Positions 1 through 64,000 of a DNA stretch of 64,000 bases are shown here, in pieces; within the stretch, counting starts at the first letter, position 1; every line of letters begins with the position of its first letter. The position numbers were made by a program, and so were the translations under genes. This stretch comes from Agromyces sp. 3263 (GTDB lineage Bacteria > Actinomycetota > Actinomycetes > Actinomycetales > Microbacteriaceae). The stretch covers positions 620,001 through 684,000 of the forward strand of contig NZ_JAVDUV010000001.1 in the NCBI RefSeq assembly GCF_031456545.1, written 5' to 3'. The notes under the pieces were generated by a model, which ran no database searches, was not told the origin of the DNA, and worked only from the letters and a program-made list of their open reading frames with translations.

Positions 1-1260
1 GGTGTACCGCTCGTCGGGCGCGAACACCACGAGGTCGGCGTCGCGGCCCACGGCGATCGCGCCCTTGGCCCAGAGGCCGACCCGGCGTGCGGGCGCCGCC
101 GACATCCACTCGACGACGCGGGCGAGCGGGATGCCGCGGCGTCGGGCTTCCGTCCACACGAGGCCGAGCCCGAGCTGCAGCGACGCGATGCCGCCCCACG
201 CCTCGGTGAAGTCGCCGTCGCCGGCGAACTTCAGCTCGGCGGGCGCCGGCGAGTGGTCGGAGACGATGAAGTCGATGACGCCCTCCTCGAGTCCGCACCA
301 CAGCGCATCGCGGTTCGCGGCATCCCGGATCGGTGGGCAGCACTTGAACGCGGTGGCGCCCGCCGGCACCTCCTCGGCCGTGAGCGTGAGGTAGTGCGGG
401 CATGTCTCGACGGTGAGGGGCACGCCGTCGGCCTTGGCTCCGGCGATGAGCCCGAGCGCGCTCGCCGCGCTGAGGTGGAGGATGTGCGCCCGCGCACCCG
501 TGCGCGATGACGCCTCGATGACCGCGGCGATGGCGGCGTGCTCGGCCGTCGCGGGACGCGACGCCAGGAAGTCCGCGTAGTCGCGGCCGTGCGAGTGTGG
601 CAGCGCGTGCGCCGCCGCGCCGATCACCGCGGCGTCCTCCGCGTGCACGATGAGCAGCGAATCGGCCGCCGCGACGACGCGCATGGCCGCCTCCATCTCG
701 CGGGCCGACACGGGCGGGAACTCGTCGACGCCCGAGTCGACGAGGAAGCACTTGAACCCGAACACGCCCTCGGCCACGAGCGGTTCGAGGTCGGCGAGGT
801 TGCCGGGCACGACCCCGCCCCAGAAGCCCACGTCGACGAAGACGCGTCCGCGCGCCGCCGCCCGCTTGGCCGCCAGGGCCGCGACCGACGTCGTCGGCGG
901 GATGCTGTTGAGCGGCATGTCGATGATCGTCGTGACGCCCCCGGCGGCGGCCGCCCGGGTCGCCGACGTGAAGCCCTCCCACTCGGTGCGGCCCGGCTCG
1001 TTCACGTGCACGTGCGTGTCGACGAGCCCGGGCATGAGCACCTCGTCATCGGCGAGCCGCACCACCTCCGCCGCGTCCCGCCCGAGGGCCGCCCCGAGCG
1101 GGGCGACGGCAAGGATCCGACCGTCGCGCACGCCGACCTCGGCGGGTGCGAACACGCCGTCCACGAGCACGCGCCCGCCTTCGAGCACGAGATCCAGGGG
1201 CCCGGATGCCGCGACGGGGCCGGATGCCGCAGCGGCCGTCCGCGGCATCCGCTCGCTCAT
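1..1260 (-). CDS. allB: Allantoinase AllB (3' end outside window)
   Basis: Cyclic amidohydrolase that opens the hydantoin ring of allantoin to allantoate in the cytoplasm. About 420 codons are visible and the C-terminus lies left of base 1; the family is usually about 450 residues. The metal-binding DTHVHVNEPGRTEW motif puts His83 and His85 near residue 81, the probable carboxylated Lys170 lies in FKCFLVDSG, and further ligands are His206 (HAED), His262 and Asp335 (SDHSP). The NEPGRTEW tail of the first motif separates allantoinase from dihydroorotase and hydantoinase. The ATG overlaps the stop of the upstream aminohydrolase by four bases (ATGA), so translation is probably coupled. Identification is firm from the motifs and the purine-catabolic neighbours. 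Confidence 0.93.
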   Translation of the reverse strand, partial: MSERMPRTAAAASGPVAASGPLDLVLEGGRVLVDGVFAPAEVGVRDGRILAVAPLGAALGRDAAEVVRLADDEVLMPGLVDTHVHVNEPGRTEWEGFTSATRAAAAGGVTTIIDMPLNSIPPTTSVAALAAKRAAARGRVFVDVGFWGGVVPGNLADLEPLVAEGVFGFKCFLVDSGVDEFPPVSAREMEAAMRVVAAADSLLIVHAEDAAVIGAAAHALPHSHGRDYADFLASRPATAEHAAIAAVIEASSRTGARAHILHLSAASALGLIAGAKADGVPLTVETCPHYLTLTAEEVPAGATAFKCCPPIRDAANRDALWCGLEEGVIDFIVSDHSPAPAELKFAGDGDFTEAWGGIASLQLGLGLVWTEARRRGIPLARVVEWMSAAPARRVGLWAKGAIAVGRDADLVVFAPDERYT

Positions 1261-2102
1261 CCCCATCGGCTGGCCGTGCGGCCGGCGGCCAGGCCGGTCA
1301 GCCGCACCTGCCGGTTGACGTCCTTGTAGAGCAGGTATCGGAACGGCCCGGGCCCGCCCGCGTAGCAGGCCTGCGGGCAGAACGCCCGGAGCCACATGAA
1401 GTCGCCGGCCTCGACCTCGACCCAGTCGCCGTTCAGGCGGTACACACCCTTGCCCTCGAGCACGAACAGCCCGTGCTCCATGACGTGCGTCTCGGCGAAG
1501 GGGATCACCCCACCCGGCTGGAAGGTCACGATGTTGACGTGCATGTCGTGCGCGAGGTCGTCGGGGTCGACGAACCGCGTCGTCGACCAGGCGCCGTTCG
1601 TGCCGGGCATCTCCTGCGGCGGCACGTCGGCGTCGCTCGTGACGAACGACGTCACCTCGTGGCCCTCGAGCGGCTCGTACGCCTTTCGGATCCACTGGAA
1701 GCTCGTGAACTCAGAGCCCTCGTTGGCGATCGCCCAGCTCGCCCCCGGCGCGAGGTAGGCGTAGCCGCCCGCCTCGAGCACGTGCTGGTCGCCCTCGAGC
1801 TCGAGCGTGAGCTCGCCCGCGGTCACGAACACGACGCCCTCGACCCCCTCCTCCCGCTCGGGCCAGTCGGCGCCGCCGCCCGGGCCGATCTCGACGATGA
1901 GCTGCGAGAACGTCGTCGCGAACCCGGCGATCGGCCGGGCGAGGATCCACGCGCGGGTGTTCGTGAACCCCGGCAGGTTGCTCGTGACGATGTCGCGCAG
2001 CACGCCCTTCGGGATGACCGTGTACGCCTCCGTCACGATCGCGCGATCGGTGAGCAGCTCGGTCTGCTCGGGCAGCCCGCCCTGCGGGGTGTAGTAGCTC
2101 AT
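1257..2102 (-). CDS. allE: (S)-ureidoglycine aminohydrolase (bicupin, AllE/YlbA type)
   Basis: A 281-residue double-cupin protein predicted to release ammonia from (S)-ureidoglycine, giving (S)-ureidoglycolate, downstream of allantoate hydrolysis. Two cupin halves are visible: the first around the ADWPEREEGVEGV stretch with a GELTLELEGD strand, the second with ETHVMEHGLFVLEGKGVYRL, where the His and Glu residues are the expected Mn ligands. The start ATG follows a strong AGGAGG. It lies 41 bases after the DUF6986-type gene and its stop overlaps the allB start. The N-terminal PxGGLPxQTxLxTDRA pattern is characteristic of the family as I know it. A generic cupin is the only alternative, and the context makes that unlikely. 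Confidence 0.88.
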   Translation of the reverse strand: MSYYTPQGGLPEQTELLTDRAIVTEAYTVIPKGVLRDIVTSNLPGFTNTRAWILARPIAGFATTFSQLIVEIGPGGGADWPEREEGVEGVVFVTAGELTLELEGDQHVLEAGGYAYLAPGASWAIANEGSEFTSFQWIRKAYEPLEGHEVTSFVTSDADVPPQEMPGTNGAWSTTRFVDPDDLAHDMHVNIVTFQPGGVIPFAETHVMEHGLFVLEGKGVYRLNGDWVEVEAGDFMWLRAFCPQACYAGGPGPFRYLLYKDVNRQVRLTGLAAGRTASRWG

Positions 2103-2143
2103 GGGACCTCCTCGTCCGTCGCCGCGGGGGCCGCGGCATCCGC

Positions 2144-3469
2144 TCAGCTCGTGGTGCTCGACGGGCTCGTCGGGCTCGTCGGGCTCGTCGGGCTCGTCGC
2201 GCCCGTGGCTCGGCGCGGGTGGGCGAGCGCCACGAGCGCCGTCTCGTCGAGGCCGGTGTCGGCTGCGACCTCGCCGGGCAGGATCGCCCCGCAGCGCACG
2301 CCGCGCAGCACGAACCCGGCGAGCGCGCGCACCGTCGCCGGCTCGTCGAGCACGGCACCGCCGGCCGTGCTCGCCTCGCCGGTCGCGTTCCGCAGGCGAG
2401 CGGACGCCTCGGCGTACCCCTCGCGGTAGAACGCGTAGGTGGCGATGAACCGCGTTGGCAGCTGGTGCGGGTGCAGGTCCCACCCCTGTGGGAACCCGCG
2501 CTCGAGCGAGCGGCGCACGAGCCGGGCGTGCAGCCGCCACGCCTCGTTGGTGCCGGCGCCGACGGGCAGCACGTTCGTCGACCCGTCCGAGAGCCGGATC
2601 CCCGTGCCGGCGACGGCGATCTGCATGAGGCCCTTCGCGAGGTCGGCGGCGGGATGCTCCATCGACTGGTACCTCGCCGCGATGCCGAGCGCGGCGCTGT
2701 AGTCGTAGGTGCCGTAGTGCAGCCCGCTGATGCGCCCGGGCACGGCGGTCGCGAGCTGGGCGAGTGGCGACCGTCCGTCGGCACCGAGCACGACCTGCGG
2801 GGTCTCGACCTGCACCTCGAACCGGAGCCTGCCGTCGGCGAGTCCGTGCGCGCGTTCGAGGGCGGCCGCGGCATCCGCCATCGCCTCGACCTGTGCGACG
2901 GTCGACACCTTCGGCAGCGTGAGCGCGAGCCCGTCGGGCAGTCCGCCGTGCTCCAGGAGGGCGGTCACGAACAGGTCGAGCGTGCGGATGCCGCGGGCAC
3001 GCGTCGCGGCTTCGAGCGACTTGATCCGGATGCCGACGAACGGCGGGGCGAACCCGGCGCCCTCGGCGGCGATGATGCGCTTCGCTGCGCGGACGGCGTC
3101 GGCGTCCTCGACGTCGTCGCCGCGGTCGCCGTACCCGTCCTCGAAGTCGACCCGGAGGTCTTCGATGGGTTCGAGCACGAGCTTCTGCTCGACCCCGGAG
3201 GCGACGGCCGCGGCGGTCGCGTCGTCGAGGCCGACCGCGACCGCGACCGCCTCGACCCCGCCGGCCCCGTCGACGGCCGCCAGCGCGTCGCGTCCCCACA
3301 GCGCCGGCAGCTCGGGCGTGTACCGGTCGGCGGGCACGTAGACGGTGTGCACCGGCTGGCGCGAGCCGTCGTCACCGGGATAGGCCGTGGCGAGGAGCCG
3401 GTCGGTCGCGGCGAGCCGGGCGTCGATCGCGGCGAGGGTGACGGCCGAGAGGGCGGTGCGCACGCTCAC
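2144..3469 (-). CDS. DUF6986-type aldolase-like protein (HpcH/HpaI/citrate-lyase fold)
   Basis: 441 residues, probably a TIM barrel related to HpcH/HpaI aldolases and CitE. Features seen are an acidic DFEDGYGDRGDD segment near residue 108, FVGIRIKSLE, FEVQVETPQ (a Glu that could bind metal) and the LHYGTYDYSAALGI segment. Proteins of this type often accompany malate synthase and allantoin genes in actinobacteria, but I know of no proven reaction; a C-C lyase acting on a glyoxylate- or malyl-type compound is plausible. The start is GTG overlapping the malate synthase stop (GTGA). The last about 20 residues are a low-complexity TSP repeat made by a nine-base tandem repeat and are unlikely to belong to the fold. 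Confidence 0.72.
   Translation of the reverse strand: MSVRTALSAVTLAAIDARLAATDRLLATAYPGDDGSRQPVHTVYVPADRYTPELPALWGRDALAAVDGAGGVEAVAVAVGLDDATAAAVASGVEQKLVLEPIEDLRVDFEDGYGDRGDDVEDADAVRAAKRIIAAEGAGFAPPFVGIRIKSLEAATRARGIRTLDLFVTALLEHGGLPDGLALTLPKVSTVAQVEAMADAAAALERAHGLADGRLRFEVQVETPQVVLGADGRSPLAQLATAVPGRISGLHYGTYDYSAALGIAARYQSMEHPAADLAKGLMQIAVAGTGIRLSDGSTNVLPVGAGTNEAWRLHARLVRRSLERGFPQGWDLHPHQLPTRFIATYAFYREGYAEASARLRNATGEASTAGGAVLDEPATVRALAGFVLRGVRCGAILPGEVAADTGLDETALVALAHPRRATGATSPTSPTSPTSPSSTTS
2163..2198. repeat. Nine-base tandem repeat (GGGCTCGTC x4) in the aldolase-like gene
   Basis: Four exact copies in the 3' end of the DUF6986-type gene, encoding a Thr-Ser-Pro repeat on the minus strand. 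Liable to slippage; copy-number change stays in frame. Confidence 0.85.
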
Positions 3470-5064
3470 TCCAGCAGTTCGTAGGCCGGGAGGGTGAGGA
3501 AGTCGACGTACTCGTCGGCGAGGCAGAGCTCGGCGACGAGGCGGGCGGCGGGCTCGGTGTAGGCGGCGAACCGCTCGGGAGTCGTCTCAGCGCGGAGCTT
3601 CGCGACCTCCTCGTCGAACACCTCGCGCACGAGCTCGGGCGTCATCGTGCGCCGGGTGTCGGCGAGCACCACGCCGTGGCGGAGGTGCTGCCACACCTGC
3701 GATCGGGAGATCTCCGCCGTTGCCGCATCCTCCATGAGGCTGTGCAGGGCGACCGCGCCGCTGCCCGCGAGCCATGCGGCCGTGTAGGCGACGCCGACCG
3801 AGAGGTTCGTGCGCAGGCCCGCCTCGGTGACGGCACCGCCGGTCGAGGCGACGTCGAGCAGTTCGGCGGCCGACACGTCGACCTCGGGCCGCTGCCGGTC
3901 GAGCTGGTTCGGCCGGTCGCCGAGTACCGAGTCGAACACCTCTCGACAGACGGGCACGAGGTCGGGATGGGCCACCCACGACCCGTCGAAGCCGTCGTTC
4001 GCCTCGCGGGTCTTGTCGGCCCGCACCTTCTCGAAGGCGACGGCGGTCGCCTCGGGGTCGGCGCGGTTCGGCACGAACGCCGCCATGCCGCCCATCGCGA
4101 CGGCGCCGCGGCGGTGGCAGGTCTGCACGAGCAGCTCGGTGTAGGCGCGCATGAACGGCGCGGTCATCTGCACGTCGGCCCGATCGGGCACGATGAACTC
4201 CGGGCCCGCGTCGCGGAAGACCTTGATGATGCTGAACAGGTAGTCCCAGCGGCCGGCGTTCAGGCCCGACACGTGCTCGCGCAGCTCCCAGAGGATCTCG
4301 TCCATCTCGAACGCCGCCGGGATGGTCTCGATGAGCACCGTGGCCCGAATGGTGCCGAGCGGCAGGTCGAGCGCCTCCTGCGCGTACACGAACACGTCGT
4401 TCCAGAGTCTCGCCTCGAGCCGCCCCTCGAGCTTCGGCAGGTAATAGAACGGGCCGTCGCCGTTGTCGAGGAGCTGCCGCGCGGTGTGGAAGAAGTGCAG
4501 CCCGAAGTCGACGAGCGAGCCCGAGCCGCGCTCGCCGTCGATGAGCACGTGCTTCTCGGGCAGGTGCCAGCCGCGCGGGCGGGTGACGACGGTGGGCCTC
4601 CGGATGTCGTCGCGCAGCGCGTACGCCTTGCCCTCGGGCGAGGTGTACGCGAGGGTGCCGGATGCCGCGTCGCGGAGGTTCCGCACGCTCGCCACCACGT
4701 TCGCCCAGGTCGGGCTCGACGCGTCCTCGAGGTCGGCGAGCCACACGCGTGCGCCGGAGTTCAGGGCGTTGATCGCCATCTTCGCCGGCGACGCCGGACC
4801 GGTGATCTCGACCCGGCGGTCGGCGAGCGCGGGCGGCGGCGGCGGCACCAGCCAGTGTGCGGCGCGGGTCTCGGCGGTCTCGGGGAGGAAGTCGAGCGTC
4901 TCCCCGTGGGCGATCCGCTCCCGGCGCTCGGCGCGTGCGTCGAGGAGCTGGCGGCGTCGGGAGTCGAAGCGCAGGTGGAGTTCCTCGACGAACGCGAGCG
5001 CCTCGGCGGTGAGGATCTCCTCGCCACCCGGGACCTCGCTGTCACGGGCGATCTCGATGCTCAT
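3466..5064 (-). CDS. aceB: Malate synthase A
   Basis: Condenses glyoxylate with acetyl-CoA to malate. The 532 residues match the usual length of the A isoform. The signature region reads RATVLIETIPAAFEMDEIL, then SGLNAGRWDYLFSIIK, with the catalytic Arg and Mn-binding Glu/Asp in these strands, followed by MRAYTELLVQTCHRRGA. The start at 5064 (MSIEIARDSE) is preferred over an in-frame start 75 bases upstream because it gives the normal length and has a GGGAG upstream. First gene of the leftward purine operon, it would recycle glyoxylate from ureidoglycolate breakdown. No isocitrate lyase is adjacent, which supports an allantoin-linked rather than acetate-linked role. Confidence 0.93.
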   Translation of the reverse strand: MSIEIARDSEVPGGEEILTAEALAFVEELHLRFDSRRRQLLDARAERRERIAHGETLDFLPETAETRAAHWLVPPPPPALADRRVEITGPASPAKMAINALNSGARVWLADLEDASSPTWANVVASVRNLRDAASGTLAYTSPEGKAYALRDDIRRPTVVTRPRGWHLPEKHVLIDGERGSGSLVDFGLHFFHTARQLLDNGDGPFYYLPKLEGRLEARLWNDVFVYAQEALDLPLGTIRATVLIETIPAAFEMDEILWELREHVSGLNAGRWDYLFSIIKVFRDAGPEFIVPDRADVQMTAPFMRAYTELLVQTCHRRGAVAMGGMAAFVPNRADPEATAVAFEKVRADKTREANDGFDGSWVAHPDLVPVCREVFDSVLGDRPNQLDRQRPEVDVSAAELLDVASTGGAVTEAGLRTNLSVGVAYTAAWLAGSGAVALHSLMEDAATAEISRSQVWQHLRHGVVLADTRRTMTPELVREVFDEEVAKLRAETTPERFAAYTEPAARLVAELCLADEYVDFLTLPAYELLE

Positions 5065-5186
5065 GCGGCGGCCGCTCCCTTCCGGGTCGATACTCCTCGC
5101 GCTGCCCTCATCTTGGCGCAGATGCGTGCCCGGCGTCACCGGATCGAGCGCAAGTCCCCGGCGTAGACTCCGACAAAGGAGTGTGC

Positions 5187-6670
5187 ATGGATCACATCGA
5201 CGTGACCGTCAACGGACGGCGACACCCGTTGCGGGGCATCGCTGCGCAGACGACCACCCTGGACTGGCTTCGCAGCCTCGGTCTCACCGGCTGCAAGGAG
5301 GGGTGCGCCGAGGGCGAGTGCGGCGCCTGCGCCGTGCTGCTGGCCACCGACGACGACCATGGCGGCACCGAGTGGACGGCGGTGAACGCCTGCCTCGTGC
5401 CGGTCGCGGCGCTCGCAGGTCAAGAGCTCGTCACCGCCGAGGGCCTCGGCTCCCCCGAGCGCCCGCACCCCGTGCAGGCCGGGCTGGCCGCGGCGGGCGG
5501 GTCGCAGTGCGGGTACTGCACCCCTGGCTTCGCGTGCAGCATGGCCGCCGAGTTCTACCGCCGCGACCGCCACGAGGGCGACATCGAGGCACCGGATGCC
5601 GCGGCCACCGTGGAGGGCCGCACCGACGCCCATCACGGCCCGAACGGCTTCGACCTGCACGCGCTGAGCGGCAATCTCTGTCGCTGCACGGGCTACCGTC
5701 CGATCCGGGATGCCGCCTACGCGCTCGCCTCCCCCGATGCCGACGACCCGCTCGCCGAGCGCCGCTCGCGACCGGCGCCCGAGTCCCTGCCGACGCGCCT
5801 CGACGGTGATGACGGACGGTTCGTGCGGCCCGCCTCCCTCGACGCGGCGCTCGCCCTGCTCGGCGAGGAGCCCGACGCGACCGTCGTCGCGGGCACCACC
5901 GACTGGGGCGTCGACGTGAACCTCCGCGGCCGGCGGGCGGCGCTCACCATCGCCATCGAGCGCCTGCCCGAGCTGCGCACCTTCACCGTCGGCGACGCGA
6001 GCATCGAGCTCGGCGCCGCGCTCACCCTTGCCGAGGTGCAGCGCCGCCTCGACGGGCGCGTCCCGCTGCTCGCCGACCTGTTCCCGCAGTTCGCGTCGCC
6101 CCTCATCCGCAACCGGGCCACGATCGGGGGCAACCTCGGCACCGCCTCCCCCATCGGCGACACGGCCCCCGCGCTGCTCGCGCTCGAGGGCGTCGTCGTG
6201 CTCATCTCGGCCGACGGCGAGCGCGAGGTGGACCTCGCGGACTACTTCACCGGCTACCGGCAGACCGTGCGCCGGCCCGGCGAGCTCATCCGCTCGGTGC
6301 GGATCCCGCTCCCACTCGCCGGCCTCGCCGCGTTCCACAAGGTGGCGAAGCGGCGGTTCGACGACATCTCGAGCGTCGCCGTGGCGTTCGCGCTCGACCT
6401 CGACGACGACGGCACCGTCACGGCCGCGCGGATCGGGCTGGGCGGGGTCGCCGCGACGCCGCTGCGTGCCCGTGCCACGGAGGCGGCGCTCGCCGGGCGC
6501 CCGTGGAACGACGAGACCGCCCGCGACGCGGCATCCGTGCTGGCGACCGAGGGCACCCCGATGTCGGATCACCGGGCGAGCGCCGAATACCGCTCGCTCA
6601 TGCTCGGCACCGCGCTGCTGAAGCTGCACCGGTCGCATCCGGCCGCACCGATCGCCGAGGGGGTGCCGGC

Positions 6671-6674
<4 letters not shown>
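5187..6674 (+). CDS. xdhA: Xanthine dehydrogenase small subunit (2Fe-2S and FAD domains)
   Basis: Electron-transfer subunit of a molybdenum hydroxylase oxidising hypoxanthine and xanthine. Residues 1-85 form a plant-type ferredoxin domain with Cys36, Cys40, Cys45 and Cys48; residues 86-170 form the second 2Fe-2S domain with QCGYCTPGF near 107 and CRCTGY near 165. The rest is a CO dehydrogenase-flavoprotein-type FAD domain with RNRATIGGNLGTASPIGD. The ATG at 5187 is chosen over a GTG at 5181 because the AAAGGA at 5175 is then correctly spaced. A TAGACT -10-like box lies at 5164-5169. The stop overlaps xdhB (ATGA). It is divergent from aceB, so the 120-base gap carries both promoters. Confidence 0.93.
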
Positions 6675-9145
<2,471 letters not shown>

Positions 9146-9153
9146 GAGGCCGC

Positions 9154-10008
9154 GTGGACTGGGTCGACGCCCTGCAGCGACTGCGCGCCTCGCGCACGCC
9201 GGCGGTGCTCGTCACGGTCGCGATGGTGCGCGGGCACGCGCCGCGCAACGGCGGGGCGAAGATGGTGGTCTCGGCGGATGCCGCGTTCGGCACGGTCGGC
9301 GGCGGCAACCTCGAGCAGACCGCCCTGCACCGGGCGCGCGAGCTGCTCGCCGATGGCTTCGCCGCCGCCGAGCCCGAGCTGCTCACGCTCACGCTGAGCG
9401 ACAAGGCCGTCGCCGACTACGGCGTGCAGTGCTGCGGAGGAGAGGTCACCATGCTGCTGGAACCCGTGCCGGTCGTGCCCGCCGTCGCCGTGTTCGGGCT
9501 CGGCCACGTCGGGCTCGAACTCGCCCGTATCCTCGCGCGGCAGCCGATCGAGCTGACCCTCGTCGACTCGCGGGCCGAGATGCTGGCGCCCGAGCGGTTG
9601 GGCGCGGCGCGGGGCTCGGGCTCGGGCTCGGGCCCGCTGTCCGACGCCGTCGCGACCGTCGTCGTGCGGCAGCTGCCCGTGCCCGAGGCGGCGCTCGCCG
9701 ACCTGCCGACCGGAGCGCACGTGCTCGTCATGACGCACGATCACGTCGAGGACCTCGCCATCGTCGAGTCCGCGCTGCGCACGCCGGGCATCGGTTCGAT
9801 CGGACTCATCGGCTCGCGATCGAAATGGGCGCGGTTCCGGGCGCAGCTGCTCGCGGCGGGCGTCGCCGAGGACGACCTGGCCCGCGTGTCCACGCCGATC
9901 GGCATCGACGGGATCCGCTCCAAGGAGCCCGCCGCGATCGCGGTGAGCGTCGCCGCGCGCGTGCTGCAGCTCGTCGAGGCGCGGGTGCCCGAGCAGTCCG
10001 CGCGCTGA
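9154..10008 (+). CDS. xdhC: XdhC molybdenum-cofactor maturation factor
   Basis: 284 residues. XdhC-family proteins bind the sulfurated molybdenum cofactor and load it into xanthine dehydrogenase. The N-terminal XdhC/CoxI domain includes VTVAMVRGHAPRNGGAKMVV and the QCCGGEVTMLLEP motif with the paired Cys; the C-terminal Rossmann part carries VAVFGLGHVGLELARIL and IGLIGSRSKWARFRAQL. GTG start with an AGGAGG that overlaps the stop of xdhB. A short Gly-Ser repeat (GSGSGSG) sits between the two domains. Last gene of the rightward purine operon, followed by a long hairpin in the gap facing the alditol oxidase gene. Confidence 0.9.
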   Translation: MDWVDALQRLRASRTPAVLVTVAMVRGHAPRNGGAKMVVSADAAFGTVGGGNLEQTALHRARELLADGFAAAEPELLTLTLSDKAVADYGVQCCGGEVTMLLEPVPVVPAVAVFGLGHVGLELARILARQPIELTLVDSRAEMLAPERLGAARGSGSGSGPLSDAVATVVVRQLPVPEAALADLPTGAHVLVMTHDHVEDLAIVESALRTPGIGSIGLIGSRSKWARFRAQLLAAGVAEDDLARVSTPIGIDGIRSKEPAAIAVSVAARVLQLVEARVPEQSAR

Positions 10009-10046
10009 GCCCACGGCGTCTGCCGCCCACGCGGCATCCGCTCATT

Positions 10047-10118
10047 GCGCTGGAATCCCGCTCGCGCAGCAGAATCCCATGTGCGGAGGATTCCGGCGCG
10101 CGAACGGGATTCCAGCGC
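10047..10118. repeat. Nested long inverted repeat between convergent genes
   Basis: Outer arms GCGCTGGAATCCCG (10047-10060) and its exact complement (10105-10118), then TCGCGC/GCGCGA (10062-10067/10098-10103), then GAATCC/GGATTC (10072-10077/10088-10093). The whole 72 bases can fold into one long hairpin. It sits between the stops of xdhC and the alditol oxidase gene, so it may act as a bidirectional terminator; it also looks like a REP- or MITE-type intergenic palindrome. Confidence 0.6.
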
Positions 10119-10151
10119 GCCGGGTGGCGCGGGCAACGTCCGCGCGTTGAC

Positions 10152-11411
10152 TCAGAGGCCGAGTCGCGCGAGGTAGGCGTTGCGGAAGCGGCCCTCGGGG
10201 TCGAAGCGGGCCCGGAGCGCGGCGAAGTCGTCCCAGCGGGGGTAGCGGCGCCGCACCTCGTCGCCCGGCAGCGTGAACACCTTGCCCCAATGGGGGCGGG
10301 TGGTCGCAGGCAGTGCCGCCTCGATGGAGGGCAGCAGGGCGGTGACCGCCGGCTCGTCGCGCACCCACGTGAAATGGAGGCCGACCACCTCGGTGCCGTA
10401 CGCCCCGCTCAGCCACAGGTCGTCGCCGCGCACCGTGCGCACCTCGCACACCTGCAGCAGCGGCGCGATGCGGTCGGCGAGGCCCCGCACCGCCTCGAGC
10501 GCCGCCACCGCATCGGCCCTGGGCACGAGGTACTCCGACTGCAGCTCCTCCCCCGCCGACGGCGTGAACTCGAGCCTGAAGTGCGGCAGGCGTTCGAACC
10601 ACGGGCCCGGCGCTCCGAGCTGCTCCGTGCACGCGTCGGCCGGCAGCCCGATGATCGGATGCCGCGCCTGGGTCGCCGCGTGGGCGCCGAGTCGTTCGAC
10701 GACCGTACGACGCCGCTCCGCGGCATCCGCGTCGAACGGCAGCCGCTGCTTCACCCAGAGCTGGTCGGCGACGTCGGTGCGGGACCACCGCGTGAAGATG
10801 CTGACGCTCGTGCCGAGCGAGGTCACCGCGTCGAGGTCGGCGAGGATCGCATCCCACGCGGGCGCCTCGTACACGGTCTGCGCGACGTCGTAGGTCGGCT
10901 CGACGTCCAGCTCGAGCCCCGTGACGACGCCCAGGGCGCCGAGGTGCACGATGGCCCCCGCGAAGTCGGCGTCGCCGCGCACGAGGGTGCGGGACTCGCC
11001 GTTCGGCGTGATGAACCCGATGCCGCGCACGGCCGTGGCGAGCGAGCCGATGCCGTCGCCCGATCCGTGCGTGCCGGTGCCGACGGCGCCGGGCACCGAG
11101 ATGTGCGGCAGCGAGGCGAGGTTCGCGAGCGCGAGGCCCTTCTGCTGCAGTATCGGCGCGAGGTCGCCGTATCTCGGCGCACCCGTGAGCCGCACGGCAC
11201 CGGGCGCGCTCGAGGCGTCGACGTCGACCGGCAGCCGGTCGGTCGCGATGAGGGTGCCCTCGGTGTCGGCGAGGTCGTTGAACGAGTGCCGGGTGCCGAG
11301 CACCCGGAACGGTCCGTCGCCGGCGAGCACCTCCTGCAGCTCCTCCAGCGATGACGGATGCACGATCCGCTGCGCCCGATAGGTCAGGTTGCCGGCCCAG
11401 TTGCGTTCCAT
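10152..11411 (-). CDS. FAD-linked alditol oxidase (xylitol/sorbitol oxidase type)
   Basis: 419 residues of the vanillyl-alcohol-oxidase fold with a C-terminal ALO domain. It resembles the known Streptomyces alditol oxidase along its length: NWAGNLTY near the start, VLGTRHSFND with His42 at the position of the covalent flavin link, LPHISVPGAVGTGTHGSG for FAD binding, TEQLGAPGPWFERLPHFR and RPHWGKVFTLP. Such enzymes oxidise the primary alcohol of polyols with O2, giving an aldose and H2O2. Related proteins are often labelled arabinonolactone or gulonolactone oxidase. It begins eight bases after the GH43 gene with AGGAG before the ATG, so it is the last gene of the arabinan operon. The substrate (arabitol, xylitol or another polyol) is not readable from sequence. 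Confidence 0.82.
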   Translation of the reverse strand: MERNWAGNLTYRAQRIVHPSSLEELQEVLAGDGPFRVLGTRHSFNDLADTEGTLIATDRLPVDVDASSAPGAVRLTGAPRYGDLAPILQQKGLALANLASLPHISVPGAVGTGTHGSGDGIGSLATAVRGIGFITPNGESRTLVRGDADFAGAIVHLGALGVVTGLELDVEPTYDVAQTVYEAPAWDAILADLDAVTSLGTSVSIFTRWSRTDVADQLWVKQRLPFDADAAERRRTVVERLGAHAATQARHPIIGLPADACTEQLGAPGPWFERLPHFRLEFTPSAGEELQSEYLVPRADAVAALEAVRGLADRIAPLLQVCEVRTVRGDDLWLSGAYGTEVVGLHFTWVRDEPAVTALLPSIEAALPATTRPHWGKVFTLPGDEVRRRYPRWDDFAALRARFDPEGRFRNAYLARLGL

Positions 11412-11419
11412 CGTGCTCC

Positions 11420-12427
11420 TCACCAGTGCAGCTCGGGCCACCCCTCGGCATCCCAGCCGAGCGGCAGCAGCGCGAGCTGGAACTGCCCGTTCAGGTCGCC
11501 GTCGTAGTAGTGCAGCGCCATCATCCCATCCCACACCGACTGCCCGCCGGGTCCGATGCGGTGCCCCTCGGTCTCGAGCAGCACCGTGCCGCCGTCCGCG
11601 AGCAGCGGGACGCCGTCGCGATCGACGAACGGCCCTGTCGGGGCATCCGCTCGGCCGACCGCGATCTTGTAGGTGCTGTCGGCCCCCTGGCAGCAGGCGT
11701 CGCGCGAGACGAAGAGGAACCAGTCGCCGTCGTGCTCGACGAGGTACGGCGCCTCGATGGCGTTCGGCGGCGCGCCGCGGTCGGCGAGGCGGAGCGGCTC
11801 GGCGTCATCGGCGCGCAGTCCGCTCGGCCACGCGAGCTCGACCATGCGGATGCCGCTCCAGAACGAGCCGAACGACATCCACGGCGTGCCGCCCTCGTCG
11901 GTCGCCACGCCCGGATCGATCGCGTTGAAGTCGTCGCCCGACGTGGACTCGATGACCGGCCCTCGGTCGACCCATTCGTACGCCGGGTCATCGGGATCGA
12001 GCGTGGTGTTCGTCGCGAGGGCGATCACCGAGGAGTTCTTCCCGAACCGGGACGCGGAGTAGTAGAGGTACCAGCTGCCGTCGTGCTCGACGAGCTCGGG
12101 CGCCCACAGGTTGTCGACCCCCGGCACCGCCTCGGCGATCCACGCGGGCTTCTCCTGCCACACCTCGCCCTCGTACCGCCAGGTGCGGCCGTCGGACGAC
12201 GAGCGGATCTGCACGTTGCCGTCGGCGACCGTGCCGTTGCCGGTCGAGTAGACGTACCAGGTGTCGCCGTCCTTCGCGAGCGCCGGGTCGTGCGTCGACA
12301 GGTCGCCCGACAGCTGCCACGCACCAGACGTCGGCGTACAGCCGGCGAGCGCCGGCATCAGCATCAGCAGGGCGGATCCCGCGACGAGCGCGATCCCCGA
12401 TCGGAATGCGGCGCGGCGCGGCGGCAT
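11420..12427 (-). CDS. Lipoprotein GH43 arabinanase (endo-1,5-alpha-L-arabinanase type)
   Basis: 335 residues. The signal peptide ends in the lipobox LAGC with Cys30, so the enzyme is probably anchored outside the membrane. The five-bladed GH43 propeller shows STHDPALAKDGDTWYVYST with the base Asp47, WAPELVEHDGSWYLYYS, an IDPGV segment with the middle Asp, and IEAPYLVEHDGDWFLFVS with the proton-donor Glu. GQSVWDG and the general pattern resemble arabinan endo-hydrolases of subfamilies 4-6. The start is chosen at the signal peptide; its ribosome-binding site is poor, but the gene lies 26 bases after abfA and may be read by re-initiation. It would trim arabinan outside the cell to feed the importer upstream. 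Confidence 0.83.
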   Translation of the reverse strand: MPPRRAAFRSGIALVAGSALLMLMPALAGCTPTSGAWQLSGDLSTHDPALAKDGDTWYVYSTGNGTVADGNVQIRSSSDGRTWRYEGEVWQEKPAWIAEAVPGVDNLWAPELVEHDGSWYLYYSASRFGKNSSVIALATNTTLDPDDPAYEWVDRGPVIESTSGDDFNAIDPGVATDEGGTPWMSFGSFWSGIRMVELAWPSGLRADDAEPLRLADRGAPPNAIEAPYLVEHDGDWFLFVSRDACCQGADSTYKIAVGRADAPTGPFVDRDGVPLLADGGTVLLETEGHRIGPGGQSVWDGMMALHYYDGDLNGQFQLALLPLGWDAEGWPELHW

Positions 12428-12453
12428 GGACGACCGCCGCGCCGCGCCGGGCG

Positions 12454-13968
12454 TCAGCCGAGCGAGATCGCGGTCCACGACACCGGCGGCAGGGTCACGG
12501 TGAGCTCGCCGCCGTCGATGCCCACGGAGTCGTTCGCCCGCGGGGCCACGCGCTCGGGCTCCTCGAGGGTGTTCTTCGCGTACACGTCGTCGTCGGACAG
12601 GGTATGGGCCTCGAGCACCGAGAGGTCGCCGCCGAGCGTCGCGATGTCGATCGTGAGGGTCAGCGCCTCGTCCTGGCTGCGGTTCACGAGGAACACCGCC
12701 GTGCGGCCGGTCTCGCGGTCGTGCGTGGCCACGGCGTCGACGAGCGGCACCTCGCCGTACTCCTTCGTCTCGTACGTCGGCGCATCGAGCTTCAGCTCGA
12801 GCGCCTCCCCCTGCGCGAGCCGCGAGGTGATCGAGAACGGGAAGAACGTCGTCTGCCGCCACGCCGGGCCGCCGGGCTCCGTCATGATCGGCGCGATGAC
12901 GTTCACGAGCTGCGCGAGCGAGGCGCTCGTGACCCGGTCGGCGTGCTTGATGAGCGAGATCATGAGGTTGCCGAACACCACGGCGTCGGCCACGGAGTAC
13001 ACGTCCTCGAGCAGGCGGGGCGCGACGGGCCAGTTGTCGAGTCCCTCGATCTTGTCGACGTTCTGGAACCGGGAGAGGTACCAGACGTTCCACTCGTCGA
13101 ACGAGATGTTCACGGTCTTGTCGCTGCCACGCACGGCCTTCACGTGGTCGGCGGTCGCGACGACCGTCTCGATGAAACCGTCCATGTCGACCGCCGAGGC
13201 GAGGAAGCTGCCGAGGTCGCCGTCCTTCTCCTCGTAGTACGCGTGGCACGAGATGTAGTCGACGTCGTCGTAGGTGTGCGAGAGCACCACGCGCTCCCAC
13301 TCGCCGAACGTCGGCATGTGCGCGCTCGACGAACCGCAGACCACGAGCTCGACCGACGGGTCGAGCTGGCGCATGGCCTTCGCGGTGCGGGACGCGAGCT
13401 TGCCGTAGTCCTCCGCCGAGCGGTGGCCGAGCTGCCAGGGGCCGTCCATCTCGTTGCCGAGGCACCACATCTTCACGCCGAACGCGTCGGTGCGGCCGTT
13501 GTCGATGCGGCGCTGCGAGAGGGCGGTGCCCCCCGCGATGTTCGAGTACTCGAGCAGGTCGAGCGCCTCGAGCGTGCCCCGGGTGCCGAGGTTCACGGCG
13601 AGCATCAGCTCGCTGCCCACCTGGTCGAGCCAGCCGGCGAACTCGTGCAGGCCCACCTCGTTCGTCTCGGTGGAGTGCCAGGCGAGGTCGAGGCGCCGCG
13701 GCCGCTCCTCGCGGGGCCCGACGCTGTCCTCCCAGCGGAAGCCCGAGACGAAGTTTCCGCCCGGGTAGCGGATCGTGGAGACGCCGAGCTCCTTCACGAG
13801 CTCGACGACGTCGGCGCGGAAGCCATCGGCATCGGCGGTGGGGTGGCTGGGCTCGTGGATGCCGTCGTAGACGTGCCGGCCGAGGTGTTCGACGAAGCCG
13901 CCGAAGACGCGCCGGTTGACGGGCCCGATGGTGAAGTGCGGGTCGATGGTCAGGCGTGCGGTGGGCAT
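12454..13968 (-). CDS. abfA: GH51 alpha-L-arabinofuranosidase
   Basis: 504 residues without a signal peptide, an intracellular exo-enzyme removing terminal L-arabinofuranose from arabinan or arabinoxylan oligosaccharides. WCLGNEMDGPWQ carries the acid/base Glu173 and ISFDEWNVWY the nucleophile Glu292, the expected spacing for the family. The N-terminus reads GPVNRRVFGGFVEHLGRHVYDG, also diagnostic. It follows the two permease genes by 74 bases and precedes the lipoprotein arabinanase, so uptake and cleavage are co-expressed. The start has only a weak GAAAG upstream. Confidence 0.95.
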   Translation of the reverse strand: MPTARLTIDPHFTIGPVNRRVFGGFVEHLGRHVYDGIHEPSHPTADADGFRADVVELVKELGVSTIRYPGGNFVSGFRWEDSVGPREERPRRLDLAWHSTETNEVGLHEFAGWLDQVGSELMLAVNLGTRGTLEALDLLEYSNIAGGTALSQRRIDNGRTDAFGVKMWCLGNEMDGPWQLGHRSAEDYGKLASRTAKAMRQLDPSVELVVCGSSSAHMPTFGEWERVVLSHTYDDVDYISCHAYYEEKDGDLGSFLASAVDMDGFIETVVATADHVKAVRGSDKTVNISFDEWNVWYLSRFQNVDKIEGLDNWPVAPRLLEDVYSVADAVVFGNLMISLIKHADRVTSASLAQLVNVIAPIMTEPGGPAWRQTTFFPFSITSRLAQGEALELKLDAPTYETKEYGEVPLVDAVATHDRETGRTAVFLVNRSQDEALTLTIDIATLGGDLSVLEAHTLSDDDVYAKNTLEEPERVAPRANDSVGIDGGELTVTLPPVSWTAISLG

Positions 13969-14042
13969 GGACTGCTTTCTGTCTGGGTGCGGTGGTCTTC
14001 TCGGAGGCGCCGGCTCGCGGCATCCGCTGGTCTGGGCTCGGC

Positions 14043-14990
14043 CTACTTGATGCTGCCGATGGCGAGGCCGCCCTGCCAGTAGCGCTGCAGGAACAGGAAC
14101 GACAGGATCAGCGGCAGGATCGACACGAACGAGCCCGTCGTGATGAGGTTCCAGACCTGCTCACCGCCCGCGCCCGCGTTCGAGAGCGCCGTCCATCGGT
14201 TCAGGCCGACGGTGACGGGCAGCAGGTCGGGGTCGGTGAGCACGGCGAGCGGCAGGAAGAAGTTGTTCCAGGTGCCGACCACCGAGAGCAGCAGGACCGT
14301 GACGATCGCCGGCCGGAGCAGCGGCAGCGCCACCTGGAAGAACGTGCGCAGCTCGCCCGCGCCGTCGATGCGGGCGGCCTCGAGCATCTCGTCGGGCACG
14401 GCGTCCTGCGTGTAGACGCGCATCAGGTACACGCCGAACGGGCTGAGCAGGCTCGGCAGGATGACGGCCCACGGCGTGTTGATGATACCGTACTGGCTCA
14501 GCAGCATGAACGTCGGGATCACGAGCGCCGTGAGCGGCACCATGACGGAGCCGAGGATGATCGTGAACACGGCGCCACGGCCTCGGAACCGGTACTTCGC
14601 GAAGCCGTATCCCGCGAGGATCGCGAGCACGGTCGCCCCGATACCGCCGGCGAACGCGTAGACGAACGAGTTCGCGAGCCAGCGCCAGTAGATGCCGCCC
14701 TGGTGGGTGAACAGCCCCGCGATGTTCTCGAAGAGGGCGAAGTGGTCGTCGAACCAGAACGGGCTCGAGCCGAACAGGCCCGACGTGTTCTTCGTCGCGG
14801 CCACGACGAGCCACCAGATCGGGAAGACGAAGTAGATCGCGAGGATGATCAGGAACGCCTGCGAGCCGATGCGGCGCCCGCCGTTGCGGCGGCGGCGATC
14901 GGAGGCGCCGCGGTCGGTCCGCGAGGGCACGCCGGTGACGGTGGTCAGGGGTTCGTCGCGCACGTCGGCGCGAGGGGCGAAGACGCTCAT
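14043..14990 (-). CDS. Sugar ABC transporter permease (MalG-type), arabinan operon
   Basis: 315 residues with six predicted membrane helices, starting at FLIILAIYFVFPIWWLVVAA. The cytoplasmic EAA loop reads EAARIDGAGELRTFFQVALP, the contact for the ATPase. The C-terminus ends QGGLAIGSIK, typical of the CUT1 MalG group. The first about 45 residues are a basic cytoplasmic tail. The start shares one base with the stop of the preceding permease (TGATG). It works with the adjacent permease and binding protein; no ATPase gene is nearby. Confidence 0.9.
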   Translation of the reverse strand: MSVFAPRADVRDEPLTTVTGVPSRTDRGASDRRRRNGGRRIGSQAFLIILAIYFVFPIWWLVVAATKNTSGLFGSSPFWFDDHFALFENIAGLFTHQGGIYWRWLANSFVYAFAGGIGATVLAILAGYGFAKYRFRGRGAVFTIILGSVMVPLTALVIPTFMLLSQYGIINTPWAVILPSLLSPFGVYLMRVYTQDAVPDEMLEAARIDGAGELRTFFQVALPLLRPAIVTVLLLSVVGTWNNFFLPLAVLTDPDLLPVTVGLNRWTALSNAGAGGEQVWNLITTGSFVSILPLILSFLFLQRYWQGGLAIGSIK

Positions 14991-15955
14991 CACTTGAGTC
15001 CGCTCTGCTTGCGCGTGAGGAAGAGGAAGACGAAGGACCCCGCGAACACGAGCATGCCGAGCGAGAACGCGATGGCCGACGCGTAGTTGAACTGGCTGTA
15101 GGAGAACGCCAGCGAGTACGCGTACATGTTCGGGGTGTACGCCGCGTCGATGGCGCCCTGCGCGATGTTGCGGAGCACCACCGGCTCGGTGAAGAACTGC
15201 AGCGTGCCGATGAGGGCGAACGTGATGACCATCACGACGGAGGACGAGATCATCGGCACCTTGATGCGGGTGGCCGTCTGCCAGCCGTTGGCGCCGTCGA
15301 TGCGCGCCGCCTCGTAGATCGCCGGGTCGATCGACCGCAGGGCGGCGTAGATGACGACCATGTAGTAGCCCGACCACTGCCACGTGACGATGTTGACGAG
15401 GCTCGCGAAGACGGTATCGGAGGCGAGGAAATCGGGCGTCGGCTGGCCGATGAGGTCGAACAGCGTCGCGCCCGGGCCGAACCGGGGGCTGTAGAGGAAG
15501 CTCCACATGAGCGCGCCGATGACGACCGGGATCGCGTACGGCGCGAAGATCAGCAGCCGCGAGAGGCTCGCGAGGCGGGTGACGAGCGTGTCTAGCACGA
15601 GCGCCGCGGCCATCGCCACGATGAGCTGGGCCGGGATCATCACCACCGCGAATGCCGCCACGCGCAGGAGGCCCTCGAGGAAGAGGGGGTCGCTGAATGC
15701 CTTCAGGTAGTTGTCGATGCCGGTGAACTTCGTGCCCGTGGCGAGCGTCGAGGTGAACAGGCTCATGCCGAAGGCGTAGAACAGCGGGAAGATCAGGAAG
15801 AGCGCGAACACCAGGAGGAACGGGGAGACGAACAGCCACCCCCAGCGCTGGCGACGCTGCTCGAGCTTCGATCCCCCTCGGGGCGCGCGCCGCCTCGCGG
15901 GCGTCGCGGGCGCCACGGCCGCGGCGGGTGCGGCCAGGGTCGAGTGCGTGGTCAT
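14990..15955 (-). CDS. Sugar ABC transporter permease (MalF/UgpA-type), arabinan operon
   Basis: 321 residues, six predicted helices, first at WGWLFVSPFLLVFALFLIF; the EAA loop is EAARIDGANGWQTATRIKVP. The start at 15955 (MTTHSTL) has AAGGAAG upstream and is chosen over an in-frame start 66 bases earlier that would run through the intergenic hairpin. It lies downstream of the binding-protein gene, separated by a 70-base gap that is almost entirely hairpin. Forms the membrane channel with the next permease. Confidence 0.9.
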   Translation of the reverse strand: MTTHSTLAAPAAAVAPATPARRRAPRGGSKLEQRRQRWGWLFVSPFLLVFALFLIFPLFYAFGMSLFTSTLATGTKFTGIDNYLKAFSDPLFLEGLLRVAAFAVVMIPAQLIVAMAAALVLDTLVTRLASLSRLLIFAPYAIPVVIGALMWSFLYSPRFGPGATLFDLIGQPTPDFLASDTVFASLVNIVTWQWSGYYMVVIYAALRSIDPAIYEAARIDGANGWQTATRIKVPMISSSVVMVITFALIGTLQFFTEPVVLRNIAQGAIDAAYTPNMYAYSLAFSYSQFNYASAIAFSLGMLVFAGSFVFLFLTRKQSGLK

Positions 15956-15988
15956 GGTCTCGCTTCCTTCATCGGTGCGTGCGAGGGG

Positions 15989-16020
15989 TGCCGCGTCCCG
16001 GCGGGCGCCGGGACGCGGCA
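15989..16020 (-). terminator. 14-bp perfect hairpin between binding-protein and permease genes
   Basis: TGCCGCGTCCCGGC at 15989-16002 and its exact complement at 16007-16020 with a four-base loop, six bases after the stop of the solute-binding protein gene. No U-run follows, so partial termination or 3'-end protection of the upstream message is more likely than full termination. Confidence 0.55.
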
Positions 16021-16025
16021 TCCGG

Positions 16026-17354
16026 TCACTGGAGGGTGAAGCCCTGCTCGGTGGCGTACTGCTCGAGCGAGGCCTGCAGGTCGTCGAGCGCCTGGTCGGA
16101 GCCCTTCTCGCCCTGCACCATCGCGTAGAGCTCCTCGGTCAGCTGGTCGTAGGCGTAGTTCTGGAACGGGCTGAACGTGAAGCCGGTGTAGCCCGCCGCC
16201 GCCGGAAGGAAGACGTCCTTGTTGATCTGCTGGCCGCCGAAGAACGGGTACTCGAGGTCGCGGAAGTAATCGGACTCGAGGATCGGCTTCCAGAGCGGGA
16301 ACAGCGCGGCCTTCTCGATGCCGATCTTCCATGCCTCCTCGGTGCCGAAGACCTCCTTGGCGACGACCGCGGCCGCCTCCTTGTCCTTGGCCTGGCTGGT
16401 CACGGCGAACGTCGAGCCGCCCCAGTTGATCTGCACGGGGTTGGCGGGATCCCACTGGGGAACCGGCGCCGCCTTCCACTCGGCGTCGGCGTCGGCGTCG
16501 GACAGGCCCCCGAGGTAGCCGGGGCCCCACGCCGCGGCGACGTAGATCGCGTAGCTGCCGTCGACGAGCTTCGTGTTGTAGTCGGCGGTGAAGGCGTCGT
16601 CGGTCGCGACGAGGCCGTCCTTGACGAGCTGGTCCCAGTAGGCGAGCACGCTCTTCGAGCCCTCGTCGTTCACGTCGATGCCGATCGAGGTCGGCTCGGC
16701 GTTGTCGTAGGCGAACGGCACGGAGCCGGCCTGCGCGAACAGGGCCTGGTTGTAGGCACGGCCGTTGGTCGGGAAGTCGGCGAGCACCCCGGGCGCGCCC
16801 GCGTCCTTCAGCGCCTGTGCAGCCGCCGCGAACTCGTCCCACGTCGTGGGCACGGCGATGCCGTACTGGTCGAGGATGTCCTTGCGGTAGAGCATGCCCA
16901 TCGGGCCGCCGTCGACCGGGATCGCATACACGGCGTCACCGCTGGAGACGTCCTTCCATGCGCCTTCGGTGTAGTCGCCCTTCACGTCGTCGGCGCCGAA
17001 CTCGGTGAGGTCGACGAGCGCGTCGCGGATCGAGAAGCTCGAGAGCACCTCGGACTCGAGCATGATGACGTCGGGAGCGCCCGAGCCCGACTCGACGGCC
17101 GTCGAGAACTTCGTGTACTCGTCGTTGCCCTGGCCGGCGTTCGTCCAGCAGATCTGCACGTCGTCGTGGTTCTCGTTGAAGAGGTCGACGACGTCTTCGA
17201 AGGCGGGATACCAGGCCCAGACGCTCACCTGCGTCGCGTCGGGCTTCGTGATCTCGTTGGTGCAGGATGCTTCGGCCTCGCCGGCCGAGCAGCCCGTGAG
17301 CGCGGCGGCGGCCACGGCGATGACGCCGCTCGCGGCCAGGATCTTCGACTTCAT
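16026..17354 (-). CDS. Solute-binding lipoprotein, arabino-oligosaccharide importer
   Basis: 442 residues, CUT1-type extracellular binding protein. The lipobox LTGC gives lipidated Cys22 after a short signal peptide beginning MKSKILAASG. The mature protein has the usual two-lobe features, for example VSVWAWYPAFEDVVDLFNE, YAIPVDGGPMGMLYRKDIL and INWGGSTFAVTSQA. The start is placed at the signal peptide; AGAGGA lies about 13 bases upstream, a rather long spacing. Context with GH51 and GH43 enzymes implies arabinan or arabinoxylan fragments as ligand. Two TACAACGTTGTA-like operators lie in its upstream region. Confidence 0.9.
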   Translation of the reverse strand: MKSKILAASGVIAVAAAALTGCSAGEAEASCTNEITKPDATQVSVWAWYPAFEDVVDLFNENHDDVQICWTNAGQGNDEYTKFSTAVESGSGAPDVIMLESEVLSSFSIRDALVDLTEFGADDVKGDYTEGAWKDVSSGDAVYAIPVDGGPMGMLYRKDILDQYGIAVPTTWDEFAAAAQALKDAGAPGVLADFPTNGRAYNQALFAQAGSVPFAYDNAEPTSIGIDVNDEGSKSVLAYWDQLVKDGLVATDDAFTADYNTKLVDGSYAIYVAAAWGPGYLGGLSDADADAEWKAAPVPQWDPANPVQINWGGSTFAVTSQAKDKEAAAVVAKEVFGTEEAWKIGIEKAALFPLWKPILESDYFRDLEYPFFGGQQINKDVFLPAAAGYTGFTFSPFQNYAYDQLTEELYAMVQGEKGSDQALDDLQASLEQYATEQGFTLQ

Positions 17355-17452
17355 GGCTGTGTTCGTTCCTCTCGCGGTGCTGACACCGTTGTCTCTGGCG
17401 ATGTGCTCGAACTCGCCGCACGAGGGGGCTCCACGGTGAGTTCCGAGACTTC

Positions 17453-17512
17453 TACAACGTTGTAAAGTAAACGTTGTAGAGACATGGTGCCGTGCGATCC
17501 GCCCGATGTCAA
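17453..17512 (-). promoter_or_regulatory. Promoter with two LacI operators for the arabinan operon
   Basis: A perfect palindrome TACAACGTTGTA (17453-17464) and a second imperfect copy TAAACGTTGTA (17468-17478), centres 14 bases apart. Reading leftward, TTGACA (17507-17512) and a weak CACCAT (17484-17489) with a 17-base spacer form a candidate promoter just upstream. The same palindrome precedes the adjacent lacI gene. Confidence 0.75.
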
Positions 17513-17546
17513 GCCGCATGACGAGACCGTGACGGACGGTCTTCGC

Positions 17547-18566
17547 TCACGCCGGACGCGGTCGCGCGGACTCGCGCTCGGCGATCGTGAAGTCCGCCAG
17601 GAGCAGTCGCGGAGGCCCCGCCTCGTCAGCTCCCTCGATGCGCTGCAGGAGCGTCCTTACCGCCGTGCGGGCGATCCACTCCCGCCCGGGGTCGACCGTC
17701 GTGAGCGACGGGATCGTGTAGCGCGCCTCGTCGAGGTCGTCGAACCCGATCACGGCGACATCCTCGGGCACGCGGCGTCCCGACTCCTGCAGGGCGCGCA
17801 TCGCACCCAGCGCGAGCGTGTCGTTGAGGCCGAAGACCGCGTCGAAGTCCACGCCGCGGTCGAGCAGCTCGTGCAGGCACCTGGCGCCGTTCGACCGATG
17901 CCAGAGTGTGGTGTAGCCGATGATCGACTCGTCGAACGGCACGCCCGCGGCATCCAGCGCCTCGCGATAGCCGCGCAGGCGCAGGCCCGCAGAACCGATG
18001 ACCTCGCCCTCGTGCGCGCCGATGACGGCGATGCGGCGCCGGCCCGACTCGAGCAGCAGCTGCGTGGCTGCGCGGGCCGCCTCCACGTTCTGCATCGTCA
18101 CGTGGTCGGCCGGGCCGTCGAAGATGCGCTCGCCGAGGACGACGAGCGGGTACGGCACCTCGAGCCGCTCGACGTCCTCCTGCCCCATGCCGAGCGGGCT
18201 GAAGATCAGCCCGTCGGTCATCTTCAGGCGCGGGCTGCGCAGCAGCTCGATCTCGCGGTCGCGGTCTCCGCCGGTCTGCTCGACGAGCACCACGACCCCG
18301 GCCTCCTCGGCCGCCTCGATGACGGATGCCGCGAGCTCGGCGAAGTAGCTGAGGCCCAGGTCGGGCACCGCGAGCGCGATCGCGCCGGTGCGGCCCGACC
18401 GCAGGCTGCGGGCGGTGAGGTTCGGCGTGTAGCCGAGCTCGGCGACGGCCGCCTCCACGCGCGCCCGGGTGGCCGGACGGATGTGCGGATAGTCGTTGAT
18501 GACGTTCGACACCGTCTTGATGGAGACGCCGGCGAGCTTCGCGACATCGTGCAGCGTCGACGCCAT
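17547..18566 (-). CDS. LacI-family repressor of the arabinan operon
   Basis: 339 residues. The N-terminal helix-turn-helix is LHDVAKLAGVSIKTVSNVIN, followed by the hinge RSGRTGAIALAVPDLGLSYF and a periplasmic-binding-protein effector domain (IGFDDLDEARYTIPSLTTV near the end). GAGGAGG precedes the ATG. It lies upstream of, and in the same direction as, the transporter operon, separated by the double operator; an identical palindrome lies 33 bases before its own start, indicating autorepression. The inducer is probably an arabino-oligosaccharide or arabinose, inferred from the neighbours only. Confidence 0.92.
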   Translation of the reverse strand: MASTLHDVAKLAGVSIKTVSNVINDYPHIRPATRARVEAAVAELGYTPNLTARSLRSGRTGAIALAVPDLGLSYFAELAASVIEAAEEAGVVVLVEQTGGDRDREIELLRSPRLKMTDGLIFSPLGMGQEDVERLEVPYPLVVLGERIFDGPADHVTMQNVEAARAATQLLLESGRRRIAVIGAHEGEVIGSAGLRLRGYREALDAAGVPFDESIIGYTTLWHRSNGARCLHELLDRGVDFDAVFGLNDTLALGAMRALQESGRRVPEDVAVIGFDDLDEARYTIPSLTTVDPGREWIARTAVRTLLQRIEGADEAGPPRLLLADFTIAERESARPRPA

Positions 18567-18598
18567 GGACGGCCTCCTCGATTCCTGAGCGACAACTC

Positions 18599-18610
18599 TA
18601 CAACGTTGTA
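18599..18610. promoter_or_regulatory. TACAACGTTGTA operator before lacI
   Basis: Exact copy of the palindrome at 17453. It lies between the lacI start and the PAP2 gene stop, placing it in the lacI promoter region. Confidence 0.75.
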
Positions 18611-18624
18611 CTCGCGGGCGACGG

Positions 18625-19521
18625 TCAGGCCGCGGTGTCGCGAGGCCGTGCGGGTGGCGTCACGTGCGCCTGCGCCCGCTCGGCGTTGCGCTTGGACACG
18701 CGGGCGATCCACGCGAGGCGCTCGCGCTCGAGCGGCGTCGCGAAGACCGCCCAGAGCACGAGGGCGGCGCCCGCACCCACGAGGAGTCCGCCCAGCGTGT
18801 CCGAGAGCCAGTGCGCGCCCAGATACGTGCGGCTCACGGCCATCAGCACGGTGTACGCCGCGCCGCTGATCCACACCCAGACGATCGGCACGATCACCCC
18901 GATCGCCACCGCGATCGTCGCCGCATTCGCCACATGCCCCGACGGGAATGAGCCGAAGTCCGAGTGCACGAGGATGTCCTCGGGCCGCGCCCGGCCGAAG
19001 AGGTTCTTCAGCAGCTGCACGGCACCCGCGCTCGCGATCGACGCGACGATGAAGTACAGCGCGCCCCACGGCCTTCGGCAGATGAGGAGCACCACCGCCG
19101 TGACGATCGGCACGACGAAGACGCCGAAGACCCCGCCACCCAGGTCGTTCATGAAGAAGGCGAAGATGTCGCCGACCGGTCCGCGCGCCTCGAACAGCTC
19201 CTCGGCCCACTCCTCGTCGAACTCGAAGGGCAGTCCGTCGAAGCGCGCCATGATCACGAGGCCCAGGAGTGCGGCCATGACGACCGCGACGATCCCGGCC
19301 ACGAGCGGCACGCGTCGCCCGAGCCGGCGGGCCCGCGCCTCCCGCTGCACGGGATGCAGGTCGTCGACGGCGGCCGGCGTCTCGTCGTGGCCGGCGGCCT
19401 CGGCCTCGGTGTCGGGCGCCTCCGCCTCGGGGGCGTCCACTTCGGCCGCGTCGACGTCGCGCGCTGACGTGTCGAGCGCGTCGGCGGGTCGGCGGGTCGG
19501 CTCCTCGTCGCGGTCCGTCAT
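18625..19521 (-). CDS. PAP2-family membrane phosphatase
   Basis: 298 residues with several predicted helices. The three phosphatase motifs are all present: KNLFGRARP, FPSGH and SRTYLGAHWLSD. The family dephosphorylates lipid phosphates such as phosphatidate or undecaprenyl diphosphate, with the active site on the outer face of the membrane. The first about 75 residues are Asp/Glu/Ala-rich and disordered, followed by a basic stretch before the first helix. It appears unrelated to the sugar genes on either side; the lacI operator lies between its stop and lacI. Confidence 0.9.
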   Translation of the reverse strand: MTDRDEEPTRRPADALDTSARDVDAAEVDAPEAEAPDTEAEAAGHDETPAAVDDLHPVQREARARRLGRRVPLVAGIVAVVMAALLGLVIMARFDGLPFEFDEEWAEELFEARGPVGDIFAFFMNDLGGGVFGVFVVPIVTAVVLLICRRPWGALYFIVASIASAGAVQLLKNLFGRARPEDILVHSDFGSFPSGHVANAATIAVAIGVIVPIVWVWISGAAYTVLMAVSRTYLGAHWLSDTLGGLLVGAGAALVLWAVFATPLERERLAWIARVSKRNAERAQAHVTPPARPRDTAA

Positions 19522-19621
19522 CCGTCCACGCTAGCCAAGGTCTGCGCGATCGGATGCCGCGGCGCGCGCCCCTTGACATCGGCGGGCGTGGTCCGGTGCC
19601 GCGGCGCGGTCGAGCGACGGG

Positions 19622-19652
19622 CGGATGCCGCAGCAGGTCGCCGCGGCATCCG
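19622..19652 (-). terminator. Hairpin after the efflux pump gene
   Basis: CGGATGCCGC (19622-19631) and its complement GCGGCATCCG (19643-19652) with an 11-base loop, seven bases beyond the stop of the MFS gene. The stem is made of the genome's recurrent word in both orientations. The remaining gap 19522-19659 shows nothing else. Confidence 0.5.
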
Positions 19653-19659
19653 ACGCCGG

Positions 19660-20934
19660 TCAGTCGCTGAGCGGCGGCACCGTCTTGGGCCGTACGAGTC
19701 CCCAGAGCGCGGCGATCGCCACCACGGCGGCGAGCGCCATGATGAGGGCCATCGGGCCCGCGCTGCCGACCCCCATGAGGCCGATCAGCGGCGAGATGAC
19801 CCCGGCGAGGCCGAAGTTCAGCGCGCCGAGCAGCGACGCGGCGGTGCCGGCCTCGGCGCCGTGGTGCGCAAGGGCGAGCACCTGCACCGCGGGGAACGAG
19901 AACCCGCAGGCGAGGATGTAGAACCACAGCGGGATCGCCACGCCCCAGAAGCCGGCGTCGGCGCTGTCGAGCACGATGATCGCGACCGCCATCGCGAGGT
20001 GCACCATCGTCATGATCGCGAGGATCCACTGCGGCTGCACCGACCCGCGCATGAGGCGCGAGCTCGTCTGCACGCCGATGATGATGCCGATGGAGTTCAC
20101 CGCGAACAGCAGTCCGTACTGCTGCGCGCTGAAGTGGTAGACCTCCTGGAACAGGAACGACGACGTCGAGAGGTAGCCGAAGAGGCCCGTGAACGTCATG
20201 CCGCCGACGATCGCCGCGCCGAGGTACACACGGTCGCGGAAGAGCGCCGCGTAGCGGTCGCGCAGCGTCGAGTGGCCCGAGACGTGGCGGCGGGACTCGG
20301 GCAGGGTCTCGACGATCAGGAACGCGACCGCGAGGAGCACCACGGCGCCGTAGATCGCGAGCACGACGAACACGCCGCGCCAGTCCATGACGTTGAGCAG
20401 CTGCGAGCCGATGACGGGTGCGAGCACCGGCGCGAGGCCGTTGACGAGCGCGAGCCGCGAGAGCATGCGCACGAGCGGCTTGCCGCCGAACAGGTCGCGC
20501 ACCATCGCCATGGCGACCACGCCGCCGGCGGCCGCGCCGAAGCCCTGCAGCAGTCGGAACGCCATGAGCCAGGCGATGTCGGGCGCGAGCGCCGCCGCGA
20601 CGGATGCCGCGATGTGCAGCGCGGTGGCGAGGATGAGCGGCAGGCGGCGACCGACCTTGTCGCTCCACGGGCCGACGATGAGCTGGCCGAGGCCGAAGCC
20701 GATCATGGTACCGGTGAGGGTGAGCTGCACCGCCGCGGCGTTGACGCCGAGCTCGGACTGGAGCACCGGGAACGCCGGCAGGTAGAGGTCGATCGTGAAC
20801 GGCCCGAGCGCGGTGAGCGCGCCGAGCACGAGCACGTAGACGAGACGCTGGCGCCGGGAGAGGAGGTCACCGGGGTGCGCCGGCGCCGAGTAGTCGTCGG
20901 GCCGGATGATGGGGATGGAGGCGGTTGAGGACAT
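19660..20934 (-). CDS. Bcr/CflA-type MFS drug efflux transporter
   Basis: 424 residues, 12 predicted helices. GALTALGPFTIDLYLPAFP at the first helix and GPWSDKVGRRLPLI in the loop between helices 2 and 3 are hallmarks of the Bcr/CflA group of DHA1 proton antiporters, which export drugs such as bicyclomycin or chloramphenicol. LLQGFGAAAGGVVAMAMVRD is the helix 4-5 motif. ATG at 20934 has AGGA upstream. The gene has its own promoter region of about 200 bases with a palindrome and a leader hairpin, suggesting inducible expression. The substrate is unknown. Confidence 0.9.
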   Translation of the reverse strand: MSSTASIPIIRPDDYSAPAHPGDLLSRRQRLVYVLVLGALTALGPFTIDLYLPAFPVLQSELGVNAAAVQLTLTGTMIGFGLGQLIVGPWSDKVGRRLPLILATALHIAASVAAALAPDIAWLMAFRLLQGFGAAAGGVVAMAMVRDLFGGKPLVRMLSRLALVNGLAPVLAPVIGSQLLNVMDWRGVFVVLAIYGAVVLLAVAFLIVETLPESRRHVSGHSTLRDRYAALFRDRVYLGAAIVGGMTFTGLFGYLSTSSFLFQEVYHFSAQQYGLLFAVNSIGIIIGVQTSSRLMRGSVQPQWILAIMTMVHLAMAVAIIVLDSADAGFWGVAIPLWFYILACGFSFPAVQVLALAHHGAEAGTAASLLGALNFGLAGVISPLIGLMGVGSAGPMALIMALAAVVAIAALWGLVRPKTVPPLSD

Positions 20935-20993
20935 GCTGATCCTGGGCGTGCTCGAGTGCGGCGGCGCACGCCCTCGGACGCCGGGAAACAGGA

Positions 20994-21022
20994 ACGACGG
21001 CATCCACGCGGGATGCCGTCGT
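20994..21022 (-). promoter_or_regulatory. Leader hairpin of the efflux pump gene (possible attenuator)
   Basis: ACGACGGCATCC (20994-21005) and its exact complement (21011-21022) with a five-base loop. On the transcribed strand it is followed by a pyrimidine-rich stretch with Ts (TTCCTGTTTCCC). It lies about 60 bases before the pump start and downstream of the putative -10 box, so it is part of the leader. It could alternatively stop read-through from the ROK gene. Confidence 0.5.
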
Positions 21023-21048
21023 GAGGCGATCTCGGCCGTCGGGAGGCC

Positions 21049-21077
21049 TCGAATCGATTCGACTGTGAACGATTCTA
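21049..21077 (-). promoter_or_regulatory. -10 box and 14-bp palindromic operator of the efflux pump
   Basis: Leftward -10 box TAGAAT (complement at 21072-21077), followed about ten bases on by the perfect palindrome TCGAATCGATTCGA (21049-21062), which would cover the transcription start. A TTGCGT 19 bases upstream of the -10 is a weak -35. No regulator for it lies next to the pump. Confidence 0.5.
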
Positions 21078-21130
21078 GCGGATGCCTCCCCCCACCACGC
21101 AACGGGGAATACGCATCCCGAGCGCTTCGA

Positions 21131-22321
21131 TCAGCCCTCCGAGAGGGGATCCGCGAGCAGCCGCTCGAACGCGAGCTCGGCGGCGCCGATCGCCAGCCGG
21201 TCCTCGCCGAGGGCGGCGATCCGGATGACGAGCTCCTCACCCGCGGCGGGCATCGCCTGCGCGGCGACCGCCGCGGCGAGCGCGTCGGGGTCGCTCTCGG
21301 CCACCGTGGCGAGGAACCCGCCGAGCACCACGAGCGACGGGTTCAGCACGTTGACGGCGTTGGCAAGCGCGGTCGACAGGATGCGGCGCTGCCGCGCGAG
21401 TTCGGCCGCGACCTCGGTCGCCTCGGGCGTGTCCGGCTCCGCGAGCGCGGCCGCGAGGGCCGACGCGAGCGTCGGCTCGTCGGCGGCGGGCAGCCCCACG
21501 ACGGCGAGGAGGCGGGCGCGGCTCACCTCGTCCTCGAGCACGCCGCCCGTCGCGCGACGATCCTCGGCCGAGGGGATGCCGGGTCGGTTCTGGCCGAACT
21601 CGCCGGCGTAGCCGCCCGAGCCGCCGATCGGCTGCCCGTGCACGATGAGGCCGCCGCCGATGCCGCTCGCGCCGCCGTTCAGGTAGACGATGTCATCGAC
21701 GCCGCGACCGGCTCCGAAGAGGTGCTCGGCCAGGGCGCCGAGGCTGGCGTCGTTGCCGACGAAGGCGGGCAGCCCGGTGGCCGCCTCGACGAGGGCGCGC
21801 AGCGGGGCATCCGTCCACTCCAGGTGCGGCGCCAGTCGGATGAGGCCGTCGGACGCCCGCACGAGTCCGGGCACCGCGAGGCCGACCGCGACCAACCGGC
21901 TGGAGCCGAGCACGTCGCCTCGCCAGCGCTCGATGGTGCGCCCCACGAGGTCGGCGGTCTCCTCCGGCGTGACGAGGTGGTCGACCTCGAGGCGCTCGCG
22001 CACGGCGATGCGGCCGTCGAGGCCGACCGCGGCGATCGTGACGGCGTCGACCTCGGGGTTCACGGTGACGGCCATCACGTCGGGGTGCGGAGCGACGACC
22101 GGCGAGGGCCGGCCGACGCGGTTGGTCGGGTCGGGCGCCCGCTCCTCCACGAGGCCAGCATCGACGAGCTCACCCGCGAGGGCGGCCACGGTGGAGCGGT
22201 TGAGGCCGGTCGCCGCGGTGAGGCGGGCGCGCGACAGCGGCCCCTCGAGGTGCACGAGCGCGAGGAGTTTCGAGAGGTTTCGACGGTGGACGCCGTCGAA
22301 GGTTCCGGGCCGGTCTGCCAC
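21131..22321 (-). CDS. ROK-family repressor, probably of the xylobiose operon
   Basis: 396 residues. The N-terminal winged helix is RNLSKLLALVHLEGPLSRARLTAATGLNRSTV in two parts: the MarR-like helices and LTAATGLNRSTVAALAGELV. The C-terminal ROK sugar-kinase-like domain has VGLAVPGLV, FVGNDASLGALAEHLFG and NGGASGIGGGLIVHGQPIGG. GTG start. The canonical zinc site of ROK proteins (CxCGxxGC) is not visible, which is common among ROK regulators of xylose genes. It is divergent from the bxl-like operon and shares a 144-base promoter region with palindromic sites, so it is very likely the operon's repressor. Confidence 0.88.
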   Translation of the reverse strand: MADRPGTFDGVHRRNLSKLLALVHLEGPLSRARLTAATGLNRSTVAALAGELVDAGLVEERAPDPTNRVGRPSPVVAPHPDVMAVTVNPEVDAVTIAAVGLDGRIAVRERLEVDHLVTPEETADLVGRTIERWRGDVLGSSRLVAVGLAVPGLVRASDGLIRLAPHLEWTDAPLRALVEAATGLPAFVGNDASLGALAEHLFGAGRGVDDIVYLNGGASGIGGGLIVHGQPIGGSGGYAGEFGQNRPGIPSAEDRRATGGVLEDEVSRARLLAVVGLPAADEPTLASALAAALAEPDTPEATEVAAELARQRRILSTALANAVNVLNPSLVVLGGFLATVAESDPDALAAAVAAQAMPAAGEELVIRIAALGEDRLAIGAAELAFERLLADPLSEG

Positions 22322-22380
22322 GCGACCACTCTAGGGGCGGCCGGATCCGGCGTCCCAGCGGCGCGCCCAATTTGTTGCGC

Positions 22381-22453
22381 TTGACCCCAAATGCGAAGCC
22401 ACGTACTATTCGAGGCGTCCAGATCACTTTCGACGTAGTCGTCGAAACTTTCG
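22381..22453 (+). promoter_or_regulatory. Promoter and overlapping operators of the bxl-like operon
   Basis: TTGACC (22381-22386), 17-base spacer, TACTAT (22404-22409): a near-consensus promoter. Downstream lie two overlapping palindromes: TTTCGACGTAGTCGTCGAAA (22428-22447, eight-base arms) and CGAAACTTTCG (22443-22453, five-base arms with one central base). The latter has the CGAA-N-TTCG form I recall for BxlR of Streptomyces. GAGAGG at 22453-22458 is the ribosome-binding site. Confidence 0.78.
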
Positions 22454-22465
22454 AGAGGTTCAAAG

Positions 22466-23761
22466 ATGAACAGACGCAGCATGTCACGGCTCGTCACGCT
22501 GGGAGCCGTGGCCGCACTCGCCGTCGGCACCCTCGCCGGGTGCGCCGCGGGGGGTGACGACTCGGGCGACGGTTCGACCGAGCTGAGCTTCTGGCACAAC
22601 TCCACCACCGGCCCCGGCAAGGCCTACTGGGAGCAGACCGCCAAGGACTTCGAGGCCGAGCACCCGGGCGTCGACATCAAGATCCAGTCCATCCAGAACG
22701 AGGACATGGACGGCAAGCTCCAGACCGCCCTGAACTCGGGTGATGCACCCGACATCTTCATGGCGCGCGGCGGCGGCAAGCTCGCGGCCGTCGTCGAGGC
22801 CGGCCAGGTGCAGGACCTCACCGACCAGCTCTCGGACGACACGAAGACCGCGCTCGGCGACGCCTCACTCGCCGCCCTCTCGGTCGACGACAAGATCTAC
22901 GGCGTGCCGTCCTCGGTGCTGCCCGGCGGGATCTACTACAGCAAGGACCTGTTCGCCCAGGCCGGCATCACGGCGCCTCCCACCACCTTCGACGAGCTGA
23001 GCGAGGACGTCGACAAGCTCAAGGCCGCCGGCGTCGCCCCCATCGCGCTCGGCGCCAAGGACGCGTGGCCCGCCGCCCACTGGTACTACTTCTTCGTGCT
23101 GCGGGAGTGCTCGGAGGACGTCGTGGCCGCACTCGCGACCGACCCGAGCTTCTCCGACGAGTGCTTCCTGCGCGCGGGCCAGGACCTCGCGGACTTCGCC
23201 GCCACCGAGCCCTACAACGACGGCTTCCTCACCACCTCCGCGCAGCAGGGCGCCGGCTCGTCGGCCGGCCTGGTCGCCAACCACAAGGCCGCCATGGAGC
23301 TCATGGGCGCCTGGGACCCGGGAGTGATCGCCTCGCTCACGCCCGACGAGAAGCCGCTCCCCGACCTCGGCTGGTTCCCCTTCCCGGCCGTCGACGGCGG
23401 CGACGGCGGCGAGGGCGCGATGATGGGCGGCGTCGACGGCTACAGCTGCTACGTCGACGCACCCAAGGAGTGCGCCGAATTCCTCGAGTTCGCCTCGCAG
23501 AAGGCGCAGCAGGAGGCCTACGCCGACGCGTTCGTGACCCTGCCGGCGAACAAGGACGCACAGGGCGTCGTGACCGACCCGGCGCTGCAGGAGGTGCTCG
23601 CCTCGTACAACGACGCGCCGTACGTGTCCGTGTGGCTCGACACGCTGCTCGGCCAGAACGTCGGCAACGCACTGAACGTGGGCGTCGTCGACCTGCTCGC
23701 CGGCAAGGGTGACGCCCAGGGCATCGTCGACGCCGTCGAAGACGCCATCAAGAAGGGCTGA
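22466..23761 (+). CDS. bxlE: Xylobiose/xylo-oligosaccharide-binding lipoprotein (BxlE-like)
   Basis: 431 residues. Signal peptide with lipobox LAGC, lipidated Cys26. The mature part starts ELSFWHNSTTGPGKAYWEQT and contains FMARGGGKLAAVVEAGQVQD and GVPSSVLPGGIYYSKDLF, features of CUT1 binding proteins of the xylobiose group. First gene of an operon with two permeases, GH3 and GH43 enzymes, the same order as Streptomyces bxlEFGA, with the regulator divergent. Ligand assignment rests on that synteny. Confidence 0.82.
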   Translation: MNRRSMSRLVTLGAVAALAVGTLAGCAAGGDDSGDGSTELSFWHNSTTGPGKAYWEQTAKDFEAEHPGVDIKIQSIQNEDMDGKLQTALNSGDAPDIFMARGGGKLAAVVEAGQVQDLTDQLSDDTKTALGDASLAALSVDDKIYGVPSSVLPGGIYYSKDLFAQAGITAPPTTFDELSEDVDKLKAAGVAPIALGAKDAWPAAHWYYFFVLRECSEDVVAALATDPSFSDECFLRAGQDLADFAATEPYNDGFLTTSAQQGAGSSAGLVANHKAAMELMGAWDPGVIASLTPDEKPLPDLGWFPFPAVDGGDGGEGAMMGGVDGYSCYVDAPKECAEFLEFASQKAQQEAYADAFVTLPANKDAQGVVTDPALQEVLASYNDAPYVSVWLDTLLGQNVGNALNVGVVDLLAGKGDAQGIVDAVEDAIKKG

Positions 23762-23775
23762 GAGGCTCTCGCACC

Positions 23776-24813
23776 ATGAACGTTCGCACCAGCTCCCCCG
23801 CACCGAGGCGAGCCCCGGCGGACGACGTGCGGGCCGGGGACGAGCTCTCGTCCCCGGCCCTGCGCGGGGCCGGCGACGCGCCGGCCCCGGTCGCGCGTCG
23901 CAGCCGGCGCGACTGGCGGAAGGTCCTCGAGATCGCCGTGCTCGTCGGCCCGGCCCTCGTGATCTTCCTCGGCTTCGTCATCTTCCCGGTCGTCATGGCC
24001 GGCTACTACGGCTTCTTCAAGTGGAAGGGCTACGGCCCGCCCACCGACTTCATCGGCCTGCAGAACTACGTCACGATCTTCCAGGACCCCACGTTCCAGG
24101 AAGCCCTCTGGCACAACCTCGTCATCGTCGTGATGTCGCTCGTGCTGCAGGGCCCGGTGGCGTTGCTGCTCGCACTGCTGCTCAACCGTCCGATGCGCGG
24201 CCAGTCGCTGATCCGGGTGCTCATCTTCGTGCCCTACGTCATCGCCGAGGTCGTGGTCGGCACCGGCTGGAGCCTCATGCTCCAGTCCGACGGCGCGCTC
24301 AACGGCCTGCTCGACAAGGTCGGACTCGGCGCCTTCACCCAGGACTGGCTCTCGAACCCCGACCTCGCGATCTGGACGCTGCTGGGCATCATCACGTGGA
24401 AGTACGTCGGCTTCGCCGTCATCCTCTTCCTCGCCGGGCTCCAGGGCATCCCGCAGGAGCTCACCGAGGCCGCGCAGATCGACGGCGCCTCGTACTGGCA
24501 GATCCAGCGGCGCATCACGCTCCCGCTGCTCGGTCCGACCCTGCGCATCTGGGCGTTCCTGTCCATCATCGGCTCGCTGCAGCTGTTCGACCTCGTGTAC
24601 ATCATCTGGGGCCAGTACATCGCCTCGACCGCGGGCACCTCCACCATGGCGACCTACATGGTGGCCAACGGCCGCAACGCCGGCAACTACGGCTACGGCA
24701 ACGCGGTCGCGGTCGTGCTCTTCCTCATCTCTCTCGTCGTCGCCCTCGTCTACCAGCGCTTCGTGCTGCGCCGAGACACGGCCGGCGCCCTCACCGAACG
24801 GAGCGAGCCATGA
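23776..24813 (+). CDS. bxlF: Xylobiose importer permease (BxlF-like)
   Basis: 345 residues. A long Pro/Ala-rich basic N-terminal tail of about 50 residues precedes six helices (first IAVLVGPALVIFLGFVIFPV). The EAA loop is EAAQIDGASYWQIQRRITLP. It begins 14 bases after bxlE, without the long hairpin seen at the equivalent junction in the other importers. Its stop overlaps the next permease (ATGA). Pairs with BxlG-like and BxlE-like proteins; the ATPase must come from elsewhere. Confidence 0.85.
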   Translation: MNVRTSSPAPRRAPADDVRAGDELSSPALRGAGDAPAPVARRSRRDWRKVLEIAVLVGPALVIFLGFVIFPVVMAGYYGFFKWKGYGPPTDFIGLQNYVTIFQDPTFQEALWHNLVIVVMSLVLQGPVALLLALLLNRPMRGQSLIRVLIFVPYVIAEVVVGTGWSLMLQSDGALNGLLDKVGLGAFTQDWLSNPDLAIWTLLGIITWKYVGFAVILFLAGLQGIPQELTEAAQIDGASYWQIQRRITLPLLGPTLRIWAFLSIIGSLQLFDLVYIIWGQYIASTAGTSTMATYMVANGRNAGNYGYGNAVAVVLFLISLVVALVYQRFVLRRDTAGALTERSEP

Positions 24814-25679
24814 CCGCCTCGGCCATCGCCATCCCACGGGCCAGACGACCGCGCAACGGCCGGCTGCCCTGGGGCAGCCCCGCGATCTACTTCGGCGCCC
24901 TCGTGGTCGTCGCGCTCATGCTGGCGCCGATCCTGTACATCATCATCGGCGGCTTCCGCACCAACGCGCAGATCACCGCGGACCCCTCGGGCATGCCCGA
25001 CCCCTGGGTGACGAAGAACTACGCCGGGGTGCTCAGCAGCACGACCTTCTGGGGCGAGGTGGCCAACTCCACGGTGGCCGCCGTCGTCACGACGATCGGG
25101 GTCGTCGCCCTCGGCCTCATGGCGAGCTACGTGCTCGCGCGCTACCAGTTCAAGGCGCGCGGGCTCCTCTACGCGCTCTTCGCCGCGGGCCTGATGTTCC
25201 CGATGACCGTGGCCATCACGCCGCTGTACATCGTGGTGCGCAACCTCGGCCTGATGAACTCGCTGGCCGGCATCATCCTGCCCCAGATCGCCTTCGCCCT
25301 GCCGACGACGATCATCATCCTCGTGCCGTTCCTGCGCGCCATCCCCGACGAGATCGAGGAGGCCGCCTCCATCGACGGCGCCTCGCGGCTCGGGTTCTTC
25401 TGGCGCATGGTGGTGCCGCTGGCGCTGCCCGGCGTCATCACCGTCGGCATCCTCGCCTTCATCGCGAGCTGGAACAGCTACATCCTGCCGCTGTTCATCC
25501 TGAACAACGAGGACTCGTTCACCCTGCCGCTCGGCGTGCAGGCGTTCGCCTCGCAGTACTCGGTCGACACCGCCAAGGTGCTCGCCTTCACGTCGCTGTC
25601 GATGATCCCCGCCCTCATCTTCTTCAGCATCTTCGAGCGCCGCATCGTCGGCGGCCTCACCGGGGCGGTGAAGGGATGA
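24810..25679 (+). CDS. bxlG: Xylobiose importer permease (BxlG-like)
   Basis: 289 residues, six helices; IYFGALVVVALMLAPILYII opens the membrane part and the EAA loop is EAASIDGASRLGFFWRMVVP. ERRIVGGLTGAVKG is the usual MalG-type C-terminus. Overlaps the gene before and the gene after by four bases each, so permeases and the GH3 enzyme are translationally linked. Confidence 0.86.
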   Translation: MTASAIAIPRARRPRNGRLPWGSPAIYFGALVVVALMLAPILYIIIGGFRTNAQITADPSGMPDPWVTKNYAGVLSSTTFWGEVANSTVAAVVTTIGVVALGLMASYVLARYQFKARGLLYALFAAGLMFPMTVAITPLYIVVRNLGLMNSLAGIILPQIAFALPTTIIILVPFLRAIPDEIEEAASIDGASRLGFFWRMVVPLALPGVITVGILAFIASWNSYILPLFILNNEDSFTLPLGVQAFASQYSVDTAKVLAFTSLSMIPALIFFSIFERRIVGGLTGAVKG

Positions 25680-28081
25680 CCGAGCCGATGACGTCGATCC
25701 AGTCCACGACGACGGATGCCGCGTCGACGACGGATGCCGCGAGGGACCGCGTGACGACGGATGCCCCGTGGCGCGACCGGTCGCTGACCCCGACCGTCCG
25801 TGCGAGCGCCCTCATCGCCGAGCTCACCCTCGAGGAGAAGATCGCCCAGCTCTACGGCATCTGGATGGGGGCCTCGGCGGACGGCGCCGACGTGGCACCC
25901 CACCAGCACGAGATGACGGGCGACGTCGACCTCGATACCCTGCTCCCCAAGGGACTCGGCCAGGTCACCCGCGCCTTCGGCACCGCACCCGTCGACGCGG
26001 CGGTCGGCGCCCAGTCGCTCGCCCGGCTGCAGGAGCGCATCGTCGCGTCGAGCCGGTTCGGCATCCCGGCGCTCGTGCACGAGGAATGCCTCGCCGGCTT
26101 CGCCGCCCACGGCGCGACCGCCTATCCGGTGCCGCTGTCGTGGGGCGCCACCTTCGATCCCGGCCTCGTCGAGCAGATGGCCCGCCGGATCGGCGCCGAC
26201 ATGCGCTCGGTCGGCGTGCACCAGGGGCTCGCCCCGGTGCTCGACGTCGTGCGCGACGCCCGCTGGGGTCGCGTGGAGGAGACCATGGGCGAGGACCCGT
26301 ACCTCGTCGGCACGGTCGGCACGGCGTACGTGCGCGGGCTCGAGGCATCCGGGATCGTGGCGACGCTCAAGCACTTCGTCGGGTACTCGGCGTCGCGGGC
26401 GGGCCGCAACCTGGCGCCCGTCTCCGTCGGGGCACGGGAGCTCGCCGACGTGCTGCTGCCGCCGTTCGAGATGGTGGTGCGCGAGGCGAAGCCGCGTTCG
26501 GTGATGAACGCCTACACCGACCTCGACGGCGTGCCCACGGCCGCCGACCGCGACCTGCTCACCGGACTCCTGCGGGAGACGTGGGGCTTCGACGGCACCG
26601 TCGTCGCCGACTACTTCTCGGTCGCGTTCCTGCAGACCCTGCACGGCACCGCCGGCGACCTCGGCGAGGCGGCCGCGGCCGCGCTCGAGGCCGGCATCGA
26701 CGTGGAACTGCCCACCGTGCACGCCTTCGGCGAGCCGCTCGTGCGTGCCGTGGCCGACGGCCGCGTCGACGAGGCGGTCATCGACCGGGCCCTGCTGCGC
26801 GTGCTCGTGCAGAAGGTGGAGCTCGGCCTGCTCGACGACCCGGCGGCGCCGCCGGCGGCGAGCGCTGCCAAGGGCACGATCGACCTCGACCCCGCCGAGA
26901 ACCGCGCGCTCGCCCGTCGCATCGCCGAGCAGGCGATCGTGCTGCTGCACAACGACGGCACGCTGCCCGTGGTCGCCCCTGCCCGCATCGCGGTGATCGG
27001 CCCGACCGCCGACGACCCGCTCGCGGTGCTCGGCTGCTACGCGTTCCCCACGCACGTCGGCGTGCACCACCCCGAGAGCGGCTTGGGCATCGAACTGCCC
27101 ACGCTCGTCGAGGCCCTACGCGCGGAGTTCCCCGACAGCGAGATCACGCTGGCGCCCGGGACCTCGATCGACGGCGCGGAGATCGACGGCATCCCGCCCG
27201 CGGTCGAGCTCGCGGCATCCGCCGACCTCGTCGTGCTCGCGCTCGGGGACCGGGCCGGCCTCTTCGGCCGGGGCACCAGCGGTGAGGGCTGCGACGCCGA
27301 GAGCCTCGACCTGCCCGGCGCGCAGGGCGCACTGCTCGAGGCCGTGCTCGACGCCGGCACTCCCACCGTGCTCACGCTCCTCGCGGGCCGTCCGTATGTG
27401 CTCGGCACGGCGCCCGAGCGCGCTGCCGGCATCGTGCAGGCGTTCTTCCCGGGCGAGGAGGGCACCCGCGCCGTGGCGGCCATCCTCTCGGGACGGGTGA
27501 ACCCGAGCGGGCGCCTGCCCGTGAGCGTGCCGGCCACGCCCGGTGCGCAGCCGTCGACCTACCTGGCGTCGACGCTCGCTCGCAGCAACGGCGTGTCGAA
27601 CATCGACCCGACCGCGAGGTACCCCTTCGGACACGGGCTCGGCTACACGACGTTCGCCTGGCGCGACCTCGAGGTGACGGCGGGCGAGGCGTCCACCGAC
27701 GGCGCGCTGCGGCTGTCGCTCACCGTGGAGAACACCGGCGACCGTGCCGGAGCCGAGATCGTGCAGCTGTACCTGCACGACCCCGTGGCCTCGGTGGTGC
27801 GACCGGTGCAGCGACTGATCGGGTTCGAGCGCGTGGAGCTGGGCCCCGGGGCATCCGTGCGCCTCGACGTCGAGGTGCCGGCCGAGCTCGCCTCGTTCAC
27901 CGGCCGCGACGGTCGTCGCATCGTCGAACCCGGCTCGCTCGTGCTGGGCTTCGGGCGGTCGAGCTCCGACCTGGCGCTGCAGGCGACCGTCGAGCTCGTC
28001 GGGCCGGTGCGCGTCGTCGACCACACCCGCGCCCTGCACCCCGTGTGGTCGGCCCAGCCGATCGGCGCCGAATCGCCGTGA
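25676..28081 (+). CDS. bxlA: GH3 beta-xylosidase/beta-glucosidase (BxlA-like)
   Basis: 801 residues, cytoplasmic. The N-terminal TIM barrel has the substrate-binding KHFVGYSASRAGRN segment and the nucleophile Asp312 in GTVVADYFSV; the second alpha/beta domain follows from about residue 410, and a fibronectin-III-like domain ends the protein (ENTGDRAGAEIVQLYLHDP). The barrel sequence is of the bacterial beta-xylosidase type, and the position in a bxlEFGA-like operon supports hydrolysis of imported xylobiose to xylose. Activity on glucosides cannot be excluded. The first about 25 residues are Thr/Ser-rich and contain three near copies of a TTDAA motif. Confidence 0.88.
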   Translation: MTEPMTSIQSTTTDAASTTDAARDRVTTDAPWRDRSLTPTVRASALIAELTLEEKIAQLYGIWMGASADGADVAPHQHEMTGDVDLDTLLPKGLGQVTRAFGTAPVDAAVGAQSLARLQERIVASSRFGIPALVHEECLAGFAAHGATAYPVPLSWGATFDPGLVEQMARRIGADMRSVGVHQGLAPVLDVVRDARWGRVEETMGEDPYLVGTVGTAYVRGLEASGIVATLKHFVGYSASRAGRNLAPVSVGARELADVLLPPFEMVVREAKPRSVMNAYTDLDGVPTAADRDLLTGLLRETWGFDGTVVADYFSVAFLQTLHGTAGDLGEAAAAALEAGIDVELPTVHAFGEPLVRAVADGRVDEAVIDRALLRVLVQKVELGLLDDPAAPPAASAAKGTIDLDPAENRALARRIAEQAIVLLHNDGTLPVVAPARIAVIGPTADDPLAVLGCYAFPTHVGVHHPESGLGIELPTLVEALRAEFPDSEITLAPGTSIDGAEIDGIPPAVELAASADLVVLALGDRAGLFGRGTSGEGCDAESLDLPGAQGALLEAVLDAGTPTVLTLLAGRPYVLGTAPERAAGIVQAFFPGEEGTRAVAAILSGRVNPSGRLPVSVPATPGAQPSTYLASTLARSNGVSNIDPTARYPFGHGLGYTTFAWRDLEVTAGEASTDGALRLSLTVENTGDRAGAEIVQLYLHDPVASVVRPVQRLIGFERVELGPGASVRLDVEVPAELASFTGRDGRRIVEPGSLVLGFGRSSSDLALQATVELVGPVRVVDHTRALHPVWSAQPIGAESP

Positions 28082-29730
28082 CCGCGGCACGCAACCCGGT
28101 GCTGCCGGGATTCCACCCCGATCCCAGCATCTGCCGGGTGGGCGACGAGTTCTTCGTGGTGACCTCGACGTTCGAGTACTTCCCGGGGCTGCCCGTGCAC
28201 CGCTCTCGCGACCTCGTCGAGTGGGAGCTCGTGGGCCACGCGGTGCACCGTGAGGAGCAGCTCGACCTGTCGTCCGTGGCGGCGTCGGGCGGGCTCTTCG
28301 CGCCGACGATCCGCCACCACGACGGCCGGTTCTTCGTGGCGTGCACCCTCGTCGGCGGCGAGGGCCGGCAGGGCAGCTTCGTGCTGACCGCGACGGATCC
28401 GGCGGGGCCGTGGTCGGATCCGGCCTGGATCGACGACGCCCCCGGCATCGACCCGTCGATCCTCTTCGACGACGACGGGCGCGCGTGGTGGTGCGGCACG
28501 CGGCTCGCCGATCCCGGCGACTGGCCCGAGCAGACCGAGGTCTGGGTGCGCGAGCTCGAGCTCGCCACGATGTCGCTCGTCGGCGACGAGCACGTCGTCT
28601 GGCACGGCGCGGTGGAGGGCGCGGTGTGGGCGGAGGGCCCGCATCTCTATCGCGGCATCGGCGACGCGGGCGATGACGTCCTGCTCCTCGCGAGCGAGGG
28701 CGGCACCGAGCGCCACCACGCCGTGAGCGCCGCGCGCGGCCCGAGCCCGATCGGACCCTTCACCGGGTCGCGGGCCAACCCGCTGCTCACCCACCGTCAT
28801 CTCGGCGGCGGCGTCGACGTGGCGAACGTCGGGCATGCCGACCTCGTCGACGACGGACGCGGCGGGTGGTGGGCGACGGCGCTGGCGACGAGACGACGGC
28901 CCCTCCGCGACGGCGACGGGGCGCGAGTCGATGCGCTGCAGGGACGCGAGACGTGGCTCGTTCCCGTCGCGTTCGAGGACGGCTGGCCCGTCTTCGCGCC
29001 AGGATCCGGCCGGCTCGCCGACGAGGTCGAGGTTCCCTGGGCGGACGAGCCGGCCCCCGGCGCGAGCACCCTGGTCGATGACTTCGACAGCTCGACGCCG
29101 CATCCCGAACTGCTGCAGGTGCGCACCGCCCCGGAAGCGCTCCGTGCGCGGCTGGACGCGCGACCGGGATTCCTGCGCCTCTCCGCCGTGTCGCGCGGCC
29201 TCGAGCAGCCGGTTGCGCACGCCTTCGCGGGCTTCCGCCTCGAGCAGCCGGTCGCGACGCTCGCGACGGTCGTCGAGACGCCGGATGCCGCGTCGCCAGG
29301 CCTGCTCGCCGGGTTGGCGCTGCGGCTCACCGACGACCGGTTCGTCAGCCTGGGTGTGCGCTCGAGCAGCACGGGCAGCACGGACAGCGCGGACACCGCC
29401 CGCACGACCGGACGCGTGGTCGAGTTCGTCCTCCACGTCGACGGAGACGAGCGGGCGCTCGGCGTCGTGGACGTGCCCGCAGGCCGCGTCGGGCTCGTGC
29501 TCGAGATCGACGGCTTCGCGGCCGTCGCCCGGGCCGAGTCCGGTGAACGGCGCATCCCGGTCGGCACCGTCGACCTCTCGCCGCTGAGCCCGAGTGAGGG
29601 AGGCGGGTTCGTCGGCGTCGTCGGCGGGGTGTTCGTGGTCGGCGAGCCTGCGGCAGACGCACACGGCGCAGCGGCCGCGGCATGGGCCGACTTCGACCGG
29701 CTCAGCCTGGTCCACGCGCCGGCGCGCTGA
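28078..29730 (+). CDS. GH43 beta-xylosidase / arabinofuranosidase
   Basis: 550 residues, no signal peptide. The propeller begins at NPVLPGFHPDPSI with base Asp15, followed by VTSTFEYFPGLPVHRSRDL, typical of two-domain GH43 beta-xylosidases with a C-terminal beta-sandwich (here from about residue 340). The central Asp is probably in PGIDPSILF and the donor Glu in WAEGPHLYR. The GTG start overlaps the GH3 stop (GTGA). It would remove xylose or arabinose from imported oligosaccharides together with the GH3 enzyme. Confidence 0.87.
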   Translation: MTAARNPVLPGFHPDPSICRVGDEFFVVTSTFEYFPGLPVHRSRDLVEWELVGHAVHREEQLDLSSVAASGGLFAPTIRHHDGRFFVACTLVGGEGRQGSFVLTATDPAGPWSDPAWIDDAPGIDPSILFDDDGRAWWCGTRLADPGDWPEQTEVWVRELELATMSLVGDEHVVWHGAVEGAVWAEGPHLYRGIGDAGDDVLLLASEGGTERHHAVSAARGPSPIGPFTGSRANPLLTHRHLGGGVDVANVGHADLVDDGRGGWWATALATRRRPLRDGDGARVDALQGRETWLVPVAFEDGWPVFAPGSGRLADEVEVPWADEPAPGASTLVDDFDSSTPHPELLQVRTAPEALRARLDARPGFLRLSAVSRGLEQPVAHAFAGFRLEQPVATLATVVETPDAASPGLLAGLALRLTDDRFVSLGVRSSSTGSTDSADTARTTGRVVEFVLHVDGDERALGVVDVPAGRVGLVLEIDGFAAVARAESGERRIPVGTVDLSPLSPSEGGGFVGVVGGVFVVGEPAADAHGAAAAAWADFDRLSLVHAPAR

Positions 29731-29782
29731 TGGCGCGGGTTCCGCGCGTTCCGCGGACCTCCGCGGCCGGCCGGGTCCTCCC

Positions 29783-30853
29783 CTAGCCCGCCGGCGGTGC
29801 CGTGCTCTCCCGCACGACGAGGCTCGTCGCGAGGTCCATGCGCGGGGTGGGCGCCGACCCGGTCGCCCCCGACGCGGCATCCGTCGCACCGTGCTCGTGG
29901 TCGAGCTCGTCGGCGAGCCGGATCGCGAGCCTGGCCGCCTCCTCCCCCATGCGGCGCAGTGGCTGGTGCACGGTCGTGAGCCGGGGTGTGAGCCAGCGCG
30001 CGAGCGGGATGTCGTCGTAGCCGACGATCGAGAGCTCCTCGGGCACCCGGATGCCGCGCTCGCGCGCCGCCTCCATGACCCCGAGCGCCTGCATGTCGCT
30101 GCCGGCGAAGATCGCGGTGGGCCGGTCGTCGCGGCCCAGCAGTTCGCGGGCGCGCTCCCGGCCGCCGCTCACGTGGAAGTCGCCGAACCGGATCCAGTCG
30201 GGATCGATGGCGAGACCCGCGGAGTTCATCGCCGAGCGGTAGCCGTCGACCCGGGCGAGCGAGCACATCATGTCCTCGGGGCCGGTGATCGCGGCGATGC
30301 GCGTATGGCCGAGCTCGATGAGGTGCCGCGTGGCCGCGAGCCCGCCCGACCAGTTCGCCGAGCCCACCGACGGCGCATCGGGCGACGGGTCGCCGGCGGG
30401 GTCGACGATGACGAACGGGATCGCCCGCGAGTGCAGGCGCTCCCGGTACTCGGGCGCGAGCTCGGAGAACACCAGGACGATGGCGACCGGGCGACGGCGC
30501 ATGACGCCCTCGATCCAGTCGGGGTCGGGCGCGTGCCGGCTGCCGCTCACGGTGAGCACGACGCTGAGCCCGTGCTCCTTGGCCACCTGCTCGACGCCGC
30601 CGATGACCTCCATCGACCAGATCGGGTCGAGCTCGTGGAAGACGAGCTCGATGAGCTCGGCACGCGACTCGGAACGGCCGCCGCCGCGGCGCCGATAGCC
30701 GCGATCGGCGAGGAGCTGCTCGACGCGGGCGCGGGTGGGCGGCGAGACATCCGCCCGGCCGTTCAGCACCTTCGAGATCGTGGACAGCGAGACGCCCGCC
30801 TCCTCGGCCACGCTCGCGAGCGTGACACGGCCGTCTGCGGCATCCGTTTCCAT
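29783..30853 (-). CDS. LacI-family regulator
   Basis: 356 residues. Helix-turn-helix VTLASVAEEAGVSLSTISKV near the N-terminus; effector domain with LIELVFHELDPIWSMEVIGG and SIVGYDDIPLARWLTPRLTT. The C-terminal 35 residues are an Ala/Thr/Ser-rich insertion before the last strand (SLVVRE). Convergent with the GH43 gene and just downstream of the GH31 gene on the same strand, so it may regulate the alpha-xyloside genes, the bxl-like operon or both. The upstream sequence has TTTCGAATTC and CGAAAGTTGCG (30871-30881), the latter one mismatch from the CGAAANTTTCG motif before bxlE. Confidence 0.88.
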   Translation of the reverse strand: METDAADGRVTLASVAEEAGVSLSTISKVLNGRADVSPPTRARVEQLLADRGYRRRGGGRSESRAELIELVFHELDPIWSMEVIGGVEQVAKEHGLSVVLTVSGSRHAPDPDWIEGVMRRRPVAIVLVFSELAPEYRERLHSRAIPFVIVDPAGDPSPDAPSVGSANWSGGLAATRHLIELGHTRIAAITGPEDMMCSLARVDGYRSAMNSAGLAIDPDWIRFGDFHVSGGRERARELLGRDDRPTAIFAGSDMQALGVMEAARERGIRVPEELSIVGYDDIPLARWLTPRLTTVHQPLRRMGEEAARLAIRLADELDHEHGATDAASGATGSAPTPRMDLATSLVVRESTAPPAG

Positions 30854-30916
30854 GTTTCGAATTCTAGGCCCGAAAGTTGCGACGGGACCGATGCCGTGGA
30901 AGCGCGCCGCGCGAGG
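30854..30916 (-). promoter_or_regulatory. Short promoter region of the LacI gene with CGAAA-type half sites
   Basis: 63-base gap between GH31 and the LacI gene. It contains TTCGAA next to the start codon and CGAAAGTTGCG at 30871-30881. No clear -35/-10 pair was found. Operator function is a guess from similarity to the site at 22443. Confidence 0.35.
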
Positions 30917-33094
30917 TCAACCGGGGAACTGCGCCAGCGTGCCGTCCGGTTCGAGGATGGGCACGACTGCGCCCTCGCGCACCCAGAGCGGCACCGTGTC
31001 GAAGCCGTGCACCTCGCGCCGCCAGCCACCGCCCTCGACGACCTCGCGCGTGAACCAGTTCGTCCACCGGCCGGCCGGCAGGTAGTACTCCACCTCACCC
31101 GAGGCCGAGAACACCGGCGCGACGAGCAGGCTCGGCCCGAGCAGGTACTGCCGATCGAGGTGGGCGACGGCGGGGTCGCCCGGGAATTCGAGCTGCATCG
31201 GCCGCATGATCGGCCGCCCGGTGCGGTGCGCCTCCTCGCCGGCCGCGACGAGGTAGGGCCGCAGCGACGCCTTGAGCTTCGCGAACGTCCGCGCCACCTC
31301 GACCGCGCTCTGGCCCGGCGCCTCCGAGCCGTCGTCGAACGCCCATGGAACCCGATAGCTCGTCGAGCCGTGCAGGCGCGAGTGGCTCGAGAGCAGCCCG
31401 AATGCGAGCCAGCGCTTGAACACGGCGGGGTCGGGGTCGCCCTCGAACCCGCCGATGTCGTGGCTCCAGTAGCCGAAGCCGCTGAACGCGAGCGAGAGGC
31501 CGCCGCGCAGGCTCTCGGCCATCGAGGTGAACGACGACGAGTTGTCGCCGCCCCAGTGCACGGGCATCGACTGGCCGCCCGCGGTCGCCGAGCGGGCGAA
31601 GAGCACCGCCTCGCCCACGCCGCGCACCTCCTCGAGCACCTCGAACACGGCACGGTTGTAGAGGTCGGTGTAGCGGTGGTGCATCGACTCGGGGTCGCTG
31701 CCGTCGTGCCACACGACGTCGATCGGCACCCGCTCGCCGAAGTCGGTCTTGATCGCGTCGACGCCCTGGCCGAGGAGCGTGCGCACGTGCGCTTGGAACC
31801 ACGTCGTCGCCTCGGGGTTCGTGAAGTCGACGAGCGCCATGCCCGCCTGCCAGAGGTCCCACTGCCAGACCGACCCGTCGGGCCGGCGCACGAGGTACCC
31901 GCGCTCGGCGCCCTCGTGGAAGAGCCGCGACCGCTGCGCGAGATACGGATTCAGCCACGCGCTGACCTTCAGGTCGCGCTCGTGGAGGCGCGCGAGCATG
32001 CCCTCGGGATCAGGGAAGACGGCCGGATCCCACTCGAAGTCGGTCCAGTGGAACTCGCGCATCCAGAAGCAGTCGAAGTGGAACACCTCGAGCGGGATGT
32101 CGCGCTCGGCCATGCCGTCGATGAACGAGTTCACCGTCGCCTCGTCGTAGTCCGTCGTGAAGCTCGTCGAGAGCCACAGCCCGTACGACCAGTCGGGCAC
32201 CCGTGCGGGGCGGCCGGTGAGCCGGGTGTACCGGTCGAGCACCTCTGCGGGCGTGGGCCCGGCGATCACGAAGTACTCGAGCGACTCCCCGGCCACCGAG
32301 AACTGCACCTGCTCCACGGCCTCCGAGCCGACCTCGAACGACACGTGCCCCGCGTGGTTCACGAGCACGCCGTAGCCGCGGTTCGTCAGGTAGAACGGCA
32401 CGTTCTTGTAGGCCTGCTCGCTCGACGTGCCGCCGTCGGCGTTCCAGATGTCGACCGTCTGGCCGTTCTTCACGAGCGGGCCGAACCGCTCGCCGAGTCC
32501 GTACACGAGCTCGCCCACGCCCAGCGAGAGCTGGGTGTGCAGGTACGCGGACGCCTCGGCGAGGCCGGTCGTCGTGATGCCGGCCACTCCCGCGGGCTCC
32601 GCGGCGACCGGCGCGCCAGGCGCGAGCTGCACGTACCCCACGGACTTGTGACCGCTGGCCGTGTAGACGCCGTCCGCGCCGTCGCCGGGCTGGCCCTCGC
32701 CGCCGCCCCCGCCGCCGTCTCCGCCCCGCTCGAACGTCAGCTCCCACGGCGCCCCGCGGCGCACGCGCGCACGCACGGAGCCGGCGTCGACGACGCCACC
32801 CTCGTCGTCGACGGCGAGCGCCGGCCGGTATGCGGCATCCGTCGCGATCTCGAAGCCGGGGTCGCGCCGACCGCCCCGGTGGTGCTCGACGCGCACCCGG
32901 ATGACGCCCTCGGCGGGGCTCGCCAACGACACCGTGAGCATCGGGCGGTTGAGGGTGTCGCCGCGCCGCTCCACGACCCGCGTCGACGCCCAGGCGATCA
33001 GCTCGTCGCCGTCGACCGCGAGGTCGCGCACGTCCTGGGCGTAGAGCGCCTCGACGCCAGGTCGCGTGTGCCAGAACCCATCGGTGAACTTCAT
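30917..33094 (-). CDS. yicI: GH31 alpha-xylosidase (YicI type)
   Basis: 725 residues, no signal peptide. The nucleophile Asp451 sits in DAIKTDFGERVP, the YicI-type signature, and WGGDNSSSFTSMAESLRG and GFGYWSHDIGGFEG form the rest of the active site. MKFTDGFWHTRPGV at the N-terminus is also typical. The enzyme releases alpha-linked xylose from isoprimeverose or xyloglucan fragments. A Gly/Asp-rich insertion (near bases 32675-32730) lies in the N-terminal beta-sandwich. The start follows the permease stop by two bases, so it is the last gene of the importer operon. Confidence 0.93.
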   Translation of the reverse strand: MKFTDGFWHTRPGVEALYAQDVRDLAVDGDELIAWASTRVVERRGDTLNRPMLTVSLASPAEGVIRVRVEHHRGGRRDPGFEIATDAAYRPALAVDDEGGVVDAGSVRARVRRGAPWELTFERGGDGGGGGGEGQPGDGADGVYTASGHKSVGYVQLAPGAPVAAEPAGVAGITTTGLAEASAYLHTQLSLGVGELVYGLGERFGPLVKNGQTVDIWNADGGTSSEQAYKNVPFYLTNRGYGVLVNHAGHVSFEVGSEAVEQVQFSVAGESLEYFVIAGPTPAEVLDRYTRLTGRPARVPDWSYGLWLSTSFTTDYDEATVNSFIDGMAERDIPLEVFHFDCFWMREFHWTDFEWDPAVFPDPEGMLARLHERDLKVSAWLNPYLAQRSRLFHEGAERGYLVRRPDGSVWQWDLWQAGMALVDFTNPEATTWFQAHVRTLLGQGVDAIKTDFGERVPIDVVWHDGSDPESMHHRYTDLYNRAVFEVLEEVRGVGEAVLFARSATAGGQSMPVHWGGDNSSSFTSMAESLRGGLSLAFSGFGYWSHDIGGFEGDPDPAVFKRWLAFGLLSSHSRLHGSTSYRVPWAFDDGSEAPGQSAVEVARTFAKLKASLRPYLVAAGEEAHRTGRPIMRPMQLEFPGDPAVAHLDRQYLLGPSLLVAPVFSASGEVEYYLPAGRWTNWFTREVVEGGGWRREVHGFDTVPLWVREGAVVPILEPDGTLAQFPG

Positions 33095-33096
33095 GG

Positions 33097-34008
33097 TTAC
33101 TTGACTGCTCCTGCGGTGATGCCCCGGGTGAGGGTGCGTTGGAAGATGAGGAAGAAGACGAGGGTGGGGATGAGGCCGAGCAGGGCCGACGCGCTCGTCG
33201 TGGTGACATCCATGAGCCGGTCGCCCTGCAGCACGGTGATCGCCACCGGCACGGTCTGCGTGTCGTTCGACACCAGGAACGTGAGCGGGATCAGGAACTC
33301 GTTCCACGTCCAGATGAAGAAGAAGATCAGCAGCACCGAGAGCGTCGGCCGCGAGATCGGGTAGACCACCCGCCACAGGATCTGCCAGCGGCTGGCGCCG
33401 TCGAGGGAGGCCGCCTCGAGCAGCTCCTTCGGGAAGGTGCCGTAGACCGACGCGAGCAGGTAGGTGCCGAACGCCGACTGGATGACCGTGAAGATGATGA
33501 TCACGGCCCACTGGCTGTCGTAGAGGCCGACCTCCTTGAACATGAAGTAGAGCGGGTAGAGCAGCACCTCCTGCGGCAGCATGTTGGCGAGCAGGATGAC
33601 GACGACGATCCAGAGGCGGCCCTTGACCCGGCCGATGCCGAGCGCGAACGCGTTGAGCATCGAGAGCAGCACCGCGAGGACCGCGACGACCCCCGAGATG
33701 AACACGCTGTTCCACAGCTTCTGCGGGAAGTCCACGCGCTCCCAGAACGCGGTGATGCCGTCGAAGTACAGCGACGTCGGCAGGGTCAGCGGGCCCGACG
33801 TGTTGTAGTCGGTCGGCGACTTGAACGAGTTGATGAGGATGAGCAGGAACGGCACCGCGATGAGCAGGCCGAGCGCGATCGCCACGAGCAGCACGATCCA
33901 GTCCCCCAGCGTCTTGCGCCGGGTGCCGCCGCGGCCCGGCCGTGCCGGCTTCGGTTCCTCGACGGAGGCGTCGAGGGTCGCGGTGGCCTCGTCGAGTACG
34001 GCGCTCAT
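33097..34008 (-). CDS. Sugar ABC permease (MalG-type), alpha-xyloside operon
   Basis: 303 residues, six helices beginning WIVLLVAIALGLLIAVPFLL; the EAA loop is EAASLDGASRWQILWRVVYP and the protein ends LTRGITAGAVK. ATG overlaps the preceding permease stop by four bases and has GGAGGAGG upstream. Functions with the adjacent permease and binding protein to import the GH31 substrate. Confidence 0.9.
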   Translation of the reverse strand: MSAVLDEATATLDASVEEPKPARPGRGGTRRKTLGDWIVLLVAIALGLLIAVPFLLILINSFKSPTDYNTSGPLTLPTSLYFDGITAFWERVDFPQKLWNSVFISGVVAVLAVLLSMLNAFALGIGRVKGRLWIVVVILLANMLPQEVLLYPLYFMFKEVGLYDSQWAVIIIFTVIQSAFGTYLLASVYGTFPKELLEAASLDGASRWQILWRVVYPISRPTLSVLLIFFFIWTWNEFLIPLTFLVSNDTQTVPVAITVLQGDRLMDVTTTSASALLGLIPTLVFFLIFQRTLTRGITAGAVK

Positions 34009-34985
34009 CGTGCCTCCTCCTTCTGCTCCACGCGGTTCTGCACGAGGATGAACACCACGCTGACCGCGGCGATGACGACGGTGAGTGCGGTCGCGATCGT
34101 CGCGCCGTACCCCACCTGCTGGGACTGGAAGAACTCGCTGTACGCGTAGTACGCGGGCACGATGGTGGCTGTGCCGGGGCCGCCGCCCGTGAGGGCGTAG
34201 ATCGGCCCGAACACCTTGAGGGCGGCGATCGTGCAGGTGAGCGTGACCACGAAGATCTCGGGGCGGATGATGCCGACGGTGATCGCCTGGAAGCGCTGGA
34301 ACCAGTTCGCGCCGTCGAGCTCGGCCGCCTCGTAGAGCTCGGGATCGACGCGCTGCAGCGCGGCCATGAAGATGACGATCGGGTAGCCGAGCTGCACCCA
34401 GATCATGATGACCATGATGCTCGGCAGCGCCGTGTCGGGGTCGCCGAGCCAGTTCTGCTGCAGCGCGCCGAGGCCGACGGCCTCGAGCATCTGGTTGAGG
34501 GCGCCGTTCTGGGGGCGCAGGATCCAGCCGATCACGATGGCCGCGATGACCGCGGGGAGGATCTGCGGGAGGTAGTAGGTGGCCCGCAGGAAGCTGGCCA
34601 GCCGGCCGCCGAACTTCTTGCCGATGAGGTCGAAGAGCATGGCCGCGAGCACGAGCCCCAGGAGGGTCGGCACCACGACCATCGCGACGATCATGGCGAT
34701 CGAGTTGCCGAACGAGGTCCAGAACACCGAGTCGCCGGCGAGCTCGATCCAGTTGTCGAGCCCGATCCATTCGGGCGGTCGGATGCCGCGGTAGTCGGTG
34801 AACGTGAGGTACACGTTCCAGACCAGCGGGATGACGATGATGACGGCCAGCAGGGCGAGGCCGGGCACGAGGTAGAGCCAGTACGCGTTGCGGCTGGATC
34901 CGGGGATCTGGCTCGACGGGGCGCGGCGGGCGCGCGGCCCGGCGTCACGGGTGGTGAGCGCCCGGGTGTCGGGAGCGATGGCCAT
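34005..34985 (-). CDS. Sugar ABC permease (MalF-type), alpha-xyloside operon
   Basis: 326 residues with six helices starting YWLYLVPGLALLAVIIVIPL; EAA loop EAAELDGANWFQRFQAITVG. ALTGGGPGTATIVPAYYAY is a typical periplasmic-side segment. Lies 71 bases after the binding-protein gene, the gap being largely a hairpin. Confidence 0.9.
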   Translation of the reverse strand: MAIAPDTRALTTRDAGPRARRAPSSQIPGSSRNAYWLYLVPGLALLAVIIVIPLVWNVYLTFTDYRGIRPPEWIGLDNWIELAGDSVFWTSFGNSIAMIVAMVVVPTLLGLVLAAMLFDLIGKKFGGRLASFLRATYYLPQILPAVIAAIVIGWILRPQNGALNQMLEAVGLGALQQNWLGDPDTALPSIMVIMIWVQLGYPIVIFMAALQRVDPELYEAAELDGANWFQRFQAITVGIIRPEIFVVTLTCTIAALKVFGPIYALTGGGPGTATIVPAYYAYSEFFQSQQVGYGATIATALTVVIAAVSVVFILVQNRVEQKEEAR

Positions 34986-35008
34986 GGTGGGTCCTTCCGT
35001 TCAGGGGT

Positions 35009-35051
35009 CGGATGCCGCGGGCTCGGCGCACACTCCGGCCCGCGGCATCCG
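35009..35051 (-). terminator. 14-bp perfect hairpin between binding-protein and permease genes
   Basis: CGGATGCCGCGGGC (35009-35022) and its exact complement (35038-35051) with a 15-base loop, five bases after the stop of the binding-protein gene. The stem is built from the genome's recurrent word. Confidence 0.55.
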
Positions 35052-35056
35052 TGGCG

Positions 35057-36349
35057 TCAGCCGACGATGTCGTCGACGCCGGCCTGGTACTGCTCGCCGA
35101 GCTGCTGCTGCACCTCGGCGGGCGACTTGGTGCCGTTCACGAGCTCCTGCAGGCCCGCGTTGAGCTCGTCGTAGAACGTCGGCGTGGGCCAGTCGGGGTA
35201 GAACGCGATGCCGTCGCGGTCGGTGAGGGCGTTGAAGTTCGCGATGAGCTCGGCGCTCTTCTCGTCGGTGATGTCGGCGGGGTCGGCCGCGACGGGCACG
35301 CCGCCGTTGTTGCCGATGAGCGCCTGGATCTCGGGCCGCATCGTGATGTCGATGAACTCGGCGGCGAGCTCCTTGTTCTGGGCGCGCTCGGGGATGACCC
35401 ACATGTTGCCGGCCGATCCGGGCGACATCTCGGCGCCGGGGAAGAGGAACGTGCCCCACTCGAAGCCGTCGATCTCGGTGGTGAACCGGTTGTGCCACCA
35501 GCTGCCCGAGAAGAAGATCGGGGCGTCGCCGTTGATGAAGCTCACGCCGGCGTCCTCGGCCTTCAGGCCGCTCGCGTCGGTCGAGATGTAGCCCTTGTCC
35601 GTCCAGTCCTTGATCGTCTCGGTGGCGTAGGAGATCTCGTCGCGCTCCCAGTCGACGTCGCCCGTGTAGAGCTGGTAGTCGTCGACGAACGAGCGGTCGG
35701 CCTTCGAGAGCGCGAGCTGGTACCAGAGCTGGCCGAGGGGGTACTCCGCGGCCGACTCCGACAGCGGGGTGATGCCCTGGTCGGCGAATGCCTGGAGCAC
35801 GTCCTCGAACTCGTCGAGCGTGGTCGGCACCTCGAAGCCCGCCGCGGCGAACGCGTCCTTGTTGTAGTAGACCTCGACGAACTCGCCGTAGTTGGGCACG
35901 CCGTACCAGCTGCCCGACCCCATGATGCCGTTCTCGTCGTACTTGGCGGTGGTCTGCAGGCTCGGGCTCAGCTGCTCGTCCCAGCCGTGGTCGGCGACGA
36001 CGTCGTCGAGGTTCGAGAGCAGGCCCTGGCTCGAGAGCAGCCCGGCGGTCGCGTTGCCCTTGTTGTACTCGAGCAGGTCTGGCGCCTCGTCGGAGTTGAG
36101 CACCTGGCTGGCCGTCGAGCGGATCTGCTCGAAGCTCTTCTCCTCGAACTCGACCGTCGCGCCCGTCTCCTCCTCGAAGACCTTGATGGCCTCGGCCCAG
36201 GCGATGCCCATCGCGCTGGTGTCGCTCTCGTAGTGCCAGAGGCGGAGCGTGTCGTCGTCGCCGCCTCCTCCGGAGCCGGAGCATCCGGAGAGGACGAGTG
36301 CCGCGGCGGCGATCGTCGCCGCCGCGCCCACGATGCTGGTGTGCTTCAT
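35057..36349 (-). CDS. Solute-binding lipoprotein, alpha-xyloside importer
   Basis: 430 residues. Signal peptide MKHTSIVGAAATIAAAALVL with lipobox LSGC, lipidated Cys23, then a Gly/Ser linker. Typical family segments: VEFEEKSFEQIRSTASQVLN, EAPDLLEYNKGNATAGLL and FFSGSWWHNRFTTE. AGGAG precedes the ATG at ideal spacing. With GH31 as the last gene of the operon, isoprimeverose or xyloglucan oligosaccharides are the likely ligand. Two perfect palindromes lie upstream. Confidence 0.9.
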   Translation of the reverse strand: MKHTSIVGAAATIAAAALVLSGCSGSGGGGDDDTLRLWHYESDTSAMGIAWAEAIKVFEEETGATVEFEEKSFEQIRSTASQVLNSDEAPDLLEYNKGNATAGLLSSQGLLSNLDDVVADHGWDEQLSPSLQTTAKYDENGIMGSGSWYGVPNYGEFVEVYYNKDAFAAAGFEVPTTLDEFEDVLQAFADQGITPLSESAAEYPLGQLWYQLALSKADRSFVDDYQLYTGDVDWERDEISYATETIKDWTDKGYISTDASGLKAEDAGVSFINGDAPIFFSGSWWHNRFTTEIDGFEWGTFLFPGAEMSPGSAGNMWVIPERAQNKELAAEFIDITMRPEIQALIGNNGGVPVAADPADITDEKSAELIANFNALTDRDGIAFYPDWPTPTFYDELNAGLQELVNGTKSPAEVQQQLGEQYQAGVDDIVG

Positions 36350-36423
36350 TGCGTTCTCCTTGGTGGGTGGTTCGTTGATGCGGATGCCGCGTGGTCGGTC
36401 GTGTCGAGCGGATGTCGCAGAAT

Positions 36424-36443
36424 TCGTCGAAGCGCTTCGACGA
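36424..36443. promoter_or_regulatory. 20-bp perfect palindrome, LacI operator
   Basis: TCGTCGAAGCGCTTCGACGA, with the GAAGCGCTTC core typical of LacI-family operators, 75 bases upstream of the binding-protein start and downstream of the lacI gene. Confidence 0.75.
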
Positions 36444-36463
36444 TGCGCGGCGGGTCGGTCGGA

Positions 36464-36479
36464 TTCCGTCTGGACGGAA
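36464..36479. promoter_or_regulatory. Second palindrome TTCCGTC-TG-GACGGAA
   Basis: Seven-base perfect arms with a two-base centre, 20 bases upstream of the 20-bp operator. The spacer is too short for a stable RNA hairpin, so a protein-binding site is more likely than a terminator of lacI. Confidence 0.45.
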
Positions 36480-36499
36480 CCGACGCGGGGTCGGGCGGG

Positions 36500-37525
36500 T
36501 CAGTCGGGCGGGAGCGGCACCACGGAGCCGTGCGCGTGGTACTCGGGCGCGATGAGGTGCACGCCCGGGGCGGGCGGCGCCTCCGTCATCGACTGGATGG
36601 CGAGGTCGACGGCGAGGTCGCACGAGGCCTGCGGCACCAGGGGGATGACGTCGAGGGGCGGTTGGAACGAGGTGGTGTCGAACGTGGAGCCGACCGAGAC
36701 GACGGCGACGTCTCCCGGCACGGCGAGCTCACGGGAGGCGAGCTCCTCGAGCACGGCGGCGTGCGCGGCGTCGTCGCAGTGCAGCACGAGCCCGGTGGCG
36801 CCGACGTCGAGCAGCGCGCCGACCGCCGAGCGCACCTGGGCGGCGCGGGTGCGGCGGGCGTCGCCCACGTCGGGCAGTTCCACGGCGTACGCGAGCGATC
36901 GTTCCGTCGCCCGGCGCTCGAACCCGGCGCGGATGCGCGGCGGGAAGTTGGAGCGCCGGTAGGCAACCGGCGGGTGCCCGATGAGTCCGATCGACCGGTG
37001 CCCGGCGTCGGCGAGGCGGTCCACGGCGAGCGCGGCGGCCGCCTCGAAGTCGAGGTCGACGCACACGAGGCCCTCGTGGTCGGCCGGCACCCCGATGAAG
37101 ATCGATGGGATGTCGAGGCGACGGGCCAGGGCGACCCGCTCGTCGTCGGGCGCCACATCGAGCACGAGCACCGCGTCGGCGAGGCCGCTGGTGGCGACCC
37201 GGTGCATGCCCGCGGTGGCCTGCTCGTCGGTGAGGAGCAGCACGTCGTAGTCGAAGCGCCGTGCGGCGATCGACGTGGCCAGCACGAACGCCATGTGCGC
37301 GGGCGCATGGGTGTCGGCGCGGAACGGCTCGGTCACGGCGAAGATGTTGGTGCGACGGCCGGCGAGCATGCGGGCCCCGGCGTTCGGCCGGTAGTCGAGC
37401 TCGCGTACGGCCAGCTCGATGCGCCGGCGGGTCTCGGCCGAGATCGTGCGCTTGCCGCTCAGGGCGTACGACACGGTGCTGATCGACACGCCGGCGGCCT
37501 TCGCCACCTCGTGGATCTTCGCCAT
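36500..37525 (-). CDS. LacI-family regulator between alpha-xyloside and xylose genes
   Basis: 341 residues from ATG 37525 (MAKIHEVAKAAGVS); an in-frame ATG 12 bases earlier lacks a ribosome-binding site, while GGAG lies six bases before 37525. Helix-turn-helix HEVAKAAGVSISTVSYALSG; effector domain with NIFAVTEPFRADTHAPAHMA and IGHPPVAYRRSNFPPRIRAG. It lies head to head with xylA and directly upstream of the importer operon, so it can reach both promoter regions. A near-palindrome around AAACGTTT (37540-37553) overlaps its own promoter region. Confidence 0.88.
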   Translation of the reverse strand: MAKIHEVAKAAGVSISTVSYALSGKRTISAETRRRIELAVRELDYRPNAGARMLAGRRTNIFAVTEPFRADTHAPAHMAFVLATSIAARRFDYDVLLLTDEQATAGMHRVATSGLADAVLVLDVAPDDERVALARRLDIPSIFIGVPADHEGLVCVDLDFEAAAALAVDRLADAGHRSIGLIGHPPVAYRRSNFPPRIRAGFERRATERSLAYAVELPDVGDARRTRAAQVRSAVGALLDVGATGLVLHCDDAAHAAVLEELASRELAVPGDVAVVSVGSTFDTTSFQPPLDVIPLVPQASCDLAVDLAIQSMTEAPPAPGVHLIAPEYHAHGSVVPLPPD

Positions 37526-37539
37526 GCCGGACTCCATCG

Positions 37540-37553
37540 TCTAAACGTTTCGA
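37540..37553. promoter_or_regulatory. AAACGTTT-centred LacI-type operator
   Basis: TCTAAACGTTTCGA, 12 of 14 positions symmetrical, directly before the lacI start; suggests autoregulation. Confidence 0.5.
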
Positions 37554-37601
37554 TTGGTTCGTCGGGGACTCTACGCACACGTCGACGGGCCGCGCAAGAG
37601 G

Positions 37602-37687
37602 TTTGTGGGAATTACGAACAAATGGCTCAGGGCGCGGGGCCGACTTGCATCCGCCCCGTCGTGGCCTTATGTTGTACCTGCCAACAA
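37602..37687 (+). promoter_or_regulatory. xylA promoter with TTTGT/ACAAA inverted repeats
   Basis: TTGCAT (37645-37650), 17 bases, TATGTT (37668-37673) form a promoter. TTTGT (37602-37606) and ACAAA (37618-37622), and a second pair TTGT (37672-37675) and ACAA (37684-37687) overlapping the -10, are candidate repressor sites of the ROK/XylR kind. AAAGGCGG lies before the start. Confidence 0.5.
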
Positions 37688-37718
37688 ATCATCGATGACG
37701 CTGAAAGGCGGATCACCC

Positions 37719-38912
37719 ATGGCCAGCGCGCCCACCCGCGACGACAAGTTCTCCTTCGGCCTCTGGACGGTCGGCTACAACGGCACCGACCCGTTCGGCG
37801 GCCCCACGCGGCATCCGCTCGACGTCGTGCACGTGGTCGAGAAGCTCGCCGAGCTCGGCGCCTACGGCCTCACCTTCCACGACGACGACCTCTTCGCGTT
37901 CGGCTCGACCGACGCCGAGCGCCAGACGCAGATCGACCGCCTCAAGGGCGCGCTCGACGACACCGGCCTCATCGTGCCGATGGTGACCACCAACCTCTTC
38001 TCGGCGCCGGTCTTCAAGGACGGCGGCTTCACCGCGAACGATCGCGACGTGCGCCGCTACGCGCTGCGCAAGGTGTTCCGCCAGCTCGACCTCGGCGCCG
38101 AGCTCGGCGCGAAGACATTCGTCATGTGGGGCGGCCGCGAGGGGGCCGAGTACGACGCGGCCAAGGACATCCGCCAGGCACTCGAGCGCTACCGCGAGGC
38201 CGTCAACCTCCTCGGCGACTACGTCACCGACAAGGGCTACGACATCCGCTTCGCCATCGAGCCGAAGCCGAACGAGCCCCGCGGCGACATCCTGCTGCCG
38301 ACGCTCGGCCACGCGATCGCCTTCATCGACTCGCTCGAGCGCCCCGAGCTCGTCGGCCTCAACCCCGAGGTCGGCCACGAGCAGATGGCCGGCCTCAACT
38401 TCGCCGCCGGCATCGCGCAGGCGCTGTACCACGGCAAGCTCTTCCACATCGACCTCAACGGCCAGCGGGGCATCAAGTACGACCAGGACCTCGTGTTCGG
38501 CCACGGCGACCTGCACAACGCGTTCGCGCTCGTCGACCTGCTCGAGAACGGCGGCCCTGGCGGCGTCCCGGCCTACGACGGCCCGCGCCACTTCGACTAC
38601 AAGCCGTCGCGCACCGAGGACGAGCAGGGCGTGTGGGAGTCGGCTGCGGCCAACATGCGCACGTACCTGCTGCTGAAGGAGCGCGCCGCCGCCTTCCGCG
38701 CCGACCCCGAGGTGCAGGAGGCGCTCGAGGCCGCCAAGGTCTTCGAGCTGTCGACCCCGACGCTCAACGAGGGCGAGACCTACGACGAGTTCCTCGCCGA
38801 CCGGTCGGCCTACGAGGACTTCGACCCGAGCGTCTACCTGAACGGCAAGGGCGGCGGCTTCGTGCGCCTGCAGCAGCTCGCCACCGAGCACCTGCTCGGC
38901 GCGCGCGGCTGA
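37719..38912 (+). CDS. xylA: Xylose isomerase
   Basis: 397 residues, the short actinobacterial class. Converts D-xylose to D-xylulose. Visible active-site parts: TFHDDD with His54 and Asp57, [14 protein letters not shown], the metal-binding [31 protein letters not shown] and [21 protein letters not shown] 37719 is chosen because AAAGGCGG precedes it; an in-frame ATG 24 bases earlier is possible. Followed seven bases later by xylB. Confidence 0.97.
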
Positions 38913-38919
38913 CCCCGGC

Positions 38920-40350
38920 ATGGCACTCGTCGCCGGCGTCGACTCGTCGACGCAGTCCTGCAAGGTCGTGATCCGGGATGCCGCGACCGGGGCGCTCGTG
39001 CGCTCCGGCCGCGCGCCGCACCCCGACGGCACCGAGGTCGATCCCGCCGCCTGGTGGGGCGCCCTGCTCTCGGCGTTCGCGGACGCCGGTGGGCTCGACG
39101 GCGTCGAGGCGATCTCGGTCGGCGGCCAGCAGCACGGCATGGTCGTGCTCGATGACGAGGGCCACGTCATCCGCGACGCCCTGCTCTGGAACGACACCCG
39201 CTCGGCGCAGGCGGCGCGCGACCTGATCGACGAGGTCGGCGCCGACGAGTATGCCCGGCGCACGGGTGTCGTGCCGGTCGCGTCGTTCACGGCGACGAAG
39301 CTGCGCTGGCTGCGCGATGCCGAGCCGGATGCCGCGGCGCGCGTCGCGGCGGTCGCCCTCCCCCACGACTGGCTGACGTGGCGCCTCCGCGGCTACGGCC
39401 CCGCGGGCGAGTCGCCCCTCGGACCCGTGCTCGACGAGCTCACCACCGACCGCTCCGACGCGAGCGGCACGGCGTACTGGGGCGCCGACGGGTACGACCG
39501 TGACCTGCTCGTGCGCGCACTCGGCCACGACGTGATCCTGCCGCGGGTGCTCGGCCCCGGCGAAGCGGCGGGCCGCACGCCCGACGGCATCCTCGTCGGC
39601 CCGGGTGCGGGCGACAACGCCGCGGCCGCGCTCGGGCTCGACGCGGCATCCGGCGACGTCGTCGTGTCGATCGGCACGAGCGGCACGGTCTTCGCCGTGA
39701 CGGATGCCCCCGTCGCCGACGCGTCGGGCACCGTCGCCGGGTTCGCGGATGCCACGGGCCGCTTCCTGCCGCTCATCGCCACGCTCAACGCTGCGCGTGT
39801 GCTCGACGCGACCGCGCGCCTGCTCGGCGTCGACCACGCCGAGCTCGGACGCCTGGCGCTCGACGCCGAGCCCGCGGCATCCGGTGCCGTGCTCGTGCCC
39901 TACTTCGAGGGCGAGCGCACGCCGAACCTGCCGCACGCCACGGCCTCGTTCTCGGGGCTCACGCTGGCGAACACGACCCGCCCGGCGATCGCGCGCGCGG
40001 CGATCGAGGGCATGCTGTGCGGACTCGCCGACGGCCTCGACGCGGTGCGCGGCCAGGGCGTCGAGGCGCAGCGGGTGCTGCTCATCGGCGGCGCCGCGCA
40101 GAACCCCGCCGTGCGGGCGGTCGCGGCCCAGGTGTTCGACGCGCCCGTGGTGGTGCCCGCTCCGGGCGAGTACGTCGCCGACGGTGCTGCCCGCCAGGCC
40201 GCGTGGGTGCTCACCGGTGCACGGCCGGGCTGGCCCGTCGAGGTCGCCGAGGAGCTGGCCGTCGACGCCCGGCCCGAGATCCGGGAACAGTACGCGGCCG
40301 CCGCGGCCGCCGCTGCCACCGCCGCCACCCCCGCCGCTGCCACAGAGTGA
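38920..40350 (+). CDS. xylB: Xylulokinase
   Basis: 476 residues of the FGGY kinase family. Phosphorylates D-xylulose to xylulose-5-phosphate. N-terminal [17 protein letters not shown] is the phosphate-binding region, [13 protein letters not shown] the substrate-binding loop typical of xylulokinase, and [12 protein letters not shown] plus [20 protein letters not shown] the ATP-binding parts. The C-terminus is a run of about 20 Ala/Thr/Pro residues. Its stop overlaps the GTG start of the xylanase gene. Confidence 0.96.
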
Positions 40351-41606
40351 ACCGCCCGATCGATGCCGCGGCCGGCAGCCCCGAGCACCGGCGGGGCAGC
40401 ACCACGATCATCGTCACGGGTACCGACGGCGCGCCCCTCGCCGACACCGAGGTGGTCGTCGAGCAGACCAGGCACGAGTTCGGCTTCGGCAACATCGGCT
40501 TCGACCTCGTGCCGATGGCCGACGGCCGGGTCGCGCCCGGTGACGAGGAGCTCGCCGCCCGCCTGGTCGAGCTCTTCAACGTCGCCACGCTGCCGTTCTA
40601 CTGGCGCGACTTCGAGCCCGAACGCGGCCAGCCGCGCACCGCCGAGCTGCGCCGCACCGCCGAGTGGCTCCATCAGCGCGGAGTGGCCGTGAAGGGGCAT
40701 CCGCTCGCCTGGCACACGCTCGCGCCCGAGTGGCTGCTCGACCGTCCGCTCGACGACGTGGAGACCGCCCTGCGCGCGCGCATCCGCCGCGAGGTCGGCG
40801 AGTTCGCCGGACTGATCGACATGTGGGACGCGATCAACGAGGTCGTGATCATGCCGGTCTTCGAGGCCGAGGACAACGCGATCACGCCCCTCGCTCGGGC
40901 GCGGGGGCGCATCGACATGATCCGCCTCGCGGTCGAGGAGGCGCGTGCCGCGAATCCGGCGGCGACGCTGCTGCTCAACGACTTCGACCTCTCGAGCGCG
41001 TACGAGTGCCTCATCGAGGGCGTGCTCGAGGCCGGCATCCGCATCGATGCGATCGGCCTGCAGACCCACATGCACCAGGGCTTCCGCGGCGAGGAGGCGC
41101 TCGTCGCGATCGCCGACCGGTTCGCGCGCTACGGGGTGCCGCTGCACTTCACCGAGACGTCGCTCGTCTCGGGCGACCTCATGCCCGCGCACATCGAGGA
41201 CCTCAACGACTGGCAGGTCGACGAGTGGCCGTCGACGCCCGAGGGCGAGGCCCGCCAGGCCGACGAGCTCGAACGCCACTACCGAACGCTCGTCGGTCAC
41301 CCCGCGGTCGAGGCGATCACGTACTGGGGCATCACCGACCGGGGCGCCTGGCTCAACGCGCCGATCGGGCTGCTTCGGGCCGACGGCACGCCGAAGCCGT
41401 CGTACGACGCGCTGCACCGCCTCGTGAAGCGCGAGTGGTGGCTTCCGCCGACGACCGTGCGCACGGATGCCGCGGGGCGGGTCTCCGTGCGCGGATTCGC
41501 GGGCGACTACGCGGTGCGGCCGGCCCGGGGCCGAGCGGATGCCACGCCGGCGGCGTTCACCGTCGCGAGGGGCGTCTCCGGCGAGGCATCCGTCACCCTG
41601 CCCTGA
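40347..41606 (+). CDS. Intracellular GH10 endo-1,4-beta-xylanase
   Basis: 419 residues. The TIM barrel has [14 protein letters not shown], the acid/base Glu165 in DMWDAINEV and the nucleophile Glu270 in LHFTETS, and ends with [13 protein letters not shown]. No signal peptide: the N-terminus [16 protein letters not shown] is polar, followed by a short beta-strand module ([20 protein letters not shown]) that often precedes GH10 barrels. It should therefore shorten imported xylo-oligosaccharides inside the cell. The GTG start overlaps the xylB stop (GTGA) and no separate ribosome-binding site is evident, so translation is probably coupled to xylB. Confidence 0.92.
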
Positions 41607-41691
41607 CCGGCATCCCCGCGCGCGGGAGTCCGACCTCAGGGCCGCGCCCGGCCCGGCCGCGCCCGCGCTCGCGTCGCAACAGCCCACCCAT

Positions 41692-41773
41692 CGAAATGGA
41701 GGAGGTTCCGGCCGGCGTGCCGGCTCCGCACCCGTTCCTGCCCGGCGTGGCGCCCAGAAGTTCCTCCATTTCG
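41692..41773. repeat. Inverted repeat between convergent xylanase and glycerate kinase genes
   Basis: CGAAATGGAGGA (41692-41703) and its exact complement (41762-41773), with further pairing inside including GCCGGC/GCCGGC. About 82 bases in total, similar in size and position to the nested palindrome at 10047 but different in sequence. The rest of the 41607-41830 gap shows only high-GC filler. Confidence 0.5.
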
Positions 41774-41830
41774 CACGGCAGGGCGAAGGGTGTGGCGGTG
41801 GAGGGCGGATCGGGTCGGCGGCGGCCGCGC

Positions 41831-42928
41831 TCAGGCCGGCGTGCGGGCGAGCTGCGCGCCGGCGGCCTCGAGCCAGCGCAGCGGCTCCGCCATCGCGGCG
41901 GCTCCGCTCCCTGCGAGGTCGGCGAGGGCGACGGATGCCGCGAATCCGCGCGGCTCGGCTGTGATCGCCCCGGCGACGAGGGCCGACGGCACCCCGGCGT
42001 CGCGGGCGAGCCCGGCCACGATCGTGGGCGCCTTGCCCGCCTCGGACTGCCCGTCGAAGCGCCCCTCCCCCGTGATCACGAGGTCGGCGCCGGCGATCGC
42101 ATCGGGCAGGCCGACCGCCTCGGCGACGAGGGCCGCGCCGCCGCCCATCCGAGCGCCCCACGCGAGCAGCCCGAACCCGGTTCCGCCCGCAGCACCGGCG
42201 CCGGGCTCGTCGGCGAGCGGCCGCAGTCCGGCGGGGACGAGACCCGCGAGCCGCGCCAGGCTCGCGTCGAGCTCGGCGACGGTCGCGGCATCCGCCCCCT
42301 TCTGCGGACCGAAGACCGCCGCGGCGCCGAGCGGACCGAGCAGCGGGTTCGTCACGTCGCCGAGGATGACGGCCCCACCCGGCGGCAACGGCCGGAGCCG
42401 ATGCAGGTCGACCGACGCCAGCGCGCCGAGCGCCCCGCCGCCGAGCGGAATGGGGTCGCCCGACTCGTCGAGGAAGTGGGCCCCCAGCACGGCGAGCGCG
42501 GCCGTGCCGCCATCGGTTGACGAGCTGCCGCCGAGGGCGAGCAGCAGGCGATCCACGCCGGCGTCGAGCGCGGCGGCGATGGCCTCGCCGAACCCGGCGG
42601 TGTGGGCGTCGAGCGGCGCGAGCGGATCGAGGAGCGTGATCCCCGACGTCGCGGCGAGCTCGACGACGCCCGTGCCGTCGGGCAGCAGCAGCCACCACGT
42701 GTCGACGGGGTCGGAGAGCGGCCCGCGCACCGTCACCGGCATGCGCCGGGCGCCGGGAACCGCCGAGGCGAACGCGTCGAGGGTGCCCTCGCCGCCGTCG
42801 GCCATCGGACGCTCGACGAGGTCGTCGCCGGGGCGAACGGCCCGCCATCCCGCCGCGAGCGCCGCCGCGGCATCCGCAGCGCTCGCGGTGCCCTTGAACG
42901 AGTCGGGAGCGATGACGACGCGCGTCAC
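41831..42928 (-). CDS. Glycerate kinase (GarK/GlxK family)
   Basis: 365 residues. Starts VVIAPDSFKGTASAADAAAA, the family signature, followed by MADGGEGTLDAF, LALGGSSSTDGGTAALAVLG and DLVITGEGRFDGQSEAGKAP. Phosphorylates D-glycerate to 2-phosphoglycerate using ATP. GTG start overlapping the ThuA-like gene stop (GTGA). It is the last gene in a GH42, ThuA-like, glycerate kinase chain; the source of glycerate in this pathway is not obvious. A link to glyoxylate from the purine genes is possible but those are 36 kb away. Confidence 0.92.
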   Translation of the reverse strand: MTRVVIAPDSFKGTASAADAAAALAAGWRAVRPGDDLVERPMADGGEGTLDAFASAVPGARRMPVTVRGPLSDPVDTWWLLLPDGTGVVELAATSGITLLDPLAPLDAHTAGFGEAIAAALDAGVDRLLLALGGSSSTDGGTAALAVLGAHFLDESGDPIPLGGGALGALASVDLHRLRPLPPGGAVILGDVTNPLLGPLGAAAVFGPQKGADAATVAELDASLARLAGLVPAGLRPLADEPGAGAAGGTGFGLLAWGARMGGGAALVAEAVGLPDAIAGADLVITGEGRFDGQSEAGKAPTIVAGLARDAGVPSALVAGAITAEPRGFAASVALADLAGSGAAAMAEPLRWLEAAGAQLARTPA

Positions 42929-43629
42929 GACGCGTCGAAGGTGGGGGCGGGCACGCGCGACAGCCAGTCGAGCGCGCGGGTGAGCAGTTCGCGGTGCTCG
43001 GGCGAGTCGTAGGAGCGCGTGTCGTGGCCCAGCGCGTCGTAGACGACGCGCGACGCACCGAGCTCACGGGCCCAGACGAGCGGATGCCGCATGCCGTCCT
43101 CCTCGTGCTCGGCGATCGGCTCGATCACGCCGTCGAGTCGCAGGCCCGAGTACCGTTCGTCGAACACGGTGAAGTCGGCGACCCCCTCGGCGATCGGATG
43201 CGTGCCGACGAGGTGCACCGTCGCCTCGCCGATGGGCGGATGCCAGGACGCGCCCTCGATCCAGCGGGCGCCGAGCGCGCGGCCGAACGCGGGCAGCTCG
43301 GGCAGCGTTGATGCCGCGGCGTGCACGGCGAGGAGGCCGATGCCGCGGGCCAGCGCGGCGTCGAGGCCGGCTGCCGCGGCCGTGAGTCGGGCGTCGGTGG
43401 GCGCGGGCGGTTCGGGCTCACCCTCGGGCTGCGGGTTGTCGGGGTTGCCGGCGTTCACGACGAGCAGGTCGGCGTCGCCGAGGTCGGCGAGCCCACCGAG
43501 CAGGTCGTCGCTCACCTCGACGTGGTAGCCGGCGCCGCCGATGATTCCCGCGAGCGCGGCGCTGGTCTCTGCGAAGCGGTGCCACGGATCGGCGTAGCGA
43601 CCCGACCCGCTGAGGATGACGGCGCGCAT
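42925..43629 (-). CDS. ThuA-like domain protein
   Basis: 234 residues from ATG 43629, which has AGGAGG upstream. An in-frame ATG at 43686 overlaps the GH42 stop (ATGA) and would add 19 Gly-rich residues; I prefer the internal start because the conserved part begins MRAVILSGSGRYADPWHRF. The fold is a class I glutamine-amidotransferase-like domain without the catalytic Cys. Seen: LLVVNAGNPD, GIGLLAVHAAASTLPEL and WIEGASWHPP. ThuA proteins act with ThuB-type dehydrogenases on 3-keto disaccharides, but no such dehydrogenase lies here. Its role with GH42 is unknown. Confidence 0.8.
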   Translation of the reverse strand: MRAVILSGSGRYADPWHRFAETSAALAGIIGGAGYHVEVSDDLLGGLADLGDADLLVVNAGNPDNPQPEGEPEPPAPTDARLTAAAAGLDAALARGIGLLAVHAAASTLPELPAFGRALGARWIEGASWHPPIGEATVHLVGTHPIAEGVADFTVFDERYSGLRLDGVIEPIAEHEEDGMRHPLVWARELGASRVVYDALGHDTRSYDSPEHRELLTRALDWLSRVPAPTFDAS

Positions 43630-43682
43630 GCCACCACCTCCTCCGCCCTCGCGTGCATCGTAACCCCCAGAGGTGTTCGCCG

Positions 43683-45677
43683 TCATCGCCCGACCACCAT
43701 GGCCCAGTCGAAGGCGCCGAGGCGTACGCCGTCGACCTCTTCGCCCGAGACCGCATCGGTGCCGCGCACGACGACGTCGACCGGGTCGCCGCCGTGGTTG
43801 ATGACCGTGACGAGTGCGCCGCGTCGCGCCGCCTCGACGTGGTCGGGCAGGCCGGCGACGACGGGTTCGACGCCTGCGTCGGCGAGCACGTGGTCGACGA
43901 CGGCCTGCACGCCGGCCTCGTCGGGGACGGTGGCGAGGTAGCGGGCGACGCCGCGTCCGGCGCGGCGCGCGGTGAGGGCCGGATGCCCCGCGCGGCGGCC
44001 GCTCGTGAACGACGCCTCGACCGTGGCATCCGTCGCCTCGATCTCCTCGGCGAAGAGGGTGCCGACGGCTGCCCCGAACCCCGAGCCCGCAACCCCCTCG
44101 AATCGCGCTTCCCGTTCGCCGGGTTCACCCGGTGCGGCATCGGGTGGCACGAGGGCGCCGAAGTCCTCGACGCGGATGCCGCTGAGCGGGCCGAGCCGGG
44201 TCGCGAACCCGCCGTCGCGGAACGCGTCGCGCTCGTCGACGACATCGCTGAACGGGCCGGCGAGGAGGTGCCCGCCGCCCTGGACGAACGAGGTGAGCGC
44301 CGCGGCGCCCTCGTCGCGCAACAGGTACAGCAGCGGGGCGATGGCGAGCGCGTACCGGTCGTCGACGCGCTCGGGCGCCACGACGTCGACCTGCACGTGG
44401 CGGCGGTGCAGTGCGCGGTACCAGCGCTGCACGACCGCGAGGTGGTCGAGCCGGTTCTGGGGGTGGTCCGATGCCTCGACGGCCCACCAGTTCTCCCAGT
44501 CGAACACGAGCGCGACCGGGGCGTCACGACCGCCGCCCGGCAGGGTCGGCAGCGCGGCGAGCTGCGCGCCCAGCTCGGTGACCTCGCGCCAGGTGCGCGT
44601 CTCGGTGCCCGCGTGCGGGAGCATCGCCGAGTGGAACTTCTCCGCGCCGGCGCGCGACTGCCTCCACTGGAAGAAGAGGATGCCGTCGGCGCCCCGCCCG
44701 ATCGCCTGCGCGCTGAGCGCCGCCATCTGCCCGGGCGCCTTCGGCGCGTTCGAGGGGCGCCAGTTCAGCGCGTTCGTGGACTGCTCCATGAGGATCCACG
44801 GCACGTCGGGCTTCAGCGAGCGCACGAGGTCGCGCTGGAACGCCGCCGCCCGGAACGACTCGGGGTCGTTCGGGTCGGGATAGGCGTCGTCGCTCACGAG
44901 GTCCAGGTGCTCGGCCCACTGCTGGTAGTTGGCGGGCTTGAACGCGCCCATGAAGTTCGTGGTGATCGGTTGGGTCGCCCCGGCCGCCCGGAGGATCTCG
45001 CGCTCCATGAGGTAGCACTCGAGCAGCATGTCGCTCGTGAACCGGCGGTAGTCGAGCATCTGGCCGGGGTTCAGGCTGTACGGCGCCTTGCGGGGCGGGA
45101 ACACCTCGTCGAACGATCCATAGCGCTGCGACCAGAAGTTCGTGCCCCAGGCCGCGTTGAGCACGTCGACGTCGGCGTACCGATCGGCCAGCCAACGCCG
45201 GAACGCGTCGCGCGCGGCATCCGAGAAGTCCATGTTCAGGTGGCAGCCGTACTCGTTGTTGACGTGCCACATGACGACGGCCGGATGCTGCGCATACCGC
45301 TCGGCGATGGCGGTCACGAGCTCGGCGGCCAGGCGCCGGTACACGGGCGACGACGGCGCGAACTGCTGGCGGCTGCCCGGCCAGTACGTGGCGCCGTTCT
45401 CGTCCTGCGGGAGGAGTTCGGGATACGCGGCGCTCGCCCACGGCGGCGGGGACGCGGTGGCCGTGGCGAGGTCGACGGCGATGCCGCCCTCGTGCAGCAG
45501 GTCGATGACCCGGTCGAGCCAGCCGAAGTCGAACTCGCCCTCGCTGGGCTGGATGCGCGACCAGGCGAAGATGCCGAGGCTCACCATCGTCACGCCGGCC
45601 TCGCGCATGCGCGCGACATCCTCGGGCCAGGTCTCCTCGGGCCACTGCTCGGGGTTGTAGTCGGCGCCGTAGTGCAC
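43683..45677 (-). CDS. GH42 beta-galactosidase
   Basis: 664 residues from GTG 45677 with AAGGAG upstream; this start gives VHYGADYNPEQWPEETWPED, the usual GH42 N-terminus. Acid/base Glu142 in WHVNNEYG, nucleophile Glu298 in ILMEQSTN. Three domains are expected: TIM barrel to about residue 390, trimerisation domain, and a C-terminal beta-sandwich. No signal peptide, so it hydrolyses imported beta-galactosides or galacto-oligosaccharides in the cytoplasm. A LacI-type operator lies 41 bases upstream of the start; the downstream ThuA-like gene overlaps or follows closely. Confidence 0.94.
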   Translation of the reverse strand: MHYGADYNPEQWPEETWPEDVARMREAGVTMVSLGIFAWSRIQPSEGEFDFGWLDRVIDLLHEGGIAVDLATATASPPPWASAAYPELLPQDENGATYWPGSRQQFAPSSPVYRRLAAELVTAIAERYAQHPAVVMWHVNNEYGCHLNMDFSDAARDAFRRWLADRYADVDVLNAAWGTNFWSQRYGSFDEVFPPRKAPYSLNPGQMLDYRRFTSDMLLECYLMEREILRAAGATQPITTNFMGAFKPANYQQWAEHLDLVSDDAYPDPNDPESFRAAAFQRDLVRSLKPDVPWILMEQSTNALNWRPSNAPKAPGQMAALSAQAIGRGADGILFFQWRQSRAGAEKFHSAMLPHAGTETRTWREVTELGAQLAALPTLPGGGRDAPVALVFDWENWWAVEASDHPQNRLDHLAVVQRWYRALHRRHVQVDVVAPERVDDRYALAIAPLLYLLRDEGAAALTSFVQGGGHLLAGPFSDVVDERDAFRDGGFATRLGPLSGIRVEDFGALVPPDAAPGEPGEREARFEGVAGSGFGAAVGTLFAEEIEATDATVEASFTSGRRAGHPALTARRAGRGVARYLATVPDEAGVQAVVDHVLADAGVEPVVAGLPDHVEAARRGALVTVINHGGDPVDVVVRGTDAVSGEEVDGVRLGAFDWAMVVGR

Positions 45678-45717
45678 GGGACTCCTTCGTCGATCGGTCG
45701 GGACTGGGTGGACCCAA

Positions 45718-45739
45718 TGGGAAAGCGCATTCCAGCCTA
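45718..45739 (-). promoter_or_regulatory. GH42 promoter -10 with LacI-type operator
   Basis: TGGGAAAGCGCATTCCAG (45718-45735) resembles the palindrome at 63468. Reading leftward, TAGGCT (complement 45734-45739) abuts it as a -10 box. No convincing -35 was found. Confidence 0.6.
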
Positions 45740-45756
45740 CCCGGCCATGTGCGAGT

Positions 45757-45803
45757 GGGCGATCCTGGCGCGGCATCCGCTGGATGCGCGCCAGGATCGC
45801 CCC
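45757..45803 (-). terminator. Strong hairpin after the orphan binding-protein gene
   Basis: Arms at 45757-45778 and 45782-45802 pair over about 20 bases with one bulged base and a three-base loop; core GATCCTGGCGC pairs with GCGCCAGGATC. It follows the binding-protein stop by about 25 bases and precedes the GH42 promoter, so it probably separates the two units. Confidence 0.7.
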
Positions 45804-45828
45804 CTCGGTGACGTGCCGGCCGCCGAGC

Positions 45829-47127
45829 TCAGCCGAGGATGACCTTCGCCTCGGTGAAGAACTGGTCGACCGCGTCGTCGACGCTGAGCGCGCCGAGGCC
45901 GATCGACTTGCCGAGGTCCCAGAACGTCTGCTCGAGCGAGCCGTAGCCCACGACCGGCACGGGCGGTGCCTCGCCGAGTCGGTCCGCGACCGACTCGAGG
46001 TAGTCGGCGACCTGCGCGTCGACGCCCTCGAGCGTCGTGCCCGCGAGCTTCGTCTCGGAGGCGGGGAAGCCGAGCGTGGTGCCGAAGATCTCGCCGGCCT
46101 CCTCGCTGTTCACCACGTAGTCGAGCCACAGCGCCGCCGCCTCGGGGTGCTCGGTGTCGGCCGCGATCGCGACCTGCAGGCCGGCCTGCCGGTAGAGGTC
46201 CTTCGCATCGGGGTCGGCCGTCGGCGGCGCGACGAGCGTCACGTGCTCGGCGCCGGAGTCGGCGAGGTAGCCGCCGAGGAAGTTGCTCCAGCTCGCCTCG
46301 CTGGCCGTGAGGTTGGCGCCGAAGCCCGACTTGGGCGAGATCTCCTCGAGCCGTTGCTGCGGCACGACGACGCCCTCGCGGGCCTCAGCGCCGGAGTCCC
46401 AGAAGTCGCGCAGGTCCTTCTCGGTGAACCCGAGCTCGCCCTCCTCGGTGTAGAGGTTCTTGCCCTCGGCGCGCAGCACGTTCTCGAAGTTCTGGATGCG
46501 CTGGGTCAGGTCGGTGCCGCCGTAGACCGCCCCGCCGGTGGCCTCGGTCACCTCCGCCATCCAGTCGGCGTAGCCGTCGAAGCTCGTGCCGCCCTCGTAC
46601 GGCTCCACGCCCGCCTGCTCGACGAGCCCGTCGTTCAGGAACATCGCCCAGGCGCTGTAGCCGGTGGGCAGCGAGTACTGCACGCCCTCGAGCTGGCCGG
46701 TCGCTCGCAGTCCGTCGTCGAACGCGTCGACGTCGATGTACTCGCCGACGGTGTCGAGATCGAGCAGGAGACCCGGCTCCGCGTACTCGCGCAGGTAGGA
46801 GTCGGAGAACTGCCACACGTCGGGCAGTCCGCCGCCGGCGGCCTCGGTCTGGCGCTTCTCCCAGTACGAGGGGAAATCGGTGAACGTCCCCTCGATCGTG
46901 ATGTTCGGGTGCTCGGCCTCGAACGCGTCGATGAGCTTCTGGTACCGCTGGGCGCGGTCGTCGTTGCCCCACCACGTGAAGGTCAGCGTGACCTCCTCAT
47001 CGGGGTCGTAGGCCGCTTCGCTGCCGCCACCGGTGCCGCCGCCGGCGCATCCGGCCAGCGCGAGCACGGTGGCGCCGGATGCCGCGGCAACCGCGAGCAC
47101 GCGACGCATCCGTCGGGTCGTGAACAT
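45829..47127 (-). CDS. Orphan solute-binding lipoprotein
   Basis: 432 residues. Signal peptide with lipobox LAGC, then a Gly/Ser linker. Very similar to the binding protein at 62110-63414: both share DPDE near the mature start, WGND, YWEKRQTEAAGGGLPDV (or FWEKRQTEAAGGGLPDV), EKDLxxFW, VPQQRLEEI and PPVPVVGYGSLE. The second of two consecutive ATGs (47127) has GGAGG at the best distance. No permease genes adjoin it, so it probably docks on permeases encoded elsewhere, perhaps 60098-62025. It shares an operator family with that system and with the neighbouring GH42 gene, so a beta-galactoside ligand is a reasonable guess. Confidence 0.9.
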   Translation of the reverse strand: MFTTRRMRRVLAVAAASGATVLALAGCAGGGTGGGSEAAYDPDEEVTLTFTWWGNDDRAQRYQKLIDAFEAEHPNITIEGTFTDFPSYWEKRQTEAAGGGLPDVWQFSDSYLREYAEPGLLLDLDTVGEYIDVDAFDDGLRATGQLEGVQYSLPTGYSAWAMFLNDGLVEQAGVEPYEGGTSFDGYADWMAEVTEATGGAVYGGTDLTQRIQNFENVLRAEGKNLYTEEGELGFTEKDLRDFWDSGAEAREGVVVPQQRLEEISPKSGFGANLTASEASWSNFLGGYLADSGAEHVTLVAPPTADPDAKDLYRQAGLQVAIAADTEHPEAAALWLDYVVNSEEAGEIFGTTLGFPASETKLAGTTLEGVDAQVADYLESVADRLGEAPPVPVVGYGSLEQTFWDLGKSIGLGALSVDDAVDQFFTEAKVILG

Positions 47128-47179
47128 CATCGTCCTCCAAGGTGTGTTCGGGTGTCCGCACCTCGTCATGGGAATCGGC

Positions 47180-47228
47180 ACGGAAAACGCTTCCCCGCAC
47201 CGTAGCCTGAGACGTTTCATTCCGTCAA
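47180..47228 (-). promoter_or_regulatory. Promoter and LacI-type operator of the orphan binding-protein gene
   Basis: Reading leftward, TTGACG (complement 47223-47228), 18-base spacer, TACGGT (47199-47204), then GGAAAACGCTTCCCC (47182-47196) as the operator over the start site. The layout matches 63468-63514. Confidence 0.65.
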
Positions 47229-47265
47229 CGGCCGAGCAGCGCGCGTGTCGGGCGCGCTGGCGTTC

Positions 47266-47334
47266 CCCACCGTGGAAATGTCCATGCTCGCGGGTCGATC
47301 CCCTATGGGGCGCGTGCGCCGCGCGGCGTAGCGT
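47266..47334 (+). promoter_or_regulatory. AraC-type tandem operator and -10 box before the importer operon
   Basis: GTCCATGC (47280-47287), CGATC (47296-47300) and a second ATG half-site (47305-47307) lie exactly as in the region before 53581; the ATG centres are 21 bases apart. TAGCGT (47329-47334) is the -10 box, 41 bases after GTCCATGC. CCCACCGTG lies upstream at 47266-47274. The remaining sequence of the 47128-47417 gap shows only these two divergent promoters. Confidence 0.7.
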
Positions 47335-47417
47335 CGCTTTCCGCACCGCATCATCGGGCCTGCATCGCAGGCACGCACCCACCATGCACACGCATCCCCA
47401 TGCAAAGGAGCATCTCC

Positions 47418-48740
47418 ATGCCACAGCGTGACCACCGGCGCCTGCGCACCACCGCGATCCTCGCGGGCGCCGTCGTCGCAACGCTCGCCCTCGCGTCGTG
47501 CTCGGGCGGCGAGTCCGGTTCAGCGGACGAACCGGTCGAGCTCACCTTCCAGTCCTGGGTCCCGAACATCGACCAGGCCGTCGACGCCTTCAACGACGCG
47601 CACGACGACATCCACGTCGAGCTCGAGACCATCACGGCCGGCCCCGACGGCGGGTACGCCAAGATGCTCTCCGCCGTGCAGGCCGGCAACCCCGCCGACG
47701 TCGCGCAGGTCGGCTACGACGCCATCCCCGACTTCCTGGTCAACGGCGCACTCGAGGACATCACGGACTACGTGGCCGACGACGCCGACCGCTTCACGGA
47801 CTGGCAGTGGCAGACCGGCGTGTTCGACGATCACGTCTACGCGATCCCGCAGGCCTCGGGGCCGCTCGGCCAGTTCTACCGCAAGGACATCTTCGACTCC
47901 CTCGGCCTCGCGGCACCCAGCACGTGGGAGGAGTACTACGAGGCGGCCAAGGCGATCCACGCCTCCGACCCCGACCGCTACATCGCGGCGTTCGCATTCA
48001 ACCAGGCGCCCTGGCTGATCGGCCTCTCCCAGCAGGGCGGGGGCGAGTGGTTCGCCACCGAGGGCGATGCATGGAAGGTCGGCATCGACGACGAGGCGAC
48101 ACTGAAGGTCGCCGAGTTCTGGCAGCGGCTCCTCGACGAGGACCTCGTGAAGGTCGAGGCGGACTTCTCGAGCGAGTGGAACGCCGACCTCCAGAACGGC
48201 AACGTCGCGTCGTGGATCTCGGGCTCGTGGGCCGATGCGATCGTGCGCGGCACCGCGCCCGACACCGCGGGCAGCTGGGCGGTCGCACCCATGCCGCAGT
48301 GGTCCGACGGCGAGACCGTGTCGGCGACGTGGGCCGGCGGCTCGGCCAACGTCGTGCTGAAGGGCTCCGAGCACCCGGAGGAGGCGGCCGAGTTCGCGCT
48401 CTGGCTGAACAGCGACCCCGGCAGCGTGAGCACCCTCACGAGCATCGGCGCCGGCTGGCCCGCGATCACCGACCTCGACGCGATCGAGAGCCTCCAGGAC
48501 GACCCCGAGGTGTTCGCGTTCTACGGCGGCCAGGACATCTGGGACGTCTTCGCCGAGTCGGATGCCGCGGTCGCCGCGACGTGGAAGTGGCCGCCGCTGT
48601 CGCAGACGCTGTTCGCCTCGCTGACCGATAACGTCAAGGCGGCCGTCGAGGCGGGCACGCCGCTCACCGACGCCTACATCGCCACCCAGGCGGACTTCGT
48701 CGCCGCCCTCGAGGACAAGGGCATCTCGGTCGCCGAGTGA
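47418..48740 (+). CDS. Solute-binding lipoprotein of the AraC-linked importer
   Basis: 440 residues from the ATG preceded by AAGGAG at seven bases. Signal peptide with lipobox LASC, lipidated Cys28. Mature part: LTFQSWVPNIDQAVDAFNDA, VGYDAIPDFLVNGALEDITD, YAIPQASGPLGQFYRKDIFD and ATWAGGSANVVLKGSEHPEE, the usual CUT1 layout. The ligand is unknown; the linked hydrolase and DUF5107-like genes suggest an unusual plant or microbial oligosaccharide. Confidence 0.9.
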   Translation: MPQRDHRRLRTTAILAGAVVATLALASCSGGESGSADEPVELTFQSWVPNIDQAVDAFNDAHDDIHVELETITAGPDGGYAKMLSAVQAGNPADVAQVGYDAIPDFLVNGALEDITDYVADDADRFTDWQWQTGVFDDHVYAIPQASGPLGQFYRKDIFDSLGLAAPSTWEEYYEAAKAIHASDPDRYIAAFAFNQAPWLIGLSQQGGGEWFATEGDAWKVGIDDEATLKVAEFWQRLLDEDLVKVEADFSSEWNADLQNGNVASWISGSWADAIVRGTAPDTAGSWAVAPMPQWSDGETVSATWAGGSANVVLKGSEHPEEAAEFALWLNSDPGSVSTLTSIGAGWPAITDLDAIESLQDDPEVFAFYGGQDIWDVFAESDAAVAATWKWPPLSQTLFASLTDNVKAAVEAGTPLTDAYIATQADFVAALEDKGISVAE

Positions 48741-48745
48741 CCCGG

Positions 48746-48777
48746 GCGGGCGGTCCGGCTCCGGCCGGGCCGCCCGC
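48746..48777 (+). terminator. Hairpin between binding-protein and permease genes
   Basis: GCGGGCGGTCC (48746-48756) pairs with GGGCCGCCCGC (48767-48777) with one wobble and a ten-base loop, six bases after the binding-protein stop. Confidence 0.55.
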
Positions 48778-48836
48778 TCGCCTTCCCCGGCCGCACCCCG
48801 CGGCATCCGATCGTCCATCACCCGAGGAGCACCGCC

Positions 48837-49763
48837 GTGTCCGCCACTGCCACCGCCCCACCGACCCGACGTCGCCGACCGCGGCTGCCGGCCGCCCTCT
48901 GGGTGCTGCTCGTGCCGTTCCTCGTGATGTTCGCGGCGTTCTTCGTCGCGCCGATCGTCTTCGCGGTGGTCGACAGCATGTTCTCCCAGCAGTCGAGCGG
49001 CCTCGGGCTCGCCGCCGCCACCCGGGAGTTCGTGTTCCTCGACAACTACGCCGCCGCGCTGTCGACTCCCTCGTTCGTCGCGAGCCTCGGCCGCCTCGTC
49101 GCCTTCTCGGCGATCGAGGTGCCGCTCATGGTGGTCTCGGCCCTGGCACTGGCCCTCCTCCTGGGCGCGGCGGCCGCGCGGTTCCCGCGCGCCTTCCGCG
49201 TCACGTACTTCATGCCGTACGGCGTTCCCGGCGTCATCGCGGCGCTGCTCTGGGGCTTCCTGTACATCCCGGCCACCAGCCCGGTGCTGCAGTCGCTCGG
49301 CGCGGTCGGCATCGACGTCGATCCGCTGTCGAGCGACGCGGTGCTCTTCGCCATCGCGAACATCGCCCTGTGGGGGTTCGCGGGCTACAACATGCTCATC
49401 CTCATCGCGGCGCTCGACGCCATCCCCTCCGAGCTGTACGAGGCCGCCCGGCTCGACGGGGCCGGTGAGTGGCGCATGATCTGGCACATCAAGCTGCCGC
49501 TCATCCGTCCCTCGATCGTGCTCATCACCCTCTTCACGATCATCGGCACGCTGCAGCTCTTCGTCGAGCCCCTCGTGCTCCGCCCGCTCACCACCGCCAT
49601 CAGCTCCGACTACACGCCGAACCTCGCCGCCTACAACCAGGCGTTCTCGCAGGGCAACCCGAACCTCGCGGCAGCGATGGCCGTGATCGTGGCGCTCCTC
49701 GCGTTCGCCTTCTCGGCCCTGTTCCTCCGCGTCGTGAACCGGAAGGGGAACCGCGCATGGTGA
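48837..49763 (+). CDS. Sugar ABC permease (MalF-type), AraC-linked importer
   Basis: 308 residues from GTG with GAGGAG upstream. Six helices, first PAALWVLLVPFLVMFAAFFV; EAA loop EAARLDGAGEWRMIWHIKLP. Overlaps the following permease by seven bases. Confidence 0.9.
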   Translation: MSATATAPPTRRRRPRLPAALWVLLVPFLVMFAAFFVAPIVFAVVDSMFSQQSSGLGLAAATREFVFLDNYAAALSTPSFVASLGRLVAFSAIEVPLMVVSALALALLLGAAAARFPRAFRVTYFMPYGVPGVIAALLWGFLYIPATSPVLQSLGAVGIDVDPLSSDAVLFAIANIALWGFAGYNMLILIAALDAIPSELYEAARLDGAGEWRMIWHIKLPLIRPSIVLITLFTIIGTLQLFVEPLVLRPLTTAISSDYTPNLAAYNQAFSQGNPNLAAAMAVIVALLAFAFSALFLRVVNRKGNRAW

Positions 49764-50704
49764 CCACCGACGCCCCCGCCCGCCCCGTCGCGCGCACCCG
49801 CCGACCGGCCGGCCCCGCGGCATCCGGCGCAGCAGCACCCACTCGACGACCACCCGCCACCCGCACCGGCGCGGCCGGCACCGTGCTGGTGAACGCCGCA
49901 CTCGTCGCGGCGTCGGCGTACTTCCTGCTGCCGATCGCCTGGGTGCTGATCGCCGCGACGAAGTCACCGGGCGACCTCTCCTCGACCTTCGGGCTCTGGT
50001 TCTCCGACAGCCCCCAGGCGTGGCAGAACCTCGTCGCCCTGTTCACCCAGGACGACGGCGCCTTCTCGGTGTGGATCCTGAACAGCATCCTGTACTCGGG
50101 GGTCGGCGCCCTGGTGGCGACGGTCATCTCGACGGCGGCCGGCTACGCGTTCGCGAAGTACGACTTCCCGGCGAAGGAGGCGGTCTTCTGGACGATCCTC
50201 GGCGGCGTGCTCGTGCCGGCGACGGTCATCGCGCTGCCGCTGTACTTCCTGCTCAACTCGGTCGCCCTCACGGGAAGCTACTGGAGCGTGCTCCTGCCGT
50301 GCATGGTGAGCCCGTTCGGCGTCTTCCTCGCGCGCATCCACGCGAACGCCTCGGTGCCCGACGAGGTCATCGAGGCGGCCCGCATCGATGGCGCCGGCGA
50401 CCTGCGCATCTTCGGCTCGATCGCCGCGCGCATGATGACCCCGGCGATCGTGACGATCTTCCTCTTCCAGTTCGTGACGATCTGGAACAACTACCTGCTC
50501 CCGCTGGTGATGCTGAGCGACCCCAGGCGATTCCCGATCACCCTCGGCCTGACGCTGTGGAACTCGCAGACCCAGCGCGATCCGTCGTTCACCACCCTGG
50601 TCGTGACCGGATCGGCCGTGTCCGTGGTGCTGCTCGTGGTGCTCATGGTCTCGTTGCAGCGGTTCTGGAAGGCCGACCTCACGGCGGGCGCGACGAAGGG
50701 CTGA
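49757..50704 (+). CDS. Sugar ABC permease (MalG-type), AraC-linked importer
   Basis: 315 residues. A Pro/Arg/Thr-rich cytoplasmic tail of about 40 residues precedes six helices (VNAALVAASAYFLLPIAWVL first). EAA loop EAARIDGAGDLRIFGSIAAR; C-terminus FWKADLTAGATKG. Last gene of the importer operon; a hairpin follows immediately. Confidence 0.9.
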   Translation: MVTTDAPARPVARTRRPAGPAASGAAAPTRRPPATRTGAAGTVLVNAALVAASAYFLLPIAWVLIAATKSPGDLSSTFGLWFSDSPQAWQNLVALFTQDDGAFSVWILNSILYSGVGALVATVISTAAGYAFAKYDFPAKEAVFWTILGGVLVPATVIALPLYFLLNSVALTGSYWSVLLPCMVSPFGVFLARIHANASVPDEVIEAARIDGAGDLRIFGSIAARMMTPAIVTIFLFQFVTIWNNYLLPLVMLSDPRRFPITLGLTLWNSQTQRDPSFTTLVVTGSAVSVVLLVVLMVSLQRFWKADLTAGATKG

Positions 50705-50738
50705 GCGGATGCCGCGGCGCGGCGCACGCGGCATCCGC
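50705..50738. terminator. Bidirectional hairpin between convergent genes
   Basis: GCGGATGCCGCG (50705-50716) and exact complement (50727-50738), ten-base loop, directly after the permease stop and facing the oxidoreductase stop at 50773. Built from the recurrent genome word. Confidence 0.6.
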
Positions 50739-50772
50739 GCGCCGTTGCGGGGGCAGACGCCGAGCCCCGGAC

Positions 50773-52437
50773 TCAGGCGGAGTCGACCTGCCGTTCCAGC
50801 GCGAGGTACTGGTGCGCGTACGCGATCGCCATGCCGCCTTCGCCGACGCCCGCCGCGACGCGCTTGACGGACCCCGAGCGCACGTCGCCCACGGCGAAGA
50901 TCCCGGGCGTGCTCGTCTCGAGCGCGAACGGCCGACGGTCGGCCGTCCACGCCTCGGAGGCGGCGGCGTCCGCGCCCGTGAGCACGAAGCCGTGCACGTC
51001 GCGGGCGACCTCAGGGGGCAGCCAGTCCGTGACGGCATTCGCGCCGATCATCACGAAGACGACGGGGAAGCCGCGTCGCGACGTCTGCCCGGTGGCGCGG
51101 TCGATGACGTCGACCCCCTCGAGGCTTCCCTCGCCGTGCAGGCCCACCACCTCGCTGCGGGTCTCGACGCGGATGCCGTCGTTGGCGGCGATCTGGTCGA
51201 TGAGGTAGCGCGACATGCTCGCCTCGAGCGAGCTGCCGCGCACGAGCATCGTCACCGATCGGGCGTGCCGGGAGAAGAACAGCGCGGCCTGCCCAGCCGA
51301 GTTTCCCGCACCGATGATGCAGACGTCGGCGCCCTTCGCGATGGCGGCGTCGCTGCGCGCGGCCCCGTAGAAGACGCCGTTGCCGAGGTAGCGGTCGACC
51401 GCGGGCAGGGGCAGCGTGCGCCATTCGACGCCGGTGGCCGCGATGACGACCCGGGCTTGCAGGGTCTCGCCACCGTCGAGGACGACCTCGTGCACGGGGT
51501 CGCGCCCCGAGTCACGTCGTCCCCCGTGGGGGCGGATCGCCTCGACGCTGCGGGTCACGACGATCTCGGCCCCGAGGCGCTTCGCCTGCTTCAGCGCCCG
51601 GCTCGCAAGGTCGTCTCCCGAGATCCCGAACGGGAATCCGGTGTAGTTCTCGATGCGCGTGGACGTGCCGGCCTGGCCACCGGGCGCGAGCGACTCGATG
51701 ACCACCGTGCGAAGTCCCTCGGCCGCGCCGTTCACGGCGGCGGTGAGGCCGGCAGGCCCTCCGCCGAGGATGACGACGTCGTAGTCGGCCGACGCGGGCT
51801 CGATGTCGAGCCCCGCGGCACCCGCCACCTCGCGCATCGTCGGGGCCGCCAGCCGGGTCCCGTCGGCCAGTTCGAGGATCGGGTAGGCCTCGCCCTCGGC
51901 CGGGCGTTCGAGGGTCACCCGCTCGAAGACGACCTGGTTCCTCGTGAGGAAGGTCGCCGTGCGGTGGGTCGCGGCATCGTGTCGGGGACCGGTGAGGCGC
52001 ACCTCGATGTCGGGCTGCTCGGCGGCGATCACCTGCAGCGATTCCAGGTAGCGGCGCGCCAGGTCCGCGACGCGGGCCGGGATCGACGGGGCCATCGCCG
52101 CCAGCGTATAGAACGCCGTCACGTCGAGCTTCAGGATGCGGGATGCCTCGGCGGCGCGGCCGCTCGCCGGGAACGGGGTGCTCAGGGTCATCGGCACCTC
52201 GCCGAAGAACCGGCCGGGCGTGCGAACCCCGATCACCCGCTCCTCGCCGTTCACGACCTTGGTGATCTCGGCGCGGCCGTCGACGACGACGAACAGCGCC
52301 CGCTCGTCGCCCTCGTGCGCGAAGTACTCGCCCGGCACGAGGTGGATGTCCTCGACGGCGCCGGCCACGTACTCGAGGGCCGCGTCGGAGAGGGGCGCGA
52401 AGATGTGAATGCCGCGGAGGCCCTCGACGGAGATCAT
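50773..52437 (-). CDS. Cyclic-nucleotide-binding domain fused to a thioredoxin-reductase-like flavoprotein
   Basis: 554 residues. Residues 1-130 form a cNMP-binding beta-roll (GEYFAHEGDERALFVVVDGR; the phosphate-loop region reads FFGEVPMTLSTP). Residues about 140-210 form a small linking domain. The rest is a two-dinucleotide-domain flavoprotein: VVILGGGPAGLTAAVNGAAE binds FAD, VCIIGAGNSAGQAALFF binds NAD(P)H, and GIFAVGDVRSGSVKRVA closes the FAD site. Where thioredoxin reductase has CxxC, this protein has YGAARSD, so disulfide chemistry is not expected. Similar cNMP-flavoprotein fusions occur in many bacteria; their function is unclear to me. No sugar-related role is apparent. Confidence 0.85.
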   Translation of the reverse strand: MISVEGLRGIHIFAPLSDAALEYVAGAVEDIHLVPGEYFAHEGDERALFVVVDGRAEITKVVNGEERVIGVRTPGRFFGEVPMTLSTPFPASGRAAEASRILKLDVTAFYTLAAMAPSIPARVADLARRYLESLQVIAAEQPDIEVRLTGPRHDAATHRTATFLTRNQVVFERVTLERPAEGEAYPILELADGTRLAAPTMREVAGAAGLDIEPASADYDVVILGGGPAGLTAAVNGAAEGLRTVVIESLAPGGQAGTSTRIENYTGFPFGISGDDLASRALKQAKRLGAEIVVTRSVEAIRPHGGRRDSGRDPVHEVVLDGGETLQARVVIAATGVEWRTLPLPAVDRYLGNGVFYGAARSDAAIAKGADVCIIGAGNSAGQAALFFSRHARSVTMLVRGSSLEASMSRYLIDQIAANDGIRVETRSEVVGLHGEGSLEGVDVIDRATGQTSRRGFPVVFVMIGANAVTDWLPPEVARDVHGFVLTGADAAASEAWTADRRPFALETSTPGIFAVGDVRSGSVKRVAAGVGEGGMAIAYAHQYLALERQVDSA

Positions 52438-52455
52438 GCGTTCGACCCGGATGCC

Positions 52456-52479
52456 GCACGGCCCGTCGCACGGCCCGTC
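52456..52479. repeat. 12-bp tandem repeat in the oxidoreductase leader
   Basis: GCACGGCCCGTC twice in succession; a related inverted copy GACGGGCCGT lies at the promoter near 52543. Lies between the putative start of transcription and the start codon. Confidence 0.5.
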
Positions 52480-52526
52480 GCAGTGACCGACGCACTCATC
52501 GCCTCATCCGGTGGCCGCACCCTGCG

Positions 52527-52555
52527 ACGGTATCCGCGCGTGGACGGGCCGTCAA
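52527..52555 (-). promoter_or_regulatory. Promoter of the cNMP-flavoprotein gene
   Basis: Leftward TTGACG (complement 52550-52555), 17-base spacer, TACCGT (52527-52532). Predicted leader of about 80 bases. Confidence 0.55.
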
Positions 52556-52627
52556 CGACTTCGCCACCCCCAGACCGCGCGACACGGCGCGGCCGACCCG
52601 CCCCATGCTCGGCGCCGGTCTGCCAGG

Positions 52628-53491
52628 TCAGCCCTTGCGATGCACGCGGTAGTCGGTGGGGCTCATGCCGTGCACGCGGCTGAACTGCCGCGAGAAGTAG
52701 AACGGGTCGGCGTACCCGACCTCGCGCCCGACCTCGGCGACGTGCAGGTCGGTGGTGTCGAGCAGGCCGCGGGCCCGCGCCATCTTGAGCCCCGTGTGGT
52801 ACGCCAGCACCCCGCCGCCGGTGGCGTCGCGGAAGAGCGCGCCGAGGTGCGACGTCGAGACCCCAACGAGCCGCGCGAGGTCGGACACCCGGATGCCGCC
52901 GTCGATGCGCTCCTCGAGGTACCGCATCGCCCGCTCGAGCGGTTCGCCCTGCTCGGGCAGCTTCCGGTCGACCGCGAGCTGCGTCATCAGCCGCCACGCG
53001 ATGCCCGACACGGACAGGAGCCGAGCCGGGGACTGGTCGCGCTCCAAGCCCGAGACGATCTCATCGAGGAGCACCGTGACGCGATCGACGGCGCGCAGCG
53101 ACACCAGGGGACGTGCGGCGTCCGCGCCGATCGCGGCCCACAGGTCGCCGAGGTCGCTGCCGCGCACGTGACACCACCAGATCGTCCATGGCTCCTCGGC
53201 GTCAGCCCCGTACGAGTGCGGCGACCGAGGCGGGATCAGCGCAGCGGTCGACGGGGTCACGCGCACCCGCGTGCCGTCGACGTCCACCCACCCGGCGCCG
53301 GCCACGCAGACGATGACGATGGCCTCGTCGGCCCCGGCCGGGCGAACGCGGAGATGCCCGTCCGCGCGGGGGAACCACCCGGCATCCGTCACCACCAGTC
53401 GGCGCGTGACCGGCCGCGCGAGCGCCTCGGCGACAGCGGGGCGCGGGACGACGCACAACCGCTGGTGCTCGAACCCGTCGCGCCGTTCCAT
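52628..53491 (-). CDS. AraC-family regulator of the split importer/DUF5107 locus
   Basis: 287 residues. An N-terminal cupin-like AraC sensor domain (VIVCVAGAGWVDVDGTRVRV, LIPPRSPHSYGADAEEPW, IWWCHVRG) is followed by two helix-turn-helix motifs: IRVSDLARLVGVSTSHLGAL and HVAEVGREVGYADPFYFSRQ, ending MSPTDYRVHRKG. Most similar in layout to AraC regulators of sugar uptake such as those for rhamnose or melibiose. No ribosome-binding site is visible before the ATG. Divergent from the DUF5107-like gene, sharing an 89-base region with the tandem operator that also occurs before the importer operon. Confidence 0.88.
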   Translation of the reverse strand: MERRDGFEHQRLCVVPRPAVAEALARPVTRRLVVTDAGWFPRADGHLRVRPAGADEAIVIVCVAGAGWVDVDGTRVRVTPSTAALIPPRSPHSYGADAEEPWTIWWCHVRGSDLGDLWAAIGADAARPLVSLRAVDRVTVLLDEIVSGLERDQSPARLLSVSGIAWRLMTQLAVDRKLPEQGEPLERAMRYLEERIDGGIRVSDLARLVGVSTSHLGALFRDATGGGVLAYHTGLKMARARGLLDTTDLHVAEVGREVGYADPFYFSRQFSRVHGMSPTDYRVHRKG

Positions 53492-53502
53492 TCGTCAATG
53501 GT

Positions 53503-53573
53503 CCCACGGTGTCGAATCGTCCATGCGCACCCCACGATCGGCCATGTCGCCGCACCGGGGCCGCGCGTAGCGT
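53503..53573 (+). promoter_or_regulatory. AraC-type tandem operator and leaderless promoter
   Basis: GTCCATGC (53519-53526), CGATC (53535-53539), second half-site GGCCATG (53540-53546) and -10 box TAGCGT (53568-53573), with spacings identical to the region at 47266. The start codon GTG at 53581 lies eight bases after the -10 box, so the message should begin at or next to the start codon. Confidence 0.7.
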
Positions 53574-53580
53574 GGAGCGC

Positions 53581-56500
53581 GTGACCGACGAGAACCCCAG
53601 GATCGTGCTGCCCGAGGCGCCCGACGAGCAGCGCGAGGCCATCGCGGCGGGCGGCGTCGCCTGCTGGGAGTCGCCGCTCACGATCGACACCTACGAGCCT
53701 GCCGCGCCCGATCGCTACCCGCTCTTCCTCGATCGCCGCGTGTACCAGGGTTCGAGCGGGGCGGTCTACCCCATCCCGTTCACGGACCGGATCCTGCCCG
53801 GGCGCGCGCCGCGCACCTGGCGGGCGATCCACCTCGAGAACCGCTGGGTGCGGCTGGTGCTCCTGCCCGAGCTGGGCGGACGGATCCACATCGGCTACGA
53901 CAAGACCCGCGACTACGACTTCTTCTACCGCAACAACGTCATCAAGCCGGCGCTGGTCGGGCTCGCCGGCCCCTGGGTCTCGGGCGGCGTGGAGTTCAAC
54001 TGGCCGCAGCACCACCGCCCGGCGACCTTCCTCCCGGTCGAGACGCGCCTCGAGCGCCACGACGACGGATCCGTGACGGTGTGGCACTCCGACCTCGACC
54101 AGCTGCAGCGGATGCGGGGCAGCCACGGCATTCGCCTGCGCGGCGACTCGTCGCTCATCGAACTCGAAGCGCGCCTCGTGAACCGCACGGATGCACCCCA
54201 GTCCTTCCTCTGGTGGGCGAACGTCGCCGCTCGCTCGCACGAGCACTACCAGTCCTTCTTCCCCACCGACGTGCGCTACGTCGCCGATCACGCGCGCCGG
54301 GCGATCACCGCCTTCCCCCGCGCCGATCGGCCGTACTACGGCGTGGACTACCCGGCCCTCGCGGCCGAACGGCCTGGCGCCGATCGCCTCGACGTGTACG
54401 CGAACATCCCCGTGCCGACGTCGTACATGGTCACCGACACGGCCGACGACTTCTTCGGCGGCTACGACCACGACGCCGGAGCCGGGTTCGTGCACTGGGC
54501 CGACCGGGCGATCGCGCCGGGCAAGAAGCAGTGGACCTGGGGCGACGGCGAGGTCGGGCGCGCCTGGGATCGGCACCTCACCGACGGCGACGGTCCGTAC
54601 GTCGAGCTCATGGCGGGCATCTTCACCGACAACCAGCCCGACTTCAGCTGGCTGCAGCCGGGCGAGACGCGGCGATTCCACCAGTACTGGTACCCGATCC
54701 AGGACATCGGCCCGGCGGTGCAGGCGACGCTCGACGCGGCGATCGGGCTCGAGGTCGACGGATGCCGCGTGCGGCTGGGTGTCGCGACGACGGGCGTGCG
54801 CGCCTCCACGCGGGTCGAGCTGCGGCGGGCGGAAGCCGTGATCGCCGAATGGACCCTGCCGATCGAGCCCGGGCACCCCTTCGTCACCGAGCTGGAGCTC
54901 GGGGCATCCGCGACCCGCGACGACCTCGTCGTGGTCGTCACCGACGGCGGGCGCGAGCTCGTGCGCTGGCGACGCCACGCGGTGCCGGCCGGTGAGCCCT
55001 GGGTGGCGACCGAGCCGCCGGCCCCGGCCGAGATCGCCAGTGCCGACGAGCTGGTGCTCACGGGCGTGCACCTCGTGCAGTACCGTCACCCCACGAGGCC
55101 CGCCGAGCCGTACTTCGCCGAGGCGGTTCGACGGGACCCGGGTGATTCGCGCGCCCGCCTCGCCCTGGCTCGGCTCGCCCACGACCGCGGCGACCTCGAG
55201 GAGGCCCTCGACCACCTCGATCTCGCGGTGGCGCGGCTCTCGCGCCGCAACCTCAACCCCGAGCGCGGCGACGCGCACCTGCTGCGCGGCCTCGTACTGG
55301 AGCGGCTCGGGCGATCGGATGAGGCGGCGGACGCGTTCGGCAAGGCCTCATGGGACGGCGCCGTCGCCCTGCCCGCCTCGCTCGGACGCGCCCGGCTCGC
55401 ACAACGATCGGGCGACGCCGAACGCGCCCTCGGGTTCGCGGATGCCGCGGTGCGCGCCGATCCCGGCAGCGGGCAGGCCGTGGCGGCTCGGGTCGTGGCG
55501 CTCCGCTCGCTCGGCGACGGCGCGACGGCGCGCGCGTCACTCGCGTCGGCTCGTGCCGAGGATCCCCTCGACCCGCTCCTCGCGGCCCTCGACGACGCGC
55601 TCGACCCTGTGGATCCGCGAACGCTCCTCACGATCGCCCACGAGCTCCACCGGCTCGGCGACGCCGACCGCGCCATCCCGCTCGCTCGGCGTGCCGCGAC
55701 GATGGGTCCGGGCCCGTTCGGCAACCCGGCGCCGCTCGCCGCCTACGCGCTCGCGGTGTTCCTCGACACGGCCGGTGATGCGGCCGGAGCTCGGACGGCG
55801 CGCGCCGCGGCCCGGCGCGCGAGCCCCCTGCTCGCTTTCCCCGCGGGCCTCGACGACCTCGCCGTGCTGCTCGCCGCCGTCGACGCCGACGCCACCGACG
55901 CGCGCGCGCATGGCTACCTCGGCTGCTGGCTCCTCGCCGTCGGGCGAGTGGAGGACGCCCTGGTCCACCTCGAGACGGCGACCCTCGGCGGCGCTGACGA
56001 CCCCGTGGTGTGGCGGAATGCCGCGATCGCGATGGTCAAGTCGGGCGGCGACCTCGCCCGGGCCGACCGGCGGTATGCGCGAGCGCTGGAGCTCAGTGCC
56101 GGCGACGCCAGGCTCGCCTACGAACGCGACCAGCTCGCCGCGGTGCGCGGCGTCGATGCCGCCTCGCGGCTCGCCGCCATCGAGGGGGCCGGCGCCCAGG
56201 TCCTCGTGCGCGACGACCTCGCGATCGAGTACGCGGGCCTGCTCGTCGAGGTGGGGCGAGCCGGCGACGCGCTCGCGTTCCTCGACGGCCGCGAGTTCCA
56301 GCCGTTCGAGGGCGGCGAGGGCCGCGTGATCGCGGTGTTCGACCGCGCCAGCGCCGCCGTCGCCCGCGAGCTGCTCCCGTCGGACCCCGAGTCCGCCCGC
56401 GCGCTGCTGCGAAGCGGCATCCGAGTGCCCGAGCACCTCGGCGAGGGACGCCATCCGGCCGACGTCGTCGCGGAGCGATTCGTGCTCCTCGGCGACGCCG

Positions 56501-56862
56501 AACTGGCGCTCGGCAACGTCGATGCGGCGGAGGCGGCCTGGCGTCGGGCCCGCGACGTCGACGGACCCCTCGCCGCGACCGGGCACGTCGTCGACGCGCG
56601 CGACGGGTGGGTCGGCCTCGCGCACCTGCGCCTGGGCGAGCACGCCGAGGCGCAACGCGTGTGGGCGAGCCTCGAAGCCAGGGCGGCCTCCCTCGAGGCG
56701 TCCGCGGACCGCGTGGACTACTTCGCCACGTCGCTGCCCGAACTGCTGCTGTTCCCGGTCGACACCGCCGAACGCCGCGCATCCGAGGCGGCGGCGCTCC
56801 GCGAACTGGCGGCGCAGGGCCGACACGAGGCGGACGCCCGGGCACAGGAGGCACTGGCATGA
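53581..56862 (+). CDS. DUF5107-like domain protein with C-terminal TPR repeats
   Basis: 1093 residues from GTG. Residues about 40-350 look like a DUF5107-type beta-sandwich, reminiscent of galactose-mutarotase-like domains: WRAIHLENRWVRLVLLPELG, YDKTRDYDFFYRNNVIKPAL, WVSGGVEFNWPQHHRPATF and WTWGDGEVGRAWDRHLTDGD. A connecting beta domain follows to about 500. The remainder is tetratricopeptide-like: AEAVRRDPGDSRARLALARL, LEEALDHLDLAVARL and many Ala/Leu/Gly helices to the end. No signal peptide or membrane segment. The fold suggests carbohydrate binding or processing, but no function is known to me. It overlaps the following hydrolase (ATGA) and appears leaderless and AraC-controlled. Confidence 0.8.
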   Translation: MTDENPRIVLPEAPDEQREAIAAGGVACWESPLTIDTYEPAAPDRYPLFLDRRVYQGSSGAVYPIPFTDRILPGRAPRTWRAIHLENRWVRLVLLPELGGRIHIGYDKTRDYDFFYRNNVIKPALVGLAGPWVSGGVEFNWPQHHRPATFLPVETRLERHDDGSVTVWHSDLDQLQRMRGSHGIRLRGDSSLIELEARLVNRTDAPQSFLWWANVAARSHEHYQSFFPTDVRYVADHARRAITAFPRADRPYYGVDYPALAAERPGADRLDVYANIPVPTSYMVTDTADDFFGGYDHDAGAGFVHWADRAIAPGKKQWTWGDGEVGRAWDRHLTDGDGPYVELMAGIFTDNQPDFSWLQPGETRRFHQYWYPIQDIGPAVQATLDAAIGLEVDGCRVRLGVATTGVRASTRVELRRAEAVIAEWTLPIEPGHPFVTELELGASATRDDLVVVVTDGGRELVRWRRHAVPAGEPWVATEPPAPAEIASADELVLTGVHLVQYRHPTRPAEPYFAEAVRRDPGDSRARLALARLAHDRGDLEEALDHLDLAVARLSRRNLNPERGDAHLLRGLVLERLGRSDEAADAFGKASWDGAVALPASLGRARLAQRSGDAERALGFADAAVRADPGSGQAVAARVVALRSLGDGATARASLASARAEDPLDPLLAALDDALDPVDPRTLLTIAHELHRLGDADRAIPLARRAATMGPGPFGNPAPLAAYALAVFLDTAGDAAGARTARAAARRASPLLAFPAGLDDLAVLLAAVDADATDARAHGYLGCWLLAVGRVEDALVHLETATLGGADDPVVWRNAAIAMVKSGGDLARADRRYARALELSAGDARLAYERDQLAAVRGVDAASRLAAIEGAGAQVLVRDDLAIEYAGLLVEVGRAGDALAFLDGREFQPFEGGEGRVIAVFDRASAAVARELLPSDPESARALLRSGIRVPEHLGEGRHPADVVAERFVLLGDAELALGNVDAAEAAWRRARDVDGPLAATGHVVDARDGWVGLAHLRLGEHAEAQRVWASLEARAASLEASADRVDYFATSLPELLLFPVDTAERRASEAAALRELAAQGRHEADARAQEALA

Positions 56863-58166
56863 CCGATCGCTACCTCGGCACGCCGGTGCTGCCCCCGACA
56901 CCGGATCCCTCGCGCACGGGCCCGGTGCCCGACCACCTGCCGCGCCGCCTCGCGATCTGCCTCTGGGACTTCTCCTGGTACACGCGTGCCGGCGAGGGCG
57001 AACCCTTCGACGACGTCGACCGCGCGATGGCCGAGACCGCCGACCGCGGTTACAACGCCGTGCGCATCTGCGCCGCTCCGCTCCTCGTGGCCGGCGACCT
57101 CGGGCTCGAGGGGCTCGCGACCGACCTTCCCGTCGAGGGACTCGGGCCTGCGCCGACCGGCGGGTTCTTCGGGCAGCGCACCCGCTGGTACGACACCCCC
57201 GGCGGCTACCGGCTCGACGTCAGGGCTCGCCTGTTCGAGCTCCTCGAGGCGGCACGACGACACGGCATGGTGGTGATCCTCGCGAGCTGGGAGTACCAGC
57301 AGTCGCCGTCGTTCGCGGGCGACCCGCGCTGGTTCGACGCCATCGACGCCGTGCCGCTCGGACGCCGCTACGACGTGCTCGCCGACGCCTTCGCACGACT
57401 GCTCGACGACGTGCGTGCCGCGGGGCTCATCGACGTCGTCGCGTTCACCGAGCTGCACAACGAGGTCGACTTCTCGATCCTGCCGCCGGTGGAGCAGGGA
57501 GGCGAGGCCGCCATCGAGCGGCTGCGCACCCGGCATCCCGACCAGCTCGTCACGGTGAGCTACGGCAAGCCGCCGCACCTCGCCATGCACCGGCTCTCCC
57601 CCGCCCTGGCCGTCGCGCAGTTCCACGTCTACAGTTACGGCGTGCTCGACGCGCTGCAGCGTCGCATCGACATCCGCTCCGAGGGCAGCGAGGGCTTCCC
57701 GAACACGGAGCTCCGCGCGCTCCTCCGCACCGATGCGCCCACGGTCGCCGGCTACGGCCGGCCCGCCGAGTGGAAGCTGCGGGCCACGGTGATCACCGAC
57801 CAGATGGTCTACGGCTACGACTGGATCGACGCCGACGCCTGGGACGTCTGGCTCCTCGACCACTACGGCGAGCACCGCGAGGTCATGCTGCGCGAGATCG
57901 AGTCGCGCGTCGTCGCGATCGCGGAGTGGGCGCGGTGGCGAGGCGTGCCCGCGGTGATCGGCGAAGGCTGGGTCGGCTACACGCCGCGCGACGGTTGGTT
58001 CGAGGAGAGCCCCGTCGGGCGGTCGCTCGCCGAGCACGGCATCCGCACCGCACTCGCGCACGGCGTCTGGGGCGTCGTCGCGTGCTCCAACGCGGCGCCC
58101 CACCACCCCATGTGGGCGGATGCCGCGTGGCAGCGCCGCGTGAACCTGCTCGTCACCGCCGGCTGA
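56859..58166 (+). CDS. Cellulase-like (GH-A clan) hydrolase of unknown specificity
   Basis: 435 residues, no signal peptide. A TIM-barrel hydrolase: LAICLWDFSWYTRAGEGEPF at strand 1, the candidate acid/base Glu202 in FTELHNEVDF at the end of strand 4, and the candidate nucleophile Glu369 in VIGEGWVGYTP at strand 7. It matches the 'cellulase-like' family pattern rather than a characterised GH family. Translationally coupled to the DUF5107-like gene. Expected to cleave the sugar imported by the 47418-50704 system; the linkage is unknown. Confidence 0.75.
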   Translation: MTDRYLGTPVLPPTPDPSRTGPVPDHLPRRLAICLWDFSWYTRAGEGEPFDDVDRAMAETADRGYNAVRICAAPLLVAGDLGLEGLATDLPVEGLGPAPTGGFFGQRTRWYDTPGGYRLDVRARLFELLEAARRHGMVVILASWEYQQSPSFAGDPRWFDAIDAVPLGRRYDVLADAFARLLDDVRAAGLIDVVAFTELHNEVDFSILPPVEQGGEAAIERLRTRHPDQLVTVSYGKPPHLAMHRLSPALAVAQFHVYSYGVLDALQRRIDIRSEGSEGFPNTELRALLRTDAPTVAGYGRPAEWKLRATVITDQMVYGYDWIDADAWDVWLLDHYGEHREVMLREIESRVVAIAEWARWRGVPAVIGEGWVGYTPRDGWFEESPVGRSLAEHGIRTALAHGVWGVVACSNAAPHHPMWADAAWQRRVNLLVTAG

Positions 58167-58191
58167 CCGGCGCCCTTGCGGCCGGCGCCCG

Positions 58192-59397
58192 TCAGGCGAG
58201 GAGCGCGATCGTGATGACGGGGCGGCCGTCACGGGCGCGCACGGATGCCCCAGGGCGGTCCGTGATCGCCACGACACCGTCGGGCGTGGCCCAGGCGCGC
58301 CACCACGCGGCATCCGTCACCTCGAGCTCGCCGCGGTCGAGCACCCGTCGCCCGATCGTGTGCGGCTTGATCGCGGTCATCCACGACGCCACGCCCTCGA
58401 GCGTGCGACGCTGCACCGGCGGGATCTCGCCCGCCGCGGTCGGGCCGACGTTGAGCAGGAGACGTCCGCCCCGCGACACGACGTCGGCGTAGAGGCGGGC
58501 GAGCTCGCGCGGCGAGAGGGTGAGCGACTCGTCCTCCACCCGGTTGTAGCCGAACGAGAAGCCGAGGCCGCGGCAGTGCTCCCAGCCGGCGTCGGCCTCG
58601 TTCGACGTGCCGTGGTCGTACTCGCTCGTGCGGTAGTCCCAGACGTCGGCGCCCCAGCGGTCGTTCACGATGCCCTCGGGCACGACCGCCCGGTAGTGCG
58701 CGAGCAGCGACGCGATCGAGCGCGGGCCGGGCACCTTGCCCGCGTCGGGCCAGTCGATGTCGTTCCAGATGAGGTCGGGCCGGTAGCGGTCGACGAGGTC
58801 GGCGACGTGGCCGAACGCGTAGGCGTGGTACGCGGCATCCGTCGGCCGCAGCGCCTCGACGTCGGCGCTCGACCGGTGCGGCGGGAAGTCGGTGACCGCC
58901 CAGTCGAGGCCGCCCGAGTAGTAGACGCCGAACCGCAGGCCCTCGGCGCGCACGGCGTCGGCGAGCGGGGCGATCAGGTCGCGTCGCGGTCCGCGGGCGA
59001 CGGTCGTGAGGTCACCGGAGCCCGGGGCGTCCCACAGGGCGATACCGTCGTGATGCTTCGTGGTGGGCACCACGTAGTCGGCCCCCACCGCGCGGAACAG
59101 CCGCGCCCAGTCGGCGGGGTCGTACGCCTCGGCGCGCCAGTCGTCGAGGAATCGCTCGTAGGGCGCACCGCCGTACTCGCGGGCGTGGTGCTCGGCCGCA
59201 GGCGACCCCTCGATGCGGATCGTGTTGGCGTACCACTCGGCGTAGGCGTTGTGCGCGAACCACTCGTCGTCGGGCACCGCGCCGAGCGCGCCCGTCGGCT
59301 CGGCCCAGGCCGGCACCGAGTAGGCGCCCCAGTGCACGAAGATGCCGAGGCTCGCGTCGCGCGCCCAGCGCGGGAGCGGCCGGCGGGAAGCGGTCAT
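58192..59397 (-). CDS. GH29 alpha-L-fucosidase
   Basis: 401 residues, no signal peptide. N-terminal LGIFVHWGAYSVPAWAEP and TTKHHDGIALWD are strongly characteristic; DLIWNDIDWP carries the probable nucleophile Asp213. SRGGRLLLNVGPTAAGEIPP is the conserved late segment. Slightly shorter than many GH29 enzymes, lacking an extra C-terminal sandwich. The start overlaps the DUF624 gene stop (ATGA). Releases L-fucose from imported fucosylated oligosaccharides, for instance xyloglucan side chains. Confidence 0.93.
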   Translation of the reverse strand: MTASRRPLPRWARDASLGIFVHWGAYSVPAWAEPTGALGAVPDDEWFAHNAYAEWYANTIRIEGSPAAEHHAREYGGAPYERFLDDWRAEAYDPADWARLFRAVGADYVVPTTKHHDGIALWDAPGSGDLTTVARGPRRDLIAPLADAVRAEGLRFGVYYSGGLDWAVTDFPPHRSSADVEALRPTDAAYHAYAFGHVADLVDRYRPDLIWNDIDWPDAGKVPGPRSIASLLAHYRAVVPEGIVNDRWGADVWDYRTSEYDHGTSNEADAGWEHCRGLGFSFGYNRVEDESLTLSPRELARLYADVVSRGGRLLLNVGPTAAGEIPPVQRRTLEGVASWMTAIKPHTIGRRVLDRGELEVTDAAWWRAWATPDGVVAITDRPGASVRARDGRPVITIALLA

Positions 59398-60089
59398 GCG
59401 TCGAGGCGGGTGCCGGTGCCGGCGCCGGTGCCATCCGTCTCCACGCCGCGGCGCGGGCGCTCGGGCACCGCCACGATCGCGAGCGCGATGCAGCCGAGCG
59501 CGGGGATCACGAGCGGCACGAGCTGCCAGGTGACGACGCCCGCGAACACCGCGGTGGCGACGAGGTAGGCGGCGCCCGCCGGGTCCTGCCGCACGGCGGC
59601 GGGCACGCCCTTGAGCGCGCCGAGCCAGCCGAGCTCGGGCGTCCATCGGCCGGCCGCGACGAAGAGCGCGAGCGCCAGGGCGGCGAGGCCGAGCCAGCCG
59701 ACGATCCCGACGACGGGGCCACCGGGCAGCACGCCGGATGCGGCGAGGTCGACGTCGAGCGCCAGCACGGCGGCGGCGACGACGGATGCCACGCCCACGC
59801 CGATCCCGCCGACGAAGGAGGCCCGCACGTCGCGCCAGAACCAGGTGAGCGCGTCGTCGTCGGCCGTGAGGTACCGCCGGAGGTGCCGCACCCCGGCCGC
59901 GAGGGCGGCCGGGAGGGTGATGATCGGCAGCGAGACGACCGCGACGAGCACGCCGATGAGCAGCACCTCGCCGAGTAGCCCGAACGCGCTCTTGGCGCCC
60001 GGGAACCTCGCCGTGGCCGCGCCGTCGTGCGTCGGCCCGCTGCCCGAGAGGGCGGCGCGGCGTGCGGCGCGATCGGTGGCTCGCGACAT
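59394..60089 (-). CDS. DUF624 (YesL-like) membrane protein
   Basis: 231 residues with four or five predicted helices (LLGEVLLIGVLVAVVSLPII first). LTWFWRDVRASFVGGIGVGV is the DUF624 hallmark. Such proteins are common in oligosaccharide-transport operons of Gram-positive bacteria but have no established function. The start at 60089 lies eight bases after the permease stop. Ends in a short Gly/Thr tail. Confidence 0.8.
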   Translation of the reverse strand: MSRATDRAARRAALSGSGPTHDGAATARFPGAKSAFGLLGEVLLIGVLVAVVSLPIITLPAALAAGVRHLRRYLTADDDALTWFWRDVRASFVGGIGVGVASVVAAAVLALDVDLAASGVLPGGPVVGIVGWLGLAALALALFVAAGRWTPELGWLGALKGVPAAVRQDPAGAAYLVATAVFAGVVTWQLVPLVIPALGCIALAIVAVPERPRRGVETDGTGAGTGTRLDA

Positions 60090-60097
60090 CCGCCGAC

Positions 60098-61018
60098 CTA
60101 GCCCTTGAGTCCCTGGGTGGCGACACCCGCGACGAGGAAGCGCTGGAACACGATGAAGAAGATCAGGATCGGCACCAGGGCGAGGAACGACACCGCGGCG
60201 GTCGCCCCGTAGTCGGACGTCGACGTCGCGTCGTTGTAGAGCCGCAGCGCGATCGGGAGCGGGTACTTCTCGGGCGAGTTGATGTAGAGCAGCGGGCCCA
60301 GGAAGTCGTTCCACGTCCAGATGAACGTGAAGATCGCGCTCGTGATGAGCGCCGGCTTGATGAGCGGGAGGATGATCGAGAAGAAGATCCGGATGTGGCC
60401 GGCGCCGTCGATGCGAGCCGCCTCGTCCATGTCGCGTGGGATGTTGCGGATGAACTGCACGATCAGGAAGACGAAGAACGCCTCGGTGGCGAGGAACTTC
60501 GGGAGGATCAACGGCCAGTAGGTGTCGACCAGCTCGAGCTTATTGAAGAGCACGTACTGGGGGATGATGATCACGTGGAACGGCAGCAGCAGCGTGCCGA
60601 TCATCGCCGCGAACAGCACGCCCACGCCGCGGAACTTGATGCGGGCGAACGCGTAGGCGGCGAGCGCCGACGAGAGCACCGTGCCGATCACGGCCATGAT
60701 CGCGATGAAGAACGAGTTCGCGAAGAACCGCCACAGCGGAGTGCCGGCGATGCCCTCGACGACCTTCGTGTAGTTGTCGAACGTCGGGTTCTCGGGGATC
60801 AGTCCCGGGTTCTGGGCGAACTCGCTCGACGGCTTGAACGTCGACAGGAACAGCCAGAGCAGCGGGTAGAGCACGATCGCCGTGAACGCGAGGAGCACCA
60901 CGAACCAGATGACCGTGTTGATCGTGCGGCGCTTGACGCGACGGCGAGGCTGGGTGGAGGTGCCGGGCTCGAGGGCGTTCTCGACGACCTCGACGCGGGG
61001 GGCTTCGAACGTGGTCAT
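60098..61018 (-). CDS. Sugar ABC permease (MalG-type), fucosidase operon
   Basis: 306 residues, six helices starting TVIWFVVLLAFTAIVLYPLL; EAA loop EAARIDGAGHIRIFFSIILP; C-terminus FLVAGVATQGLKG. Start overlaps the preceding permease (ATGA). Confidence 0.9.
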   Translation of the reverse strand: MTTFEAPRVEVVENALEPGTSTQPRRRVKRRTINTVIWFVVLLAFTAIVLYPLLWLFLSTFKPSSEFAQNPGLIPENPTFDNYTKVVEGIAGTPLWRFFANSFFIAIMAVIGTVLSSALAAYAFARIKFRGVGVLFAAMIGTLLLPFHVIIIPQYVLFNKLELVDTYWPLILPKFLATEAFFVFLIVQFIRNIPRDMDEAARIDGAGHIRIFFSIILPLIKPALITSAIFTFIWTWNDFLGPLLYINSPEKYPLPIALRLYNDATSTSDYGATAAVSFLALVPILIFFIVFQRFLVAGVATQGLKG

Positions 61019-62025
61019 CGGTTCTCTCCGGCGTAGTGCACCCAGGACTTCTGGGTCTTGAACAGGATGAAGGCGATGATCGCGACCGCGATCACCAGCA
61101 CCCACGCCATCGCCGAGGCGTAGCCCATCTGCAGGTCGGCGAAGCCGCGCTTGTAGAGGTAGAGGGTGTAGAAGTTCGTCATGCCGGCCGGGCCGCCCGA
61201 GCCGTTCGAGATGATGTATGCCGACGCGAAGACCTGGAAGGCGTTGATGAGCTCGAGCAGCAGGTTGAAGAAGATCACGCTCGAGAGCATCGGGATGGTG
61301 ACGTTGCGGAACTTGTGCCAGGGGCCGGCTCCGTCGACCTCGGCGGCCTCGTAGAGCTCCTGGGGGATCTGCTTGAGGCCCGCGAGGAAGATGACCATCG
61401 GGGCGCCGAACTGCCAGACCGCGAGCAGGATCATCATCGGGATGACGAGCTGCACGTTGCCGACCCAGCCGCCCAGGTCGATGCCGAAGAAGCTCAGGCT
61501 GTTGTCGACCGGGCCGTCGTTGGAGAACATCGCGCGCCACACGATCGCGACCGACACCGACGCGCCGATGAGCGATGGGGCGTAGAACGAGGAGCGGAAG
61601 AAGCCGCTGCCGCGGTCGCGGTAGTTCAGGAGCATCGCGATGCCCAGTGCGGCCGCGAGCTTGATCGGGGTGCCGACCAGCACGTAGACGAGCGTGATCT
61701 GCACCGACTGGATGTAGTTCGGGTCCTCCGTGAACATGCGCACGAAGTTGTCGAAGCCGATCCACTCGGGTTCGGTGAAGAGGTTGTACTTGGTGAAGGC
61801 CAGGTAGAGCGAGAAGACCATCGGCCCGACCGTGAGGCCGAGGAATCCGATCAGCCACGGCACGAGGAATCCGTACCCGGCCGCGGTCTCGCGACGGACC
61901 GCTGCTCGCCTGCCGGCGGTGGAGGGGATCTTGCCGCCCTCTGCTCGGCGGACCTGCCGCAGCTCCCGCCGGACGCTTCTCGACCCGGCGGATGCCGTGA
62001 CGATCGATTCGGTTTCCGTGCTCAC
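61015..62025 (-). CDS. Sugar ABC permease (MalF-type), fucosidase operon
   Basis: 336 residues from GTG with GGAG upstream. Basic N-terminal tail of about 48 residues, then six helices (FLVPWLIGFLGLTVGPMVFS first). EAA loop EAAEVDGAGPWHKFRNVTIP. Separated from the binding-protein gene by 84 bases containing a very strong hairpin. Confidence 0.9.
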   Translation of the reverse strand: MSTETESIVTASAGSRSVRRELRQVRRAEGGKIPSTAGRRAAVRRETAAGYGFLVPWLIGFLGLTVGPMVFSLYLAFTKYNLFTEPEWIGFDNFVRMFTEDPNYIQSVQITLVYVLVGTPIKLAAALGIAMLLNYRDRGSGFFRSSFYAPSLIGASVSVAIVWRAMFSNDGPVDNSLSFFGIDLGGWVGNVQLVIPMMILLAVWQFGAPMVIFLAGLKQIPQELYEAAEVDGAGPWHKFRNVTIPMLSSVIFFNLLLELINAFQVFASAYIISNGSGGPAGMTNFYTLYLYKRGFADLQMGYASAMAWVLVIAVAIIAFILFKTQKSWVHYAGENR

Positions 62026-62056
62026 GTGATTCTCCGGTTCCTCGAGAAACAGTACT

Positions 62057-62093
62057 CCGGGCCCGGCGGGGCGTGGCGCCCCACCGGGCCCGG
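62057..62093 (-). terminator. 17-bp hairpin between binding-protein and permease genes
   Basis: CCGGGCCCGGCGGGGCG (62057-62073) pairs with CGCCCCACCGGGCCCGG (62077-62093), one mismatch and a three-base loop. Among the strongest RNA stems seen in the window. Confidence 0.65.
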
Positions 62094-62109
62094 AACGACT
62101 GCTCAGGTG

Positions 62110-63414
62110 TTACTGGTTGAGGACGACGTCCATCTCGTTGAAGAACTGCTCGACGGCCTCGTCGACGGTCAGGGTGCCGAAGCCGAGCTCCTGGCCGAGC
62201 TGGCGGAACTTCTCCTCCAGGCTGCCGTAGCCGACGATCGGCACGGGCGGGGCGTCGCCGAGGCGGTCGGCGATGGAGTCCTCGTAGTCGCTGATCTGCT
62301 GGCCCAGCGGGTCGAGCTCAGCGCCCTCGAGCATGGTCTTCGACGCGGGCAGGCCGCGGTTGGTGCCGAAGATCGCGCCCGCCTCGGGGCTGTTCACCAG
62401 GAAGTTCACGAGCGTGGCCGCGGCCTCGGGGTGCTTGGTGGTGGAGGCGATCGAGTGCAGCATCGACGGCTTGAGGTAGAGGTCCTTCGCGCCCTCCTCG
62501 GTCACCGGCGGGGCGACGAGGCCCAGCTCGGTGTAGCCCTCGCCGAGATTGCCGAGGTAGCCGGCGCCGAAGTTGTCCCAGGTGAGCTCGCTCGTGGTGA
62601 GCGCGGCGTCGAAGCCGGAGACCGGGTAGATCTCCTCGAGTCGCTGCTGCGGGATGGTGTTGGCGCGCACGTCCTCGCCCTGCTCCCAGAACGCGGCGAG
62701 GTCCTTCTCGGTGAAGTTCGGCTCACCGTCTTCGGTGAAGAGGTCCTCGCCCTTGGCGCGCTGCTGGATCTCGAAGTTCTGGATGCGGCCGGTGTAGTCG
62801 GTGCCGCCCCAGAGGGCGCCGCCCCCGGCTTCGCTGACCTCGGCCATCCAGTCGGAGTAGTCCTCCCAGCTGCCGCCCTCGAACTCCTCGACGCCGACCT
62901 GCTCGAGCAGCTTCGGGTTCGTGAAGAGGCCCCACGCGTTGGTGGAGGTGGGGATGCCGGTGGTCTCGCCGTCGACGACGCCGATCTGCAGGATGTTGTC
63001 GGCGAGGGGCTCGGTGTCGATGATGTTGCCGAGGTACGGCTCGAGGTCGAGCAGGAGCCCGTTCTCGGAGTACTGGCGCAGGTACGAGTAGTCGAACTGC
63101 ATGACGTCGGGCAGGCCGCCACCGGCCGCCTCGGTCTGGCGCTTCTCCCAGAACTCGGGGAAGCCGAGGAACGAGGAGTTGACGGTGATGTTCGGGTACT
63201 CCTCGTTGAATGCGGCGATGGCCTCGTCGTAGAGCGCGGCACGAACGTCGTTGCCCCAGAAGGCGAGGTTCAGCGTGACCTTCTCGTCGGGGTCGTAGGT
63301 CGCGGCCGCCTCGCTGCCGCCGCTGCCGCCCGAGCAGCCCGTCAGCACGAGGGCCGCGCTCGCGGCGACCGCCGCTGCGGCGGCCGCCATGCGGCGCTTG
63401 CGAATGTTGAACAT
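62110..63414 (-). CDS. Solute-binding lipoprotein, fucosidase-linked importer
   Basis: 434 residues. Signal peptide with lipobox LTGC, lipidated Cys27. Close paralogue of the orphan protein at 45829-47127 (shared WEKRQTEAAGGGLPDV, PQQRLEEI, PPVPIVGYGSLE). GGAGG lies six bases before the ATG. First gene of an operon with two permeases, a DUF624 protein and GH29. Its promoter carries the TGGGAAAGCGCTTCCCCA operator. Confidence 0.92.
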   Translation of the reverse strand: MFNIRKRRMAAAAAAVAASAALVLTGCSGGSGGSEAAATYDPDEKVTLNLAFWGNDVRAALYDEAIAAFNEEYPNITVNSSFLGFPEFWEKRQTEAAGGGLPDVMQFDYSYLRQYSENGLLLDLEPYLGNIIDTEPLADNILQIGVVDGETTGIPTSTNAWGLFTNPKLLEQVGVEEFEGGSWEDYSDWMAEVSEAGGGALWGGTDYTGRIQNFEIQQRAKGEDLFTEDGEPNFTEKDLAAFWEQGEDVRANTIPQQRLEEIYPVSGFDAALTTSELTWDNFGAGYLGNLGEGYTELGLVAPPVTEEGAKDLYLKPSMLHSIASTTKHPEAAATLVNFLVNSPEAGAIFGTNRGLPASKTMLEGAELDPLGQQISDYEDSIADRLGDAPPVPIVGYGSLEEKFRQLGQELGFGTLTVDEAVEQFFNEMDVVLNQ

Positions 63415-63467
63415 CGTTGTCCTCCCGGGATGAAAACGTCTCTGTCTGCCTGGTGCATGTCACGCCA

Positions 63468-63514
63468 TGGGAAAGCGCTTCCCCAAAGATAGCCCAGGCA
63501 GGCAGGTGGGTCAA
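63468..63514 (-). promoter_or_regulatory. Promoter and LacI operator of the fucosidase-linked importer
   Basis: Leftward TTGACC (complement 63509-63514), 17-base spacer, TATCTT (63486-63491), immediately followed by the near-perfect palindrome TGGGAAAGCGCTTCCCCA (63468-63485), which would cover the start site. Confidence 0.8.
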
Positions 63515-63566
63515 CTGAATCCAGAAAATCGTTTCAATTCGTTATCGGATGCCGCAGCGGCGCCGG

Positions 63567-64000
63567 TCACACCGAGCGAATCACCCGGTCAAGTGAGGTT
63601 TCGGCCGTCAGTGCATCGCGGATGCACACGAGCCGATCGTCCACGACTCGCAGCGGCGCCGAGAACACGGCGCTGAGCCGGGCCGCGGAGTCGTCGCTGG
63701 AGCCGAGTTCCGAGCCGTCCCAGTGCGGGTGCGTGAAGTAGTACAGCACGGCTTGGTCGCCCTCGACGACCACGTCCCCGTGCCGGCCGAACGTCGCGTC
63801 GCCGGCCCGTGACCCGGGCGCGCCGAGGATCACGTCGTCGGGCCCGCCCTGGCGCTGCCACGTCACGGCGTCGCGCGACCGGTGGACGCCCATGCCGCGC
63901 CACTCGTCGACGAGCATCCACCACCAGCCGCCGAGCTCGAAGACGTTCGGCCCCTCGTGCGGCCGGTCGCCGATCGCCCGGCCCTTGACCCGCCAGGCCG
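63567..64000 (-). CDS. Five-bladed propeller glycoside hydrolase, C-terminal part (GH43-like)
   Basis: The 5' end lies beyond base 64000; about 143 codons are visible. Reading into the window the protein shows HEGPNVFELGGWWWMLVDEW, with a Glu in the position of the GH43/GH32 proton donor, then GVHRSRDAVTWQR and a C-terminal strand region. The pattern is that of a beta-propeller hydrolase. The subfamily and substrate cannot be told from this fragment. It precedes the importer operon in the same direction, 152 bases upstream of the binding-protein gene. Confidence 0.6.
   Translation of the reverse strand, partial: AWRVKGRAIGDRPHEGPNVFELGGWWWMLVDEWRGMGVHRSRDAVTWQRQGGPDDVILGAPGSRAGDATFGRHGDVVVEGDQAVLYYFTHPHWDGSELGSSDDSAARLSAVFSAPLRVVDDRLVCIRDALTAETSLDRVIRSV

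Follow-up and report, generated by a model that had tools for sequence, protein, structure and literature searches.

A conserved AraC-type tandem operator before a sugar importer operon and a DUF5107 operon in Agromyces sp. 3263

In a 64,000-nucleotide stretch (the window) of the genome of the soil actinobacterium Agromyces sp. 3263, the same tandem operator stands before a sugar ABC importer operon (47418-50704) and before an operon for a DUF5107 protein and a cellulase-like protein (53581-58166), both probably enzymes of sugar processing. Comparative analysis makes it very likely that the AraC-family regulator encoded at 52628..53491 on the minus strand binds both operators as a dimer and activates the two operons in the presence of an inducing sugar. 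The pattern appears convincing but of an already known kind, an AraC-type regulator with sugar uptake genes. It amounts to a conserved and specific pairing of regulator and operator in actinobacteria, points to genes likely switched on together, and illustrates the reach of the Escherichia coli-type AraC operator layout.

Operators and promoters

The importer copy of the operator lies at 47280-47334 and the DUF5107 copy at 53519-53573, each before its gene; direct reading of the sequence confirmed these positions and the identical spacing that a sequence-only reading of the window had described. In both copies, GTCCATGC (at 47280 and 53519) is followed by CGATC, which begins 8 further bases on, and, after 41 further bases, by TAGCGT (47329-47334 and 53568-53573, plus strand), probably the -10 hexamer of both promoters. 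The second ATG comes 21 bases after the first ATG in both. The remaining bases of the two copies are mostly unlike. A recent duplication of one promoter was rejected, in line with the earlier interpretation as conserved signal: the copies share little beyond operator and -10 hexamer, and each is separately conserved in relatives.

The aligned operators consist of two direct half-sites, 21 bp apart, with the consensus CRTCGGATCGTCCA(T/G)G-N10-GATCGGCCAT(G/T), then the -10 hexamer. Each half-site is about 15 bp, longer than first described; position 5 of half-site 1 is split about evenly between T and G, and half-site 2 varies. Before the importer, half-site 1 (GTGGAAATGTCCATGC, 47272..47287, plus strand), supported by the sequence, by pattern and model searches, and by relatives, is followed by half-site 2 (GATCCCCTATGG, 47297..47308, plus strand), with its ATG 21 bp past that of half-site 1. 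Before the DUF5107 gene, the half-sites are GTCGAATCGTCCATGC (53511..53526) and GATCGGCCATGT (53536..53547), both on the plus strand. Half-site 2 occupies the -35 position, and the -35 hexamers 17 bp from TAGCGT, TGGGGC and TGTCGC, are both poor, as expected of activator-dependent promoters. Two further matches of 10 bits each, a lone half-site at 48813 and one at 53184 inside araC, were taken as chance.

This geometry matches that of E. coli araI1-araI2 at araBAD to 1 to 2 bp, which bears out the earlier description of tandem AraC-type half-sites two helical turns apart beside the -35 position. There too, two direct half-sites (TCCATA, ACCTGA) lie 21 bp apart; the distal one, araI1, contains TCCAT, as here, and the distance from TCCATA to TACTGT is 47 nt, against 48 or 49 here. 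The distal half-site is more conserved than the proximal one in both systems (for E. coli, as given in extracts of PMC2893085). In contrast to the E. coli operator, the first box here is not TAGC. MtlR-type AraC/XylS activators of Pseudomonas likewise use tandem direct half-sites by the -35 position, stronger upstream and weaker downstream, according to extracts of PMC4514859; they have the arrangement in common with the present operator, while half-site sequences and effectors differ.

We infer binding by the AraC protein as a dimer, activation rather than repression, and autoregulation. The dimer would bind the two direct half-sites (cores ATCGTCCATG and ATCGGCCATG in the DUF5107 copy) 21 bp, or two helical turns, apart, and its location on the -35 position at the promoter-proximal half-site would let the bound protein contact RNA polymerase and, given the inducing sugar, turn on both operons. 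Alternatively, the protein could be mainly a repressor at both operators, released by inducer. The coverage of the -35 position by half-site 2 is, taken alone, compatible with repression, and E. coli AraC is called a dual regulator in the MG1655 annotation. We consider this unlikely, given that extracts of PMC4514859 and PMC2893085 describe tandem direct half-sites by the -35 position as the layout through which AraC and MtlR activate, and given the poor -35 hexamers.

The DUF5107 operator is contained in the 89 bp between the divergent araC and DUF5107 genes. Its half-site 1, read on the other strand, falls about where the araC -35 hexamer should be, so the AraC protein probably restricts its own production as well. 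The candidate araC -10 hexamer, GACCAT (53498..53503, minus strand), begins 12 nt upstream of the araC start codon, and NANNNT is found at this distance from the araC start in 61 of 86 loci; the araC mRNA is probably leaderless. On the other side, a GTG start codon follows TAGCGT after 7 nt, so the DUF5107 mRNA is probably leaderless as well.

The neighboring AraC protein

The regulator (287 amino acids) combines an N-terminal AraC-like ligand-binding domain (AraC_binding, PF02311; 72.3 bits against a cutoff of 21.1) with a C-terminal double helix-turn-helix domain (HTH_18, PF12833, 66 bits, cutoff 33.6; PF00165, 56.7 bits, cutoff 26.6). E. coli AraC likewise joins an N-terminal sugar-binding domain to a two-HTH domain and is the nearest solved structure to the DNA-binding domain. 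Comparison of sequences also revealed the tandem direct half-sites of the AraC/XylS family, spaced by about 21 bp and placed at the -35 position. The protein differs from E. coli AraC, however, in showing only 27% identity over 250 residues and in scoring 96.9 bits with the arabinose regulator AraC equivalog NF007860, below its cutoff of 208; its apparent targets, a sugar importer and glycosidase-like genes, differ as well.

An AraC orthologue was found in 52 of 199 genomes, all 52 of which have DUF5107; DUF5107 without the orthologue occurred in 4 of the 199. No operator was found before DUF5107 in these four (best 2.2 to 4.9 bits), a control that mainly rests on genome G075 (DUF5107 identity of 49%), since the other three have only distant DUF5107 relatives (37 to 40% identity). 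In another genome, G070, the AraC gene is about 0.5 Mb away, yet a 34-bit operator, at a site outside the training set, precedes DUF5107. Co-occurrence and this unlinked case support the neighboring AraC protein as the partner of the operator, as the sequence-only reading had suggested. It is quite improbable that the neighbor is a bystander and that the motif is bound by another regulator, perhaps an AraC paralogue. The genome does offer candidates, with 9 matches to the AraC query at E ≤ 1e-3, the best other one listed at 47.6 bits; against them stand the presence of DUF5107 in every genome with the orthologue, the lack of an operator in the four genomes without it, and the persistence of the operator where the AraC gene is distant.

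Rarity and conservation of the operator

By itself, GTCCATGC is unremarkable, with 5 occurrences in the window where shuffling predicts 2.74; 12 of 100 shuffled sequences contain at least 5. In contrast, the spaced pattern, built solely from the wording of the earlier reading and searched with 3 mismatches or fewer allowed and TANNNT accepted as the -10 hexamer, occurs in only these two places in the 4.07-Mb genome, both with 0 mismatches; read backwards, it occurs nowhere in the 4.07 Mb. The genome-wide search proposed earlier thus did not turn up many unrelated matches. A sequence model from 50 operators gave the window sites E values of 5.1e-8 and 4.6e-4, which are not independent, as both sites are among the 50; the next best of the 18 genome places listed has an E value of 0.196. 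At E up to 0.5, weak matches to the model are present in 188 of the 199 genomes, whether or not these have the regulator, whereas of 34 strong matches (E ≤ 1e-3), 30 are in orthologue-bearing genomes and 4 in genomes without; a few of the 30 fall inside unrelated genes. Only strong matches discriminate genomes with the regulator from those without.

At the level of sequence, the comparison of relatives shows the operator with its spacing and its position relative to the -10 hexamer, the link between operator and AraC gene, and which operons form the set. The regulator is present in 25 named genera. Among actinobacteria with the AraC orthologue, the operator stands before the importer in all 36 distinct loci and before DUF5107 in 87 of 98, being absent in 11; where both genes are present, it precedes both in 31 of 33 loci. 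The refined matrix behind these three counts was itself trained on these loci; among those untrained by the first matrix, the last count is 25 of 27. Conservation upstream of orthologous loci, the second check proposed earlier, was thus found, though not at every locus, and the transporter and hydrolase pair do appear to form one regulon. Above 12 bits, the refined matrix gave 202 matches, compared with 3 in reversed sequence.

Applied to 111 other, untrained distinct loci, the first matrix, made from 17 sites of 11 close loci, placed its top match at a target promoter in 75, against 1.75 on average and 6 at most for 40 column-shuffled matrices and 0 for a mirror matrix. In the other 36, the best match was away from the expected promoters; 13 of these have a match of >20 bits at another place, in some cases before a GH97, GH35, or GH43 gene, and the rest have weaker matches. 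No site of at least 12 bits was found in 5 of 122 distinct loci, two of which (L066 and L077) have DUF5107 beside AraC. Anchored on half-site 1 alone, 59 of 129 promoters from untrained loci have CCAT at offset 23 (21 bp past that of half-site 1), compared with at most 6 for each of the other offsets between 9 and 59; TANNNT lies at offset 49 or 50 in 91 of the 129, and elsewhere in at most 3. The strict spaced pattern had all its best matches at a promoter in 24 of 52 loci (operator alone, 22 of 52); it was rejected as a ranking tool, being too rigid for distant loci, for which the weight matrix was better.

Chance was rejected on the pattern count, model scan, shuffled matrices, offset counts, and reversed-sequence control. 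It is scarcely credible that two G+C-rich promoters share the motif by accident, or that it is a general promoter element with no connection to AraC: the commonness of GTCCATGC alone and the fact that TAGCGT is an ordinary -10 hexamer are in its favor, but there are just two sites in 4.07 Mb, the operator is kept before orthologous operons in many genera, and it was not found before DUF5107 in the four AraC-less genomes.

Target operons and intervening gene

The importer operon, on the plus strand, encodes a solute-binding protein (PF01547, 47418..48740) and two permeases (PF00528, 48837..49763 and 49757..50704). Between it and araC lies a gene for a cNMP-binding and thioredoxin-reductase-like flavoprotein (50773..52437, minus strand), previously called unrelated. 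It is mostly missing at this place in relatives, with 4 of 122 distinct loci carrying it, and the gap from last permease to AraC is <400 bp in 28 of the 37 loci whose last permease lies upstream of AraC. With no operator before it, it was rejected as a regulon member; by this comparison, it is a lineage-specific insert.

The best solved relatives of the solute-binding protein are 6q5g and 6h0h, the latter the β-1,6-galactobiose importer protein Bal6GBP of Bifidobacterium animalis, whose locus, according to extracts of PMC8106489, pairs an importer with GH42. A GH42 β-galactosidase gene is also nearby in the window. The similarity to Bal6GBP is distant, an overall resemblance alone, and the refined matrix found no operator before the GH42 gene here. 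As a guess, the inducer may be a β-galactoside oligosaccharide. Titles and abstract openings in the literature searched held no description of this operator or regulon.

Somewhat doubtful when all its parts are taken jointly is a broader proposal: that this actinobacterial AraC subfamily kept the near-whole E. coli operator grammar (TCCAT box, 21-bp repeat, and -10 distance) at 27% protein identity as its regulon gained and lost transporters and glycosidases, that it drives a divergent leaderless promoter pair from one 89-bp region, and that the regulon places DUF5107 in β-galactoside or plant arabinogalactan breakdown. The regulon links one importer with DUF5107, a domain of unknown function, and with an unclassified glycosidase-like protein, and their substrate can be sought via its inducers.

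The DUF5107 and TPR protein (53581..56862, plus strand; 1,093 amino acids) has a β-rich N-terminal part followed by helical repeats. Its nearest solved relative is an uncharacterized Parabacteroides protein, and the other fold matches listed resemble TPR or helical-repeat proteins. Deriving a substrate from the DUF5107 name was abandoned: the literature search gave only a mention with an off-subject title, and the nearest structure is uncharacterized. The ATG of the cellulase-like gene (56859..58166, plus strand) overlaps the DUF5107 stop codon. Its product (PF12876, 435 amino acids) has a putative glycosidase-like barrel, and the predicted model matched 3gyc at a TM score of 0.63 and GH5 and GH1 enzymes at low scores (0.28 to 0.48). 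Two of its glutamates, E202 (part of an NE pair) and E369, do not vary among the 21 sequences compared and may be catalytic, as in a clan GH-A-like glycosidase with a TIM barrel.

The operator pair and its genome

GTCCATGC is present in the window at 47280, before an importer gene, and at 53519, before a DUF5107 gene. At both sites, CGATC follows 8 bases after it, a second ATG stands 21 bases downstream of the first, and TAGCGT follows 41 bases after it. The sequence-only reading had described two genes, 6.2 kb apart, that are preceded by an identical spaced motif, and on direct reading all distances match. The octamer GTCCATGC by itself is common (5 in the window versus 2.74 expected). The spaced pattern with 3 mismatches allowed occurs at 2 places in the 4.07-Mb genome, which are the two window sites, and read backward at 0 places. 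A sequence-only model trained on 50 operators, both window sites included, gave these sites E values of 5.1e-8 and 4.6e-4, with 0.196 for the next-best place in the genome. The genome-wide motif search that the reading had proposed as a check thus returned only the two promoters and no crowd of unrelated genes, and the predicted regulon in this genome is just these two promoters.

Downstream of the first promoter is an ABC importer (a solute-binding protein and two permeases), with no ATPase gene directly after the permeases. Downstream of the second are genes for a DUF5107-TPR protein and a cellulase-like protein, the ATG of the latter overlapping the DUF5107 stop. A flavoprotein gene with cNMP-binding and thioredoxin-reductase-like parts lies between the importer and the second promoter's operon. 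The AraC-family regulator (52628-53491, minus strand) combines a double HTH domain with a ligand-binding domain of the AraC type. Positions 38920-63414, which also encode GH42, alpha-L-fucosidase, glycerate kinase, FGGY kinase, and at least one more sugar-binding protein, form a large carbohydrate-use region. A lone half-site (10 bits) was seen at 48813, where the gene for the solute-binding protein is separated from those for the permeases.

Conservation of the operator in relatives

A clear set of AraC orthologues was found in 52 of 199 related genomes, the window's own included (42 to 100% identity, at least 225 bits; next match, 83 bits). We compared the 52 loci around them and the best 80 of 549 from named genomes, which with the window makes 133 loci, 122 of them distinct. 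Among the named genomes, those nearest to the window are Agromyces, which makes that genus its most likely source. The gene order importer, AraC (reversed), DUF5107, and cellulase-like is common, not universal. One locus, L102, recorded as Planococcus sp. APC 4015, is like those of Microbacterium, and the name may be wrong.

For a first matrix, 17 sites were taken from 11 loci, namely the window and those whose AraC protein is at least 75% identical. It was tried on the other 111 loci, each fetched at up to 20 kb and searched on both strands. Its top match fell at a target promoter in 75 of these 111 untrained loci, compared with an average of 1.75 (maximum, 6) for 40 column-shuffled matrices and 0 for the mirror matrix; among the 36 misses, 13 had a match of more than 20 bits at some other place in the locus. 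The motif is kept before orthologous operons, a check that the reading had proposed, though not in every locus.

The geometry was examined in 129 promoters of untrained loci, picked by half-site 1 only. In 59 of them CCAT occurred at offset 23, which is 21 bp downstream of the CCAT within half-site 1; no other offset between 9 and 59 had it more than 6 times. TANNNT occurred at offset 49 in 62 promoters and at 50 in 29, and elsewhere at most 3 times. With the full operator matrix, which ends at offset 29, short of the -10, TANNNT was found at 48 to 50 in 119 of 143 sites (86 at 49, 32 at 50, and 1 at 48). Half-site 2 and the -10 thus turned up unprompted, since the promoters were picked by half-site 1 only and the matrix stops before the -10. 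The refined consensus from 195 sites is CRTCGGATCGTCCA(T/G)G, N10, GATCGGCCAT(G/T), with half-site 1 more conserved than half-site 2.

Operons under the operator and the tie to AraC

The refined matrix, trained on the same loci as counted, gave 202 matches above 12 bits versus 3 in reversed sequence. It placed an operator upstream of the importer in 36 of 36 orthologues and upstream of DUF5107 in 87 of 98 cases. Where both genes are present, the operator precedes both in 31 of 33 loci (25 of the 27 untrained by the first matrix). Some site was found in 117 of the 122 distinct loci, the five without one being L063, L066, L077, L082, and L138. In rearranged loci, the predicted operator goes with the operon start; in L055 the importer, cellulase-like, and DUF5107 genes stand in one row with the operator upstream of the importer. 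Behind operators elsewhere, six proteins were scanned against Pfam, one of them without a match. The operator precedes a GH97 gene and a short-chain dehydrogenase gene in L130 (Planotetraspora), a GH35 gene in L053, a GH43 gene in L143, and a periplasmic binding protein gene in L056. Five loci from Planotetraspora and Streptosporangium (L130, L131, L135, L136, and L162) keep the AraC orthologue and operators, with no DUF5107 found within the fetched 18.9 kb; among them, downstream genes were scanned in L130 alone.

DUF5107 is present in all 52 genomes with the AraC orthologue and, at E ≤1e-50, in 4 of the remaining 147. The DUF5107 starts in these 4 showed no operator (best, 2.2 to 4.9 bits in 2.1 to 3.3 kb fetched); three are distant relatives (37 to 40%) and the fourth, in G075, is close (49%). 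Genome G070 has AraC (674977) and DUF5107 (near 179400) far apart on the same contig, and a 34-bit operator lies upstream of DUF5107, with none next to the AraC gene. The model gave 34 strong matches (E ≤1e-3) in the 199 genomes, 30 of them in genomes with the orthologue, a few of these outside the locus (e.g., inside a gene in G015, L199). The other 4 are in genomes without it, one inside a gene (G106, L197). Another of these 4 is a lone 27-bit operator (L183, G029:C1:616734) flanked by genes for a GH42 enzyme and an alpha/beta hydrolase, in an Agromyces-group genome lacking both the AraC orthologue and DUF5107; it is likely a relict of a lost locus. Weaker matches, with E up to 0.5, are uninformative, as 188 of the 199 genomes have them.

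Genome-wide rarity, conservation before orthologous operons, and co-occurrence with AraC support the proposal of one regulon, predicted to be a well-conserved but conventional AraC-type one. No published account of it was found in the titles and abstract openings searched.

Predicted mechanism, promoters, and substrate

In E. coli MG1655 araBAD, a layout nearly identical to that in the window places TCCATA and ACCTGA 21 bp apart. From TCCATA to TACTGT, which we take to be the -10, there are 47 nt in E. coli and 48 or 49 in the operator described here. A passage of PMC2893085 describes I1 as well conserved and I2, which adjoins the -35, as more variable. The window regulator shares 27% identity over 250 residues with E. 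coli AraC, and the second recognition helix is well kept (GYADPFYFSR versus GFDDQLYFSR). From this layout and likeness, it most likely acts as AraC does, by activation from a site on the -35. Judged by the NCBIfam cutoff of 208, it does not count as the arabinose regulator, scoring 96.9.

The DUF5107 start in the window is 7 nt downstream of its -10. Across loci, with starts placed by homology and measured from the operator's first base, it lies at 49 to 65 nt in 52 of 82 cases (33 at 61 or 62) and otherwise mostly at 68 to 82 nt. On the other strand, 61 of 86 loci have NANNNT exactly 12 nt upstream of the start codon of araC, and no other position has it in more than 12; this -10-like hexamer (53498-53503 in the window) is conserved in divergent loci. 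Because of this exact spacing, the araC mRNA is predicted to be leaderless, and the arrangement suggests two divergent leaderless mRNAs (DUF5107 and araC), with half-site 1 near the araC -35 position.

Any substrate assignment is a guess. The GH35 and GH43 genes that relatives carry behind the operator would be compatible with galactan or arabinogalactan as the source. The best solved relatives of the solute-binding protein are 6q5g and 6h0h; 6H0H is described in PMC8106489 as the beta-1,6-galactobiose binder of Bifidobacterium, whose locus also has GH42. The window likewise has a GH42 gene (43683-45680), with no operator seen before it in the matrix scan. The model of the cellulase-like protein (pLDDT 82.6) shows a barrel that best matches 3gyc, followed at low TM scores by enzymes of GH5 and GH1, and E202 and E369 are invariant in 21 sequences. 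For the DUF5107 model (pLDDT 86.8), the first match is 5cd6, an uncharacterised Parabacteroides protein, and the other matches listed are repeat proteins.
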